DNA from: Clostridia bacterium
GTDB lineage: Bacteria > Bacillota > Clostridia > Christensenellales > UBA1242
Assembly (NCBI GenBank): GCA_022793335.1
Contig: JAAWCQ010000006.1
Coordinates: forward strand, 1-44,241
Length of the DNA stretch: 44,241 nucleotides
Direction: 5' to 3'
In this document: one piece after another, positions 1-44,241 of the stretch
Layout of the letters: every line of letters begins with the position of its first letter
How positions within the stretch are numbered: the first letter of the stretch is position 1
Notes under the pieces: generated by a model
Told to the model about the DNA's origin: nothing
Database searches by the model: none
The model's input: only the letters and a program-made list of their open reading frames with translations
Made by a program: the position numbers and the translations under genes

Positions 1-91
1 ACTTTATAGATTTGTGTTCTATTTCAATTCTTGTACATACTTTACTATTTAATTTTCATTGTTCGGCTACCTCTTCCGAGTTAGCTTTTAT

Positions 92-121
92 ATGTTACCA
101 CATTTATATTCACATTGTCAA
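92..121 (-). promoter_or_regulatory. Minus-strand promoter leaving the window
   Basis: Reading the minus strand, TTGACA (116-121) is followed after 18 nt by TAACAT (92-97). The predicted RNA starts near 85 and immediately contains a small hairpin: GCTAACTC, loop GGAA, GAGGTAGC, with one mismatch. The downstream gene is outside the window. Confidence 0.55.
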
Positions 122-271
122 CACTTTTTTAAAACTTTTTTTATCTTTTTATTCCTTTTTTTAATCTTTTTTTCTTTTGTCCCCACAACGCATGCGGGAG
201 GGTCTTATCATCGCTTATACAAACTCTAAAAAATCAATCATCTTGTCTTATTTTGAAGAATTATAAATAAA

Positions 272-301
272 AAAAAGATATAATTTTCATTACATCTTTT
301 T
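272..301 (-). terminator. Terminator after the cmk-linked unknown gene
   Basis: On the minus strand, AAAAAGATGTAAT, loop GAAA, then ATTATATCTTTTT forms a long A/U-rich hairpin with one G-U pair, followed by a U run. It lies just past the stop codon of the 308-1372 gene. The plus-strand side is also T-rich, so it could work in both directions. Confidence 0.7.
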
Positions 302-307
302 AATATT

Positions 308-1372
308 TTAATATCTTTCATCATCAGCATTATAATACATTTCGCTTTGACTTTCCATATCAACCAAATCTTTATAGAAAGTTAATAAATCTGCAAAATA
401 AGTTATACAAGCTTTTGCGTCAAGGTCTCTATGTTCAAATTTTAATTCTCTTGTAACGGCCTTAAATAAATCAAACACATCTCCCAAAGAGAATTCCCCT
501 TGCACAGTGGCAATATTATAAACATTTTTTATCAAGTCTTCGCTAAATTGTCGTCTGTCAATTGGTTGTTGCCCTTTTATATATGGACTTGGTTTAACTT
601 TTACAACTTTTGAAATTTGGTCAAGAGAATGATTTTCTTTTAAAGAATAGCGAAGCTGCATAAGTCCAGCAAGAATATCACTTATTGCTCTGTTGTAAAC
701 ATACATTCTAAGCATATTTAAATCATAGTTTTTAACTTGTTGTTTAAACTGCATCATTTTCTTATCAGCCAAAGTTTCATCTTTTTCATGCACTGCATTT
801 TTATATTGTTCAAATATATTATAATAAGGTGATTTCTTATCATACTTACATAAAGTGTTGTAAGTGCTCAAAGCGTTTTCAACAAGTGCTTCATTAAAAT
901 CAGTATGAATATGTGAAGGATCAACTTCGTTAAACGCTAAAAGGTTGTCTAAAAGAATATCCTTTTTTATTTCTTCAAGATTAAACCCCTTCTTCAAAAG
1001 CATTTCCATTTCATTATTTAAAACTTTAAAAGAAGTAGCTCTTTTGTATGGGTCTTCAACTGTGTTTAATACATAATTGATTTCACAAGCGAGCTTATAG
1101 ACTTCTACTGGATTATAGAAAAGAGCTTCTCTGTCTAAAGCGCCAATATCAATTTGATGTAGACGTTCTATTCTTCTTTGTTCCATAGAGCCACCAACAA
1201 CAAAGTTATTTACTCCTAAAATACTAGTTTTAAAATCGCTATAAAGCTTATAAGGGTCTCCGTTGAAGTCCAGCTTAATTGCATCATCAATTTTAACAAT
1301 TTTAGAAATCTCTCTTACGATTTTCTCTATAGAATGTATATTTGGATAATAATCTGCGCCAATTTTTGCCAT
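308..1372 (-). CDS. Hypothetical protein downstream of cmk
   Basis: A 354-residue soluble protein with no signal peptide, membrane segment or motif that I recognise; it is mostly alpha-helical by composition and rich in charged residues. The start is placed at the internal methionine of MAKIGADYYP because GAGGTG sits 4 nt before that ATG. A longer frame opens at 1420 but would overlap the end of cmk and lacks a ribosome site. It follows cmk by 37 nt on the same strand, so the two are probably co-transcribed from the cmk promoter, and a hairpin terminator follows its stop codon. A role linked to nucleotide metabolism or translation is only a guess from position. Confidence 0.85.
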   Translation of the reverse strand: MAKIGADYYPNIHSIEKIVREISKIVKIDDAIKLDFNGDPYKLYSDFKTSILGVNNFVVGGSMEQRRIERLHQIDIGALDREALFYNPVEVYKLACEINYVLNTVEDPYKRATSFKVLNNEMEMLLKKGFNLEEIKKDILLDNLLAFNEVDPSHIHTDFNEALVENALSTYNTLCKYDKKSPYYNIFEQYKNAVHEKDETLADKKMMQFKQQVKNYDLNMLRMYVYNRAISDILAGLMQLRYSLKENHSLDQISKVVKVKPSPYIKGQQPIDRRQFSEDLIKNVYNIATVQGEFSLGDVFDLFKAVTRELKFEHRDLDAKACITYFADLLTFYKDLVDMESQSEMYYNADDERY

Positions 1373-1409
1373 TTTGCACCTCATTAGTTTTATTTTATCA
1401 TAAAACCAT

Positions 1410-2069
1410 TCACTTTTCAAGTTTTAATTTTATAATTTCTAAACAATTTTCAACTACTTCTTCAATTGTCATATCGCTTGTATCTAAAATAACAGCATCA
1501 TCTGCAGGTTTTAAAGGTGCTACGGCACGGTGTTCATCGGCATAATCTCTTGCCATAATATCCTTTAAAATTTCTTCATAAGTCTCACCTTCAACCTGTT
1601 TAAAGCGTCTGTTTGCGCGTTCTTCTGGAGAGGCAATCATAAAAATTTTAATTTGAGCATTTGGCAAAACTACTGTGCCAATATCTCTACCATCCATGAT
1701 GCAATTATATTCATTGGCAAAATCACGCTGGATATCAAGAATGCGTTCTCTTACCGCTTTGAAGGATGAGATATGTGACGCCATATTTGAAATTTCTTCC
1801 TGTCTAAGTAAAGGTGTATAATCAATTCCATCAACAATCACATGTTGCTCATCACCCACAAACTTTATTTCAATGGTTTTTAATTGTTTGAGAAATTCCT
1901 CTGCCCGCTCTTCATTTAACGCTCCTAAATTTTTGTCTCTATAAGAACAAGCCATTCCTCTATATATAGAGCCAGTATTCAACACCCTATAATCAAGTTT
2001 TTTAGACAGAATTTCTGCTATTGTGCTCTTTCCACTGCCTGCTGGCCCATCAATTGCAACATTTATCAT
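1410..2069 (-). CDS. cmk: Cytidylate kinase
   Basis: Phosphorylates CMP and dCMP to the diphosphates with ATP, in pyrimidine salvage and CTP/dCTP supply in the cytoplasm. The 219-residue length is normal for the family. The N-terminus carries the P-loop GPAGSGKST (residues 8-16), followed by the NMP-binding segment LNTGSIYRGMA, where most homologues have DTGAMYR. The CMP-recognition motif DGRDIGTVV lies in the middle. The C-terminal region has an ASPEERANRR lid segment and the typical R-D...PLKPADDAVILDTS ending. The start has AAGGAG 7 nt upstream. In many Clostridia cmk sits next to plsC and an S1-domain gene; here those are about 15 kb away. Confidence 0.97.
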   Translation of the reverse strand: MINVAIDGPAGSGKSTIAEILSKKLDYRVLNTGSIYRGMACSYRDKNLGALNEERAEEFLKQLKTIEIKFVGDEQHVIVDGIDYTPLLRQEEISNMASHISSFKAVRERILDIQRDFANEYNCIMDGRDIGTVVLPNAQIKIFMIASPEERANRRFKQVEGETYEEILKDIMARDYADEHRAVAPLKPADDAVILDTSDMTIEEVVENCLEIIKLKLEK

Positions 2070-2095
2070 ATAAATCTCCTTTTCATCAGTATTAT

Positions 2096-2124
2096 ATTAT
2101 ACCTAAATATTATAATTTTGACAA
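2096..2124 (-). promoter_or_regulatory. cmk promoter
   Basis: On the minus strand, TTGTCA (2119-2124), a 17-nt spacer and TATAAT (2096-2101). The predicted start near 2089 leaves a leader of about 20 nt that holds the AAGGAG ribosome site of cmk. Confidence 0.75.
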
Positions 2125-2142
2125 ACATTTGATAAAAAAGAT

Positions 2143-2171
2143 TTTACAAATTTAAACAAACTTATTAAAAT
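2143..2171 (+). promoter_or_regulatory. Promoter giving a leaderless glycosylase mRNA
   Basis: TTTACA (2143-2148), a 17-nt spacer, then TAAAAT (2166-2171). Only 7 nt separate the -10 box from the ATG at 2179, so transcription should start at or next to the start codon. No Shine-Dalgarno sequence is present. Confidence 0.7.
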
Positions 2172-2178
2172 AAAACTT

Positions 2179-2658
2179 ATGGAAATTAAAGAAAATTATT
2201 CTGGCTTTCAGCCCTTTATAGACGAAAATAGTGAAATCTTGATTTTGGGAAGTTTTCCTTCAGTTAAATCTCGCCAAAACAATTTTTATTATGGGAATTC
2301 AAGAAATCGTTTTTGGAAGGTTTTAGCTTCCGCTTTTAATGAAGAATGTCCTCAAACAATTGAAGAAAAGAAAATGCTGTGTCAAAGACATAAAATTGCA
2401 CTTTGGGATGTTTTTTGGCAAAGTGATTTAAAGGGCTCTAGTGACCAGACATTGTCAAAATCAAACATTGTTTTAAGCGACCTGAATGGCTTAATAAAAC
2501 GATATCCAAACATTAAAAAAATTCTTTGTAATGGAGCACTTGCTTATGACACACTCACAAAGAATTTTAATTTCAATATTGAAATAAAAAAACTCCACTC
2601 AACAAGCCCAGCATGCGTGAATTTTAATCTTGATGAGTGGATAACAAATTTAAAATAA
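2179..2658 (+). CDS. Hypoxanthine (deoxyinosine)-DNA glycosylase
   Basis: Likely removes hypoxanthine (deaminated adenine) from DNA at the start of base-excision repair. The 159-residue protein fits the UDG-superfamily family 6 enzymes: near the N-terminus it has ILILGSFPSVKSR followed by FYYGNSRNRFWKVL, where the Asn-containing motif is the expected catalytic region. LWDVFWQSD follows in the middle, and LHSTSPA near the C-terminus occupies the place of the family's HPLPSTSPA-like loop. It stands alone, divergent from cmk. The start is fixed by a consensus promoter whose -10 box is 7 nt from the ATG, implying a leaderless message. The family assignment comes from motif recognition; mismatch-uracil (MUG-like) specificity is an alternative. 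Confidence 0.85.
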   Translation: MEIKENYSGFQPFIDENSEILILGSFPSVKSRQNNFYYGNSRNRFWKVLASAFNEECPQTIEEKKMLCQRHKIALWDVFWQSDLKGSSDQTLSKSNIVLSDLNGLIKRYPNIKKILCNGALAYDTLTKNFNFNIEIKKLHSTSPACVNFNLDEWITNLK

Positions 2659-2685
2659 ATTTATTAAAACAAGATTTATAGCGTT

Positions 2686-3069
2686 TCAATTTTCAAATAA
2701 AGCACTATAAATTTCTTTTGTCGTATTTATTGCCTTAAATAGACTTGGAAGGCATATTTTTGTAACATTTTCATCATCAATAGAAGCTATTAACGAGCCA
2801 ACATTGACAGCAATTTCATTGAGTGATTTGATAAGCTCAAAATTGTTTGGATAGTCATAATCATTTGTTGAACCATCATTTTCACCAAGCTCTTCGATTT
2901 CAATAAAAGTATCTTTCATAAGTGCCCTAACAAGCACCTGTCCTTCCTTACTAAACTTTTGACAATCTTCAACATTTCCATCATTTAAAGCCATTTCACT
3001 TTTAATAAAAGCTTTATTCGCATTTGAAGAAGCCTCTAAAAGCTCTGCATACAACGCCAAATTTTCCAT
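2686..3069 (-). CDS. Small hypothetical protein
   Basis: A 127-residue acidic soluble protein, predicted mainly helical, with no recognised domain. It has no signal peptide or membrane segment. GAGGTG lies 6 nt before the ATG, so translation is well supported. It is preceded by its own promoter and sits downstream of the large surface protein on the same strand. The helical, acidic composition resembles small chaperone-like proteins, but no specific family can be claimed. Confidence 0.75.
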   Translation of the reverse strand: MENLALYAELLEASSNANKAFIKSEMALNDGNVEDCQKFSKEGQVLVRALMKDTFIEIEELGENDGSTNDYDYPNNFELIKSLNEIAVNVGSLIASIDDENVTKICLPSLFKAINTTKEIYSALFEN

Positions 3070-3148
3070 TTAACTCACCTCATTTTTATATATGATTTTT
3101 AAAATATTTATTATCATAATATCATTTTACTTTAAAAAACACAATTAT

Positions 3149-3177
3149 TTTATCGTTTTATTGCAAAATATTGTCAA
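3149..3177 (-). promoter_or_regulatory. Promoter of the 127-residue gene
   Basis: On the minus strand, TTGACA (3172-3177), a 17-nt spacer and GATAAA (3149-3154). It lies immediately after the stop codon of the upstream surface-protein gene and would give a leader of about 70 nt. Confidence 0.6.
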
Positions 3178-3190
3178 TTTTACTTAATTA

Positions 3191-5629
3191 TTATATTTTC
3201 GTGTAGCCAGTTATATCACTATCAAACCTAAAGTCCTCACCAGCAAGCCAAACCAGACCGCTTGGAATTGGTCTGCCATTACTTAATGCTGACCAGTTTG
3301 TAAAGTTGTCACCTTTGCAATATTTGGCGCCATTTATTTCAAAAACACAGTTTATTAAATCTATATTTCCCGCAAAGAGTCCGTGATTTAAATTCGATTG
3401 TATATTTGCAGCTGCAAAGCAATCATTTATTGAAGAAGTTGTTTGTGAATATCCAACAAACGCTCCAACACTATTTCCGGTTTTTTCAATATCACCTTGA
3501 TAAGCGGATGCACTTAAATTAAACAAATTGTCTGCTCTTCCTATCAAGCCTCCAACATAATCTGCCCCCTTCAAATTTGCAGCAACACTACAGCATGAAA
3601 TTGAATTATATGCACCATTTATAATGCCAATAAAACCACCAACATTATTATTTCCTACTATCTTTTTATTTAAATCTAAATGTAAATAACAGTTTGAAAT
3701 AGACACATTATTTTCAAGCCTACCAACAAAGCCACCGACATTATCATTTGCATTTATTTCAATGCTGCTTGAACAGTTGATAATCTCTGCATTGCCTGCC
3801 ATTCCAACCAAACCACCCACATTGTCATCGCCACAAACTTTGCCATTCAAAAGTCGTATATTTTTTATTATAGCTTTATTTGTTTTGCTTTCGCCAAGCA
3901 CCTGTCCAAACAAGCCTTGATAATTTGATTTATTTGCTTCAATAGCCTCAATATTTAAGCCAACAATTGCATACCCATGCCCATCATAAGAGCCTTTAAA
4001 TGAATAGCTGGCGTTTCCGATTGCCTTCCAAACCTTTGAAGAAAGGTCTATAGATTTTGTTTGAACAAAGCTGCCCAAAACATCTCTGCTTTCACTTTGA
4101 GCTGCAATCCATGCCAAGTTTTCAGCACAAGAGATTTCATACACTCCATTGCTTAATCTAGGTTGTATTATATAATTTGCCCAAGTATCTTGCCACTCTG
4201 CATGATAAGCAGCATTTGCGTCAGACATCAATATATCTTCTGTCGCAAAAGTATTCATTCCCGAATCATACCAGCCTTTAAAAATATACCCCTTTTTGAA
4301 AGGAATAGGAAGCTGTCCATATCGCTGATTATACTGAATAGATTTAGTTGCAATATCGCCATTTATAGTCCAACCATTTAAGCTTGGCAAAGTGCCACCC
4401 TTAGCATACAAAGACAAAGTATAATTGTTTATCTTCCAAATTGCGTAAAGTCGTATACTTCCCCCTGGCACAAGATTTTTCACCACTTGCTCATCAGTAT
4501 ATTTGGCGGTGGTATCTTGACTTGATAAATTCCAACCCAAAAAGCTGTAACCTTTTCTTGTAAAATTATTGTTTAATAAATTTTTCTCTGCATCATATAA
4601 GAAACCTTGATTTTGCATGTTACCAGAGCCGCCATTTGCATCAAATACCACAGTATAAGTTAAAGCTTTCCACACAGCATATAAAGGAAAATCACCATTT
4701 GTTGACAAATTTAAAACTTTCTGACCTTGAGTATATACTACAGTTTTACCTTCAGAAGAAGTATCCCAGCCTTGAAAGCTATAACCCGTTCTTAAAAAAT
4801 TTACTGTCTTTAAATTTTCACTTATATCATAAGTAAAAACTTGAGATTGACTTATATCTCCTTCACTGGTGCTTCCGCCTTTACCGTAAAATATTACATT
4901 GTAAGTATTTGCTCTCCACCTTGCAAATATTGTGTGAGTATTTTGAGAAACTAAAGCTGTTGAAGAATAAACTCTAGTGCCACCTGTTGTTTCTGTATAC
5001 CACCCTAGAAATTCATAGCCTGTTCTTGTCGGCGTTGGAAGAGTGCCATAGGTTGAATTTAGCTCAAGAAACTTTGAAACTTCTGATCCACTTCCAATCC
5101 ATTCACTAGATGCATCTATTCTTCCACCTCTTGCATTAAACCATACTTTGACGCTTGTTGCCTCCCACTGAGCATACAAATAAAGGTCTTTATTATTATC
5201 CCAATAATATGCTGTATATCCATATAAACTATAATTATTAAAATAATTGTCGATATTAGTTAAATCCCAGTAATCATATTCAACATTATAATTTAAAACA
5301 GAAGATTCCCCTGCTTTCCAGCCTAAAAATTTATAACCTTCTCTTTCTTCTGGCGAAGTTAAAAAAAGATATGTTTCAAATTCTTCAGAAAAGTTTGCAT
5401 ATATAGCAATTGGATTATCTATGTATTCTTCCATATCATATTTTGTTGTTTTATTTCTTGACTCATCCACTGTGTAAATATTGTAGGTTGAGGCTTGTGT
5501 GATATTCATTTTGTCTTGTGACAATTTTATATTTTTATTTCCATCAAAAAAGTTTAACAACAAAAAAGACAAAACAATAAGAAAAAATGAAAAAATAATG
5601 AATGAAAAACAATTTAAAGCTTTTTTCAT
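3191..5629 (-). CDS. Surface protein with InlB-type repeats and GLUG motifs
   Basis: A large exported protein of 812 residues. Residues about 4-26 form a hydrophobic signal or membrane anchor (FSFIIFSFFLIVLSFLLLNF). Residues about 70-480 contain a series of Listeria-Bacteroides (InlB B-type) repeats, recognised by the recurring pattern GY.F.GW, as in TRTGYEFLGWYTETTG and TRKGYSFLGW. The C-terminal third has GLUG-type motifs such as NVGGLVGMAGNAEIINCSS and NVGGFVGRLENNVSISNC. Such proteins act outside the cell, often in adhesion or matrix binding. No LPXTG sorting signal is visible, so it is probably held by its N-terminal anchor or released. The start follows AGGAGG by 4 nt; a methionine six codons earlier is less likely. 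Confidence 0.92.
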   Translation of the reverse strand: MKKALNCFSFIIFSFFLIVLSFLLLNFFDGNKNIKLSQDKMNITQASTYNIYTVDESRNKTTKYDMEEYIDNPIAIYANFSEEFETYLFLTSPEEREGYKFLGWKAGESSVLNYNVEYDYWDLTNIDNYFNNYSLYGYTAYYWDNNKDLYLYAQWEATSVKVWFNARGGRIDASSEWIGSGSEVSKFLELNSTYGTLPTPTRTGYEFLGWYTETTGGTRVYSSTALVSQNTHTIFARWRANTYNVIFYGKGGSTSEGDISQSQVFTYDISENLKTVNFLRTGYSFQGWDTSSEGKTVVYTQGQKVLNLSTNGDFPLYAVWKALTYTVVFDANGGSGNMQNQGFLYDAEKNLLNNNFTRKGYSFLGWNLSSQDTTAKYTDEQVVKNLVPGGSIRLYAIWKINNYTLSLYAKGGTLPSLNGWTINGDIATKSIQYNQRYGQLPIPFKKGYIFKGWYDSGMNTFATEDILMSDANAAYHAEWQDTWANYIIQPRLSNGVYEISCAENLAWIAAQSESRDVLGSFVQTKSIDLSSKVWKAIGNASYSFKGSYDGHGYAIVGLNIEAIEANKSNYQGLFGQVLGESKTNKAIIKNIRLLNGKVCGDDNVGGLVGMAGNAEIINCSSSIEINANDNVGGFVGRLENNVSISNCYLHLDLNKKIVGNNNVGGFIGIINGAYNSISCCSVAANLKGADYVGGLIGRADNLFNLSASAYQGDIEKTGNSVGAFVGYSQTTSSINDCFAAANIQSNLNHGLFAGNIDLINCVFEINGAKYCKGDNFTNWSALSNGRPIPSGLVWLAGEDFRFDSDITGYTKI

Positions 5630-5684
5630 TTGTCCTCCTAATTCCAATAAAAAACGCTTATCTTTTTTATGTTTTTATATAATT

Positions 5685-5712
5685 ATTATAAATAATTTTT
5701 TGATTTTTTCAA
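5685..5712 (-). promoter_or_regulatory. Promoter of the InlB-repeat protein
   Basis: On the minus strand, TTGAAA (5707-5712), a 16-nt spacer and TATAAT (5685-5690), giving a leader of about 50 nt that carries AGGAGG. Confidence 0.65.
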
Positions 5713-5772
5713 TAATTTCATCTAAATTGTCATTCTTTTTTTAAAAAAAACGACAAAATTCTTAATTTAAAT

Positions 5773-5800
5773 TTGATTTTTTTTAGTTTCATGCTAAAAT
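5773..5800 (+). promoter_or_regulatory. Promoter giving a leaderless ygjV-like mRNA
   Basis: TTGATT (5773-5778), a 16-nt spacer, and TAAAAT (5795-5800) with an upstream TGC that makes it an extended -10. The ATG at 5809 is 8 nt beyond the -10 box, and there is no Shine-Dalgarno sequence. Confidence 0.65.
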
Positions 5801-5808
5801 ACAAAATT

Positions 5809-6456
5809 ATGGCATTGTATATTGTTTCACAAGTTTTAATGGGACTGGGAATGACAATTGACCTTTCAAGCCGAATAATGAAAAGCAAGAAATTTATTCT
5901 TGTTTATATGACGCTTGCAAGTGTTTTTTATGTTTCATCTTATCTTTGTCAAAACAGTCCTCTGCCCGCAGTTGCAAACGCTTGCAATCTTGTGCGTGGG
6001 ATAAGCTATCTTTATCTTGATAAAAAGGCTATGCCTTTTAAATATTATTTAATTCCTATGGCAATTATTTTTTGCGGCTTTGGTGTGGCAATTGGGTTTT
6101 TATGGCGTGATAATATGGACATAATCATGATTGTTTCGATACTCTTATGCACTATCTGCCTTGCTTTTAAAAATCTTTTAGTTGTCAGAATAGGGCTTAT
6201 TGCAAATAGCTCTATTTGGATCGCTTATAACGCATACATAGCCTCTTATGTAGGCGTAGCCTGCAATGTACTTAACATTATATTTGTGATTGCAGCCATC
6301 ATTTCCTATCATGTAATATTACCTAAGAAACAGGCCGCTTTAAATAACAACGAAAAAGCAGAAACAATAACATCTCAAACGGACGAACAGACAATAAAAA
6401 ATCTTGATCAAAAACAAAACAATGATGAAACAGATAAAAAAGAGACAGAAAAATAA
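5809..6456 (+). CDS. YgjV-family inner-membrane protein
   Basis: A 215-residue integral membrane protein with about five to six hydrophobic segments filling residues 1-170, followed by a hydrophilic, charged C-terminal tail of about 40 residues rich in N, D, E, K and Q. The pattern of short helices with LSSRIMKSKKFILVYM, NLVRGISYLYLDK and LANSSIWIAYNAYIASYVG matches the YgjV (Imp-YgjV) family, whose function is unknown. The methionine of MALYIVSQ is preferred because the promoter puts the transcript start directly at it; earlier in-frame starts lie inside the promoter. It is transcribed alone, divergent from the surface protein, and ends in a shared terminator with the convergent deaminase gene. 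Confidence 0.75.
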   Translation: MALYIVSQVLMGLGMTIDLSSRIMKSKKFILVYMTLASVFYVSSYLCQNSPLPAVANACNLVRGISYLYLDKKAMPFKYYLIPMAIIFCGFGVAIGFLWRDNMDIIMIVSILLCTICLAFKNLLVVRIGLIANSSIWIAYNAYIASYVGVACNVLNIIFVIAAIISYHVILPKKQAALNNNEKAETITSQTDEQTIKNLDQKQNNDETDKKETEK

Positions 6457-6470
6457 TCTGTCTTTTTTAT
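6435..6470. terminator. Bidirectional terminator between ygjV-like gene and cdd-like gene
   Basis: AGACAGA (6443-6449) pairs with TCTGTCT (6457-6463) and is flanked by an A run on the left and a T run on the right, so it can terminate both convergent genes. The 5' arm lies inside the last codons of the plus-strand gene. Confidence 0.8.
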
Positions 6471-6862
6471 ACTCTATCAGCCGCCCACCAATCTGGAACA
6501 AGCTGTTTTAATTTGATTGTTTTTTCTGTTTTTGCTGAAAGAAGAATTTCAATTTCACCACTATTTGCATCAAGTTGCATCAAAAGCTCTCTGCATGCAC
6601 AACAAGGTGAGCCAACATCTCCATTTTTGTCAACTGCTACAAGTTTTTTTATTTTACTTTCACCATGTGTAAGCATATTAAAAATTGCATTTCTTTCACC
6701 GCAAACGCCCAGTCCACAGGCTGTATCAACGCATACACCATAATAAACATTTCCACTTTCAGTTTCGATAGCTGCTGCCACCTGCCCGGCAGAAATAAGT
6801 GAGTTATATTCTTTATAATTGACAAATTTTAATGCGCTATCATAAAGCTCTTTCCAAGTCAT
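6467..6862 (-). CDS. cdd: Cytidine deaminase-like protein
   Basis: Hydrolytic deamination of cytidine or a related base or nucleoside, with a catalytic zinc. The 131-residue length fits the small tetrameric class. The zinc and catalytic signature is VCGERNAI, with Cys as ligand and Glu as proton shuttle, plus PCCACRE, which supplies two more cysteines; this is the C-x-E ... P-C-x-x-C pattern of tetrameric CDAs. The N-terminal substrate loop is altered (AGQVAAAIET), so substrate range cannot be fixed; a blasticidin-deaminase-like activity is possible. It starts 8 nt after the stop of the DUF2225 gene, using GGGGG inside that gap as ribosome site, so the pair is translated from one mRNA. Confidence 0.85.
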   Translation of the reverse strand: MTWKELYDSALKFVNYKEYNSLISAGQVAAAIETESGNVYYGVCVDTACGLGVCGERNAIFNMLTHGESKIKKLVAVDKNGDVGSPCCACRELLMQLDANSGEIEILLSAKTEKTIKLKQLVPDWWAADRV

Positions 6863-6870
6863 AAAGCCCC

Positions 6871-7833
6871 CTATTCTATCACAATTGGATTGTAAATCAA
6901 ATAAGCATTTTCGCCAGACTGTTGCAAATTATTCAGCACCATAAGTGCTTTGAGATAATCTTCTTCGTCAAGCCCGTAATCTTTTATGAGTTTTTCAATA
7001 GTAAAATTCCCAAAAGATAAATTTTCTCTTTCCCCAGTTTCCAAATATTTGCAAGCAGCAGCAAAATATTCATCTTGCATTTCATAAAATATTGGAGCAA
7101 GCATTGAACATTCAATATTAGAAAATTTGCTGTTTATTGTAAATAAAGCATTAAAATCAACAAACTCCATCTTTCTGTCAATGTCGTTCATAAGATAGTC
7201 TTTGCTGTCTAAAGCCAAAATAAGATTTCTTTCAAAATCCATTACCTTCTTGACCATTTGTGCTTGTGCATTATCTTTATTTTCTTCAAGTTGAGCATTT
7301 AAATCAACTGTCAACATATCAAGATATTCTTGTGCTTTTTCAAATTCGCCATTTTTTCTTAACAAATCAACGCATTGCAATAAAATATCACCATCTTCAT
7401 CTCTAAATGCAATGTCAATCAACAAATTTAAAGCTTTTTTTCGATAAAGCTTTGTATTTTCTTCATCTTCGGCGTCTTCAAAAGTCCAACTTGCACCTAA
7501 ATACATTAAAGCTGCAGATTTTTGTTTTCCTGCCCTTTCATTTATCATTGCCGACAACAAATATTTTTTAACACTGTCAGACACCTGTGAATTTAACACC
7601 TCTTGATATGGTTGACTTTTGATAAATTCCTCATCAACGGCGCTTTGTTCTGATATGTCAAAATCGCAATAATGGCAGAATGGGCATTCTTGAATTGGTA
7701 TATTGACCGAGCCAAAATCACATCTTAGGTCAAGGTGTCTTTCTGCGCCAATTGTATTTGTGCTGTAATAAACATCTTGCACGCTTTCTTGTCCGCACAC
7801 AGCACACTTAAGCGAAACTTTTTCTATCTTCAT
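6871..7833 (-). CDS. DUF2225 zinc-binding protein
   Basis: A 320-residue cytoplasmic protein of unknown function. The N-terminus carries two zinc-knuckle pairs, CAVCGQ (about residue 10) and CPFCHYC (about residue 54), separated by the conserved RHLDLRCDFGS segment that marks the DUF2225 family. The remainder is helical with tetratricopeptide-like spacing, which suggests a protein-interaction scaffold. AAGGAG lies 5 nt before the ATG. It follows the ABC-ATPase/GT8 gene by 44 nt on the same strand with no convincing terminator between, so some read-through from the polysaccharide genes is possible. Confidence 0.85.
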   Translation of the reverse strand: MKIEKVSLKCAVCGQESVQDVYYSTNTIGAERHLDLRCDFGSVNIPIQECPFCHYCDFDISEQSAVDEEFIKSQPYQEVLNSQVSDSVKKYLLSAMINERAGKQKSAALMYLGASWTFEDAEDEENTKLYRKKALNLLIDIAFRDEDGDILLQCVDLLRKNGEFEKAQEYLDMLTVDLNAQLEENKDNAQAQMVKKVMDFERNLILALDSKDYLMNDIDRKMEFVDFNALFTINSKFSNIECSMLAPIFYEMQDEYFAAACKYLETGERENLSFGNFTIEKLIKDYGLDEEDYLKALMVLNNLQQSGENAYLIYNPIVIE

Positions 7834-7877
7834 ATTTACTCCTTATGACAGCTTAAAAAACTTTCAAACTCTATCAA

Positions 7878-9722
7878 TTATTTTTTATTTTTAATTCTGT
7901 AAAATACATAACCTATTTCACATTTAATTTCGTGCAAGGCATTTTTAAAGCCAACATCTCTCCAGCTTCTGAAAAACTTCCTTAAAAGTCTGAATGGAAA
8001 AGTGAAAAATCTTAAAAATTTATTTCTTTTCTTTTTTGGCTTTTTTGTTTTTTTGACCTCTGTTTTTGGATTTTCTTTGATTATTTCATCATTTACAGGG
8101 CTATTTTGCGCATATTTCCAAAAATATTCAGCAAGTGGCAAGTTTGCGCCCTTTGGTTTCCAAGGTTTAACTTCTGTTGTATAATGAATTACACTTCCTA
8201 TTTTTTTATCAAGATTTTCATCAAAAAGGTCTATATTACCCCATTGTAAATTCCACTTTTCTGACAAAAGTTTAATATTATTTTTAAGCACTATATTTAG
8301 CGCGTCTTGGTCAGGGCACATTAAAACTGAATGATTTCTAAGTAGTTTTAAGCATTTCTCTTTTATATCTTGGTGAAAGAATTTTTTAGTGTCTATTAAA
8401 AGCACGCCTGAATTGATATAACCCTCTGGCTCTACCTTCAACTCCTTTCTGATATAATATTTAATCCTATCTTTCTCTATAGTGTCTCTCACGCCAGCTA
8501 TGATTTCATTCTCAACAAGTTCTATTTCCAAAAGCTCTTTAATATCGCCCGTCACAACCAAATCACAATCAAGATAAATCACTTTATCATATTGATATAA
8601 CACCTCTGGTATCAACCATCTATAAAACATTTGATTTGAATAATGAGCCCTTGAATACAACATTTCCTTTGAAATAAGATTGCCTACATTGACACATTCA
8701 ACACTGAGGTTATCTTTGCTCATTCCCTCAAAAAGTTCTAAATCAGAAGGCAAGATTTCCTCATCATGAAAGATGAAAACTTTGTATAAAACATTTTCTG
8801 CTTGAGTGCGGTTTTCATATATAGACTGAATTGTCACGGCTGCATATTTTGCATAATTGTGATCAGTTGCTAAAACAATTGGCACCACTTTTTTTTCTTT
8901 TTCCTCTTCATTTTTTGTTTCGATAAGCTCTGCTGGCTTCTTCTTGCCATTTTCACTTACCTCTTTGCAATATTTCAAGTATTCATCAACAACCTGACTG
9001 CAGTCGCCATACATTTGCATTTTGTTATCTTTTATCCAAAGTGCCTTATGACATAGTTTTTTCACCTCAGGCATATTATGAGAAACATAAATAAGCGTTG
9101 TGCCGCCTTTAAGCAATTCTTCAATTTTCTTATGACATTTTTGTCTAAAATTGATATCTCCAACCGACAAAATCTCATCAACGAGCAATATATCAGGTTT
9201 TACATCGACAGCAATGGCAAAACCAAGCCTTGACAGCATTCCTGAAGAAAAATTTTTAATTGGCACATTCATTGAATCTTCAAGCTCGGCAAATTCAACA
9301 ATAGAGTCATATTTTTCCTTCATTTGCTTTCGTGAATATCCAAGTATTGCTCCATTTAAAAACACATTTTCTTTTGCAGTTGACTCCATGTCAAAACCTG
9401 CCCCAAGATTTAAAAGAGGTGCTATTGTTCCACCCAGTCTTATTTCACCCTCAGTTGCTTCCAAAACACCTGCTATTGTCTTTAAAAGAGATGATTTTCC
9501 ACTTCCATTCAAGCCAATTAAAGCAAGACTCTCCCCCTTTTTCACTTCAAAAGATATATCATTAAGCACCCAAAAGGCGTTATATCTAAGTTTACCTTTA
9601 AAAAGTTTGACAAAAAACTCCTTAAGAGTGTCAACCCTCTCGGTAGGCTTATTATATTTTAAACTTACATTTTCAACTTCAATTAAGTTTTCTTTATTGT
9701 GCACATCTGAAATTCTGGCCAT
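7878..9722 (-). CDS. Polysaccharide-export ABC ATPase fused to a GT8 glycosyltransferase
   Basis: A 614-residue two-part protein. Residues 1-255 are a Wzt/TagH-type ATPase: P-loop GLNGSGKS (70-77), signature SSGM (159-162), Walker B ILLVDE (179-183) and switch His 215. A lysine/glutamate-rich linker (257-280) leads to a family-8 glycosyltransferase (about 281-540) with LATDHNYAKYA, the metal-binding DCD at 385-387, YINSGVLLID, DQDALN and the terminal HYTTEVKPW. The last 70 residues are strongly basic and amphipathic, probably lying on the membrane. With the permease next to it, it should power export of a lipid-linked polymer while a sugar is added to it or its precursor. In known Wzt proteins the C-terminal domain is usually a glycan-binding fold, so a transferase there is unusual. 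AAGGA lies upstream of the ATG. Confidence 0.93.
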   Translation of the reverse strand: MARISDVHNKENLIEVENVSLKYNKPTERVDTLKEFFVKLFKGKLRYNAFWVLNDISFEVKKGESLALIGLNGSGKSSLLKTIAGVLEATEGEIRLGGTIAPLLNLGAGFDMESTAKENVFLNGAILGYSRKQMKEKYDSIVEFAELEDSMNVPIKNFSSGMLSRLGFAIAVDVKPDILLVDEILSVGDINFRQKCHKKIEELLKGGTTLIYVSHNMPEVKKLCHKALWIKDNKMQMYGDCSQVVDEYLKYCKEVSENGKKKPAELIETKNEEEKEKKVVPIVLATDHNYAKYAAVTIQSIYENRTQAENVLYKVFIFHDEEILPSDLELFEGMSKDNLSVECVNVGNLISKEMLYSRAHYSNQMFYRWLIPEVLYQYDKVIYLDCDLVVTGDIKELLEIELVENEIIAGVRDTIEKDRIKYYIRKELKVEPEGYINSGVLLIDTKKFFHQDIKEKCLKLLRNHSVLMCPDQDALNIVLKNNIKLLSEKWNLQWGNIDLFDENLDKKIGSVIHYTTEVKPWKPKGANLPLAEYFWKYAQNSPVNDEIIKENPKTEVKKTKKPKKKRNKFLRFFTFPFRLLRKFFRSWRDVGFKNALHEIKCEIGYVFYRIKNKK

Positions 9723-9743
9723 ACTATTCCTTTTTATTATAAA

Positions 9744-10571
9744 TTAAATATACAAAATATATTTTTTTCTGTTTATTGCAAAGAACAAATATCCAACAGC
9801 GAGCATGCCTAAAGCCCAACCATACATTATAAGGTAAGTTATTCCACTTGGCACAACTCCCCACTGAACAATATCTCTAAATGCAGTTACATAAACTGTC
9901 ATTGGGTTTAGGTTGATTATTTTGACTGCAACTGCACTGTCTATTGCTGTCGCGGTGTAAAACAAAGGCGTCAAATATTGCCAAAGGGTAACTCCGACGG
10001 TGTAGATATGTTTAATGTCTCTGAAAAATACATACAAGCTTGCCAAAATGAAACTTAGGCCCAGCGAGAACAAAATCAAAGCTGGCAAAATTGTCACTGT
10101 CATGACAAGAGTCCAGTGAAACTCTTGTTTAACAATAAGCATTACAATGATTAGAGAGATAAAAGAAAACGCAAAGTTTACTAGTGCTGTAAATGTATTT
10201 GAAAGAGGAAATATTGAATAAGAAATTCTTGTCTTTTTTATAAGGCCAGAATTGGTAACCAAACAAGTAAGGGATTGTGTTGTAATTTGTCTCATAACAT
10301 TGAAGATTATATTTCCGCACAAAAGATAGACTGGATAGTTGCCTGTCCCTTTTCCAAATAAATTTGAAAATATAAAAGAAAGCACAAGCATGTTTAAAAG
10401 TGGGTTTAAAATGGTCCACAAAACACCAAGTATAGACCCCCTATATTGCGCCTTAAAATTCTTTTTAACCATTGCTCCTAAAACATAGGAGTCTTTTTTC
10501 ATATTATCAAGATAGACTCTTCTTCTTTCTTTATAAGGAAGCTTTGTCTTTAAATTTTTAGTTTTTTCCAT
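9744..10571 (-). CDS. Polysaccharide-export ABC permease (Wzm/TagG type)
   Basis: The membrane half of an ABC-2 exporter that moves undecaprenyl-linked polymers (O-antigen, teichoic acid or similar) to the outer face of the membrane. The 275-residue protein has a basic amphipathic N-terminus (KKDSYVLGAMVKKNFKAQYRGSILGVLWTILNPLLNMLVL, cited by its key motif YRGSxLGxLW) and about six transmembrane helices, which is the family pattern. It is the first gene of its transcript, 21 nt upstream of its ATPase partner. AAGGA is close to the ATG. Its promoter lies at 10617-10645. Confidence 0.93.
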   Translation of the reverse strand: MEKTKNLKTKLPYKERRRVYLDNMKKDSYVLGAMVKKNFKAQYRGSILGVLWTILNPLLNMLVLSFIFSNLFGKGTGNYPVYLLCGNIIFNVMRQITTQSLTCLVTNSGLIKKTRISYSIFPLSNTFTALVNFAFSFISLIIVMLIVKQEFHWTLVMTVTILPALILFSLGLSFILASLYVFFRDIKHIYTVGVTLWQYLTPLFYTATAIDSAVAVKIINLNPMTVYVTAFRDIVQWGVVPSGITYLIMYGWALGMLAVGYLFFAINRKKYILYI

Positions 10572-10616
10572 CCTTTCCTTGCCTATTAGTTTTTTCTATA
10601 AACTTTTTCCATCTTA

Positions 10617-10645
10617 AATATACAAATTAAAATGGTTTTAGTCAA
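10617..10645 (-). promoter_or_regulatory. Promoter of the export operon
   Basis: On the minus strand, TTGACT (10640-10645), a 17-nt spacer and TATATT (10617-10622), about 46 nt from the permease start codon. Confidence 0.65.
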
Positions 10646-10726
10646 CCTTTTAATATATTTAAATATTAAAATAGCTTTTTTAATTTAAATGAAATTGAAT
10701 TTTAATAGATGATTGTATTTTAAAAT

Positions 10727-11869
10727 TTAAATCAATCCATTCTCTTTATAAATATTTTCAAGCTGTTTTTTCACAGATTCAAGTGAATAATTCTCTGACT
10801 TTTCTTTGTTGTAACTTCCCATTTTCTGACACAAATCATTGTCATCCATAAGTTTTTCAATCGCTTCCATTTGAGAAGCCATATCAAGCGGCTCAGTCAA
10901 AAAACCGCCTTTATCTTCATCAATAAGGTCTTTATTTCCCCTAACATTTGATGAAACAACTGGAAGAGCGAAATGCATTGCTTCAATAATTCCCATTGTA
11001 AGTCCTTCATGAAAAGACTGATGATAAAAGATGTCAGAGATCTGCATTATCCTGTCAATATCTTTTCGATAGCCTAAAAATAATGTCAAATCTTGAATAT
11101 TAAGCTCTTTTGCAAGTGATTTCATATTTTCAAGCTCGGCACCCGTGCCACAAAGAATATATTTGAAATCTCTTCTTTTTTTAGATATTCGAGCAACGCA
11201 TTCAAGCATAGTTTTATAATTTTTGCGAGGAATAAACTCGGACACTGATAAAAGCACTTTTTCATTTTCATCTATACCAAGTTTTTTTCGAAAACTCTCT
11301 TTATCAAATTTCTCATCAGAATATTTGGCTACATCAAGCCCGATGCCATTTATCTTATATTTTTCTTTTGCCTTCCATTTTGCACTTGCCACAAAATCTT
11401 CATCATTCATAGTAATCAAAATGTCAGTATATCTTGCCATATATTTCTCAGCTGACTTAAATATCAAATTTTTGAGTTTGCTGTTTCCTTTAAAAAAGAA
11501 AAAGCCGTGGGCTGTGTAAATCACTGGGATATGATATTTTTTGCCTACAAATCGCCCCAAAAATCCACCAGTTGGTTGCTGACAATATATTAAATCATAT
11601 TTATTTTGCTTGTGCAGTTTTTTAATTGCTTTATATGCCCTATAATTTGTCAAATTGATAGGCTTTCTTTTCATATCAATTTCAATCATATTAAAGTTGA
11701 ATTTATTTTGAAGTTCTTCAAACCAAAAGCCAGTTTTTGAGCAGACACAATCCACCTTTGCCCCATAAGCTGTTAAATCTTGAATGTGTGGAATTAAAAA
11801 TTGCCAAATCATATTATCAGTTGTGCAAAGCAAAAGAATTTTGCTGTTATTCAATTTTAAGTCTTTCAT
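10727..11869 (-). CDS. GT4-family glycosyltransferase
   Basis: A 380-residue cytoplasmic glycosyltransferase with the GT-B fold, predicted to add a hexose or related sugar to a lipid-linked intermediate at the membrane. Residues about 12-190 are the N-terminal GT4 domain (ILLLCTTDN, YCQQPTGGFLGR, TAHGFFFF), and about 200-370 the glycosyltransferase group 1 domain (LLSVSEFIPRKNYKTML, LCGTGAELENMKSLAKEL, FLGYRKDI). The E-x7-E nucleotide-sugar motif is visible as EGLTMGIIE in SFHEGLTMGIIEAM. The sequence resembles EpsD/WbnK-like enzymes of capsule clusters. It has its own promoter, which is nearly identical to that of the priming sugar transferase on the other strand. AAGGA lies 6 nt before the ATG. 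Confidence 0.92.
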   Translation of the reverse strand: MKDLKLNNSKILLLCTTDNMIWQFLIPHIQDLTAYGAKVDCVCSKTGFWFEELQNKFNFNMIEIDMKRKPINLTNYRAYKAIKKLHKQNKYDLIYCQQPTGGFLGRFVGKKYHIPVIYTAHGFFFFKGNSKLKNLIFKSAEKYMARYTDILITMNDEDFVASAKWKAKEKYKINGIGLDVAKYSDEKFDKESFRKKLGIDENEKVLLSVSEFIPRKNYKTMLECVARISKKRRDFKYILCGTGAELENMKSLAKELNIQDLTLFLGYRKDIDRIMQISDIFYHQSFHEGLTMGIIEAMHFALPVVSSNVRGNKDLIDEDKGGFLTEPLDMASQMEAIEKLMDDNDLCQKMGSYNKEKSENYSLESVKKQLENIYKENGLI

Positions 11870-11937
11870 AATCGTCCTTATTTTTTCCTTTTTATTTTAA
11901 GCAATTTCATTTGCTTTAATTAAACATTGCCTTAATT

Positions 11938-11966
11938 ATGATAACATAATCTTTATAATAAAACAA
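11938..11966 (-). promoter_or_regulatory. Glycosyltransferase promoter (twin of 12568-12596)
   Basis: On the minus strand, TTGTTT (11961-11966), a 17-nt spacer and TATCAT (11938-11943) with an extended-minus-10 TG before it. The -10 is embedded in an inverted repeat, ATTATG-TTAT-CATAAT. Over 34 positions, 27 match the promoter of the sugar transferase, which points the other way. Confidence 0.7.
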
Positions 11967-12030
11967 CCCTTTAATTCTATATCAAGAATTTTTATCATAT
12001 TTATATTTAGAGCTCACAAATATTGGCATA

Positions 12031-12068
12031 TTCGACAATTCGTCGTCATCTTTTGATAAAATTCGACA
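12031..12068. promoter_or_regulatory. Two Spo0A-like boxes
   Basis: TTCGACA occurs at 12031-12037 and again at 12062-12068, 31 bp apart. It is the complement of TGTCGAA, the established core of the Spo0A binding site in Bacillus. Both lie upstream of the 12133 gene and between the two outward-facing polysaccharide promoters. Other genes in the window are sporulation-specific, so a Spo0A is expected in this organism; binding here is inferred. Confidence 0.45.
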
Positions 12069-12110
12069 TTTTCTTACTGTTTTTCCTAAACATTTGAAGC
12101 TTGATTTTAA

Positions 12111-12116
12111 TATAAT
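12111..12116 (+). promoter_or_regulatory. -10 box of the 12133 gene
   Basis: A perfect TATAAT, but no good -35 hexamer at normal spacing (AAACAT at 17 nt). This is the arrangement expected of a promoter that needs an activator, and the Spo0A-like boxes are upstream. Confidence 0.4.
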
Positions 12117-12132
12117 GACTATGTGAGGAATT

Positions 12133-12564
12133 ATGAAAAGCAAGAGATTTAAAGACACGATAATTGAAGATTATGCAATAATCAGCAACACAAAAAATTA
12201 TTGCGAATTTTGTCTTTGCCAGTTAAACCTCACAGAAAACGAAACCAAAGAAATCAAATCGCTTTATAATTTTGCTTTAGAGCTTAATAAGACATACAAA
12301 AAGATCATGTTTAGACTGGGGCTTATAGATTTGTCACTAGCTATCTTAGATAGAGATTTTTTACTAGACTTTTGTGACAAAAAAGAGACTTATCTATGGA
12401 ATAAAAGCAACTTTCTTTTAATCTTTAAAAAATATGAAATGAGATTGAAGATGATTGGAAATGACCTCAGTTTAAAGCTTAAAAAGATGGAATTAAACAA
12501 TTTTGAATGTAATTATTTAAACCTTGATAAGCTGTCAAAGCCTGAAAAATCTTTTCGCAGTTAA
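12133..12564 (+). CDS. Small hypothetical protein between the polysaccharide promoters
   Basis: A 143-residue soluble, highly charged, probably helical protein (KKIMFRLGLIDLSLAILDRDF, cited for its helical character) with five cysteines scattered and no metal-binding spacing that I recognise. No known domain is visible. GAGGA lies 4 nt before the ATG. It sits alone between the divergent glycosyltransferase and the sugar transferase and is preceded by two Spo0A-like boxes and a TATAAT. Position and control suggest a regulator or sporulation-linked role in surface polysaccharide production, but sequence gives no direct support. Confidence 0.7.
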   Translation: MKSKRFKDTIIEDYAIISNTKNYCEFCLCQLNLTENETKEIKSLYNFALELNKTYKKIMFRLGLIDLSLAILDRDFLLDFCDKKETYLWNKSNFLLIFKKYEMRLKMIGNDLSLKLKKMELNNFECNYLNLDKLSKPEKSFRS

Positions 12565-12567
12565 TTC

Positions 12568-12596
12568 TTGACTTATTATACAAAGTATGTTATCAT
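12568..12596 (+). promoter_or_regulatory. Sugar-transferase promoter (twin of 11938-11966)
   Basis: TTGACT (12568-12573), a 17-nt spacer and TATCAT (12591-12596), again with an extended-minus-10 TG. The spacer starts with TATTATA and ends with TATGT exactly as in the twin promoter. The predicted start is near 12603, leaving a leader of about 27 nt. Confidence 0.75.
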
Positions 12597-12629
12597 AAAT
12601 CTACATTCACTAAGCAACTCGAGGCAACA

Positions 12630-13397
12630 ATGAAAGGCAGAAAAAAAACACTGTATGAGTGTATTTTTAAAAGATTTTTTGATTTTTGCATATCTTTGTT
12701 GGTACTAATTTTGTTAGCACCATTATTTTTTGTATTATTCATCATTTCAAAATGCGCGCTTGGTGGAAAAGTTATATTCGGGCAATATAGACCTGGCAAA
12801 GACGGAAAATTATTTAAATTATACAAATTTAGAAGCATGACAAACAAAACTGACGAGAACGGAAATCTTCTCCCAGATGAGCAGAGAATTACAAAATATG
12901 GCAAATTCTTAAGAAAATCAAGCCTTGACGAGCTTCCACAACTTTTCAACATTTTAAAGGGCGACATGAGCATAGTTGGCCCAAGACCTAGACTTGTTAA
13001 GGATATGATTTTTTATGATAAAGAAGTCTTGCCCGCTTATAGCAAACGACCTGGTCTTACTGGTGCCTCTCAAGTAGCTGGCGGAAGAAGCGAGGCAAGC
13101 TGGGAAAGCATTTTTGAGGAAGAGCTTAAATACGCAGAAAAAGTCACTTTATGGAAAGATATTAAAATAATTTTCAAAACTATCGGCGTTTTATTTAAAA
13201 CGGACAGCTCTTCAGAAGGCGCAGCTTCAAGCAAACGCGAATATTTTTATTCTGATTATCTCTTACATAACAACAAAATAAGCAAAGAACAATATGCTTT
13301 AGGTCTTGTTATGGCAAACAGCATTATAGATGAAAAAAGCAAGGTTGAATATCAAGAAGTTTTGCATTCAACCGCATCATCTGTTGAAGAAATATAA
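12630..13397 (+). CDS. Undecaprenyl-phosphate sugar-1-phosphate transferase (priming enzyme)
   Basis: Starts surface-polysaccharide synthesis by moving a sugar-phosphate from a UDP-sugar to undecaprenyl phosphate at the inner face of the membrane. The 255-residue protein is a short PglC/EpsL-like form: a basic N-terminus, one hydrophobic re-entrant helix (about residues 18-42) and the catalytic domain with LYKFRSM, the LDELPQLFNILKGDMSIVGPRP block containing the Asp-Glu pair, and RPGLTG. The last 50 residues (from about DSSSEGAASS) form an extra tail ending in a helix, beyond the usual domain end. GAGG lies 5 nt before the ATG. It leads a transcript with the polymerase and the COG2426 gene. 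Confidence 0.93.
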   Translation: MKGRKKTLYECIFKRFFDFCISLLVLILLAPLFFVLFIISKCALGGKVIFGQYRPGKDGKLFKLYKFRSMTNKTDENGNLLPDEQRITKYGKFLRKSSLDELPQLFNILKGDMSIVGPRPRLVKDMIFYDKEVLPAYSKRPGLTGASQVAGGRSEASWESIFEEELKYAEKVTLWKDIKIIFKTIGVLFKTDSSSEGAASSKREYFYSDYLLHNNKISKEQYALGLVMANSIIDEKSKVEYQEVLHSTASSVEEI

Positions 13398-13446
13398 AGT
13401 TTTTTAAACTTAAACTTCTTCATAATTATTAAATTTTAAATTACGC

Positions 13447-14709
13447 ATGGAAAAACTTAGGAAAATATTACAATTTTATATAAATAAGCGTTTCCTATAT
13501 AACTTAATTTTACTTTCAATACTTTTCTTTTGTCATTGTTTTTGGGGTGGAATGATGTATGTCGCCTTCCCTATTCTCGGACTGATGGTGGGACTTGACA
13601 AACTTGAAAATGGAATAAGTTATATATTTTTTTCTCTTCCATTTTGTTTTTTAAATGTTTATATAAGTCCAATTTTGTTTATTGTGTGCGTTCTTGTTTA
13701 CATTGTTAAGTTTTATATAATTTATTTCTTCATCGAAAAAAACAGCCCAAATTTGACTCTTATAATCACCCTTTTGGCATTTCTTCTTTATTGCGTTTTG
13801 CCAATTGGCCCACTAAATCAAAATGCTCTGATAAAAATATGCGGCTGCCTTGCGATCTTCATAGCGTTCAACATGATATCTGAAAAACAATCCGTATTTA
13901 GAGGACATTTTAATATAAAACTTGTTTGCTTAAGCTTAATAATGGCCGGCATGTTTAGCTTAACTTATTACTTTTCACCTTATCTTCAAAACTACATGCA
14001 GCTGGTTTTTATAGATGACAATATTCCTCGCTTCATGGCTTTATTCGTTCATCCAAATGTGCTTGCAATGTTTTGTGAAATATTACTCGCTTTGCTCGCT
14101 TATTTCATAGTAAGCAAAAAATTTGACAGATTTGACATTATTCTTTTCACTTTAATTGCAATAATGGGCTTCCTCACCTTTTCTAAAACTTATTTATTGA
14201 TTTTAGGCATCATTTTAATTGTGCTGCTGATTTGGAGCTTTAAAAACTATTTCAAGACCACATCTATTATTTTTTCTTGTTTAGTAATTCTTACAATTCT
14301 ATTTAGTTTCACATTCCCAAGCATAATAGAAAGCTATATAAATCGTTTTATTGGCAATGCCAATGATTGCAATAGTTTTGCTGATGTATTAAATATGCTA
14401 ACAACTGACAGGTATTCTCTTTGGGTGGAATATTTGACTTACATATTCAAAAATCCTTTAGTCTTGTTTTTCGGAAAAGGCTTTGGCGCTTCTGCCCTTT
14501 CGACAATCAGCGCCCATAACGGCTATATATCACTTATCTACCAATTAGGCTTAGTAGGAATAATCCTGCTAGGATTAAACCTTTTCTTAATATTTAAAAG
14601 AATAATACTTTCAAATAATAAAAAAATAAATTGGGCTATTTTAATTCCAATTATTACAATAATGCTTATTTTTATGGTCGAAGACCTTATATTCTATATT
14701 TTTGATTAA
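13447..14709 (+). CDS. O-antigen ligase / Wzy polymerase-like membrane protein
   Basis: A 420-residue protein with about 11-12 transmembrane helices. The segment HNGYISLIYQLGLVGIILL near residue 355 matches the Wzy/WaaL signature (H-N-x-Y...G-L-x-G), and the preceding loop from about 300 to 350 is the usual large periplasmic-side loop. It should polymerise repeat units, or ligate finished glycan, on the outer face of the membrane. No Shine-Dalgarno sequence precedes the ATG, unlike its neighbours, so translation may depend on the upstream gene 49 nt away. The C-terminus stops directly after a hydrophobic helix with little tail. Choice between polymerase and ligase cannot be made from sequence. 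Confidence 0.82.
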   Translation: MEKLRKILQFYINKRFLYNLILLSILFFCHCFWGGMMYVAFPILGLMVGLDKLENGISYIFFSLPFCFLNVYISPILFIVCVLVYIVKFYIIYFFIEKNSPNLTLIITLLAFLLYCVLPIGPLNQNALIKICGCLAIFIAFNMISEKQSVFRGHFNIKLVCLSLIMAGMFSLTYYFSPYLQNYMQLVFIDDNIPRFMALFVHPNVLAMFCEILLALLAYFIVSKKFDRFDIILFTLIAIMGFLTFSKTYLLILGIILIVLLIWSFKNYFKTTSIIFSCLVILTILFSFTFPSIIESYINRFIGNANDCNSFADVLNMLTTDRYSLWVEYLTYIFKNPLVLFFGKGFGASALSTISAHNGYISLIYQLGLVGIILLGLNLFLIFKRIILSNNKKINWAILIPIITIMLIFMVEDLIFYIFD

Positions 14710-14724
14710 ATAATTCTAGGAGAA

Positions 14725-15387
14725 ATGAGTTATATGACAGAGGCTATATCAAAACTTTTTATTGATATTTTTGGAAGCAACACTCTGCTTGCTACTTTTT
14801 TGATTGCCTTAATACCTGTCATCGAGCTTAAAGGAGCTATCCCATTTGGAATGAGTAAAGGTTTTTGGGGCGAATTTGCCCTTTCATCTTGGGAAGCCTT
14901 GGGCATAGCATTTCTTGGCAGTACAATAGTTATACCTATTCTTGCCTTAGCAATTAAGCCTATCTACACCTGGCTTGATAAATATAAATTCTTCCATGCT
15001 ATCTTTTGCTTTTTCACAGATGACTTAAAAAATACAAGCCAAGTTATCCAAAACCGCCAACATAAATCACAAATTCGTAGCACTATAATAAAAATAATAT
15101 ATGTTGTGCTGTTTGTAACTTTTCCTGTCCCTCTTACAGGAGTTTGGAGCGGCACCTGCCTTGCAATACTGCTTGGATTAAACCTGTGGCAAACCTTCCT
15201 GTCTGTTGCTCTTGGAAACTTCGCCTGCGGACTTATCGTAACATTTGTGTGCATGATATTCCCAACATCTACTTCAATAATATTGTATATATTTATAGGA
15301 CTACTTGCCCTCATACTAACTATAAAACTTATAATATTTTTCGTAAAACGGAAAAAGAAAACCATACCAACAGCCGAAAATCACTAA
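14725..15387 (+). CDS. COG2426-family small multidrug export-type membrane protein
   Basis: A 220-residue membrane protein with five or so transmembrane helices. The N-terminal ALIPVIELKGAIPFGMSKG and the later FVTFPVPLTGVWSGTCLAILLGL are the hallmark repeats of COG2426 (small multidrug export protein family); such repeats with P-x-x-E-x-x-G resemble the DedA/SNARE-associated fold, and family members may act as lipid or undecaprenyl-phosphate transporters rather than drug pumps. It follows the polymerase by 15 nt. The start is uncertain: AGGAG sits only 2 nt before the first ATG but 11 nt before the ATG at 14734, which may be the real one. A terminator follows. Confidence 0.85.
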   Translation: MSYMTEAISKLFIDIFGSNTLLATFLIALIPVIELKGAIPFGMSKGFWGEFALSSWEALGIAFLGSTIVIPILALAIKPIYTWLDKYKFFHAIFCFFTDDLKNTSQVIQNRQHKSQIRSTIIKIIYVVLFVTFPVPLTGVWSGTCLAILLGLNLWQTFLSVALGNFACGLIVTFVCMIFPTSTSIILYIFIGLLALILTIKLIIFFVKRKKKTIPTAENH

Positions 15388-15409
15388 GCCCTGCCCTAGT
15401 GGTTTTTTT
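15382..15409 (+). terminator. Terminator of the polysaccharide transcript
   Basis: CACTA ... TAGTG with further G-C pairs in the inner part (AAGCCCTGCCC), followed by GGTTTTTTT. The 5' arm begins in the last codon and stop of the preceding gene. Confidence 0.65.
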
Positions 15410-15440
15410 AAAAAAGGAATGATAAACTCATCCCTCAAAA

Positions 15441-15588
15441 ATAACCAAAACATTAAAATTAACATAACTCTCAAACTGGGTTGGAAAGATGACCAGATAA
15501 ACAAGGGTTTTAGTGGTATTTAGAATAAAATAACTCTCAAACATAACGATGAAGAATTTACTGATGACGAAAGTTTTAGTATTATTTT
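15441..15588. CRISPR. Remnant CRISPR array, two spacers, type II-like repeat
   Basis: One intact 36-nt repeat lies at 15507-15542; it begins GTTTTAGTGGTATTT and ends AATAACTCTCAAAC (complement GTTTGAGAGTTATT). A decayed copy at 15441-15476 keeps the 3' half (13 of the last 14 bases identical), and a truncated copy starts at 15573, keeping GTTTTAGT and TATTT of the 5' half. The two intervals between copies, 15477-15506 and 15543-15572, are each exactly 30 nt and unrelated, as expected of spacers. A 36-nt repeat with GTTT...AAAC ends and 30-nt spacers is the geometry of type II systems. No cas gene or clear tracrRNA is seen in the window. The right-hand copy dissolves into the 3' end of the cupin gene. 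Confidence 0.82.
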
Positions 15589-15930
15589 TCATTGCACTAT
15601 TTTGTGTTGATGAGGTGTCCACGCAGGAGAGCAAGACATAGCAACCTTGCAATTTGCTATCCAAAAATATTTTTCACCTTTATCAATTAAAATAGCATCA
15701 CCCTGTTTAAAAGTAATAGTTTCATTTTCTTTATGTATCTCTCCATGACCTTCTATAATATATATCATTTCTTTCACCTCAGTATTGACACAATACGCCC
15801 CTTCTGGATAACGACCATTGATAACAGCTGTAGCAATGTCAATATCTTTGTCTTGAAAATTATATTCAGTTGCAATGCACAATTCACTATTATTAAAAAC
15901 CTGTGCTTCTTCGAATGCTATTTTTTTCAT
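15589..15930 (-). CDS. Cupin-domain protein
   Basis: A 113-residue single-domain cupin, a small beta-barrel. The core is INGRYPEGAYCVNTEVKEMIYIIEGHGEIHKENETITFKQGDAILID, with the E-x-x-Y-I-I-x-G-x-G segment and the G-D-A second motif; the usual metal-binding histidines of motif 1 are largely missing (CVNTEV in place of G-x-H-x-H), so it may bind a ligand rather than a catalytic metal. AAGGGG lies 6 nt before the ATG. The gene begins 21 nt after a truncated PurA-like reading frame, and its 3' end runs into a decayed CRISPR repeat, so it lies in a rearranged segment and may have been acquired. Confidence 0.8.
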   Translation of the reverse strand: MKKIAFEEAQVFNNSELCIATEYNFQDKDIDIATAVINGRYPEGAYCVNTEVKEMIYIIEGHGEIHKENETITFKQGDAILIDKGEKYFWIANCKVAMSCSPAWTPHQHKIVQ

Positions 15931-15951
15931 TTAATTCCCCTTATATTTACT

Positions 15952-16074
<123 letters not shown>

Positions 16075-16103
16075 TTAGTAAAATTACGAAAATCAAAAAT
16101 TGT

Positions 16104-16661
16104 TTAAGCGTTCTGATTTTTGCTGAACATAGGCTTGCCAAAATACAAAGTTCGCAACTTATCCAACCCTAAATCAGTTTCTTTAAAATTAAAACCATAA
16201 GAGTTTAATTCATTAAACAACGCTTTTCTTTGTTCGTCAAGTGGCAAATCATAGTAATGGCCGTTATCATAGTAAAGCAAAAGTCCAATATCTTTAATGT
16301 CTTGCAATTGAATATAACCTGTCATTCCTTCTTTATGATATTGAAAATCAAATTTAATCGTATCAAATACCTTTCTGTATCCTTGTTCAAGAAGTTCCTT
16401 TTCTTTTCGCAAAATTTCATTTATATCATCTTTAGGTCGCTTGTTTACACCAATAACGCCTTCAAGATGACGAAGTCTTACGCATTCATTTTTAATTTGA
16501 CTATCAGTCAAAGCCTCATCAAATTTATCGGCTTTTGTATAATATAAATCGTGTGTAACGCAGGCAAATTGCATATCTAGTCCATGTCTCATAAGCATAT
16601 CATGATAATAAATAAGACTTTTGTCAAGTGGCATGCCTACTTCAACAACCAATTTAGCCAT
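16104..16661 (-). CDS. Hypothetical protein, possibly CYTH-like
   Basis: A 185-residue soluble protein without signal or membrane segments. Features hint at a CYTH/triphosphate-tunnel fold: HDLYYTKADKF followed by CVRLRH (compare D-x-Y-y...l-R-i-R), a charged central helix with several E and K, DIGLLLYYDN in place of the G-x-x-v-E-i-E strand, and a final helix. The N-terminal E-x-E-x-K motif of the family is not clear, so I hold this as a weak suggestion. AAAGGAG lies 5 nt before the ATG; a TATAAT is about 35 nt upstream and is preceded by a long dyad (16699-16742). Confidence 0.75.
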   Translation of the reverse strand: MAKLVVEVGMPLDKSLIYYHDMLMRHGLDMQFACVTHDLYYTKADKFDEALTDSQIKNECVRLRHLEGVIGVNKRPKDDINEILRKEKELLEQGYRKVFDTIKFDFQYHKEGMTGYIQLQDIKDIGLLLYYDNGHYYDLPLDEQRKALFNELNSYGFNFKETDLGLDKLRTLYFGKPMFSKNQNA

Positions 16662-16698
16662 ACTTTCTCCTTTTATAAAAAGACATTATACTCAGATA

Positions 16699-16742
16699 TT
16701 TGGAGCTATTCCGTGAGCGCATGTGAACGCTGATATACTCCA
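16699..16742. repeat. Nested inverted repeat upstream of the 16104-16661 gene
   Basis: Outer arms TTGGAG and CTCCAA and inner arms AGCG and CGCT enclose an 8-nt loop CATGTGAA. It covers the -35 side of a TATAAT promoter reading left and could be an operator or an RNA hairpin. It is not followed by a T run, so a terminator is unlikely. Confidence 0.4.
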
Positions 16743-16801
16743 ATGCAAGTAAATCTTACCTACATTTTTAGACGCACAAATAATTTAAAAATAAAATTTT
16801 C

Positions 16802-16877
16802 TGGAGCTGATGATGGGACTCGGACCCACGACCTACGCATTACGAATGCATTGCTCTACCAACTGAGCCACATCAGC
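16802..16877 (-). tRNA. tRNA-Thr (anticodon CGU)
   Basis: A 76-nt cloverleaf including an encoded CCA end. Acceptor arms GCTGATG and CATCAGC pair fully; the D arm is GCTC...GAGC; the anticodon stem ATGCA/TGCGT (one G-U) holds the loop TTCGTAA with anticodon CGT, reading ACG threonine codons. The T arm is GTGGG/CCCAT-like around TCCGAGT. It reads codons with ACG, the rarest threonine codon in such an A/T-rich genome, alongside a main tRNA-Thr presumably encoded elsewhere. A perfect 10-bp hairpin lies just before its 5' end (16884-16912). Confidence 0.95.
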
Positions 16878-16883
16878 ATTTAC

Positions 16884-16912
16884 CTCATAAACTACTTCTT
16901 TAAGTTTATGAG
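16884..16912. repeat. Perfect 10-bp inverted repeat before tRNA-Thr
   Basis: CTCATAAACT (16884-16893) and AGTTTATGAG (16903-16912) with a 9-nt loop. On the plus strand it is followed by TTTTATTTT and so resembles a rho-independent terminator; on the minus strand it would form a hairpin in the tRNA precursor 7 nt before the mature end. A plus-strand transcript that would need it is not evident. Confidence 0.55.
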
Positions 16913-16932
16913 TTTTATTTTAAAATGCTTTG

Positions 16933-16964
16933 AAATATTTTTAAAGTTTCATTTAAAAATATTT
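16933..16964. repeat. 13-bp A/T inverted repeat
   Basis: AAATATTTTTAAA (16933-16945) and its perfect complement TTTAAAAATATTT (16952-16964) with a 6-nt loop GTTTCA, in the non-coding gap between the S1-domain gene and tRNA-Thr. A further perfect palindrome, AGCAGTACTGCT, follows at 16994-17005. Confidence 0.5.
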
Positions 16965-17006
16965 AGTTTCATTTTTAATATATTTTGCATACTAGCAGTA
17001 CTGCTT

Positions 17007-17033
17007 GTATTATATCTGACATACATACTACAA
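17007..17033 (-). promoter_or_regulatory. 27-bp element shared with the mcsA upstream region (copy A)
   Basis: The plus-strand core GACATACATA and flanks match a segment at 30387-30413 in 23 of 27 positions. On the minus strand it reads TTGTAG, then TATGTATGTCA, then a TATAAT-like hexamer, upstream of tRNA-Thr. It overlaps the very end of the intergenic region next to the S1-domain gene stop. It may be the tRNA promoter or an operator. Confidence 0.4.
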
Positions 17034-17036
17034 TAT

Positions 17037-18077
17037 CTAGTGAACAAGTTTAAATGATACTCTCTCAATTTCAAAATCTATATCAAGAATTTCCACTTTA
17101 ATTTTTTCATCAAGTTTTACAATTTCATAGATTTGTTTGTTGTTTGCTTCTGTTGCATTTTTAATATGAAGAAGGCCTGTTGCCCCATTTTCAAGTTTTA
17201 CAATAGCACCAAAATTTAAAATTTTGATGACTTGCCCTTCATAGACCTGCCCTATTTCAAGCTCTTTTATAGCCTTTACTCTTGGGCTTTCTTGCAAAGC
17301 TTTTAAACTTAAAGCAACTTTTTTATTTTCTCTGTCAACTTCAATTACTTTAAAAGAATATTCCTCTCCCTCTTTTATCACATCACTTGGTTGAGAAATG
17401 CGCTCATAACTTAAGTTTGAAATATGAACGAAACAATCAATTCCCCCAACTTCAACAAAAGCGCCATAATTTAAAATCTTTTTTACCTTGCCATTTACTA
17501 TTTTATTTATGAATATTGAACGCCAAAAAAGCTCTTCATTATTTTCTCTTATTTGGTCTTCAAGCATTTTGATACTGGCAATTATCTTCTTTTCATTTCT
17601 ATCAATTTCTGTGACAATTCCCTCATATTGACGGCCAATTGAGCGTCTTGGGTCTCTTACTTTAGAAGACATTTCACTTACAGGAACAACGATTTTATAT
17701 TCCCCCATTTTAGAAATTAAATTGTCTCCTTTAAATTCTGTCACAACAAAGGTAGCTTTACTTCCAAGCTTGAGCTTATTTGCATTTTGAGTTGCAATTA
17801 TTTGATTATCAGCCTGACTTTTTGACACTTCCAAAAGACCATCTTCATTTTTTGAATTTAAAATAATAACCTTAAATCTATCACCAATTTTCAGATTTTC
17901 ATAGTCTTCAACTTCACTGCTTGGAAGGTATGCATCATTTTTTCCACCGATATTAAAAATGCAGCCATCTTCTCTTTTAATCACCACCACCCCATCAAAC
18001 ATTTGTCCTCGAGTGTAAGTAGTAAAAGTTTTGTCAATTGCCTCTAAACTAAATTTATCTTCCATTTTTTCGTCCAT
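17037..18077 (-). CDS. S1-domain RNA-binding protein (ribosomal protein S1-like)
   Basis: A 346-residue protein of four S1 (OB-fold) RNA-binding domains, as in the YpfD/S1-like proteins of Bacillota rather than the six-domain S1 of proteobacteria. Domains start near residues 18 (GQMFDGVVVIKREDGCIFNIG), 103, 187 (GKVKKILNYGAFVEVGGIDCFVHISNLS, the best match) and 272 (GQVYEGQVIKILNFGAIVKLENGATGLLHI). Only the third and fourth keep the full G-x-V...G-A-x-V...G-L-x-H-x-S pattern. It likely binds mRNA at the ribosome or in RNA turnover. AGAGG lies 5 nt before the ATG, and plsC ends 27 nt upstream, so the two form one transcript; this pairing is common in Clostridia. Confidence 0.9.
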   Translation of the reverse strand: MDEKMEDKFSLEAIDKTFTTYTRGQMFDGVVVIKREDGCIFNIGGKNDAYLPSSEVEDYENLKIGDRFKVIILNSKNEDGLLEVSKSQADNQIIATQNANKLKLGSKATFVVTEFKGDNLISKMGEYKIVVPVSEMSSKVRDPRRSIGRQYEGIVTEIDRNEKKIIASIKMLEDQIRENNEELFWRSIFINKIVNGKVKKILNYGAFVEVGGIDCFVHISNLSYERISQPSDVIKEGEEYSFKVIEVDRENKKVALSLKALQESPRVKAIKELEIGQVYEGQVIKILNFGAIVKLENGATGLLHIKNATEANNKQIYEIVKLDEKIKVEILDIDFEIERVSFKLVH

Positions 18078-18104
18078 AAATACCTCTTGTAAAAGTCTAG
18101 CAAA

Positions 18105-18713
18105 TTATCGATTTTTTGTCAAAGAATTTAAAGATAATTCGCGCAACTCATTCATTTTTTCTGCCACTTTTTCGCTAGCAACAGCAAGTTCTTCGCTTGA
18201 CATTTTCTTTCCATAAAACTCATCCAGCTCGAATGGTTTTCCAATATAAATTCTCGTTTTTCTCCAAAACTTTGGTTTCTTTTGAATAAACATTGGAACA
18301 ATTGGCACTTTTGCCTTAGTTGCAAACATGGCAACTCCATGTTTTACTTCCCCAAGCTCCATTCCTTCATTATTATTTCTTGTTCCTTCTGGGAAAATAA
18401 CCAATTTTTTTCCATCTTTAAGCACCTTAAGGCAAGTCTTAATTGCATTTACATCGCTTTTTTCGCGATCAATTTTGATGCAACCAAGCCCCTTATAGAA
18501 AGAAGAAGATGCTTTATTTGAGAAAAGCTCTTTTTTCGCAAGGTAATACTTTTTCTCCCAAGTATGAAGTGCAAGCAAAATCGCATCAAGATTTGAGGTG
18601 TGGTTACTTGCAATTATACAGCTTCCCTTTGGAATATTTTCTTTTCCTATAATCTTTGCAGGATAACTCATTCTTATTGGCATACATAACAACATTTGAT
18701 AAAAATGAAACAT
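18105..18713 (-). CDS. plsC: 1-acyl-sn-glycerol-3-phosphate acyltransferase
   Basis: Acylates lysophosphatidic acid to phosphatidic acid at the membrane, in phospholipid synthesis. The 202-residue protein has the catalytic NHTSNLD (N-H-x4-D) motif near residue 37 and the FPEGTRNNNEG substrate-binding motif near residue 110, then VPIVPMFIQ. The N-terminal 20 residues form a short hydrophobic membrane-contact helix. AAAGGAG lies 9 nt before the ATG. Promoter at 18747-18776; followed by the S1-domain gene. Confidence 0.95.
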   Translation of the reverse strand: MFHFYQMLLCMPIRMSYPAKIIGKENIPKGSCIIASNHTSNLDAILLALHTWEKKYYLAKKELFSNKASSSFYKGLGCIKIDREKSDVNAIKTCLKVLKDGKKLVIFPEGTRNNNEGMELGEVKHGVAMFATKAKVPIVPMFIQKKPKFWRKTRIYIGKPFELDEFYGKKMSSEELAVASEKVAEKMNELRELSLNSLTKNR

Positions 18714-18746
18714 TTTAATTATCTCCTTTTATAGAATTTATATTTT

Positions 18747-18776
18747 ATATTAAATTAAATATTTTTGTTTTGTCAA
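18747..18776 (-). promoter_or_regulatory. plsC promoter
   Basis: On the minus strand, TTGACA (18771-18776), 18-nt spacer, TAATAT (18747-18752). The -35 box overlaps the stop codon of the upstream flavoprotein gene, which separates plsC from the sporulation-rluB transcript. Confidence 0.6.
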
Positions 18777-19975
18777 ATTAAACTCGCAGCTGCAGCATAG
18801 GCTGTTGAAAAAGCGGTTTGCAAATTAAACCCTCCCGTCAAGCAATCTATATCAAGCACCTCGCCAATGAAATATAAACCTTTAACTAGTTTGCTTTCCA
18901 TAGTTTTTGGATTTATTTCTTTTAAATCAACACCACCTGCAGTGATAATACCCGCCTCAATTGGATATAAACCATCAAAGTTTAACGGAAAAGCTTTCAA
19001 CAGGCTTATTATTTTCATTCGCTGCTCTTTAGAAACGGAATTTACCTTTGTTTCACCGTTTATCACAGCCTTGTTCAAAAAGATTTCGACCAAACTTCTT
19101 GGAAGCAAACCTTTTATAATATATGTTAGGTTTTTATTTAAATTTTCTGAAAATTCTCTCAGCAATCTATTTTCAAGTTGCTCTGAATTAAGCGCAGGTT
19201 TAAAGTCCAATTCAAGTTTTACTTCTCTTTCTTGAGAAATATAACTTGAAAGCGAGAGTGCTATTGGACCAGAAATTCCGTCATGGGTAAATAGCATTTC
19301 ACCAAACAAGTTTTTTTTGCCGCCGCTGTAATTTGCAGTTAATTTTACATTTTTAAGTGAAAGACCAGCAAGCTCGCAGCAAAATTTGTCTTTTAATTTA
19401 ATTGGCACCAGAGCGCCTCTTGGTTTTACCACATTATGACCAAGCATTTTTGCGAATTTATAGCCATCACCCTTGCTTCCTGTGGAAGAATAACTCATTC
19501 CTCCTGTTGCAATAATCACCCTGTCAAATTGATATTTGCTATCGCTCGTCAGCACAATAAAAAATGTTTCCTTTTTTTCTATTGCCTTAATCATTTCATT
19601 TAATTTGATTTCGCAATCTCCGCAATGAAGTGTAAGAGCCTTTATAATATCACTTGCTTTATCACTTAGCGGAAAGACACGATTTCCCCGTTCTACTTTA
19701 AGCTTAACGCCTAAACTCTCAAAAAAATTTTGAGTGTCAGAAGGTGAAAACTGATTGATAGCAGACATCATAAATTTGCGACCATTTACCACATTTTCAA
19801 GAAATACCTCTTTTTCACAAGCATTTGTCACATTACATCTGCCCTTGCCAGTAATATAAAGCTTTTTACCGCATTTTTCATTTCCATCAAAAATAGTGAC
19901 AGCATGCCCCTGTTTTGACAAAAAGCCGCCAGCCATTAAACCAGCAGCTCCGCCACCTATAATTGCAATTTTCAT
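18773..19975 (-). CDS. HI0933-family FAD-dependent flavoprotein
   Basis: A 400-residue flavoprotein of the HI0933/YtfB-like (BaiN-type) family, often annotated as an aminoacetone oxidase-like NAD(P)/FAD-dependent oxidoreductase. The N-terminal dinucleotide fold GGGAAGLMAGGFL (residues 7-19) is followed by KKLYITGKGRCNVTNA, and the C-terminus has the FAD-closing segment LYFIGEVLDIDCLTGGFNLQTAFSTAYAA. True substrate is unknown; BaiN is linked to bile-acid reduction, which is only a family precedent. The start ATG overlaps the rluB stop by 4 nt (ATGA), with GAGG just upstream, so it is translationally coupled to rluB. Confidence 0.9.
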   Translation of the reverse strand: MKIAIIGGGAAGLMAGGFLSKQGHAVTIFDGNEKCGKKLYITGKGRCNVTNACEKEVFLENVVNGRKFMMSAINQFSPSDTQNFFESLGVKLKVERGNRVFPLSDKASDIIKALTLHCGDCEIKLNEMIKAIEKKETFFIVLTSDSKYQFDRVIIATGGMSYSSTGSKGDGYKFAKMLGHNVVKPRGALVPIKLKDKFCCELAGLSLKNVKLTANYSGGKKNLFGEMLFTHDGISGPIALSLSSYISQEREVKLELDFKPALNSEQLENRLLREFSENLNKNLTYIIKGLLPRSLVEIFLNKAVINGETKVNSVSKEQRMKIISLLKAFPLNFDGLYPIEAGIITAGGVDLKEINPKTMESKLVKGLYFIGEVLDIDCLTGGFNLQTAFSTAYAAAASLI

Positions 19976-20679
19976 TTTGACCTCACAAGCAAGTTTAACT
20001 CAGCCTCCGTCAAATCTCTAAATTCGCCGCGTTTTAATCCACCGAGTTTAACTCCACCTATTCTCACTCTCTTTAAAAGTTTTATTTGATGACCAATTGC
20101 CTCAAACATGCGTCTTATCTGTCTGTTTTGACCTTCATCAATAATTACAGATAATTTTGTAAAACCATTTTCATAAGAAAGCCATTCCACCCTTGCAGCA
20201 GGCATACGCTCGCCTTCAACAACCACGCCTTTACGCATAACAGCCAACTCGCTTTCTTTGATTTCGCCTTCCACAGTCACTTTATATTCTTTTTCTGTGC
20301 CATACTTTGGATGAGCAACCTTATTTGCAAAGTCGCCATCATTGGTAAGAATTATAAGCCCTTCTGTATCATAATCAAGTCTGCCAATTGAAAATAGCCT
20401 TTCCTCGCAATCTATTAAATCATAAATTGTCTTTCTGCCCTTTTCATCTTTTGCGCTGCAAGCATAACCTTTTGGCTTATTCAGCTTTATATATACAAAA
20501 GAGGAAGGCAATTTGACTGCCTTTCCCTCTACTGTAACTTTATCTTTTTTCTCATCTATTTTAAGCCCCAATGAATCTACTTTTACGCCATTTACCTCGA
20601 CTTTTCCTTCACTGATAAGCTCATCACATTTTCTTCTTGAAGCCACGCCACAGCCAGCTAAAAATTTATTTAATCTCAT
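19972..20679 (-). CDS. rluB: 23S rRNA pseudouridine synthase RluB type
   Basis: Converts a uridine of 23S rRNA (position 2605 in E. coli) to pseudouridine. The 235-residue protein has an S4 RNA-binding domain at residues 1-60 (MRLNKFLAGCGVASRRKCDELI) and a RsuA-family catalytic domain with GRLDYDTEGLIILTNDG containing the catalytic Asp, then EGQNRQIRRMFEAIGHQIKLLKR. It stops one base before the carboxypeptidase start on the upstream side (gap 1 nt), and its stop overlaps the flavoprotein ATG. Location right after dacF/ytfJ is a common Bacillota arrangement. Confidence 0.95.
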   Translation of the reverse strand: MRLNKFLAGCGVASRRKCDELISEGKVEVNGVKVDSLGLKIDEKKDKVTVEGKAVKLPSSFVYIKLNKPKGYACSAKDEKGRKTIYDLIDCEERLFSIGRLDYDTEGLIILTNDGDFANKVAHPKYGTEKEYKVTVEGEIKESELAVMRKGVVVEGERMPAARVEWLSYENGFTKLSVIIDEGQNRQIRRMFEAIGHQIKLLKRVRIGGVKLGGLKRGEFRDLTEAELNLLVRSK

Positions 20680-20680
20680 T

Positions 20681-21838
20681 TTACCATTGTTCTATCATTT
20701 CTTTTACTTTTGCCCAGACAGAACTTCTCCTTACACTTTCCATTGTAAACACTTTCTCAGAAAAATGCAAGTCATTATCGATAAAAATTTTAATCTCGCC
20801 CACTTCTTCATTTATATTAACAGGTGCATCCAATTCATTTTTTATTTCATACTCATAGCGCACCTTTGACATTTCATTTGCTTTAAGTGGATAAAGACAC
20901 TTTCCAAGTGTTGAAACTCTTACATTATCACGCTTGCCTTCTATTACCTTAACAAGATTATTGTAAGCATAACCCGCTGTCAAATCAATAAGTTTATAAT
21001 CATTAAAAGCCTTCTCAAGAAGTTGAGCGCTTTCTTCAAACATTGGGCCGCAATTTAGAACAACACATACTACCGTCATTCCATCACGCTCACAACTTGA
21101 TACTAGACAGCGGCCTGCATCATTTGTGAAACCTGTTTTAACGCCACAGCAGCCTTCTAAGCTATTCAAAAGTTTATTTTTATTTTTAAGATATCTTATC
21201 TTGCCATCAGTATTTGTCAGTTTAATGTTTTTTGTTGAAACGATTTCTCTGAATGTTTCATTCCCCATTGCATAGCTTGTGATAAGAGCAAGGTCATAAG
21301 CAGAAGTAAAATGTGTTTTGCTGTCAAGACCATGAGTATTATCAAAATGGCTGTTGTTTGCTCCAATCTTTCGTGCTGTTTTATTCATAAGCTCAACAAA
21401 CTTTTGGCAGCTGCCTGATACATGCTCACCAATTGCTACTGACGCGTCATTACCAGAGACAAGCATAAGTCCATAAAGCAAATCGCGTGTTGACATAACC
21501 TCTCCCTTTCGAAGATATATGCTTGTTCCGCTTATTCCCACCGATTTAGGTGATATCTCAAAGGTTTTATCAAGGTCGCTACAGTTTTCAATTGCAGTAA
21601 TGGCAGTCATAATCTTGGTCGTGCTTGCCATAGGCATAGTGCTTTTTTCATTGCTGCTGTAAAGCACCCTTTTTGAGCCTGCTTCCATCACACACATTGC
21701 TTTTGCTGATGTCGGTGCATAGTCCGCCTTGACTGCACCTAAGTTTGCAGCAGAAGAGACGCCTAATATTAAGAGAATGCTTGCAAGTAATATTACAGCG
21801 GCGGCAAACAGCGATTTTTGAAAAGTTTTAAATTTCAT
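20681..21838 (-). CDS. dacF: D-Ala-D-Ala carboxypeptidase, DacF-type
   Basis: Trims the terminal D-alanine from peptidoglycan stem peptides, here probably during spore cortex formation. The 385-residue protein has a signal sequence (residues about 10-35, FQKSLFAAAVILLASILLILGVSSA), the S-x-x-K motif STTK, the S-G-N motif (SGNDASVAIGEH) and the K-T-G motif (GVKTGFTNDAGR), so all catalytic signatures of a penicillin-binding protein of class C (S11) are present. A C-terminal domain of about 90 residues follows. The start is placed at 21838 because GAGGG precedes that ATG; a longer frame from 21913 lies within ytfJ. The 11-nt overlap with ytfJ implies co-translation. Confidence 0.9.
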   Translation of the reverse strand: MKFKTFQKSLFAAAVILLASILLILGVSSAANLGAVKADYAPTSAKAMCVMEAGSKRVLYSSNEKSTMPMASTTKIMTAITAIENCSDLDKTFEISPKSVGISGTSIYLRKGEVMSTRDLLYGLMLVSGNDASVAIGEHVSGSCQKFVELMNKTARKIGANNSHFDNTHGLDSKTHFTSAYDLALITSYAMGNETFREIVSTKNIKLTNTDGKIRYLKNKNKLLNSLEGCCGVKTGFTNDAGRCLVSSCERDGMTVVCVVLNCGPMFEESAQLLEKAFNDYKLIDLTAGYAYNNLVKVIEGKRDNVRVSTLGKCLYPLKANEMSKVRYEYEIKNELDAPVNINEEVGEIKIFIDNDLHFSEKVFTMESVRRSSVWAKVKEMIEQW

Positions 21839-22280
21839 CACTCTGTCCCTCTTTATATTCTGCTTGCTCATAATATCCTTCTTGTGCTCTTGTTTGATTT
21901 GCAGCATTTTCATCTATCTTTGAAATAAGATTGTTAAACAAATTCAATATTGTTTGATAAAGAGATTTGTTTTCAACATTTACAAACTTCACATCGCCTT
22001 CTGTGACAATCAAAAAGCCAACAGGAGAAAGACTCATTCCTCCGCTTGAGCCGCCAGCCATTGGAAAATGATTTGCCACCCGTCTTGATGAAAGGTCTGC
22101 ATATTCACCACCTCCAACTACATATCCGACAGAGACCCTTGAAATAGGAATAATGGTCGTGCCATCACTGGTTTCAACCTTTTCGCCAATAACCGTGCTT
22201 GAATCAACAATTGTTTTAATTTTATCCATTGCAGAATCTATAAGATTTTGAATATTATCACTGCTTGAGTAGTATTTCAT
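21828..22280 (-). CDS. ytfJ: GerW/YtfJ-family sporulation protein
   Basis: A 150-residue protein of the family required for spore germination in Bacillus (GerW, YtfJ). The conserved core is GEKVETSDGTTIIPISRVSVGYVVGGGEY, followed by the glycine-rich AGGSSGGMSLSPVGFLIVTEGDVKF. The ATG overlaps the stop of the DUF2953 gene (ATGA) with GGAGGTG 4 nt before it, showing strong coupled translation. It is one of the clearest signs that the organism forms spores. Confidence 0.93.
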   Translation of the reverse strand: MKYYSSSDNIQNLIDSAMDKIKTIVDSSTVIGEKVETSDGTTIIPISRVSVGYVVGGGEYADLSSRRVANHFPMAGGSSGGMSLSPVGFLIVTEGDVKFVNVENKSLYQTILNLFNNLISKIDENAANQTRAQEGYYEQAEYKEGQSDEI

Positions 22281-22852
22281 TTTTCACCTCCATTTTTAGT
22301 TTCTTCTGTATTTGTTAATTTCCTTATTAGAATAACCGAACGCAGCAAAGAATATACAACATCAAACAAAGAAATTGTCATAAGCAGTCTTGTTGCAAAC
22401 TGGCAAACATGACCATTATAAGAAATTGTGTCATACACTCCCATTGATGCTGTCGGTTTGGTGTTTTTAAGAGAGGTCATAAAAGTCAATAGTGCAACAT
22501 TTATAAAGCCGCCAAGCATAGCACTTTTATAGGCATCACCAACGCCCAAATTGTAAAAAACAAAAAACTCTTTAAGTCTTGTTTTATCTTTTATTTCAAG
22601 AGCAAACACTTTTAAAAACATAAAATCTCTGCCCTTTATATCAAATTCATGACTTTCAAGCGAGTCGTCTTTCTTGGCAAGCAGTTTTTTATTTTCAATC
22701 CAAAACTGCTGATAATCCACCTTTATTCCAAACACGAAAAAACCATACGCGCCAGACATTTCAAGCACATTAAAAGAAGCCCTCCCTTCAAGTCTTATAG
22801 GAAAAAATAATATCAGTATTATAAAAAATGGTATTAAAAGATAATAATTCAT
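22277..22852 (-). CDS. DUF2953 membrane protein
   Basis: A 191-residue protein with an N-terminal transmembrane helix (YYLLIPFFIILILFFPI) and a second hydrophobic stretch near residues 115-140, matching DUF2953 (YtfI), which sits beside ytfJ in many spore formers. Function is unknown; a sporulation role is inferred from position. Both ends overlap its neighbours by the 4-nt ATGA arrangement: the gpr stop upstream and the ytfJ start downstream. Confidence 0.85.
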   Translation of the reverse strand: MNYYLLIPFFIILILFFPIRLEGRASFNVLEMSGAYGFFVFGIKVDYQQFWIENKKLLAKKDDSLESHEFDIKGRDFMFLKVFALEIKDKTRLKEFFVFYNLGVGDAYKSAMLGGFINVALLTFMTSLKNTKPTASMGVYDTISYNGHVCQFATRLLMTISLFDVVYSLLRSVILIRKLTNTEETKNGGEK

Positions 22853-23610
22853 TTAAGCACCTCTTGCAAAGCATAGGAGATTACAAGCCCTGCCTGCGAT
22901 ACATTTTCTTTGATATCTTTTGGTGACAATATAATTTCATTTTTATTGTCTTCATTTAATGCGCTTGAATAAATCATAAAAGGCACGCCTATTGATATAC
23001 ACTCAGCCCCAACACTTTCTTTGCAAATTCGACTTCCAAAACGATTTACACCACTTCCTGGCGTCATTCCGCTTGTTGTAATTTGAAAGGATGTTCCAAG
23101 TCTGGAAAGATTGGAGGTCGTCAACGAGTCTATTAAAATAATCAAGTCAATCTTAAGCTCTCTTGCAAACATTTTAACCATACTTTGAGTGTCTATTCCT
23201 GTCGAAAAGAAAATATTTGGACAAAATTTAAATATGTTATTTTCTTTTTTCAGCGGTCTTATCTCAACATTATCAAAGACCTCTTTGCCCAGTCTATCTG
23301 CTTCTATATCGGGGTTTCCTAGCCCCACAATAAGCACTTTGCTGTCTTTTTTGAGTTTGAAATTTTTAAACAATTCCTTCAATTTCTTGGCAATTAAGGA
23401 AGAAAGGAAGGTTATATTTTCAATTCCAAGCTCATAAACAAATGGACTATTAAAGATATAATACTCGCCTTTTGCAAGCCCGATTTTGTCACGCTCATCA
23501 TCTGTTTTAACCGCCAAAGAAGCATAGGTAATTCCATACCTATCAAGGTTTTTCACCTTATATCCAAAGCTTTTTAAATCACTTCCACATTCATCAATTA
23601 AGTCAAACAT
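22849..23610 (-). CDS. gpr: Spore protease GPR (germination protease)
   Basis: Degrades small acid-soluble spore proteins during germination. The protein, 253 residues, is shorter than the roughly 370-residue Bacillus enzymes. The family core is present: KVLIVGLGNPDIEADRLGKEV keeps the aspartate that aligns with the catalytic Asp in the Bacillus N-x-T-P-D-A-L-G segment, and IDLIILIDSL keeps the second Asp of I-D-A-L-A. The following motif, D-T-G-I-x-P-G-S-G in Bacillus, is here TTSGMTPGSGVNR, so its aspartate is lost. No Shine-Dalgarno sequence precedes the ATG. It is the first gene of a six-gene chain to the flavoprotein and is divergent from rpsT, a known arrangement in Bacillota. A forespore sigma-G promoter is expected, but I could not fix one. 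Confidence 0.9.
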   Translation of the reverse strand: MFDLIDECGSDLKSFGYKVKNLDRYGITYASLAVKTDDERDKIGLAKGEYYIFNSPFVYELGIENITFLSSLIAKKLKELFKNFKLKKDSKVLIVGLGNPDIEADRLGKEVFDNVEIRPLKKENNIFKFCPNIFFSTGIDTQSMVKMFARELKIDLIILIDSLTTSNLSRLGTSFQITTSGMTPGSGVNRFGSRICKESVGAECISIGVPFMIYSSALNEDNKNEIILSPKDIKENVSQAGLVISYALQEVLK

Positions 23611-23651
23611 AGAATTATTTTGTTAAATTTTAAAAAAAATATTTATTTTAC

Positions 23652-23680
23652 TTGATTTATACTTTTTTATATGCTATACT
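23652..23680 (+). promoter_or_regulatory. rpsT promoter
   Basis: TTGATT (23652-23657), a 17-nt spacer and TATACT (23675-23680) preceded by TGC, so an extended -10. The leader of about 25 nt carries AAAGGAG. Confidence 0.8.
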
Positions 23681-23711
23681 TTGATGTAGTAAAATATAAA
23701 GGAGTGAAAGT

Positions 23712-23978
23712 ATGCCTAATATTAAATCAGCTGAAAAAAGAGTTAAGATAATCGAGAAAAAAACTGCAGAAAACAGAGCTGTTAAATCAAGAATTTCTAC
23801 TTTTGCTAAGAAGTTTAAACTTGCTGTTGCAAACAAAGAAGTTGAAAATGCTGAAAAACTTTTATGCGAAGTTGTGTCTTTACTTGACAAAGCTGCTGCA
23901 GACAATGTTATTCACAAAAACAGTGCAGACAGAAAGAAAGCTCATTATTCAAAAATGCTTGATACATTAAAAAAATAA
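23712..23978 (+). CDS. rpsT: Ribosomal protein S20
   Basis: Small-subunit protein that binds the 5' region of 16S rRNA during 30S assembly. The 88-residue length, very high lysine and alanine content and the N-terminal MPNIKSAEKRVK, together with KAAADNVIHKNSADRKKAHYSKML, are diagnostic. AAAGGAG lies 8 nt before the ATG. It is transcribed alone and divergent from gpr; hairpin terminator follows. Confidence 0.97.
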   Translation: MPNIKSAEKRVKIIEKKTAENRAVKSRISTFAKKFKLAVANKEVENAEKLLCEVVSLLDKAAADNVIHKNSADRKKAHYSKMLDTLKK

Positions 23979-24007
23979 AAGTCGAAATTATCGGCTTTTT
24001 TTATTTT
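23977..24007 (+). terminator. rpsT terminator
   Basis: AAAAGTCGA (23977-23985) pairs with TCGGCTTTT (23991-23999) across a 5-nt loop with one G-U pair, followed by a T-rich tract. The arm overlaps the stop codon. Confidence 0.8.
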
Positions 24008-24009
24008 TA

Positions 24010-24115
24010 TTTTTATTTTTCATCCCCCTGTTTTCTTTCTAGTTTTCATTTTACTTTTCTTTCTTTTATTCTTTATCATTATTCATTATATTTTTCTCCC
24101 TTTTCTTATTTAATA
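24010..24115. repeat. Pyrimidine-rich low-complexity tract
   Basis: Between rpsT and the ABC exporter, the plus strand is almost entirely T and C with scattered A and only two G, including CATCCCCCTG and TTTCTTTCTAG. No coding potential or hairpin is visible. It is probably an untranscribed spacer or an extended T-rich tail after the rpsT terminator. Confidence 0.4.
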
Positions 24116-24152
24116 AGTTTAGTTTTTAAAAATTAAAAACAACAGAGTAATA

Positions 24153-24181
24153 TTGACAAAACTTTAATAAAGGAATATAAT
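24153..24181 (+). promoter_or_regulatory. Consensus promoter giving a leaderless ABC exporter mRNA
   Basis: TTGACA (24153-24158), 17-nt spacer, TATAAT (24176-24181): a perfect consensus. The ATG at 24189 is 7 nt past the -10 box, so the transcript should begin at the start codon. No Shine-Dalgarno sequence can fit. Confidence 0.85.
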
Positions 24182-24188
24182 TTAGACT

Positions 24189-25856
24189 ATGAATAAACTA
24201 GGAATTTTTTCAGCATGCAAGCTGCTTTGGAACATAGCCAATAAAAAAGAAAAGGCAATTTTTATAACACTTTTGTTTGCCTGTGCTTTAAGAGTATCCT
24301 CTGATATTTTAATTCCACTTGTGACAGCTTGTGTGGTCGCAAAACTTTCTGGAAATGATGCATCAATACTTTTTATAAAATTCCCATCATCAATGTCGAA
24401 TTTATCGGTGATTTTGATTGCTTTTGGTTTGCTTTTCACATGTGCAATGCTTGGCTCTTGTGTGAGAGCACTTATAAGATTATTTGGCACTCGAATGATG
24501 AACAAAACCAGCGAAGAAGCTATGAAATATGTGCTTGAATATCGAAAAAACTTCAACTTAAATATGACAAATGGCGAAGCAAGTTATATTATAAAAAATG
24601 CAAGCGAGAATGTTACAAACTTGATACAAACCCTGCTTGTCAACTGCCTTGTGCCAATTATCTCTTCCATTATTGCAATAGTTTACATAGCAAATATAAA
24701 CATTTACGCCTTCATAATTATTATTGCGACCATGATATTTATTTCGCTGTCAATTTGGTTTCGCATACATTTTGACAAAAAAGTCTATAAAAGATTTGAA
24801 CAAATAAATGGAAAAATCAGCAATCATGCGTTAAACAACATTGAAAACCTTCCTTTTATCAGTTTTTTTAAGACTAAGGCGGCCGAGCTTGAAATATTGC
24901 ATGATTTAAATAAAGAATATTATAAATATGAAAAGAAAAAATCTTATACATATCTTATATATTGGCTGATGACCTATATTATCGAGTTTTCTTGCACGAT
25001 TTCCATTGTAGTGCTTATTTCATCAAACAATGTATCGGATATTGCTTCAACGCTTATCGTAATCATTCCTTATATGATTCAAATTTTTAATTCAGTTGAA
25101 AATCTTGCCTTTATATTTGGAAATTGTCAACAATATTCAATCAAAATATCAAGGCTTTTGCTTTTAAAGGCAAATCCTGAAAATCTTATAATTTTGAAAA
25201 ATGAAAACAGCGGAACGGCCTACAAACTGCCACAAGATAGCGCTATCGAAAAGATAACCATCAGTAATATGCAAGTTGAAGTAGGAGACTTTGCAAAAAC
25301 ATTTGAACATGTGACTTTTTCAAAAGGTCAAATCAATTGCCTAGCTGGCGGTAGCGGCAGTGGAAAAACCACCCTCCTTAATTGTATGCTTGGTCTTAAA
25401 GAATACAAAAGTGGTGAAATTTTGATAAATGACCAATTTAAATTAAATTCGTTGTTCTTTGAAAATGAAAGAATATCACTTTCCTTTCAAGGCGAAAATT
25501 TCTTTGATAGAACACTTGCCGAAAATGTAGACTATCCTCAAAAAACACTTTCGCCTGAAAGCCAAGAGCTTATCAAACATTTTGAGCTTGAAGAGGTTTT
25601 CAAGCGTGAGAACGAAGAAAATGAAAATATTAAAGACACTCTTTCGGGCGGCGAGAAAAAGAGGATAAATTTTATAAGATGCGCAAGCAAAAAAGCTGAA
25701 GTTTATATATTCGACGAGCCCACAAATGAGCTTGATGAAAGAAATGTCAAAAAGATATTAGAAAAGCTTGAAGTATTGAAAGAAAACGCCCTTGTCATTG
25801 TCGTATCCCATGATAAAAGATTGCTTGCTATCAGCGAAAATATAATTTATCTTTAA
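24189..25856 (+). CDS. Single-protein ABC exporter (membrane domain plus ATPase)
   Basis: A 555-residue half-transporter that would work as a dimer. Residues about 15-310 form the six-helix exporter domain. The ATPase follows: P-loop [12 protein letters not shown] near residue 387, signature LSGGEKKRIN near 488, and Walker B VYIFDEPTNELDE near 510, with a closing H-loop (VVSHD). Cargo is unknown; this type moves peptides, lipids or drugs. It stands alone with no partner gene, between rpsT and the convergent hpf, and is expressed from a perfect consensus promoter with a leaderless start. Its cysteine protease (C39) domain is absent, so a peptide-processing role is unlikely. Confidence 0.9.
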   Translation: MNKLGIFSACKLLWNIANKKEKAIFITLLFACALRVSSDILIPLVTACVVAKLSGNDASILFIKFPSSMSNLSVILIAFGLLFTCAMLGSCVRALIRLFGTRMMNKTSEEAMKYVLEYRKNFNLNMTNGEASYIIKNASENVTNLIQTLLVNCLVPIISSIIAIVYIANINIYAFIIIIATMIFISLSIWFRIHFDKKVYKRFEQINGKISNHALNNIENLPFISFFKTKAAELEILHDLNKEYYKYEKKKSYTYLIYWLMTYIIEFSCTISIVVLISSNNVSDIASTLIVIIPYMIQIFNSVENLAFIFGNCQQYSIKISRLLLLKANPENLIILKNENSGTAYKLPQDSAIEKITISNMQVEVGDFAKTFEHVTFSKGQINCLAGGSGSGKTTLLNCMLGLKEYKSGEILINDQFKLNSLFFENERISLSFQGENFFDRTLAENVDYPQKTLSPESQELIKHFELEEVFKRENEENENIKDTLSGGEKKRINFIRCASKKAEVYIFDEPTNELDERNVKKILEKLEVLKENALVIVVSHDKRLLAISENIIYL

Positions 25857-26040
25857 TACAAACAAAATTTGATTACAGAGGCTTGCAAAAGTTGATGTAG
25901 GTATTGAGAAAAATGTTGAATGTAGGTTTATTTAAATTAAAAAGACAACTGCTTTTTTAATAATAAATTTGGATGTTTTTGTCTTAATAAGAAAAGAAAT
26001 AAAGTTGTTAATTAACGCTAAAATTATATTATAAAACAAA

Positions 26041-26070
26041 AAAATAACGGAAGAAATTTCCGTTATTTTT
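26041..26070. terminator. Bidirectional terminator, ABC exporter / hpf
   Basis: AAATAACGGAA (26042-26052) pairs perfectly with TTCCGTTATTT (26058-26068), flanked by A and T runs, so it serves both convergent genes. About 185 nt of A/T-rich spacer separate it from the exporter stop. Confidence 0.85.
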
Positions 26071-26076
26071 TCAAGC

Positions 26077-26610
26077 TTAGTAAACAAGGTCAATAAGACC
26101 AAATTTGCCATCCTTTCTTTTATAAAGAATATTTACTTTGCCTGTTTCGGCGTTCAAGAACACATAGAAATCATGGCCAAGTCTTTCAATTGCAAAGCGA
26201 GCGTCATCAAGAAGAAGTGGTTCAAGCTCAAATGTTTTTTGCTTATAAACTGAAGGGAGCTCTTCAACTTCACCTTGAATAAATTCAAATGGAAGGAAGT
26301 TTTCTTGTTTTGAGCCTCTGCCCTTAACTGCATTCTTCTTTTCTCTGTTTCTTACAATTTGCTTTTCAAGTTTTGGAAGAGCAATGTCAATATTGTTGTA
26401 CATATTATCTGATGAAACTTCACTTCTGTAAAGCACTCCTTTGCTTGTAACAGTGATTTCAAGTTTCTCTTGTTTTGCAACTGTGGTGCAAACAACTTTT
26501 ACATTCACATCCTCAAAATATTTTTCAAGTTTTGAAAGTTTTTCATTCAAAATTCTTTCAAGGTGTTGGCTTACTTTATAGCCCCCTCTTTCAATAATAT
26601 CAATTTTCAT
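26077..26610 (-). CDS. hpf: Long-form ribosome hibernation promoting factor
   Basis: Binds the 30S decoding region and joins two 70S ribosomes into inactive 100S dimers in slow growth. The 177-residue long form has an N-terminal RaiA/HPF domain (residues 1-100, IIERGGYKVSQHLERILNEKLSKLEKYFED) and a C-terminal dimerisation domain from about 118 (VYKQKTFELEPLLLDDARFAIERLGHDFYVFLNAETGKVNILYKRKDGKFGLI). AGGAGG lies 8 nt before the ATG. It follows clpC by 57 nt and has a candidate promoter of its own. Confidence 0.95.
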   Translation of the reverse strand: MKIDIIERGGYKVSQHLERILNEKLSKLEKYFEDVNVKVVCTTVAKQEKLEITVTSKGVLYRSEVSSDNMYNNIDIALPKLEKQIVRNREKKNAVKGRGSKQENFLPFEFIQGEVEELPSVYKQKTFELEPLLLDDARFAIERLGHDFYVFLNAETGKVNILYKRKDGKFGLIDLVY

Positions 26611-26632
26611 AGCAATAGCCTCCTATGTCTAT

Positions 26633-26661
26633 ATATTAACAAACTTTTTATTTTTCTCCAA
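26633..26661 (-). promoter_or_regulatory. Candidate hpf promoter
   Basis: On the minus strand, TTGGAG (26656-26661), a 17-nt spacer and TAATAT (26633-26638), between clpC and hpf. The -35 is weak. Confidence 0.4.
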
Positions 26662-26667
26662 GCAATT

Positions 26668-29130
26668 TTAATCATTATTAAAGGTTAATTTATTATTTTC
26701 AACATCAATGATTATCTCGCCCTCTTTTTCAAGCGCTCCAAGCAATATTTTCTCGGCAATTTGGTCTTCAACCTCTTGCTGAATATATCGTTTAAGCGGT
26801 CTTGCCCCATATTCTGTATTTGAGCCTTTATTTACAATAAACTCAAGTGCGTCTTGTGTCATTTTGAGTGACAAATTCTTTTCTTTAAGTCTTTTATTGA
26901 TGTTTTTAATCAAAATCTTTGCAATCTTGACAAGGTCTTCTTGGCTTAATGGGTCGAATATGCAAACGACATCAATTCTATTGATAAATTCTGGTTTAAA
27001 CTTACTTTTGAGAGCGTCGAGATATATTCGTTTAGAGTCAATTTCTTCCTCTTCTTCATGATAACCAAAGCCAAGTTGCTTTTTATGCTCTTTCACCTCT
27101 TTTGCGCCCAAGTTGCTGGTCATAATAATTATGGTGTTTTTAAAAGAGATTGTTCTGCCCTGACCATCTGTCAATCTGCCATCATCAAGAATTTGAAGAA
27201 GGGCATTGAAAATGTCCGGATGTGCCTTTTCGATTTCGTCAAACAGTACAACTGAATATGGCTTGCGTCTGATTGCTTCAGTAAGTTGCCCGCCCTCTTC
27301 ATAACCAACATAACCTGGAGGCGAGCCTATAAGTTTTGAAACGCTGTGTGCTTCCATAAACTCACTCATATCAATTCTGACTATATTGTTTTCATCGTCA
27401 AACATAGCCTCTGCAATAGCTTTGCAAAGCTCAGTTTTACCCACACCAGTTTGTCCCATAAAGAGAAATGAGCCAATTGGGCGTTTTGTGTCTTGCAGGC
27501 CCACTCTTGACCTTCTTATTGCTTTTGCAACCGCATCAACAGCTTCGTTTTGTCCAACAACACGCTTATGAAGAATTTCTTCAAGATGAAGAAGCTTTTC
27601 TTTCTCGCTTTCAGTGATTTTCGTAACTGGAATGCCTGTCCATTTTGCGACAACTTCAGCAATTTCATTTGCGCCTATTGCATTTGCTGGAGTTTGCTCT
27701 TTATTTACAACAAATTTTTCGCTTTTTTTCTTAAGCTCATTTTCAAGGTTTATAATCTCTGACTGCAGTTTTGCTGCCTTTTCATAATTTCTTTGCAAAC
27801 TTGCTTCATCGCGATTTGCAGATAGTGATTTAATTTTGTCTTCGATTACTCTTACTTCTTGAGGTTTTACTGTATAATGCACTTTTACCTTACTGCTTGC
27901 CTCGTCAATGAGGTCAATAGCTTTATCTGGCAGGCTTCTGTCTGTAATATATCTATCAGATAAAACTGCAGCCGCCTCAATAGCCTCATCGGTAATTGTT
28001 ATTTTATGAAAAGCTTCATAGCTGTCTTTAAGTCCTCGCAATATTTGAATTGTCTGAGCAACTGTTGGAGGATTTACAAGAATTGGCTGAAAACGGCGCT
28101 CGAGAGCCTTATCTTTTTCAATAAATTTTCTATACTCATCAGTAGTTGTCGCGCCAACTGTTTGCAATTCCCCTCTTGCAAGATATGGCTTAAGCATATC
28201 AGCCGGCGAAGTCTCGCCCTTATCAGAGCCAGCCTGTGCAAGCGTATGAATTTCGTCTATAAATACGATTATATTTTTACTTTCAATTATGGTTTCAATG
28301 GCATCTTTAAGTTTTTCTTCCATGGCTCCACGATATTTAGTGCCTGCCATAAGCCCACCAATTTCCAGCGAATAAATTACTTTATCTTTAAGAATTTCAG
28401 GCACATCACCTGCAACTATAGCCTGCGCAAGCCCCTCAACCACTGCCGTTTTGCCGACGCCAGCCTCTCCTATAAGCACTGGATTGTTTTTTGTTTTACG
28501 GCAAAGAATTTCGACCACTCTTTGAATTTCTTCCTCTCTGCCTATTACTGGGTCGAGTTTAAGCTCTTTAGCTTTTAAAGTAATATCCGTTCCCATTTCA
28601 AGCAGTTTTTCTGGAAGAGTGCTGTTTGATTGACTGTTTACACTACTTTGTGCAGGCTCTTTGCCCTCTTCTTCTTTGCTAAACACGCTTAAATGAGACA
28701 TAACTTTCGCCTTAAGCTCTTCAATATCAACCTCATAATGTCCGACCAAAATTCTGTAAGCCACGCTTCCAGAAGAAGAAATAAGGGCAAGCAGAAGATG
28801 TTCTGTGCCAAGAAAGGCATGGCGCATTGAAACGGCTATTTGCTGAGCCACCATAAACAAGTCTTTTGTCCTTGGCGTCATCTCAACAGTGCCACTTACG
28901 CCAAACATATCGCTTGAGCTTACATTTTCTTCAAAAAAACTGAATAGACTTGACTCGCTTACGCCATATTCATTCAAAAGTCTTGCAGCAAGACAGTCCT
29001 TTACGCTTACAAGACCATATAATATGTGTTCGCTTCCAATAAGATTGGAGCCAAACCTTAAAGCAAATTTGCTGGCATTTTTTATCACTTTTTGAATATT
29101 ATCTGAAAATGATGATGTTTGATAATTCAT
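26668..29130 (-). CDS. clpC: ATP-dependent Clp protease ATPase subunit ClpC
   Basis: Hexameric unfoldase that feeds proteins, including those arginine-phosphorylated by McsB, to ClpP. The 820-residue protein has an N-terminal double Clp repeat domain (residues 1-150), the first AAA domain with [13 protein letters not shown], a middle coiled-coil segment with a UVR-like motif ([19 protein letters not shown]), and the second AAA domain with [16 protein letters not shown] and the Walker [15 protein letters not shown]. It starts 2 nt after the mcsB stop with AGGAGGC inside the mcsB end, so the two are coupled. The family's usual CtsR repressor gene is absent from this cluster. Confidence 0.97.
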
Positions 29131-29132
29131 AA

Positions 29133-30143
29133 TTACAGCCTCCTTTGAGCTAATTCTCTCACCTTATTTGAAATATACTCCGCTCTTACAATGTTTTCCT
29201 TTTTTTGATTAAATAATTCAAAAATTTCACCTAGATTTGCACTGCACCCCTCATAAAACAGTTTTTGAAACTTGTCATCTGAGCTTATATCAATAAAGCC
29301 TAAAACCTGGCCAAGTTTAACTTTCGCAAGTAGCTCCATCATTTCACTTTCCTGTAAGCTATAGCAATTTGTAATAGTGCCATACGCTCGCAAAGTCATA
29401 TCTCTGTATTTTTCATAGTCTTCTTGAATTAAAGCCTCTCGCATTTCTTTTTCTTCATTGCATAAGGAATAGATAAATTCACTGACCTTGTCTATGATTT
29501 CGTTTTCATCAAAACCAAGCGAGCCTTGATTTGAAATTTGATAGAAATATCCAAGCGCCTTGCTTCCTTCACCATAAATGCCGCGAATAGTAAGTCCGTT
29601 ATCTTTTGCCCGAGCAAATATTTCATCCATTCTTCCCGACAATTCACATGCAGGCAAAAACAGCATAACAGACGCCCTCATTCCTGTGCCAAGATTTGAT
29701 GGGCTTGCCGTGATAAATCCCAATTCTTCATCATAAGAAATGGGCAGGCTTTTCAAGATTTCGTCATCAATTTGAGATAATCTTCGAAAAGGTTTATAAA
29801 GATTAAACCCCTTTTCTATGCACTGCTCTCTTATGTGGTCTTCTTCATTTATCATCACAATAATCTTGCCATCTTCGCTTATTGCCACACCTGAAATATC
29901 CTTGTTTTCAATAAGCTCTTTGCTTATAAGATGTTGTTCAAAAAGTGCGTTGCATTCGTTAAGCGACAAATCTTTCAATGACAAAATATTAAATGTATCA
30001 TACTTTTCCAAAGTTTTAATGACCGCACCTTCGATATATTTTGCATCAACATCGCTTTGCAGTTTTGTGTAAAACTTAATTCCTTCAACATTTCTTGCCA
30101 GTCTTATTCGAGAAGAAATGGCTATGTTATCAAATATTTCCAT
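29133..30143 (-). CDS. mcsB: Protein arginine kinase McsB
   Basis: Phosphorylates arginines on client proteins, marking them for ClpCP degradation. The 336-residue protein is an ATP:guanido phosphotransferase homologue: N-terminal SSRIRLARN (residues 10-18) is the diagnostic motif, followed by nucleotide-binding arginines (CSANLGEIFELF near the C-terminus belongs to the substrate domain). Its ATG lies inside the 3' end of the small mcsA frame, so the two genes overlap by 14 nt. Downstream clpC follows by 2 nt. McsB normally needs McsA for activation, and McsA is here a 57-residue form. Confidence 0.95.
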   Translation of the reverse strand: MEIFDNIAISSRIRLARNVEGIKFYTKLQSDVDAKYIEGAVIKTLEKYDTFNILSLKDLSLNECNALFEQHLISKELIENKDISGVAISEDGKIIVMINEEDHIREQCIEKGFNLYKPFRRLSQIDDEILKSLPISYDEELGFITASPSNLGTGMRASVMLFLPACELSGRMDEIFARAKDNGLTIRGIYGEGSKALGYFYQISNQGSLGFDENEIIDKVSEFIYSLCNEEKEMREALIQEDYEKYRDMTLRAYGTITNCYSLQESEMMELLAKVKLGQVLGFIDISSDDKFQKLFYEGCSANLGEIFELFNQKKENIVRAEYISNKVRELAQRRL

Positions 30144-30303
30144 TGTCTTTCACCGCCCGTTTTCCTCTATGTTTTTTGTCACTATACATTTTTTTTACAG
30201 CATTTTTAAGCTCTTCAATTTCTTGATAACAACGACTGCAGCCAACAAAACCTGTCTGCAAAATTTCATTATAAGATGTGTTGCAATAAGGACATTTACT
30301 CAT
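30130..30303 (-). CDS. mcsA: Miniature McsA (single zinc finger)
   Basis: A 57-residue protein beginning MSKCPYCNTSYNEILQTGF, with the second zinc-binding half CSRC, then a helix EIEELKNAVKKMYSDKKHRGKRAV. This matches only the second zinc-finger part of McsA (C-P-x-C...G-x-x-G-C-x-x-C-Y...H-x-G-K); full McsA is about 170-185 residues with two zinc fingers and a coiled coil. AAAGGA lies 8 nt before the ATG. It overlaps mcsB by 14 nt. Either it is a reduced functional activator of McsB or a remnant; intact ribosome site and overlap favour function. Confidence 0.82.
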   Translation of the reverse strand: MSKCPYCNTSYNEILQTGFVGCSRCYQEIEELKNAVKKMYSDKKHRGKRAVKDNGNI

Positions 30304-30386
30304 GACATTTCCTTTTTTAATGCTTAAAATTGTTTTATGAAATAATAATTTTAAACATTGATTTAATTATTTTAGCACCATATATA

Positions 30387-30413
30387 GTATTTTGTATGAC
30401 ATACATAATACAA
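30387..30413 (-). promoter_or_regulatory. 27-bp element upstream of mcsA (copy B)
   Basis: Matches the tRNA-Thr upstream segment 17007-17033 in 23 of 27 bases. It contains the perfect palindrome TGTATG-A-CATACA (30393-30405). A candidate extended -10 (TGC TAAAAT) lies about 20 nt further along the minus strand toward mcsA, so this element would cover the -35 zone and may be a repressor site in place of the missing CtsR box. Confidence 0.45.
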
Positions 30414-30430
30414 CATAATGTTTTTGAAAA

Positions 30431-30458
30431 GAAAAAGGAATAAAATTATTCCTTTTCA
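30431..30458 (-). terminator. tex terminator
   Basis: AAAAGGAATAA (30433-30443) and TTATTCCTTTT (30446-30456) form a perfect 11-bp hairpin with a 2-nt nominal loop, with T-rich sequence following on the minus strand. It begins inside the last codons of tex. Confidence 0.7.
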
Positions 30459-32596
30459 ATTCCCTTCATTGTAAGTGAAATTCTCTTTTTTGCAAGGTCA
30501 ACAGAAAGGATTTTAACATCAACTCTTTGCCCTACTTTTAAGGCCTCTGATGGATGCTTAATAAAGGCATCTGAAATTTGACTGATATGCACAAGACCGT
30601 CTTGATGCACTCCAATATCTACAAATGCACCAAAGTCGATTACATTGCGCACAATACCAGAAAATACCATACCCTCTTTCAAATCTTCCATTGTGATTAC
30701 ATCACTTCTAAGCACTGGCTTTGGCATGCTTTCACGAATGTCACGACCTGGCTTAAGAAGTTCTTTTGTAATATCATTGAGAGTTGGAACACCAATTTCG
30801 CATTCCTTAGCAACCTTAGCTTCCCCTTTAAGCTCGATAAGTTTTGGCAGATTTGCAATGTTGCCATTTTTCACATCTTCTTCGCTCATATCAAACAATT
30901 TCAAGAGTTTTCTTGTTGCCTCATAGCTTTCTGGGTGAACAGCTGTGTTGTCAAGAATATCCTCACCTCCCACAACTCTTAAGAAACCGGCGCATTGCTC
31001 GTAAGCTTTTGGGCCAAGTTTTGGAACAGACAACAATTCTTCTCTATTTTTAATACCTTTCACTTTCGCTCTATAAGCTACGATATTTTTTGCAATCGAC
31101 ATATTAAGACCAGAAACATAACTGAGAAGTGAAGGGCTTGCTGTATTAAGATCAACTCCGACGCTGTTTACACAATCTTCAACAACACCAGTAAGCACTT
31201 CTGTAAGCCTGTTTTGAGGCATATCGTGCTGATACTGACCTACACCGATTGATTTAACATCAATCTTAATAAGCTCTGCAAGTGGGTCTTGAAGGCGTCT
31301 TGCAATTGATACTGCACTTCTAAGTGAAACATCATAGTCAGGAAATTCTTCTGCGCCCAGCTTAGAAGCCGAATAAACAGAGGCTCCTGCCTCGCTTACT
31401 ACAGCATAGCTTACTGGTCTAGAAACATGCTTTATAAGCTCTGCAACGAAAATTTCAGCCTCTTTTGATGCTGTTCCATTTCCAATAGAAACAATATCAA
31501 CTTTATATTTGTCAATAAGGGTTTTAAGTTTTGCAATTGACTCTTCAGTTTTTGACTGTGGAGGTGTTGGATAGATAACAGTTGTATCAAGAACATTACC
31601 ATTCTTGTCAATAACAGCAATCTTGCATCCTGTTCTGTAAGCAGGGTCAAGACCGAGGATAATGTTGTTTTTAAGTGGAGCTTCCATAAGAAGAGGCTTC
31701 AAGTTGACTTCAAACATTTTTATTGCCTGTTCATTTGCCCTATCGGTCAAATTGCTTCGGCATTCTCTTTCAAGAGAAGGAAACAAAAGTCGGTCATAAC
31801 TGTCAGCGATTGTATCTTCCATAATTTTATCAGTATCTGGATTATTTTTCTTGAAATGTTTGCTTATTGAGCCGATTGCAAGCTCTTGATTGAGCTGAAT
31901 TTCCACTTTTAAGCATTTTTCTTTCTCACCACGATTGATAGCAAGTATTCTGTGACTTGGAAGATTTTTAACTTCTTGTTTAAAGTTTGCATAAGTTTCA
32001 TAAACTGGGCTATTTTCATTTTCAACAAGCTCGCAAACAATTATTCCCTTTTCTTCGATAAGCTTTCTAAGCTCTTTTCTAAGCTCAGCATCATCAGAGA
32101 TACGCTCTGCAATAATATCCATAGCACCTTGAATAGCCTCTGCTGTAGTTTTCACTTCCTCAGTGATAAACTTTTCAGCTTCTTTTTCTATTACATAGCT
32201 TTTTGATTGCATTTGCAAGATATCTGCAAGAGGTTCAAGCCCTTTTGCAATCGCAACAGTGGCTCTTGTTTTTCTCTTAGGCTTATATGGACGATAGATA
32301 TCCTCAACTTCAGTAAGTGTTCTTGCCTCTTCTAGTGCTTTTTTAAGCTCGTCAGTCCACTTTCCCTGTTCGGTAATAGTTTTTTCAACTTTTGCCTTTT
32401 CTTCATTTAAATTTCTTAAGTATTTAAGTCTATCAGCAAATGCACGCAAGGTTTGGTCATCACAGGTGCCATGCATCTCCTTTCTATATCTTGCAATGAA
32501 AGGTATTGTACAACCTTCATCCAACAAGTTGATAATATTTTGCGAATATTCAACTTTCAATCCAAATTCTTGTGCCAAAACTTCAGTAAGATTCAT
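30446..32596 (-). CDS. tex: Tex-family RNA-binding protein
   Basis: Transcription accessory protein that binds RNA and is thought to act in transcription termination or ribosome-linked processes. The 716-residue protein has the standard order: N-terminal helical domain, a YqgF/RNase H-like fold near residues 310-430 (ILGLDPAYRTGCKIAVID), a helix-hairpin-helix segment (NLNMSIAKNIVAYR, ELLSVPKLGPKAYEQCAGFLR) and a C-terminal S1 domain (GMVFSGIVRNVIDFGAFVDIGVHQDGLVHIS). AAAGGAG lies 6 nt before the ATG and 3 nt separate it from the amidohydrolase-like gene upstream, so they are coupled. Hairpin terminator at the 3' end. Confidence 0.96.
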   Translation of the reverse strand: MNLTEVLAQEFGLKVEYSQNIINLLDEGCTIPFIARYRKEMHGTCDDQTLRAFADRLKYLRNLNEEKAKVEKTITEQGKWTDELKKALEEARTLTEVEDIYRPYKPKRKTRATVAIAKGLEPLADILQMQSKSYVIEKEAEKFITEEVKTTAEAIQGAMDIIAERISDDAELRKELRKLIEEKGIIVCELVENENSPVYETYANFKQEVKNLPSHRILAINRGEKEKCLKVEIQLNQELAIGSISKHFKKNNPDTDKIMEDTIADSYDRLLFPSLERECRSNLTDRANEQAIKMFEVNLKPLLMEAPLKNNIILGLDPAYRTGCKIAVIDKNGNVLDTTVIYPTPPQSKTEESIAKLKTLIDKYKVDIVSIGNGTASKEAEIFVAELIKHVSRPVSYAVVSEAGASVYSASKLGAEEFPDYDVSLRSAVSIARRLQDPLAELIKIDVKSIGVGQYQHDMPQNRLTEVLTGVVEDCVNSVGVDLNTASPSLLSYVSGLNMSIAKNIVAYRAKVKGIKNREELLSVPKLGPKAYEQCAGFLRVVGGEDILDNTAVHPESYEATRKLLKLFDMSEEDVKNGNIANLPKLIELKGEAKVAKECEIGVPTLNDITKELLKPGRDIRESMPKPVLRSDVITMEDLKEGMVFSGIVRNVIDFGAFVDIGVHQDGLVHISQISDAFIKHPSEALKVGQRVDVKILSVDLAKKRISLTMKGIEKE

Positions 32597-32599
32597 TTT

Positions 32600-33493
32600 T
32601 TACTCCTTTATTCTCTCTGCAATTTCTTTTGCATGTATTTTTAATCTAATAAACTCACTCTCAAGAGTCTGCTTATCAAAAGGCTCTATTTCCTCTGTCC
32701 CCAACGCTTTATTTAAATCATCAAGACTTACAAGTCCTCTTTGATACATGAGATTATTTGTATTAAACTGGGCAAGTTTTGCCTCACCACACATGTCTAT
32801 ATTATAACACTTTCCGCTTGAAAAGCCAAATGTTAAACGATTGTAAATAAAATTATATAAATTTATTGCACCTCTTCCCTCTTCAGCATCAGAAATAGGT
32901 GAAAAAATAAAGTGAACATTATAATTTAATAACAACTTTTGGTCTTCTTTATCCAAAAAATTCAGCCCATAAAGAAAACATTCTCTATCTAAAAAGCCAA
33001 AATCTTCAAGAATTTCTGCTGGCGACTTGCCATATCGATTGACAAGTTTTCCAACTTCTTCAAGCGTTTTACCAAGACAAACTACCACTGGGATATCCAC
33101 TCTTCCTAAAAAATCAGAAATCTCATTTAATAATCCTTCCTTATAGTCAAGTAGATCTTCTATCAACAGCATTATCCGCCCGCCAACAAGTTGGTTTGTC
33201 GTCAGGTCAGACATTTGGCGGGCAGATAGAATTTCTTTCCCGTCAATATGGTATTTTTCAAACAATTCACCTGCATTCAGTATTCTCGGCACCTTTAAAT
33301 TTAATTCCCGTACACCTGCAAGTTTATTTTTTACTATCGCATACTCGCATAGCAACTTCAATTCTTCTTTATTTAATTTTTCAAGGTTTAAATCTCTTTT
33401 TTCATCTTCCTGAAAAAAGTCAAAATACTCACCAAGCGCGCAAGCAAGCATATCACAAAAATGATTTTTATATGAAATTGTTTTAGACTGCAT
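32600..33493 (-). CDS. Amidohydrolase-like protein with lost metal ligands
   Basis: A 297-residue soluble protein. The C-terminal half resembles the end of the amidohydrolase (SsnA/chlorohydrolase) barrel: CFLYGLNFLDKEDQKLLLNYNVHFIFSPISDAEEGRGAINLYNFIYNRLTFGF followed by YNIDMCGEAKLAQ parallels the known order H-x-x-x-L...v-x-h-c-P-x-S-N...G-l-G-t-D-g...D-m-x-x-E-m. The metal-binding His and Asp positions are replaced (for example C or Y for His, S for the Asp in FSSGK), so it is unlikely to be catalytic in the usual way. GGAG lies 4 nt before the ATG. It is coupled to tex and divergent from dinB. The resemblance is pattern-level only. Confidence 0.75.
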   Translation of the reverse strand: MQSKTISYKNHFCDMLACALGEYFDFFQEDEKRDLNLEKLNKEELKLLCEYAIVKNKLAGVRELNLKVPRILNAGELFEKYHIDGKEILSARQMSDLTTNQLVGGRIMLLIEDLLDYKEGLLNEISDFLGRVDIPVVVCLGKTLEEVGKLVNRYGKSPAEILEDFGFLDRECFLYGLNFLDKEDQKLLLNYNVHFIFSPISDAEEGRGAINLYNFIYNRLTFGFSSGKCYNIDMCGEAKLAQFNTNNLMYQRGLVSLDDLNKALGTEEIEPFDKQTLESEFIRLKIHAKEIAERIKE

Positions 33494-33512
33494 ATTTCTC
33501 CATTCGATTACC

Positions 33513-33518
33513 TATTAT
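33513..33518 (+). promoter_or_regulatory. dinB -10 box
   Basis: TATTAT, exactly 7 nt before the dinB ATG at 33526, predicting a leaderless message. The -35 (GCATAT) at 17 nt is poor. The whole divergent gap to the neighbouring gene is 32 nt. Confidence 0.4.
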
Positions 33519-33525
33519 ACAACAA

Positions 33526-34734
33526 ATGGAAGAAAAAATGCAAACAAAAAACAGGGTTATTTTACACGCAGATGTAAACAACTTTTTTGCGTCTGTAGAA
33601 TGCAGCAATGATAAATCTTTGTTTGATAAACCAGTTGCAGTCACAGGCAACCCAGAAAAAAGAACAGGAATAATTCTCGCAAAAAATGAAATAGCAAAGA
33701 AGTTTGGAATAAAAACAGGTCAAGTAATTGGCGAAGCAAAAGCTCTTTGCCCCGACCTTATCTGTCTTGCACCCCATTATGACCTTTATGAAGACATCAG
33801 TAAAGAGCTTCATAATATTTATCTTGACTATACAAATTATGTCGAGCCGCTTGGCCTTGACGAATGCTGGTTGGATATCACAGGCTGTGAAAAATATTTA
33901 AATAAAACGGCTAAGCAGGTAGCAGATGAGCTTAGAGAACGGGTTAAAAAAGAGCTAAGCATAACAATCTCTGTTGGGGTTTCTTTTTCAAAAATTTTTG
34001 CCAAACTTGGCTCTGACATGAGAAAGCCCGATTTCACCACCGAAATTTCCTATCAAAATTTCAAACAAATCACCTATTCACTGCCATTAAATTCAATTGT
34101 AGGAATAGGAAGAAGGCTTGAAAAAAGATTCTCCTCAATTGGAATAAAAACCATTGGAGACTTCGTAATGCTTGAAGATGACTATCTTAACAGTGTTATG
34201 GGTATTACAGGAATAAATTTAAAAAATGATTTGCTTGGGCTTCGTGATGTGCCTGTGCTGGATTATTACAAACTGCCTCCACCTAAAAGCGTTGGAAATG
34301 GCACCACAACAATCAAAGATATTTCTTCACGAAAAGATATTGAAAAAGTGGTTTATTTTTTAGCACAAAAAATCTCACACCGCATGATAAAACACAATGT
34401 AATCGGTCAAACCATATATGTAAAACTTAAATCAAACGAGCTTAAATCGGTCAGTAAATCAATGAAAATACCGCCAACAAACTCATATAAAGATATCGCA
34501 AAGCACGCAATGGTCATTTGCGATTTGATATATAAATATAACTATCCCCTCCGTGCTATAAGGGTAAAAGTATCTTCTCTATCAAGTGCTTCGGCAAGAC
34601 AGCTTTCAATGTTTGATAATTTTGAGAAAGATAGCTCTATTACAATAGACCAAATAAACAGCAAATATGGCAAGATATTTCTGGCTTCAAACAGTGCAGC
34701 GTTTATAAACTCAAATCCTCACCCACAAGAGTAA
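33526..34734 (+). CDS. dinB: DNA polymerase IV (Y-family)
   Basis: Error-prone translesion polymerase that extends past DNA damage. The 402-residue protein has the catalytic palm start LHADVNNFFASVECSND (metal-binding Asp and Glu), LGLDECWLDITG supplying the other two acidic ligands (D-E), helix-hairpin-helix thumb (IVGIGRRLEKRFSSIGIKTIGDFV) and little finger domain. The C-terminus is truncated after the little finger with a short tail containing the likely beta-clamp motif RQLSMF (about residue 363). Start: ATG at 33526 is 7 nt from TATTAT, suggesting a leaderless mRNA; the internal ATG at 33538 with GGA upstream is an alternative. Confidence 0.95.
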   Translation: MEEKMQTKNRVILHADVNNFFASVECSNDKSLFDKPVAVTGNPEKRTGIILAKNEIAKKFGIKTGQVIGEAKALCPDLICLAPHYDLYEDISKELHNIYLDYTNYVEPLGLDECWLDITGCEKYLNKTAKQVADELRERVKKELSITISVGVSFSKIFAKLGSDMRKPDFTTEISYQNFKQITYSLPLNSIVGIGRRLEKRFSSIGIKTIGDFVMLEDDYLNSVMGITGINLKNDLLGLRDVPVLDYYKLPPPKSVGNGTTTIKDISSRKDIEKVVYFLAQKISHRMIKHNVIGQTIYVKLKSNELKSVSKSMKIPPTNSYKDIAKHAMVICDLIYKYNYPLRAIRVKVSSLSSASARQLSMFDNFEKDSSITIDQINSKYGKIFLASNSAAFINSNPHPQE

Positions 34735-34789
34735 TTTATAACAAAATTCTATTTTAAAAGTGTGTAATATTTTTCTTTTTGGTTGATTT

Positions 34790-35710
34790 TTATTTGCCAT
34801 TTTGAACATAAAGACTTGCTTCAACACCCGCTATTGCACCGTCGCCAACTGCTGTTGAAATTTGTTTTAATTTTGACTGGCGAACATCACCACAAGCGTA
34901 AACACCTTCTTTTGAAGTCTGCATTGCCTCATCACAGATAATAAAGCCCTCTTTTGACAATTCAATTTTGCCACTGAGCAGTGCTGTATTTGGCTTGTTT
35001 CCATTTACGACAAATATTCCATCAACCAAAATCACTGTTTCTTTGCCATCTTTTTCAATTATTACCTGCGTAACGGCGTCATCTCCGACAATCTGTCTTG
35101 CCTCGCCTCCCTCAACTATTTCTATATTTTTTTGCTGCAAAAGGTTTTCAATAGAGAAATTTTTGATATCAAAGCGCGAAATAAGATATACCTTATTGCA
35201 TAGTTTACTTAAATATAACGCCCCATCAATTGCAGCTTGATTGCTTCCGACAACTGCAACAATTTTTTCTTTAAAGAAATTACCATCACATTGCACGCAA
35301 TAACTTACACCCCTGCCTCTAAAGGTTTTCTCTCCTTCAATTTCAAGCTCTCGTGGGTTTCCTCCAAGTGCCAATATTACTGCTTTAGCTTTATATGTTC
35401 CTTTTTTGCACTTAACCTCTTTTTCAACGCCGTCAAAATCAAAATCAAGCACCTCATCATAGATCACTTCAATTCCAAGCTTTTCTACCTGTAAAGAAAG
35501 TTGATTGGAAAGTGTCGCTCCATCAGTCTCGCTAAAACCTGCATAATTGACTATTTTGCCTACAAAATTAAGCTGCCCTCCAATAAGCATTCTTTCAATA
35601 ACAGCCACTTTTCTTCCTGCACGCTTTGCATAAATAGCAGCAGAAACACCCGCAACTCCCGCACCTACAATTATGATTTCATAACTTTTCAAATCTTTGT
35701 TTTCTATCAT
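34790..35710 (-). CDS. Thioredoxin reductase-like flavoprotein
   Basis: A 306-residue NAD(P)H:disulfide oxidoreductase of the low-molecular-weight thioredoxin reductase type. The FAD motif GAGVAGVSAAIYAKRAG is at residues 14-30; the redox motif CVQC sits in GVSYCVQCDGNFFKEK near residue 133, replacing the more usual CATC or CAVC; the NADPH fold is around VAVVGSNQAAIDGALYL; the C-terminus has GVYACGDVRQSKLKQISTAVGDGAIAG. No thioredoxin gene is adjacent. GGAG lies 8 nt before the ATG; promoter at 35734-35762. Confidence 0.88.
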   Translation of the reverse strand: MIENKDLKSYEIIIVGAGVAGVSAAIYAKRAGRKVAVIERMLIGGQLNFVGKIVNYAGFSETDGATLSNQLSLQVEKLGIEVIYDEVLDFDFDGVEKEVKCKKGTYKAKAVILALGGNPRELEIEGEKTFRGRGVSYCVQCDGNFFKEKIVAVVGSNQAAIDGALYLSKLCNKVYLISRFDIKNFSIENLLQQKNIEIVEGGEARQIVGDDAVTQVIIEKDGKETVILVDGIFVVNGNKPNTALLSGKIELSKEGFIICDEAMQTSKEGVYACGDVRQSKLKQISTAVGDGAIAGVEASLYVQNGK

Positions 35711-35733
35711 TATTATCTCCGTTTTCTTAATTT

Positions 35734-35762
35734 AATATATCATTATTACAAATAAAAGTAAA
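35734..35762 (-). promoter_or_regulatory. Promoter of the thioredoxin reductase-like gene
   Basis: On the minus strand, TTTACT (35757-35762), 17-nt spacer, TATATT (35734-35739), with a short leader carrying CGGAG. Confidence 0.55.
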
Positions 35763-35794
35763 CTTAATTTTATATGTATTATATAATTTAATAT

Positions 35795-35823
35795 TTGACT
35801 TTTTATCAAACTTTATTTACAAT
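35795..35823 (+). promoter_or_regulatory. Promoter of the ABC/FtsX pair
   Basis: TTGACT (35795-35800), 17-nt spacer, TACAAT (35818-35823). The leader of about 70 nt ends with TAGGAG before the ATG. Confidence 0.65.
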
Positions 35824-35901
35824 ATATAACGATTTTATTAAAAATTATGATATAAAAATAAATTTAGAATTAAAAAGCAGAACACTTTTATAGGAGAAAT
35901 T

Positions 35902-36594
35902 ATGATTGATATAATTGGCGTAAAAAAAGCTTATGGCAATAAAGAAGCAAGACAAGAAGTCTTAAAAGGCATTGATTTAGAAATTAAAGATGGCGAATTT
36001 GTTGTTATTTTAGGTGCTTCAGGCTCTGGAAAAACAACTCTTCTCAACATTGCATCCTCTCTTGAAAAGGCAGACAGTGGCAAAGTTGTGTTTGATAATG
36101 TTGATATCACCACCCTGCAAGATAAAGAGCTTACCTTATTTCGCAAAGACAATATTGGATTTATCTTTCAAGCATATTACCTGTTGCCAAACCTCACTGT
36201 TGAAAAAAATGTAAAGCTGGGCGCGGCGCTTGTAAATAACAAAAACTACAAAGAGATTATTAAAGCTGTAGGTCTTGAAGAAAAAATGCATAAATATCCA
36301 AGTGAGCTTTCAGGTGGAGAGCAGCAACGAGTAGCCATTGCCAGAGCGATTGCCAAGCAGCCAAAAGTCTTGTTTCTTGACGAGCCTACAGGAGCCCTTG
36401 ACGAGCAAACTGGCCGCGATATTCTCGATCTCATAAGTCAGCTTCACAAACAAAATAAATTTACAATTTTGATGGTAACGCACAATCAAAACATAGCTGA
36501 TATGGCTGACAAAGTAGTCAAACTTAACAGCGGAAAAATTGAAAGCATTAAAGAAAATTCTTCCCCTAAGACTGCGTTTGAGATTGGTTGGTAA
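35902..36594 (+). CDS. ABC ATPase of the LolD/MacB type
   Basis: The energy-coupling subunit for the FtsX-type permease encoded next. The 230-residue protein has the P-loop [11 protein letters not shown] (residues 38-48), Q-loop [17 protein letters not shown], signature [19 protein letters not shown] and Walker [16 protein letters not shown], and the H-loop MVTHNQ; the sequence between is the LolD/MacB subfamily form. TAGGAG lies 7 nt before the ATG. The permease starts 16 nt after the stop. Confidence 0.95.
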
Positions 36595-36610
36595 AAGGGG
36601 CTTTATAAAG

Positions 36611-37768
36611 ATGATAATAAGTATAAAAGATACACTTAAACTATTTGGCATTTCCATCATTGCATGCTGTGCTGTATTCGTATGTACGCTGTTTTTAAAT
36701 TATAATTTTGACCTCATCCCTTTGCGAAACTTAATCATAAACAACGACTCACTGATAATTTATAACGCACAAGTGGCAACCGGCAAACTGGTTTCAGTAG
36801 TAACCGGATTATGCCTTGTAGCCACTTCTATAATCATGTTGCTGTTTTATATTAAAAACTATATTGATACACATGGAAAAGAGCTTGGAATATTAAAAGC
36901 TTTGGGTTATTCAAAAATCTCTATCGCAAAGCATTTTTGGGTTTTTGGGCTTAGCGAATTACTGGGCGGAATTGTAGGTTTTGCTCTTTCATTCGCTTTC
37001 ATGCCAATCTTCTATCAAGCGCAAAATGCGGATAAGCTTCTTCCAAAAACTTCCATTCACTTTCATCCTATCTTGATTTTATATTTAATCGTCCTGCCTT
37101 GCGTCTTATTTGGTTTAATTTCAGTTTTGTATGCCTTTATCAAGCTTAAATCGTCACCACTAAACTTGATGAAAGAGATGCCTTCAACAAAGCCTAAAAA
37201 GATTAAAACAACAAAAGTTAAAAAGAACAAAAACAAGGAAAGTAGCTTTTTAAAGGACCTTTTTATAAGTGTAATGAAAGATAAATTTATCTATATTTTC
37301 TTGATTATTTTCTCAACATTTTGCTTTTCTGCAATGACGCAAATGGCGTTTTCAATGACCAAACTTGCAAGCGAAGTCTTTTCATATATTATGGTAACAA
37401 TTGGCCTTATCCTTTCAATCTCAATCTTATATCTTTCAATTTCAAGCATTGTAAAAAGAAACTCAAAAACCATATCAATGATGAAGGTATTTGGATATAG
37501 TTATACCCAATGTTCAAATTCAATCTTAGGCTGCTTTAGGCCTTTTGCATACCTTGGTTTTATTATTGGCACTTTCTATCAATATGGGCTACTCAAGATT
37601 GTCACTACTCAAATATTTGCAAATTATCCAAACATGCCAAGTTATCATTTTGATTTTGTCGCTCTTGCAATTTCCTTTGCCGCATTCATTGTTTTTTATG
37701 AGCTTTTCATGCTTTTGTATACACTCAAAATACGAAAACAATCAATCAAAAGCATCATGATGGAATAA
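36611..37768 (+). CDS. FtsX-like ABC permease
   Basis: A 385-residue membrane subunit with hydrophobic segments near residues 10-32 (TLKLFGISIIACCAVFVCTLF), 65-85, 115-140, 170-195, 230-255, 265-290, 310-335 and 350-375. Two FtsX-type cores of about four helices are visible, each with the A-L-G-Y-S / V-F-G-Y-S-Y-T-like turn (ILKALGYSKISIAKHFWVFGL and MKVFGYSYTQCSNSI). The large extracellular domain of MacB is missing and only short loops remain, so it is not an outer-membrane export system. A longer frame starting at 36539 overlaps the ATPase gene; the ATG at 36611 is preferred because AAGGGG is upstream. Cargo is unknown. Confidence 0.85.
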   Translation: MIISIKDTLKLFGISIIACCAVFVCTLFLNYNFDLIPLRNLIINNDSLIIYNAQVATGKLVSVVTGLCLVATSIIMLLFYIKNYIDTHGKELGILKALGYSKISIAKHFWVFGLSELLGGIVGFALSFAFMPIFYQAQNADKLLPKTSIHFHPILILYLIVLPCVLFGLISVLYAFIKLKSSPLNLMKEMPSTKPKKIKTTKVKKNKNKESSFLKDLFISVMKDKFIYIFLIIFSTFCFSAMTQMAFSMTKLASEVFSYIMVTIGLILSISILYLSISSIVKRNSKTISMMKVFGYSYTQCSNSILGCFRPFAYLGFIIGTFYQYGLLKIVTTQIFANYPNMPSYHFDFVALAISFAAFIVFYELFMLLYTLKIRKQSIKSIMME

Positions 37769-37788
37769 TTGATTTTTATGATTTAAAT

Positions 37789-37833
37789 AAAACGCTATAA
37801 CCCTTTAATTTACAGGTTTATAGCGTTTTTTAA
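37789..37833 (+). terminator. Terminator of the ABC/FtsX transcript
   Basis: AACGCTATAA ... TTATAGCGTT with one bulge, then TTTTTT. Stem about 12 bp. Confidence 0.85.
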
Positions 37834-37837
37834 TATA

Positions 37838-37869
37838 AAAAAACATGGCTTAAAACAACCATGTTTTTT
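37838..37869. terminator. Terminator of rplM-rpsI (bidirectional)
   Basis: AAAAAACATGG (37838-37848) and CCATGTTTTTT (37859-37869) are perfect complements with a 10-nt loop, downstream of the rpsI stop on the minus strand and following the plus-strand terminator. Confidence 0.85.
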
Positions 37870-37901
37870 GCAAAATTTGTAAACTGAAATAAGCCAAAAG
37901 A

Positions 37902-38312
37902 TTATCTCTTTGAGAATTGAGAAGCCTTTCTTGCCTTTTTCAAACCATACTTCTTTCTTTCCTTCATTCTTGGGTCACGAGTGAGAAGTCCAGCTTTCTT
38001 AAGCTCTGCTTTATATTGTTCATCAGCCTTAACAAGTGCTCTTGCAATTCCGTGGCAAATAGCACCAGCTTGACCAGAAATACCGCCGCCAACAACTCTT
38101 ACGATAACATCATATTTGTTGCCGCTTTCAGTAACATCAAATGGTTGACGAGCAACTAAGAGAAGAGTATCTCTTTGAAGATATTCCCCCATTTCTCTTC
38201 CATTAACTGTGCATTTGCCAGTGCCTGGGAAGAGTCTTACTCTTGCAATAGATTTTTTTCTTCTGCCAGTTGAAATAATTTGGCTAACTGACTTTGTCTT
38301 CTTTTCTGCCAT
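37902..38312 (-). CDS. rpsI: Ribosomal protein S9
   Basis: Small-subunit protein that contacts the P-site tRNA through its C-terminal tail. The 136-residue protein has [48 protein letters not shown] and the basic C-terminus [20 protein letters not shown] ending in K-R, as is usual. Its ATG overlaps the rplM stop by one base (TAATG). The pair rplM-rpsI is conserved in Bacillota. Confidence 0.98.
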
Positions 38313-38755
38313 TAGTTTCTTACTCCTTTTACTTCAACTTTTTGAGGCTGTTGAGCAGCGTGCTTGTGTGCCTCATCTTTATAAACATGAAGTCTTGTAA
38401 TTTGCTTTCTTCCAAGAGAAGTTTTTGGAAGCATTCCCTTAACGGCAAGCTCAATTGCCTTAGGAGAATTGTTTGTCATCAAAGTGCCATAGTCAACTTC
38501 TTTAAGGCCACCTACATATCCAGTGTGCCATCTGTGCTTTTTGTCAACAAGTTTGTTTCCAGTAAGAACAGTTTTGTCAGAATTGATTACAACAACGAAA
38601 TCACCGCAATCTACATTTGGTGTATAAATAGTTTTTGTTTTTCCAGTTAAAATATCTGCGACTGTAGTAGCAACTCTACCAAGTGGAGCGCCTGCCGCAT
38701 CTACAACGAACCATTTTCTTTCAATGTCCGTTGGTTTAGCTAAATATGTTTTCAT
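38312..38755 (-). CDS. rplM: Ribosomal protein L13
   Basis: Large-subunit early assembly protein. The 147-residue protein begins [20 protein letters not shown] and has the L13 core [57 protein letters not shown] and the [15 protein letters not shown] segment. The start follows CGGAGG by 5 nt; a methionine 11 codons earlier belongs to the leader. The leader carries a hairpin at the predicted transcript start, and autogenous control is known for L13 in Bacillota. Confidence 0.98.
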
Positions 38756-38841
38756 TTTTCCTCCGAACCTGTCCATGATTAAGGTCAATTTTCATCCGCG
38801 GGGCTAGTGCAAACAAAAAACGCCTTAGATTAAGACGCCTT
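38756..38841 (-). promoter_or_regulatory. rplM leader, possible L13 leader RNA
   Basis: The roughly 80-nt transcript leader starts with a hairpin CGTCTTA, loop ATC, TAAGGCG (one G-U), followed by TTTTTTG, then a GC-rich block (GCCCCGCGGATGAAAA) and GACCTTAATCATGGACAGGTTC, whose ACCT and AGGT can pair, just before GGAGG. Bacillota rplM genes often carry an autoregulated leader; this has the right place and a stem near the ribosome site, but I cannot match it to the family model by eye. The first hairpin plus T run sits almost at the start site (about 38837) and may also end upstream read-through. Confidence 0.45.
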
Positions 38842-38843
38842 TT

Positions 38844-38872
38844 ATTTTATATTATATATTTATATTTGTCAA
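38844..38872 (-). promoter_or_regulatory. rplM-rpsI promoter
   Basis: On the minus strand, TTGACA (38867-38872), a 17-nt spacer and TAAAAT (38844-38849). Confidence 0.8.
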
Positions 38873-38916
38873 GCATTTTTTATTATCTTTTATAAATATT
38901 TTTTTATTACTATCTT

Positions 38917-39636
38917 TTACAATGTTTTATCAACATAAACATGGTTTTTAAAGTATGCTTCTCGTGCTGCTGCCTGTCTGTCAAGCTCTACATTCGAATA
39001 AAATCTCACAACGCTTTCTGCAAGGTTTGTGGCATATTCAACTTCACTTGAGATAATCTTCTTGGCAAGATTTTCCACATACTCACCCATCTGTTCCAGG
39101 CCTTCTCCACCCTTCTTTTTGCCTATTTCATCACCAAGTCCTTCTCTTAAAACTCTCTTGGTTTCACGATAATTTTTAATGTTTGTTTTGACATCGTCAA
39201 GACTTGGCAAGCAAGGCTCTTTCTTAACTCTCATATTCAAAGAGGCAGCCTTTATAGAGATTTTATAAGTCAGTTTTGTAAGCTCTTTTTCCACCTTTTT
39301 CTTATCAAAATTGCCTCTAAAAAGATTGATGTTTACAAGGTCAACAAATTCTTTTGGAAGAGTCTGAAAATACAGGTCAAAAGCCTCATTAAAACCGCAA
39401 TCTTTCCCCCTGTTTTCGCCCTTTTTATAAAGGCTGAAAAGCACTTCTTTCATATTTACTTCATAGACAACTTTTGCAGCAGGCTCATAATCTGAAATAG
39501 TCTTTCTATAGACAAGCGCAAGTCCATTTAAATAGGCAAGAGCTCCCCCTGCAGTAATTTCTTTTTTAGGCAAATTTCTTTTTATATCAAGCAAAATATT
39601 TTCTAAAGTTTGCTCTCTGCGATTGAGTTTTTTCAT
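38917..39636 (-). CDS. Hypothetical protein upstream of rplM
   Basis: A 239-residue basic, mostly helical soluble protein without recognised domain. There is a lysine-rich N-terminus (MKKLNRREQTLENILLDIKRNLPKK) and later KLTYKISIKAASLNMRVKKEP and a glycine/lysine loop GDEIGKKKGGEGLEQM. GAGG lies about 9 nt before the ATG. It has its own promoter and precedes rplM by about 160 nt that contain the rplM promoter. The basic character suggests nucleic-acid or ribosome contact, but this is only inference. Confidence 0.75.
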   Translation of the reverse strand: MKKLNRREQTLENILLDIKRNLPKKEITAGGALAYLNGLALVYRKTISDYEPAAKVVYEVNMKEVLFSLYKKGENRGKDCGFNEAFDLYFQTLPKEFVDLVNINLFRGNFDKKKVEKELTKLTYKISIKAASLNMRVKKEPCLPSLDDVKTNIKNYRETKRVLREGLGDEIGKKKGGEGLEQMGEYVENLAKKIISSEVEYATNLAESVVRFYSNVELDRQAAAREAYFKNHVYVDKTL

Positions 39637-39675
39637 ACTTTAAACCTCGCTTTTTTCTTTGTTTCTTATACTTGT

Positions 39676-39704
39676 ATTATAACATATATTGCTTATATAA
39701 TCAA
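39676..39704 (-). promoter_or_regulatory. Promoter of the 38917-39636 gene
   Basis: On the minus strand, TTGATT (39699-39704), 17-nt spacer, TATAAT (39676-39681). Confidence 0.75.
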
Positions 39705-39801
39705 GCCTTATTTGACGCAATTTTTATGAATATTTATACATATTATTGAATAATTATTATAAAAATTTTATGAAAAATCAACAAAAAATTGCAAAAATCT
39801 A

Positions 39802-39830
39802 TTGACATTTTATTTTATTTATATTATAAT
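39802..39830 (+). promoter_or_regulatory. Consensus promoter of the surface-protein operon
   Basis: TTGACA (39802-39807), 17-nt spacer, TATAAT (39825-39830), a perfect match to consensus. The predicted start near 39837 leaves a leader of about 274 nt. Confidence 0.85.
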
Positions 39831-39836
39831 ATATTC

Positions 39837-40110
39837 GTAATCTGATTTTATTTACAATATAAACCATTTTTATTGGCAATTGATTACAACAAATTTAAGG
39901 GGATTTTTTTAAGGTTTATGCATAAAATTGCATACCAGAAAGTTTAAAAAAACTGCTTCAGCAGCATTCCCATTTGTCACTTTGACTCTTACTCCTTAAA
40001 ATAATTTAAAATATTTATCACATGGACAACCCATGTTCCCATATATACAATTGAATATGTCAAAAAAGCAAAGGTAATGCTCTGTCCCCTGTTTTTAGAG
40101 GGAGCATAAC
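39837..40110 (+). promoter_or_regulatory. Long structured 5' leader
   Basis: Non-coding leader of the 40111 gene. Inverted repeats visible along it are TATGCA-TAAAAT-TGCATA (near 39918-39935), CTGCT-TC-AGCAG (near 39951-39962), ACATGG-ACAAC-CCATGT (near 40020-40036) and, at the end, ATGCTC (40077-40082) with GAGCAT (40102-40107). The last stem also pairs CCCCT with AGAGG and would bury the ribosome site AGAGGGAG. A long-range pairing, TTTAAGG with CCTTAAA, is possible. No T-box TGGNACCGCG motif or other riboswitch class that I know is visible. Confidence 0.5.
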
Positions 40111-41412
40111 ATGGCCAAAAACCATAACAACGATAAAACCGCGTCTAAGCGCGAAAATAATAATAAACAACTTAATAAACCATCATCTAAGAAGACTTCA
40201 GAAGAAGCCTCTATTTTTGGTGATGAAAACAATGTTGATTTAAATGATAATTCTTTGTCACAAGAGGTTGACAAGCCTTCAACTGATCAAGCAAGCGAAG
40301 CTGAGATTTTAGAGGAAATTGAAAACGCTATGAAAGAAGGCGTTTACAGAAAAACAGAAGAAATTAAACTAGATACAAAAGAAGAACAAGAGGCAACTGC
40401 TTCAACAAGCCTTCCACAGCAAGACAAGCCTGCAACAGACGCTGGCAAAAAGATAAAAAAAGGAAAAAAAGTTAAGAAGGCCAAGAAAAACTATGAAAAG
40501 ACCACTTTTTCTCACAAGATGAGAGTGCTTGCCACCCTCATGGTGCTTGGAATTTTTACTGGAAGCGGTCTTGGAGTGTGGTATTTTAATGTCAATCTTA
40601 AATCAAATGTTGACTATGGCTCGCTCAGTGCTGCAGACTATATCAAACCTGTAAGCACTGTGCTTAGCACAAACTTCCCTGCTATTACAAGCGCAAGCCA
40701 ACACAAAGACTGGCTTGACTATGTTGGCGATAAGACACCAAATGATGTGTCTGCTGTTGACAATGTGCTGCTTGCTGTTCACAATGCCTCACTTGCTGAT
40801 TCTTTCTTATTCACAGGCAATGGAAAAGCCATTTCTCTTGGTATTACTCAAACAGTTTACAGCCAAAGAAGACATTTTGACAACATCTACACTTTTGAGT
40901 CAATCAGTAAAGGAACAATCTCAGTTGCAAACTTTGACTATATGGAAGGAAACAATGATATTGAAATTTATACTGGTCAAAACATCGAGCAAAGAAAAGC
41001 TGACTGGCATTTCAATCGACAAATTTCACAAAATGATTATGAAGCATTGACAGGAAGTCTACCAAGCGGAATTACACCATATATTATTTCAGAAAAGACC
41101 ATTCTTTCAAGCGATATGAAAAAGGATGAGGAAACTGGACATTATGTGATTACTTTTAATCTTGACCCTGTTACAAGCATTTTAAATTATTATAAAGAAG
41201 TTCGCAGAACAGGCGGACTTGAAGCTGACCCTGAATTTTATAGTGTAAAATACACTGCCACTATCGACAGCAGGTGGAATCTTATAACTACAGAGGTGTC
41301 TGAAAGTTATAAGGCTGTCAAATTTGGTATGGGTGTGACCTGCAACGGCACAATTTTAATTGATTATCAATTCAATGTTGATGTCACCCTGCCTCCACTT
41401 ATAAAAGGATAA
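40111..41412 (+). CDS. Membrane-anchored extracellular protein of unknown function
   Basis: A 433-residue type II membrane protein. Residues 1-135 form a disordered cytoplasmic region rich in K, E, N, S and Q, ending in a lysine-rich stretch (KKIKKGKKVKKAKKNYEK). A single transmembrane helix follows at about 139-160 (VLATLMVLGIFTGSGLGVWYF), then an extracellular domain of about 270 residues that looks beta-rich (TIDSRWNLITTEVSESYKAVKFG) and unrecognised; the alternating strand pattern recalls lipoprotein-carrier-like folds also suggested for the next protein. GGGAG lies 7 nt before the ATG, but is partly sequestered by an RNA stem. The next gene starts 5 nt after the stop, so they share a transcript and probably a process. 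Confidence 0.85.
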   Translation: MAKNHNNDKTASKRENNNKQLNKPSSKKTSEEASIFGDENNVDLNDNSLSQEVDKPSTDQASEAEILEEIENAMKEGVYRKTEEIKLDTKEEQEATASTSLPQQDKPATDAGKKIKKGKKVKKAKKNYEKTTFSHKMRVLATLMVLGIFTGSGLGVWYFNVNLKSNVDYGSLSAADYIKPVSTVLSTNFPAITSASQHKDWLDYVGDKTPNDVSAVDNVLLAVHNASLADSFLFTGNGKAISLGITQTVYSQRRHFDNIYTFESISKGTISVANFDYMEGNNDIEIYTGQNIEQRKADWHFNRQISQNDYEALTGSLPSGITPYIISEKTILSSDMKKDEETGHYVITFNLDPVTSILNYYKEVRRTGGLEADPEFYSVKYTATIDSRWNLITTEVSESYKAVKFGMGVTCNGTILIDYQFNVDVTLPPLIKG

Positions 41413-41417
41413 ATATC

Positions 41418-44241
41418 ATGAGAAAAGTTTTTAAATATCTATCTTATGCTTTGGTATATTTAATAGTCTCGCTGGCATCTGCCTACGGGGTTATTACCAT
41501 GTCTGTAAACTATTCAAACAGCAACTCGTCAAAGGGAAACAACCCATCAAAGCTTCCCGACTCGACACTGCCAACCCAGATTACAAGCATGGTGGAAAAC
41601 TTAGCTCAATGTGGATACATTGGCCTTGACCTGTCGATTGAGCTTGACACTGAGATAGAAAATTTTGTAATAAATCTTGACGCTGAAATAGACCTCACAA
41701 ATGGCTTAGAAAGAATTGCCTTTGAAGGCATGCTTAAGATTGACGCAAAAAAATCAGCTCAATCCATTGCCTTAAACCTTGCTTACCTCAACGGAAAAGC
41801 CTATATTGATGTTTTCAACGGAAAATTTTCCTTTGAAAGTGCCACTTTAATGAGCTCTGCGCAAAAACTTATGGGGCTTTTAAACTTTGAAATGCCAGAT
41901 ATACTTCCAGATTTGGGAGGACTTGAAATTTCTGAGCTTCTTGGCCTATTCTCAAACTTGAAAGAAACTGCTGTTGAAGATAGCGAACTTGTAAATTTAA
42001 CAATCACCCTTCCAATGATCAATCAAGATCTTATAATTACCTGCGATAAAGAATACAAACCATACAACATAAGCTTTGATTATCAAGCTGAAAATATTAA
42101 AGTAGCTGTTGGCGGAGAAATTTCTTATCCTGACTCATTGCATATCACAAACCGCGACGATAAAGAGTATATCGAGCTTTCAACGCTTATAGATGTAGCC
42201 GCTGCCGCAGTCAAATATGTAAAAGAAAATGACAATTATGCTTTTGACATAGCTTGCTTATACAACGATATTGAGATTGCTGGAAAAGCTTATATAAATC
42301 CTAAAAATGCAAGCGGCAAAATTGAAGTTATGTTGCAAGATATGGCTTTAAATTTGATTTATCTTGATAAAACAATCTATATTGAATATGGCAATGTATT
42401 TGCAAAATTCAAGTTAAATGACCTTGATAAAGTTGATGATTTTCTTAAGCGTTCATTTGGAATAAACCTTCCACTTGATAAAATTGTTGAAATTTTAAAT
42501 AGTGAAAATGGCGAAAATGTTTTAGCTTCCCTAAGCGGAATTGAGCTTGACAATCTTGACTTTGAACTTGGCAAAATTGACCTGTCAATGCTTGAAAGCG
42601 TTTACACAAATGATGATACAACTTTTGTTACAATCAAAAATGTAGGCGTTATCGGAATATCTGTTAAAGACGAATCCTTGTCTAAATTAAGCTTTATTGG
42701 ACTTAGTGCAAACGCCAATTTAAGCGTAATTTCTTACAATGAATTTAGTTTAAAAGAAGATGAAGCGACATATATCAACCTTGCAAATCTTCTTCCAACA
42801 GTTGAAAATGCAATAAATATATTTAAATCAAACACGCTTTCGGGCAAAATTGAGATAGTTTATAACGATTTCAATCTTCCAATAAATTTTGAAGGCTCAA
42901 TCAAAGATGAATATTTCAAACTTTATACAAGTATTGAAAATATCGACATTACTATAGAAAAACTTAAAAACAAAATTTATTTAAGCGCCGGAAATGCTTT
43001 TAAACTTATAATTGATACTGATACAATTTTTGACCAAATAATTGACTTTTTAAGCAATATTACAATAGATGTTGACCTTCATGATTTCATGGAAATCATT
43101 AAAAAATCAGCAGATATTTTAAAACCAGAATTTACTCCACTTCTCATTAAGTCTCTTGTTGAAACTGAAAATGGCTTTGTAATCACTCTGTTTAATGACC
43201 TTTCAATTGCAATTGAAAATGGCGCTAAGGAGCTTTTCATTTCATCAACTGTAAAAGACTTCGACATTTCTGCTTCAGTTGTTGGCAGTGACGAAAGTCT
43301 GGTTATCCCAAGTTTTGATGACAGCCAATACACCCCTGTTGAAGATGTGCTTGACCTTGCAAAAGTTATCATCAATTCTGGTATTTTACAAGTTGCCGAG
43401 GGTGCATTCAACTACTTTAAAGATGGAAAAGTAGCTCTTGACTTAAATGCAAGTTATGCTGAATATCAAGTAAATGCTAAACTTTATGCGGACATTTTAA
43501 ATGCTAAAGCTTTCATAAGTGCAAACCTTAACAATCAAAATATCAACATTATCCTTGAAAACAATGTAATCTATCTTGAGTATCAAAACATCTATGCTAA
43601 ATTTGCGATCAACGACCTTCCACAGCTTCTTACTGTGGTAAATGCTGAGTTTGGCACAAACCTTCCAGTAGATTTAATTGAAAGAGTCTTGACTGCTGTT
43701 GCTAACAAAGATATGGACGCTTTAATTGCCATACTTTCTGATGAATTTGGCAGTGGCCTCGACTTTAGTGATGTCAAACTTGACATTTCTAAAATTGATA
43801 AATCATTCTTTGAAAACATTGTTGTTGATGGAAACAACACTATCGTTCCTATCGGTGACAAAACAATCACCTTCACTGTAGTTGATAAAATGCTTACAGC
43901 TATACAATTCAATGGCTTTGGTGCAAATGTAAATGCTCAAACAATTGAATATGTTGAAAACAACCTTTCAGCAGATACAGAAAGTTACATTGACCTTGCT
44001 GACTTCATTCCTACTATTCAAAATGCTCTTCAGATTGTTAAATCAAATACAATCTCTGGTGTTATCAATGTAAAGAATGATAAATTTGACATTTCACTTA
44101 ACTACAGCATTTCTAAAGAAAATGAAATATATGCAAATATTTCTACTCAAATTGAAGGTTATACAATTTCAGTAAATTATCTTAACGGCAAGGTTTATCT
44201 CAATGCTGCTGACAAACTTATGCTTGTAAGTGAAGTTGCAA
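41418..44241 (+). CDS. Giant repetitive secreted protein, 3' end outside the window
   Basis: Open from ATG 41418 to the window edge, 941 codons with no stop; AAAGGAT lies upstream. Residues 1-30 are a signal or anchor (MRKVFKYLSYALVYLIVSLA), followed by a Ser/Asn-rich linker. The rest is a tandem of about 200-residue units. Unit starts are seen at residue 251 (YIELSTLIDVAAAAVKYVK), 452 (YINLANLLPTVENAINIFKS), 638 (YTPVEDVLDLAKVIINSG) and 857 (YIDLADFIPTIQNALQIVKS), giving spacings of 201, 186 and 219. A second motif recurs at residues 320 (IYIEYGNVFAKFKLNDL) and 718 (IYLEYQNIYAKFAINDL), 398 apart, so odd and even units differ. The repeats are beta-rich with amphipathic helices, acidic, and lack cysteines except two near the start. 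No known family; a LolA/LppX-like fold is a guess. Confidence 0.88.
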   Translation, partial: MRKVFKYLSYALVYLIVSLASAYGVITMSVNYSNSNSSKGNNPSKLPDSTLPTQITSMVENLAQCGYIGLDLSIELDTEIENFVINLDAEIDLTNGLERIAFEGMLKIDAKKSAQSIALNLAYLNGKAYIDVFNGKFSFESATLMSSAQKLMGLLNFEMPDILPDLGGLEISELLGLFSNLKETAVEDSELVNLTITLPMINQDLIITCDKEYKPYNISFDYQAENIKVAVGGEISYPDSLHITNRDDKEYIELSTLIDVAAAAVKYVKENDNYAFDIACLYNDIEIAGKAYINPKNASGKIEVMLQDMALNLIYLDKTIYIEYGNVFAKFKLNDLDKVDDFLKRSFGINLPLDKIVEILNSENGENVLASLSGIELDNLDFELGKIDLSMLESVYTNDDTTFVTIKNVGVIGISVKDESLSKLSFIGLSANANLSVISYNEFSLKEDEATYINLANLLPTVENAINIFKSNTLSGKIEIVYNDFNLPINFEGSIKDEYFKLYTSIENIDITIEKLKNKIYLSAGNAFKLIIDTDTIFDQIIDFLSNITIDVDLHDFMEIIKKSADILKPEFTPLLIKSLVETENGFVITLFNDLSIAIENGAKELFISSTVKDFDISASVVGSDESLVIPSFDDSQYTPVEDVLDLAKVIINSGILQVAEGAFNYFKDGKVALDLNASYAEYQVNAKLYADILNAKAFISANLNNQNINIILENNVIYLEYQNIYAKFAINDLPQLLTVVNAEFGTNLPVDLIERVLTAVANKDMDALIAILSDEFGSGLDFSDVKLDISKIDKSFFENIVVDGNNTIVPIGDKTITFTVVDKMLTAIQFNGFGANVNAQTIEYVENNLSADTESYIDLADFIPTIQNALQIVKSNTISGVINVKNDKFDISLNYSISKENEIYANISTQIEGYTISVNYLNGKVYLNAADKLMLVSEVA

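Follow-up and report, generated by a model that had tools for sequence, protein, structure and literature searches.

A probable type II-A CRISPR relic beside a cupin gene in a Clostridia bacterium

Organization of the locus

Examination of a 44,241-nt stretch of DNA from a Clostridia bacterium (hereafter the window), which makes up the entire contig 5 of an assembly of 1,406,037 bases in 17 contigs with an estimated completeness of 95.6%, revealed a short structure with CRISPR geometry adjoining a gene for a small cupin protein. A 36-nt repeat lies between two partial copies of itself at exact steps of 66 nt, and the two 30-nt spacers enclosed are unlike each other. The parts are as follows, the strand of the array being the putative crRNA strand by analogy with congeners:

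15452..15476, minus strand: terminal repeat on the distal (trailer) side of the array, its 3' half in the predicted crRNA direction degenerate
15477..15506, minus strand: spacer 1, 30 nt, matching a phage C5 cytosine methylase gene
15507..15542, minus strand: the sole full-length CRISPR repeat, 36 nt
15543..15572, minus strand: spacer 2, 30 nt, target not found
15573..15587, minus strand: truncated third repeat on the leader side, its first 8 nt exact and 13 of 15 identical, in exact 66-nt register
15589..15930, minus strand: gene for a small cupin protein of 113 aa, with PF07883 and PF05899 above cut-off, a neighbour outside the CRISPR system

Compared in register with the middle repeat, the left copy (15441-15476) is identical at 22 of 36 positions, 21 of them among the 25 of its right part (15452-15476), and the right copy (15573-15608) at 19 of 36, with 13 of 15 over 15573-15587; the better-matching half of each therefore faces the array centre. 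Scanning of the window on both strands, with 88,410 start positions in all, showed only two positions as good as the first 15 bases of the right copy, namely the middle repeat and the copy itself, and the same held for the last 25 bases of the left copy. When the right copy was taken at other lengths, the positions as good numbered 3 for its first 8 bases, 6 for 12, 2 for 16 and 4 for 20. The occurrence of both partial copies at the exact 66-nt register is not due to chance.

An earlier sequence-only reading had described this array of a 36-nt repeat, two flanking copies at 66 nt and two 30-nt intervals, and its sequence and spacing were confirmed. The middle repeat, which that reading called perfect-looking, is indeed of full length but not perfect, since it carries T for C at position 14 and A for C at position 23 relative to the commonest repeat of the congeners. 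Likewise, the match counts agree with the description of each outer copy as keeping its centre-side half, although the unbroken identity of the right copy to the repeat extends over its first 8 bases only (GTTTTAGT).

As expected of a CRISPR array, repeat and spacer lengths are constant, though one repeat copy only is of full length, and one of the two spacers (spacer 1) matches mobile DNA. No leader is present beside the first repeat, where the right flank is the cupin gene and is unlike the leaders of congeners. A search of the window against Rfam returned a tRNA only.

Related arrays in the genus

A DNA search over 61 genomes of the genus combined with a pattern search for the repeat (up to 3 mismatches) over 112, the bacterium's own genome being included in both, identified arrays of the same repeat family in G028, G038, G059, G088 and G093, and more diverged arrays of the same kind in G010, G033 and G051; for 51 genomes coverage was by the pattern search alone, which diverged arrays could have escaped. 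The window repeat differs by 1 mismatch from four repeats of G093, and by 2-3 from the other repeats listed in the pattern search. Typical repeats of the eight arrays are 2-7 mismatches away, with 2 for G028, G038, G059 and G093 and 4-7 for G010, G033 and G051. A degenerate form of the repeat pattern, searched over GTDB genomes in a set that may lack the own genome's records, occurred in 6 stretches on 5 contigs. Two findings named by the sequence-only reading as signs against a CRISPR origin did not materialize: the repeat is not dispersed as single copies, only one being present in its own genome when up to 3 mismatches are allowed, and relatives do not conserve the intervals, neither spacer recurring in 111 congeners at the same tolerance.

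The eight congener loci that were fetched resemble the window in repeat family, 36/30 geometry and, for seven of them, degenerate distal copies. They contain 9 to 23 repeat copies (up to 11 mismatches), mostly at steps of 66 nt, and have adjoining cas genes (for G028 a two-piece Cas9 alone), whereas the window has two spacers and no cas genes. Cas9 and Csn2 are encoded beside the array in seven of the eight, Csn2 scoring over cut-off in all loci except that of G028; type II Cas1 is present in these same seven genomes, and Cas9 in all eight. The operon of G038 (L077) has the order Cas9-Cas1-Cas2-Csn2, with all four proteins over the NCBIfam cut-offs. Because Csn2 is over cut-off in seven of the eight relatives' loci, the putative subtype of the relic is II-A. 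The earlier attribution to type II is thereby supported by congener arrays with Cas9 and Csn2, and it is the relatives that narrow it to II-A.

In the seven csn2-bearing congeners the array adjoins csn2 and, followed in the operon's direction, reads GTTTGAGAG...AAAAC. Since the window repeat has the opposite orientation, its crRNA direction would be that of the minus strand, with the leader side to the right and the distal end to the left.

G009, with one 27-nt match to the repeat, was rejected as an array, as no second copy was present in L085 at up to 11 mismatches. Open reading frames inside arrays, such as those at 6719-7219 of L080, encode repeated FESYVI peptides and are array artefacts rather than genes.

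Boundaries of the relic

In seven of the eight congener arrays, degeneration of one or more distal copies affects the end that is also degenerate in the left copy of the window; L083 (G093) has no such copy. For the II-A CRISPR1 of Streptococcus agalactiae, too, a terminal repeat with degeneration chiefly at the 3' end is described (PMC4466440), a trait shared with the relic although the system described there is complete. Because the distal copies of relatives and of S. agalactiae are degenerate in this way, the left end of the relic looks like a normal array end with an ordinary degenerate terminal repeat.

On the right, nine congener matches to the cupin gene were available, of which five extend to 15589, where the stop codon ends, and three fall short of the gene end. 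The remaining one, in G008, has its stop at the same place and continues in alignment past it to 15571, and the G008 sequence beyond the stop resembles the window and the start of the repeat alike. Judged from these alignments, the cupin gene is whole and undamaged. Given a left copy of ordinary appearance and a cupin gene that ends at the stop of its congeners, only the leader side of the array is cut off, with the break point within 15573-15588. A short shared stretch, such as that in the G008 flank, may have guided the joint. The proposal of the sequence-only reading that both ends had been eroded or recombined is thus not supported, as the left copy has the form of an ordinary degenerate terminal repeat and the cupin gene is undamaged.

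Search for Cas proteins and tracrRNA

The Cas9 model TIGR01865 gave no match in the own genome, against matches in 13 of the 61 genomes (11 over cut-off). Type II Cas1 (TIGR03639, Cas1_NMENI) was equally without a match in the own genome and was over cut-off in 15 of 112 genomes, which indicates that few species of the genus carry a type II system. The Cas9 domain PF18541 had no match in the own genome, but its controls gave none either, and TIGR01865 was used instead. The lack of cas genes with the relic, first noted within the window, thus extends for Cas9 and type II Cas1 to the whole of the 95.6% complete assembly; the completeness estimate leaves about 4% of the genome unaccounted for, where a Cas9 locus could lie.

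The tracrRNA of congeners lies upstream of cas9 and is encoded on the other strand; its core, ATAACATAACGAGTTCAAATA, is identical in the seven aligned loci. This core (up to 3 mismatches) was found in 7 of 112 genomes, each time beside the genome's own cas9, and the genome of the relic is not among them. The pattern catches seven of the eight II-A systems and misses G033 (3 mismatches in the 21-nt core), so that a diverged tracrRNA could escape it; a single change in the core would be enough to fit a tracrRNA to the window repeat. In G033 (L046, G033:C22:12693-14360) the anti-repeat and the array repeat both read CATATC, against CATAAC in both elsewhere, the two having changed together.

At position 23, where the window repeat has A, the 148 repeat copies of the eight congener arrays have C in 145, T in 2 and A in 1, the last being a diverged distal copy of G010. 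The change at position 23 may predate the loss of the system. The base pair at this position is lost in the predicted duplex with the tracrRNA of G028. With seven congener tracrRNAs, predicted duplex energies range from -14.8 to -20.2 kcal/mol for the window repeat, taking the changes at positions 14 and 23 together, and from -21.0 to -26.5 kcal/mol for the common congener repeat. As an argument for decay these energies are weak, because the repeat of G051 with its own tracrRNA is predicted to reach only -16.7 kcal/mol, a value inside the range of the relic.

Candidate targets of the spacers

A peptide pattern derived from one frame of spacer 1 allowed us to retrieve four viral contigs, three of which (L101, L102 and L103) match the spacer at 27 of 30 bases and the fourth (L100) at 25 of 30; a control pattern with the codons of spacer 1 in reverse order found no match. 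Two of the three mismatches to L101, L102 and L103 fall at third codon positions. The matched gene of L101 encodes a C-5 cytosine methylase (PF00145, E 3.3e-63) and lies beside a terminase small subunit (phrog_83). Because spacer 1 falls in a stretch of the methylase that we take to be a conserved motif, the four contigs are regarded as relatives of the source phage and as candidate targets only. In the crRNA direction the flank past the match is TCAATC. The surroundings in L101 (6302-10772) also include an S-adenosylmethionine synthetase and an N6/N4 methylase with a ParB domain, next to the C5 methylase and the terminase small subunit.

Comparison of the two spacers with 133 spacers of congener arrays gave no match beyond 9 nt. 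Searches of GenBank phages by blastn (E up to 10) returned 389 records for spacer 1 and 190 for spacer 2, which were not counted as targets; among the 20 matches listed per spacer, those covering 80-100% of it had 83-89% identity with E values of 0.6 to 8. For spacer 2 no credible target was found, since coding-degenerate patterns in two frames matched no contig and neither did one of two 20-mers; the other 20-mer retrieved four contigs, rejected for their 6-10 mismatches over the 30 bases.

Chromosomal surroundings

To the left of the relic, the open reading frames between 9744 and 15387, including those for a Wzy_C protein and a small export protein, have counterparts that occur together in G038, G010 and G002. 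On the right side, a tRNA-Thr (CGT) at 16802-16877 and four open reading frames from 17037 to 20679 are kept in the seven relatives examined, the tRNA-Thr being seen in six of them, as L090 stops short of it. Where both sides were fetched, in G038 and G010, the left and right blocks are on different contigs and are followed by other genes. The gene content after the tRNA-Thr differs among the relatives examined, and the relic lies in that stretch. Relatives of window genes 2179-3069 are found beyond the tRNA-Thr in G010, at 8.7-11.7 kb of L089, and relatives of window genes 1410-2069 directly after it in G012. Because these relatives of left-end window genes follow the tRNA-Thr much more closely in G010 and G012, the relic, the cupin gene and a gene for 185 aa may all lie within a variable segment after the tRNA-Thr, spanning about 3 to 16.8 kb, rather than at one simple joint between two blocks.

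No relative was found to have an intact array at the site of the relic, and neither the open reading frames of the CRISPR loci nor a tblastx of the window against those loci revealed a common neighbour gene; the sole tblastx match was to the own genome's paralogue of the cupin gene on G000:C9. The loss is therefore not seen directly, since the CRISPR loci of the eight congeners have no flanking gene in common with the window. A kinase-like gene that stands beside cas9 in G038 and G010 had no match in the own genome, in a search run without a positive control.

Origin and significance of the relic

The structure in the window is very probably the distal end of a type II-A array that outlived the loss of its system. 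The original array would have been read on the minus strand, with a leader and a cas operon once to its right. A deletion or rearrangement that broke the array in its third repeat, counted from the distal end (15573-15588), would have taken away the leader-side part of the array, the leader, csn2, cas2, cas1, cas9 and the tracrRNA, and brought the 3' end of the cupin gene to the array stump. What would have remained is two spacers, one full repeat, a normally degenerate terminal repeat and the stump of a repeat. Because there is no leader here and Cas1, Cas9 and tracrRNA were not found in the genome, such a relic would be expected neither to gain spacers nor to cut DNA. A more specific version, in which the array is itself the break point, is possible but rather doubtful: recombination inside a CRISPR repeat, aided by a short GTTTTA-like stretch beside the cupin gene, would have removed the immune system and joined pieces of the chromosome that are apart in relatives. 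Were this version true, the stub would be the scar of the loss.

Other explanations have to be weighed against loss of a II-A system. The idea that the array is an orphan still in use, transcribed and with its crRNAs loaded by a Cas9 from the missing part of the genome or from mobile DNA, draws on the full repeat, a terminal repeat with a usable-looking half, the 27/30 agreement of spacer 1 with phage DNA, predicted pairing with most foreign tracrRNAs near the value for G051 with its own, and a precedent in Enterococcus faecalis, for which a type II orphan array with a repeat identical to that of a complete system is described (PMC4580645). It is nevertheless improbable, as the assembly contains no Cas9, type II Cas1 or matching tracrRNA and no congener-type leader stands alongside; for the same reason the suggestion of the sequence-only reading that a Cas9 elsewhere in the genome might serve the array found no support in the assembly. 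Orphan arrays can also be kept because their spacers target incoming cas genes and so exclude the system, as described for I-F orphan arrays of Escherichia coli (PMC5972030). Here, however, spacer 1 aligned to the eight congener cas operons with 12-13 mismatches at best and spacer 2 with 10-12, against 11-13 and 11-12, respectively, for 20 shuffles of each spacer compared with one operon, and spacer 1 matches a phage methylase instead. This explanation was rejected for the eight operons tested and is very improbable in general. The least credible of all, to the point of being negligible, is that the structure is not CRISPR and reflects a dispersed repeat or a chance similarity; its short length, and nothing more, speaks for this, and it is refuted by the full arrays of the same family in congeners and the single genomic copy, with the exact register also speaking against it.

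Seen as the end of a lost II-A array, the relic is an ordinary case of CRISPR loss, of a kind already known from other bacteria, orphan arrays being described in both PMC4580645 and PMC5972030. A close parallel is the CRISPR2 of E. faecalis, a type II array without cas genes that has the repeat of CRISPR1; in the same account CRISPR1 and CRISPR3 have 36-bp repeats, 30-bp spacers and a degenerate terminal repeat (PMC4580645). In contrast to the truncated stub of the window, for which no partner was found, CRISPR2 occurs with variable spacers in all strains of that study, some of which carry CRISPR1-Cas (PMC4580645). The relic leaves general knowledge of CRISPR unchanged, and its interest is in the clarity of the case, a well-controlled example of CRISPR-Cas loss in a genus with few type II species.

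Another stage of such decay may be represented by G028, which has an array of 22 copies and the tracrRNA core, no type II Cas1, and a Cas9 spread over two frames of 785 and 658 aa. In its locus (L082, G028:C6:22000-41500) the array occupies 7309-8708 and the Cas9 open reading frames 8883-10661 and 10763-13096. This system may be part way to loss, although errors in metagenome-assembled genomes can split a gene. Taken with the relic, G028 suggests stages of decay that could be ordered. In G059 the array (L078, 17000-18940) includes additional diverged copies on the distal side of a 435-nt gap, as if an older array end had persisted.
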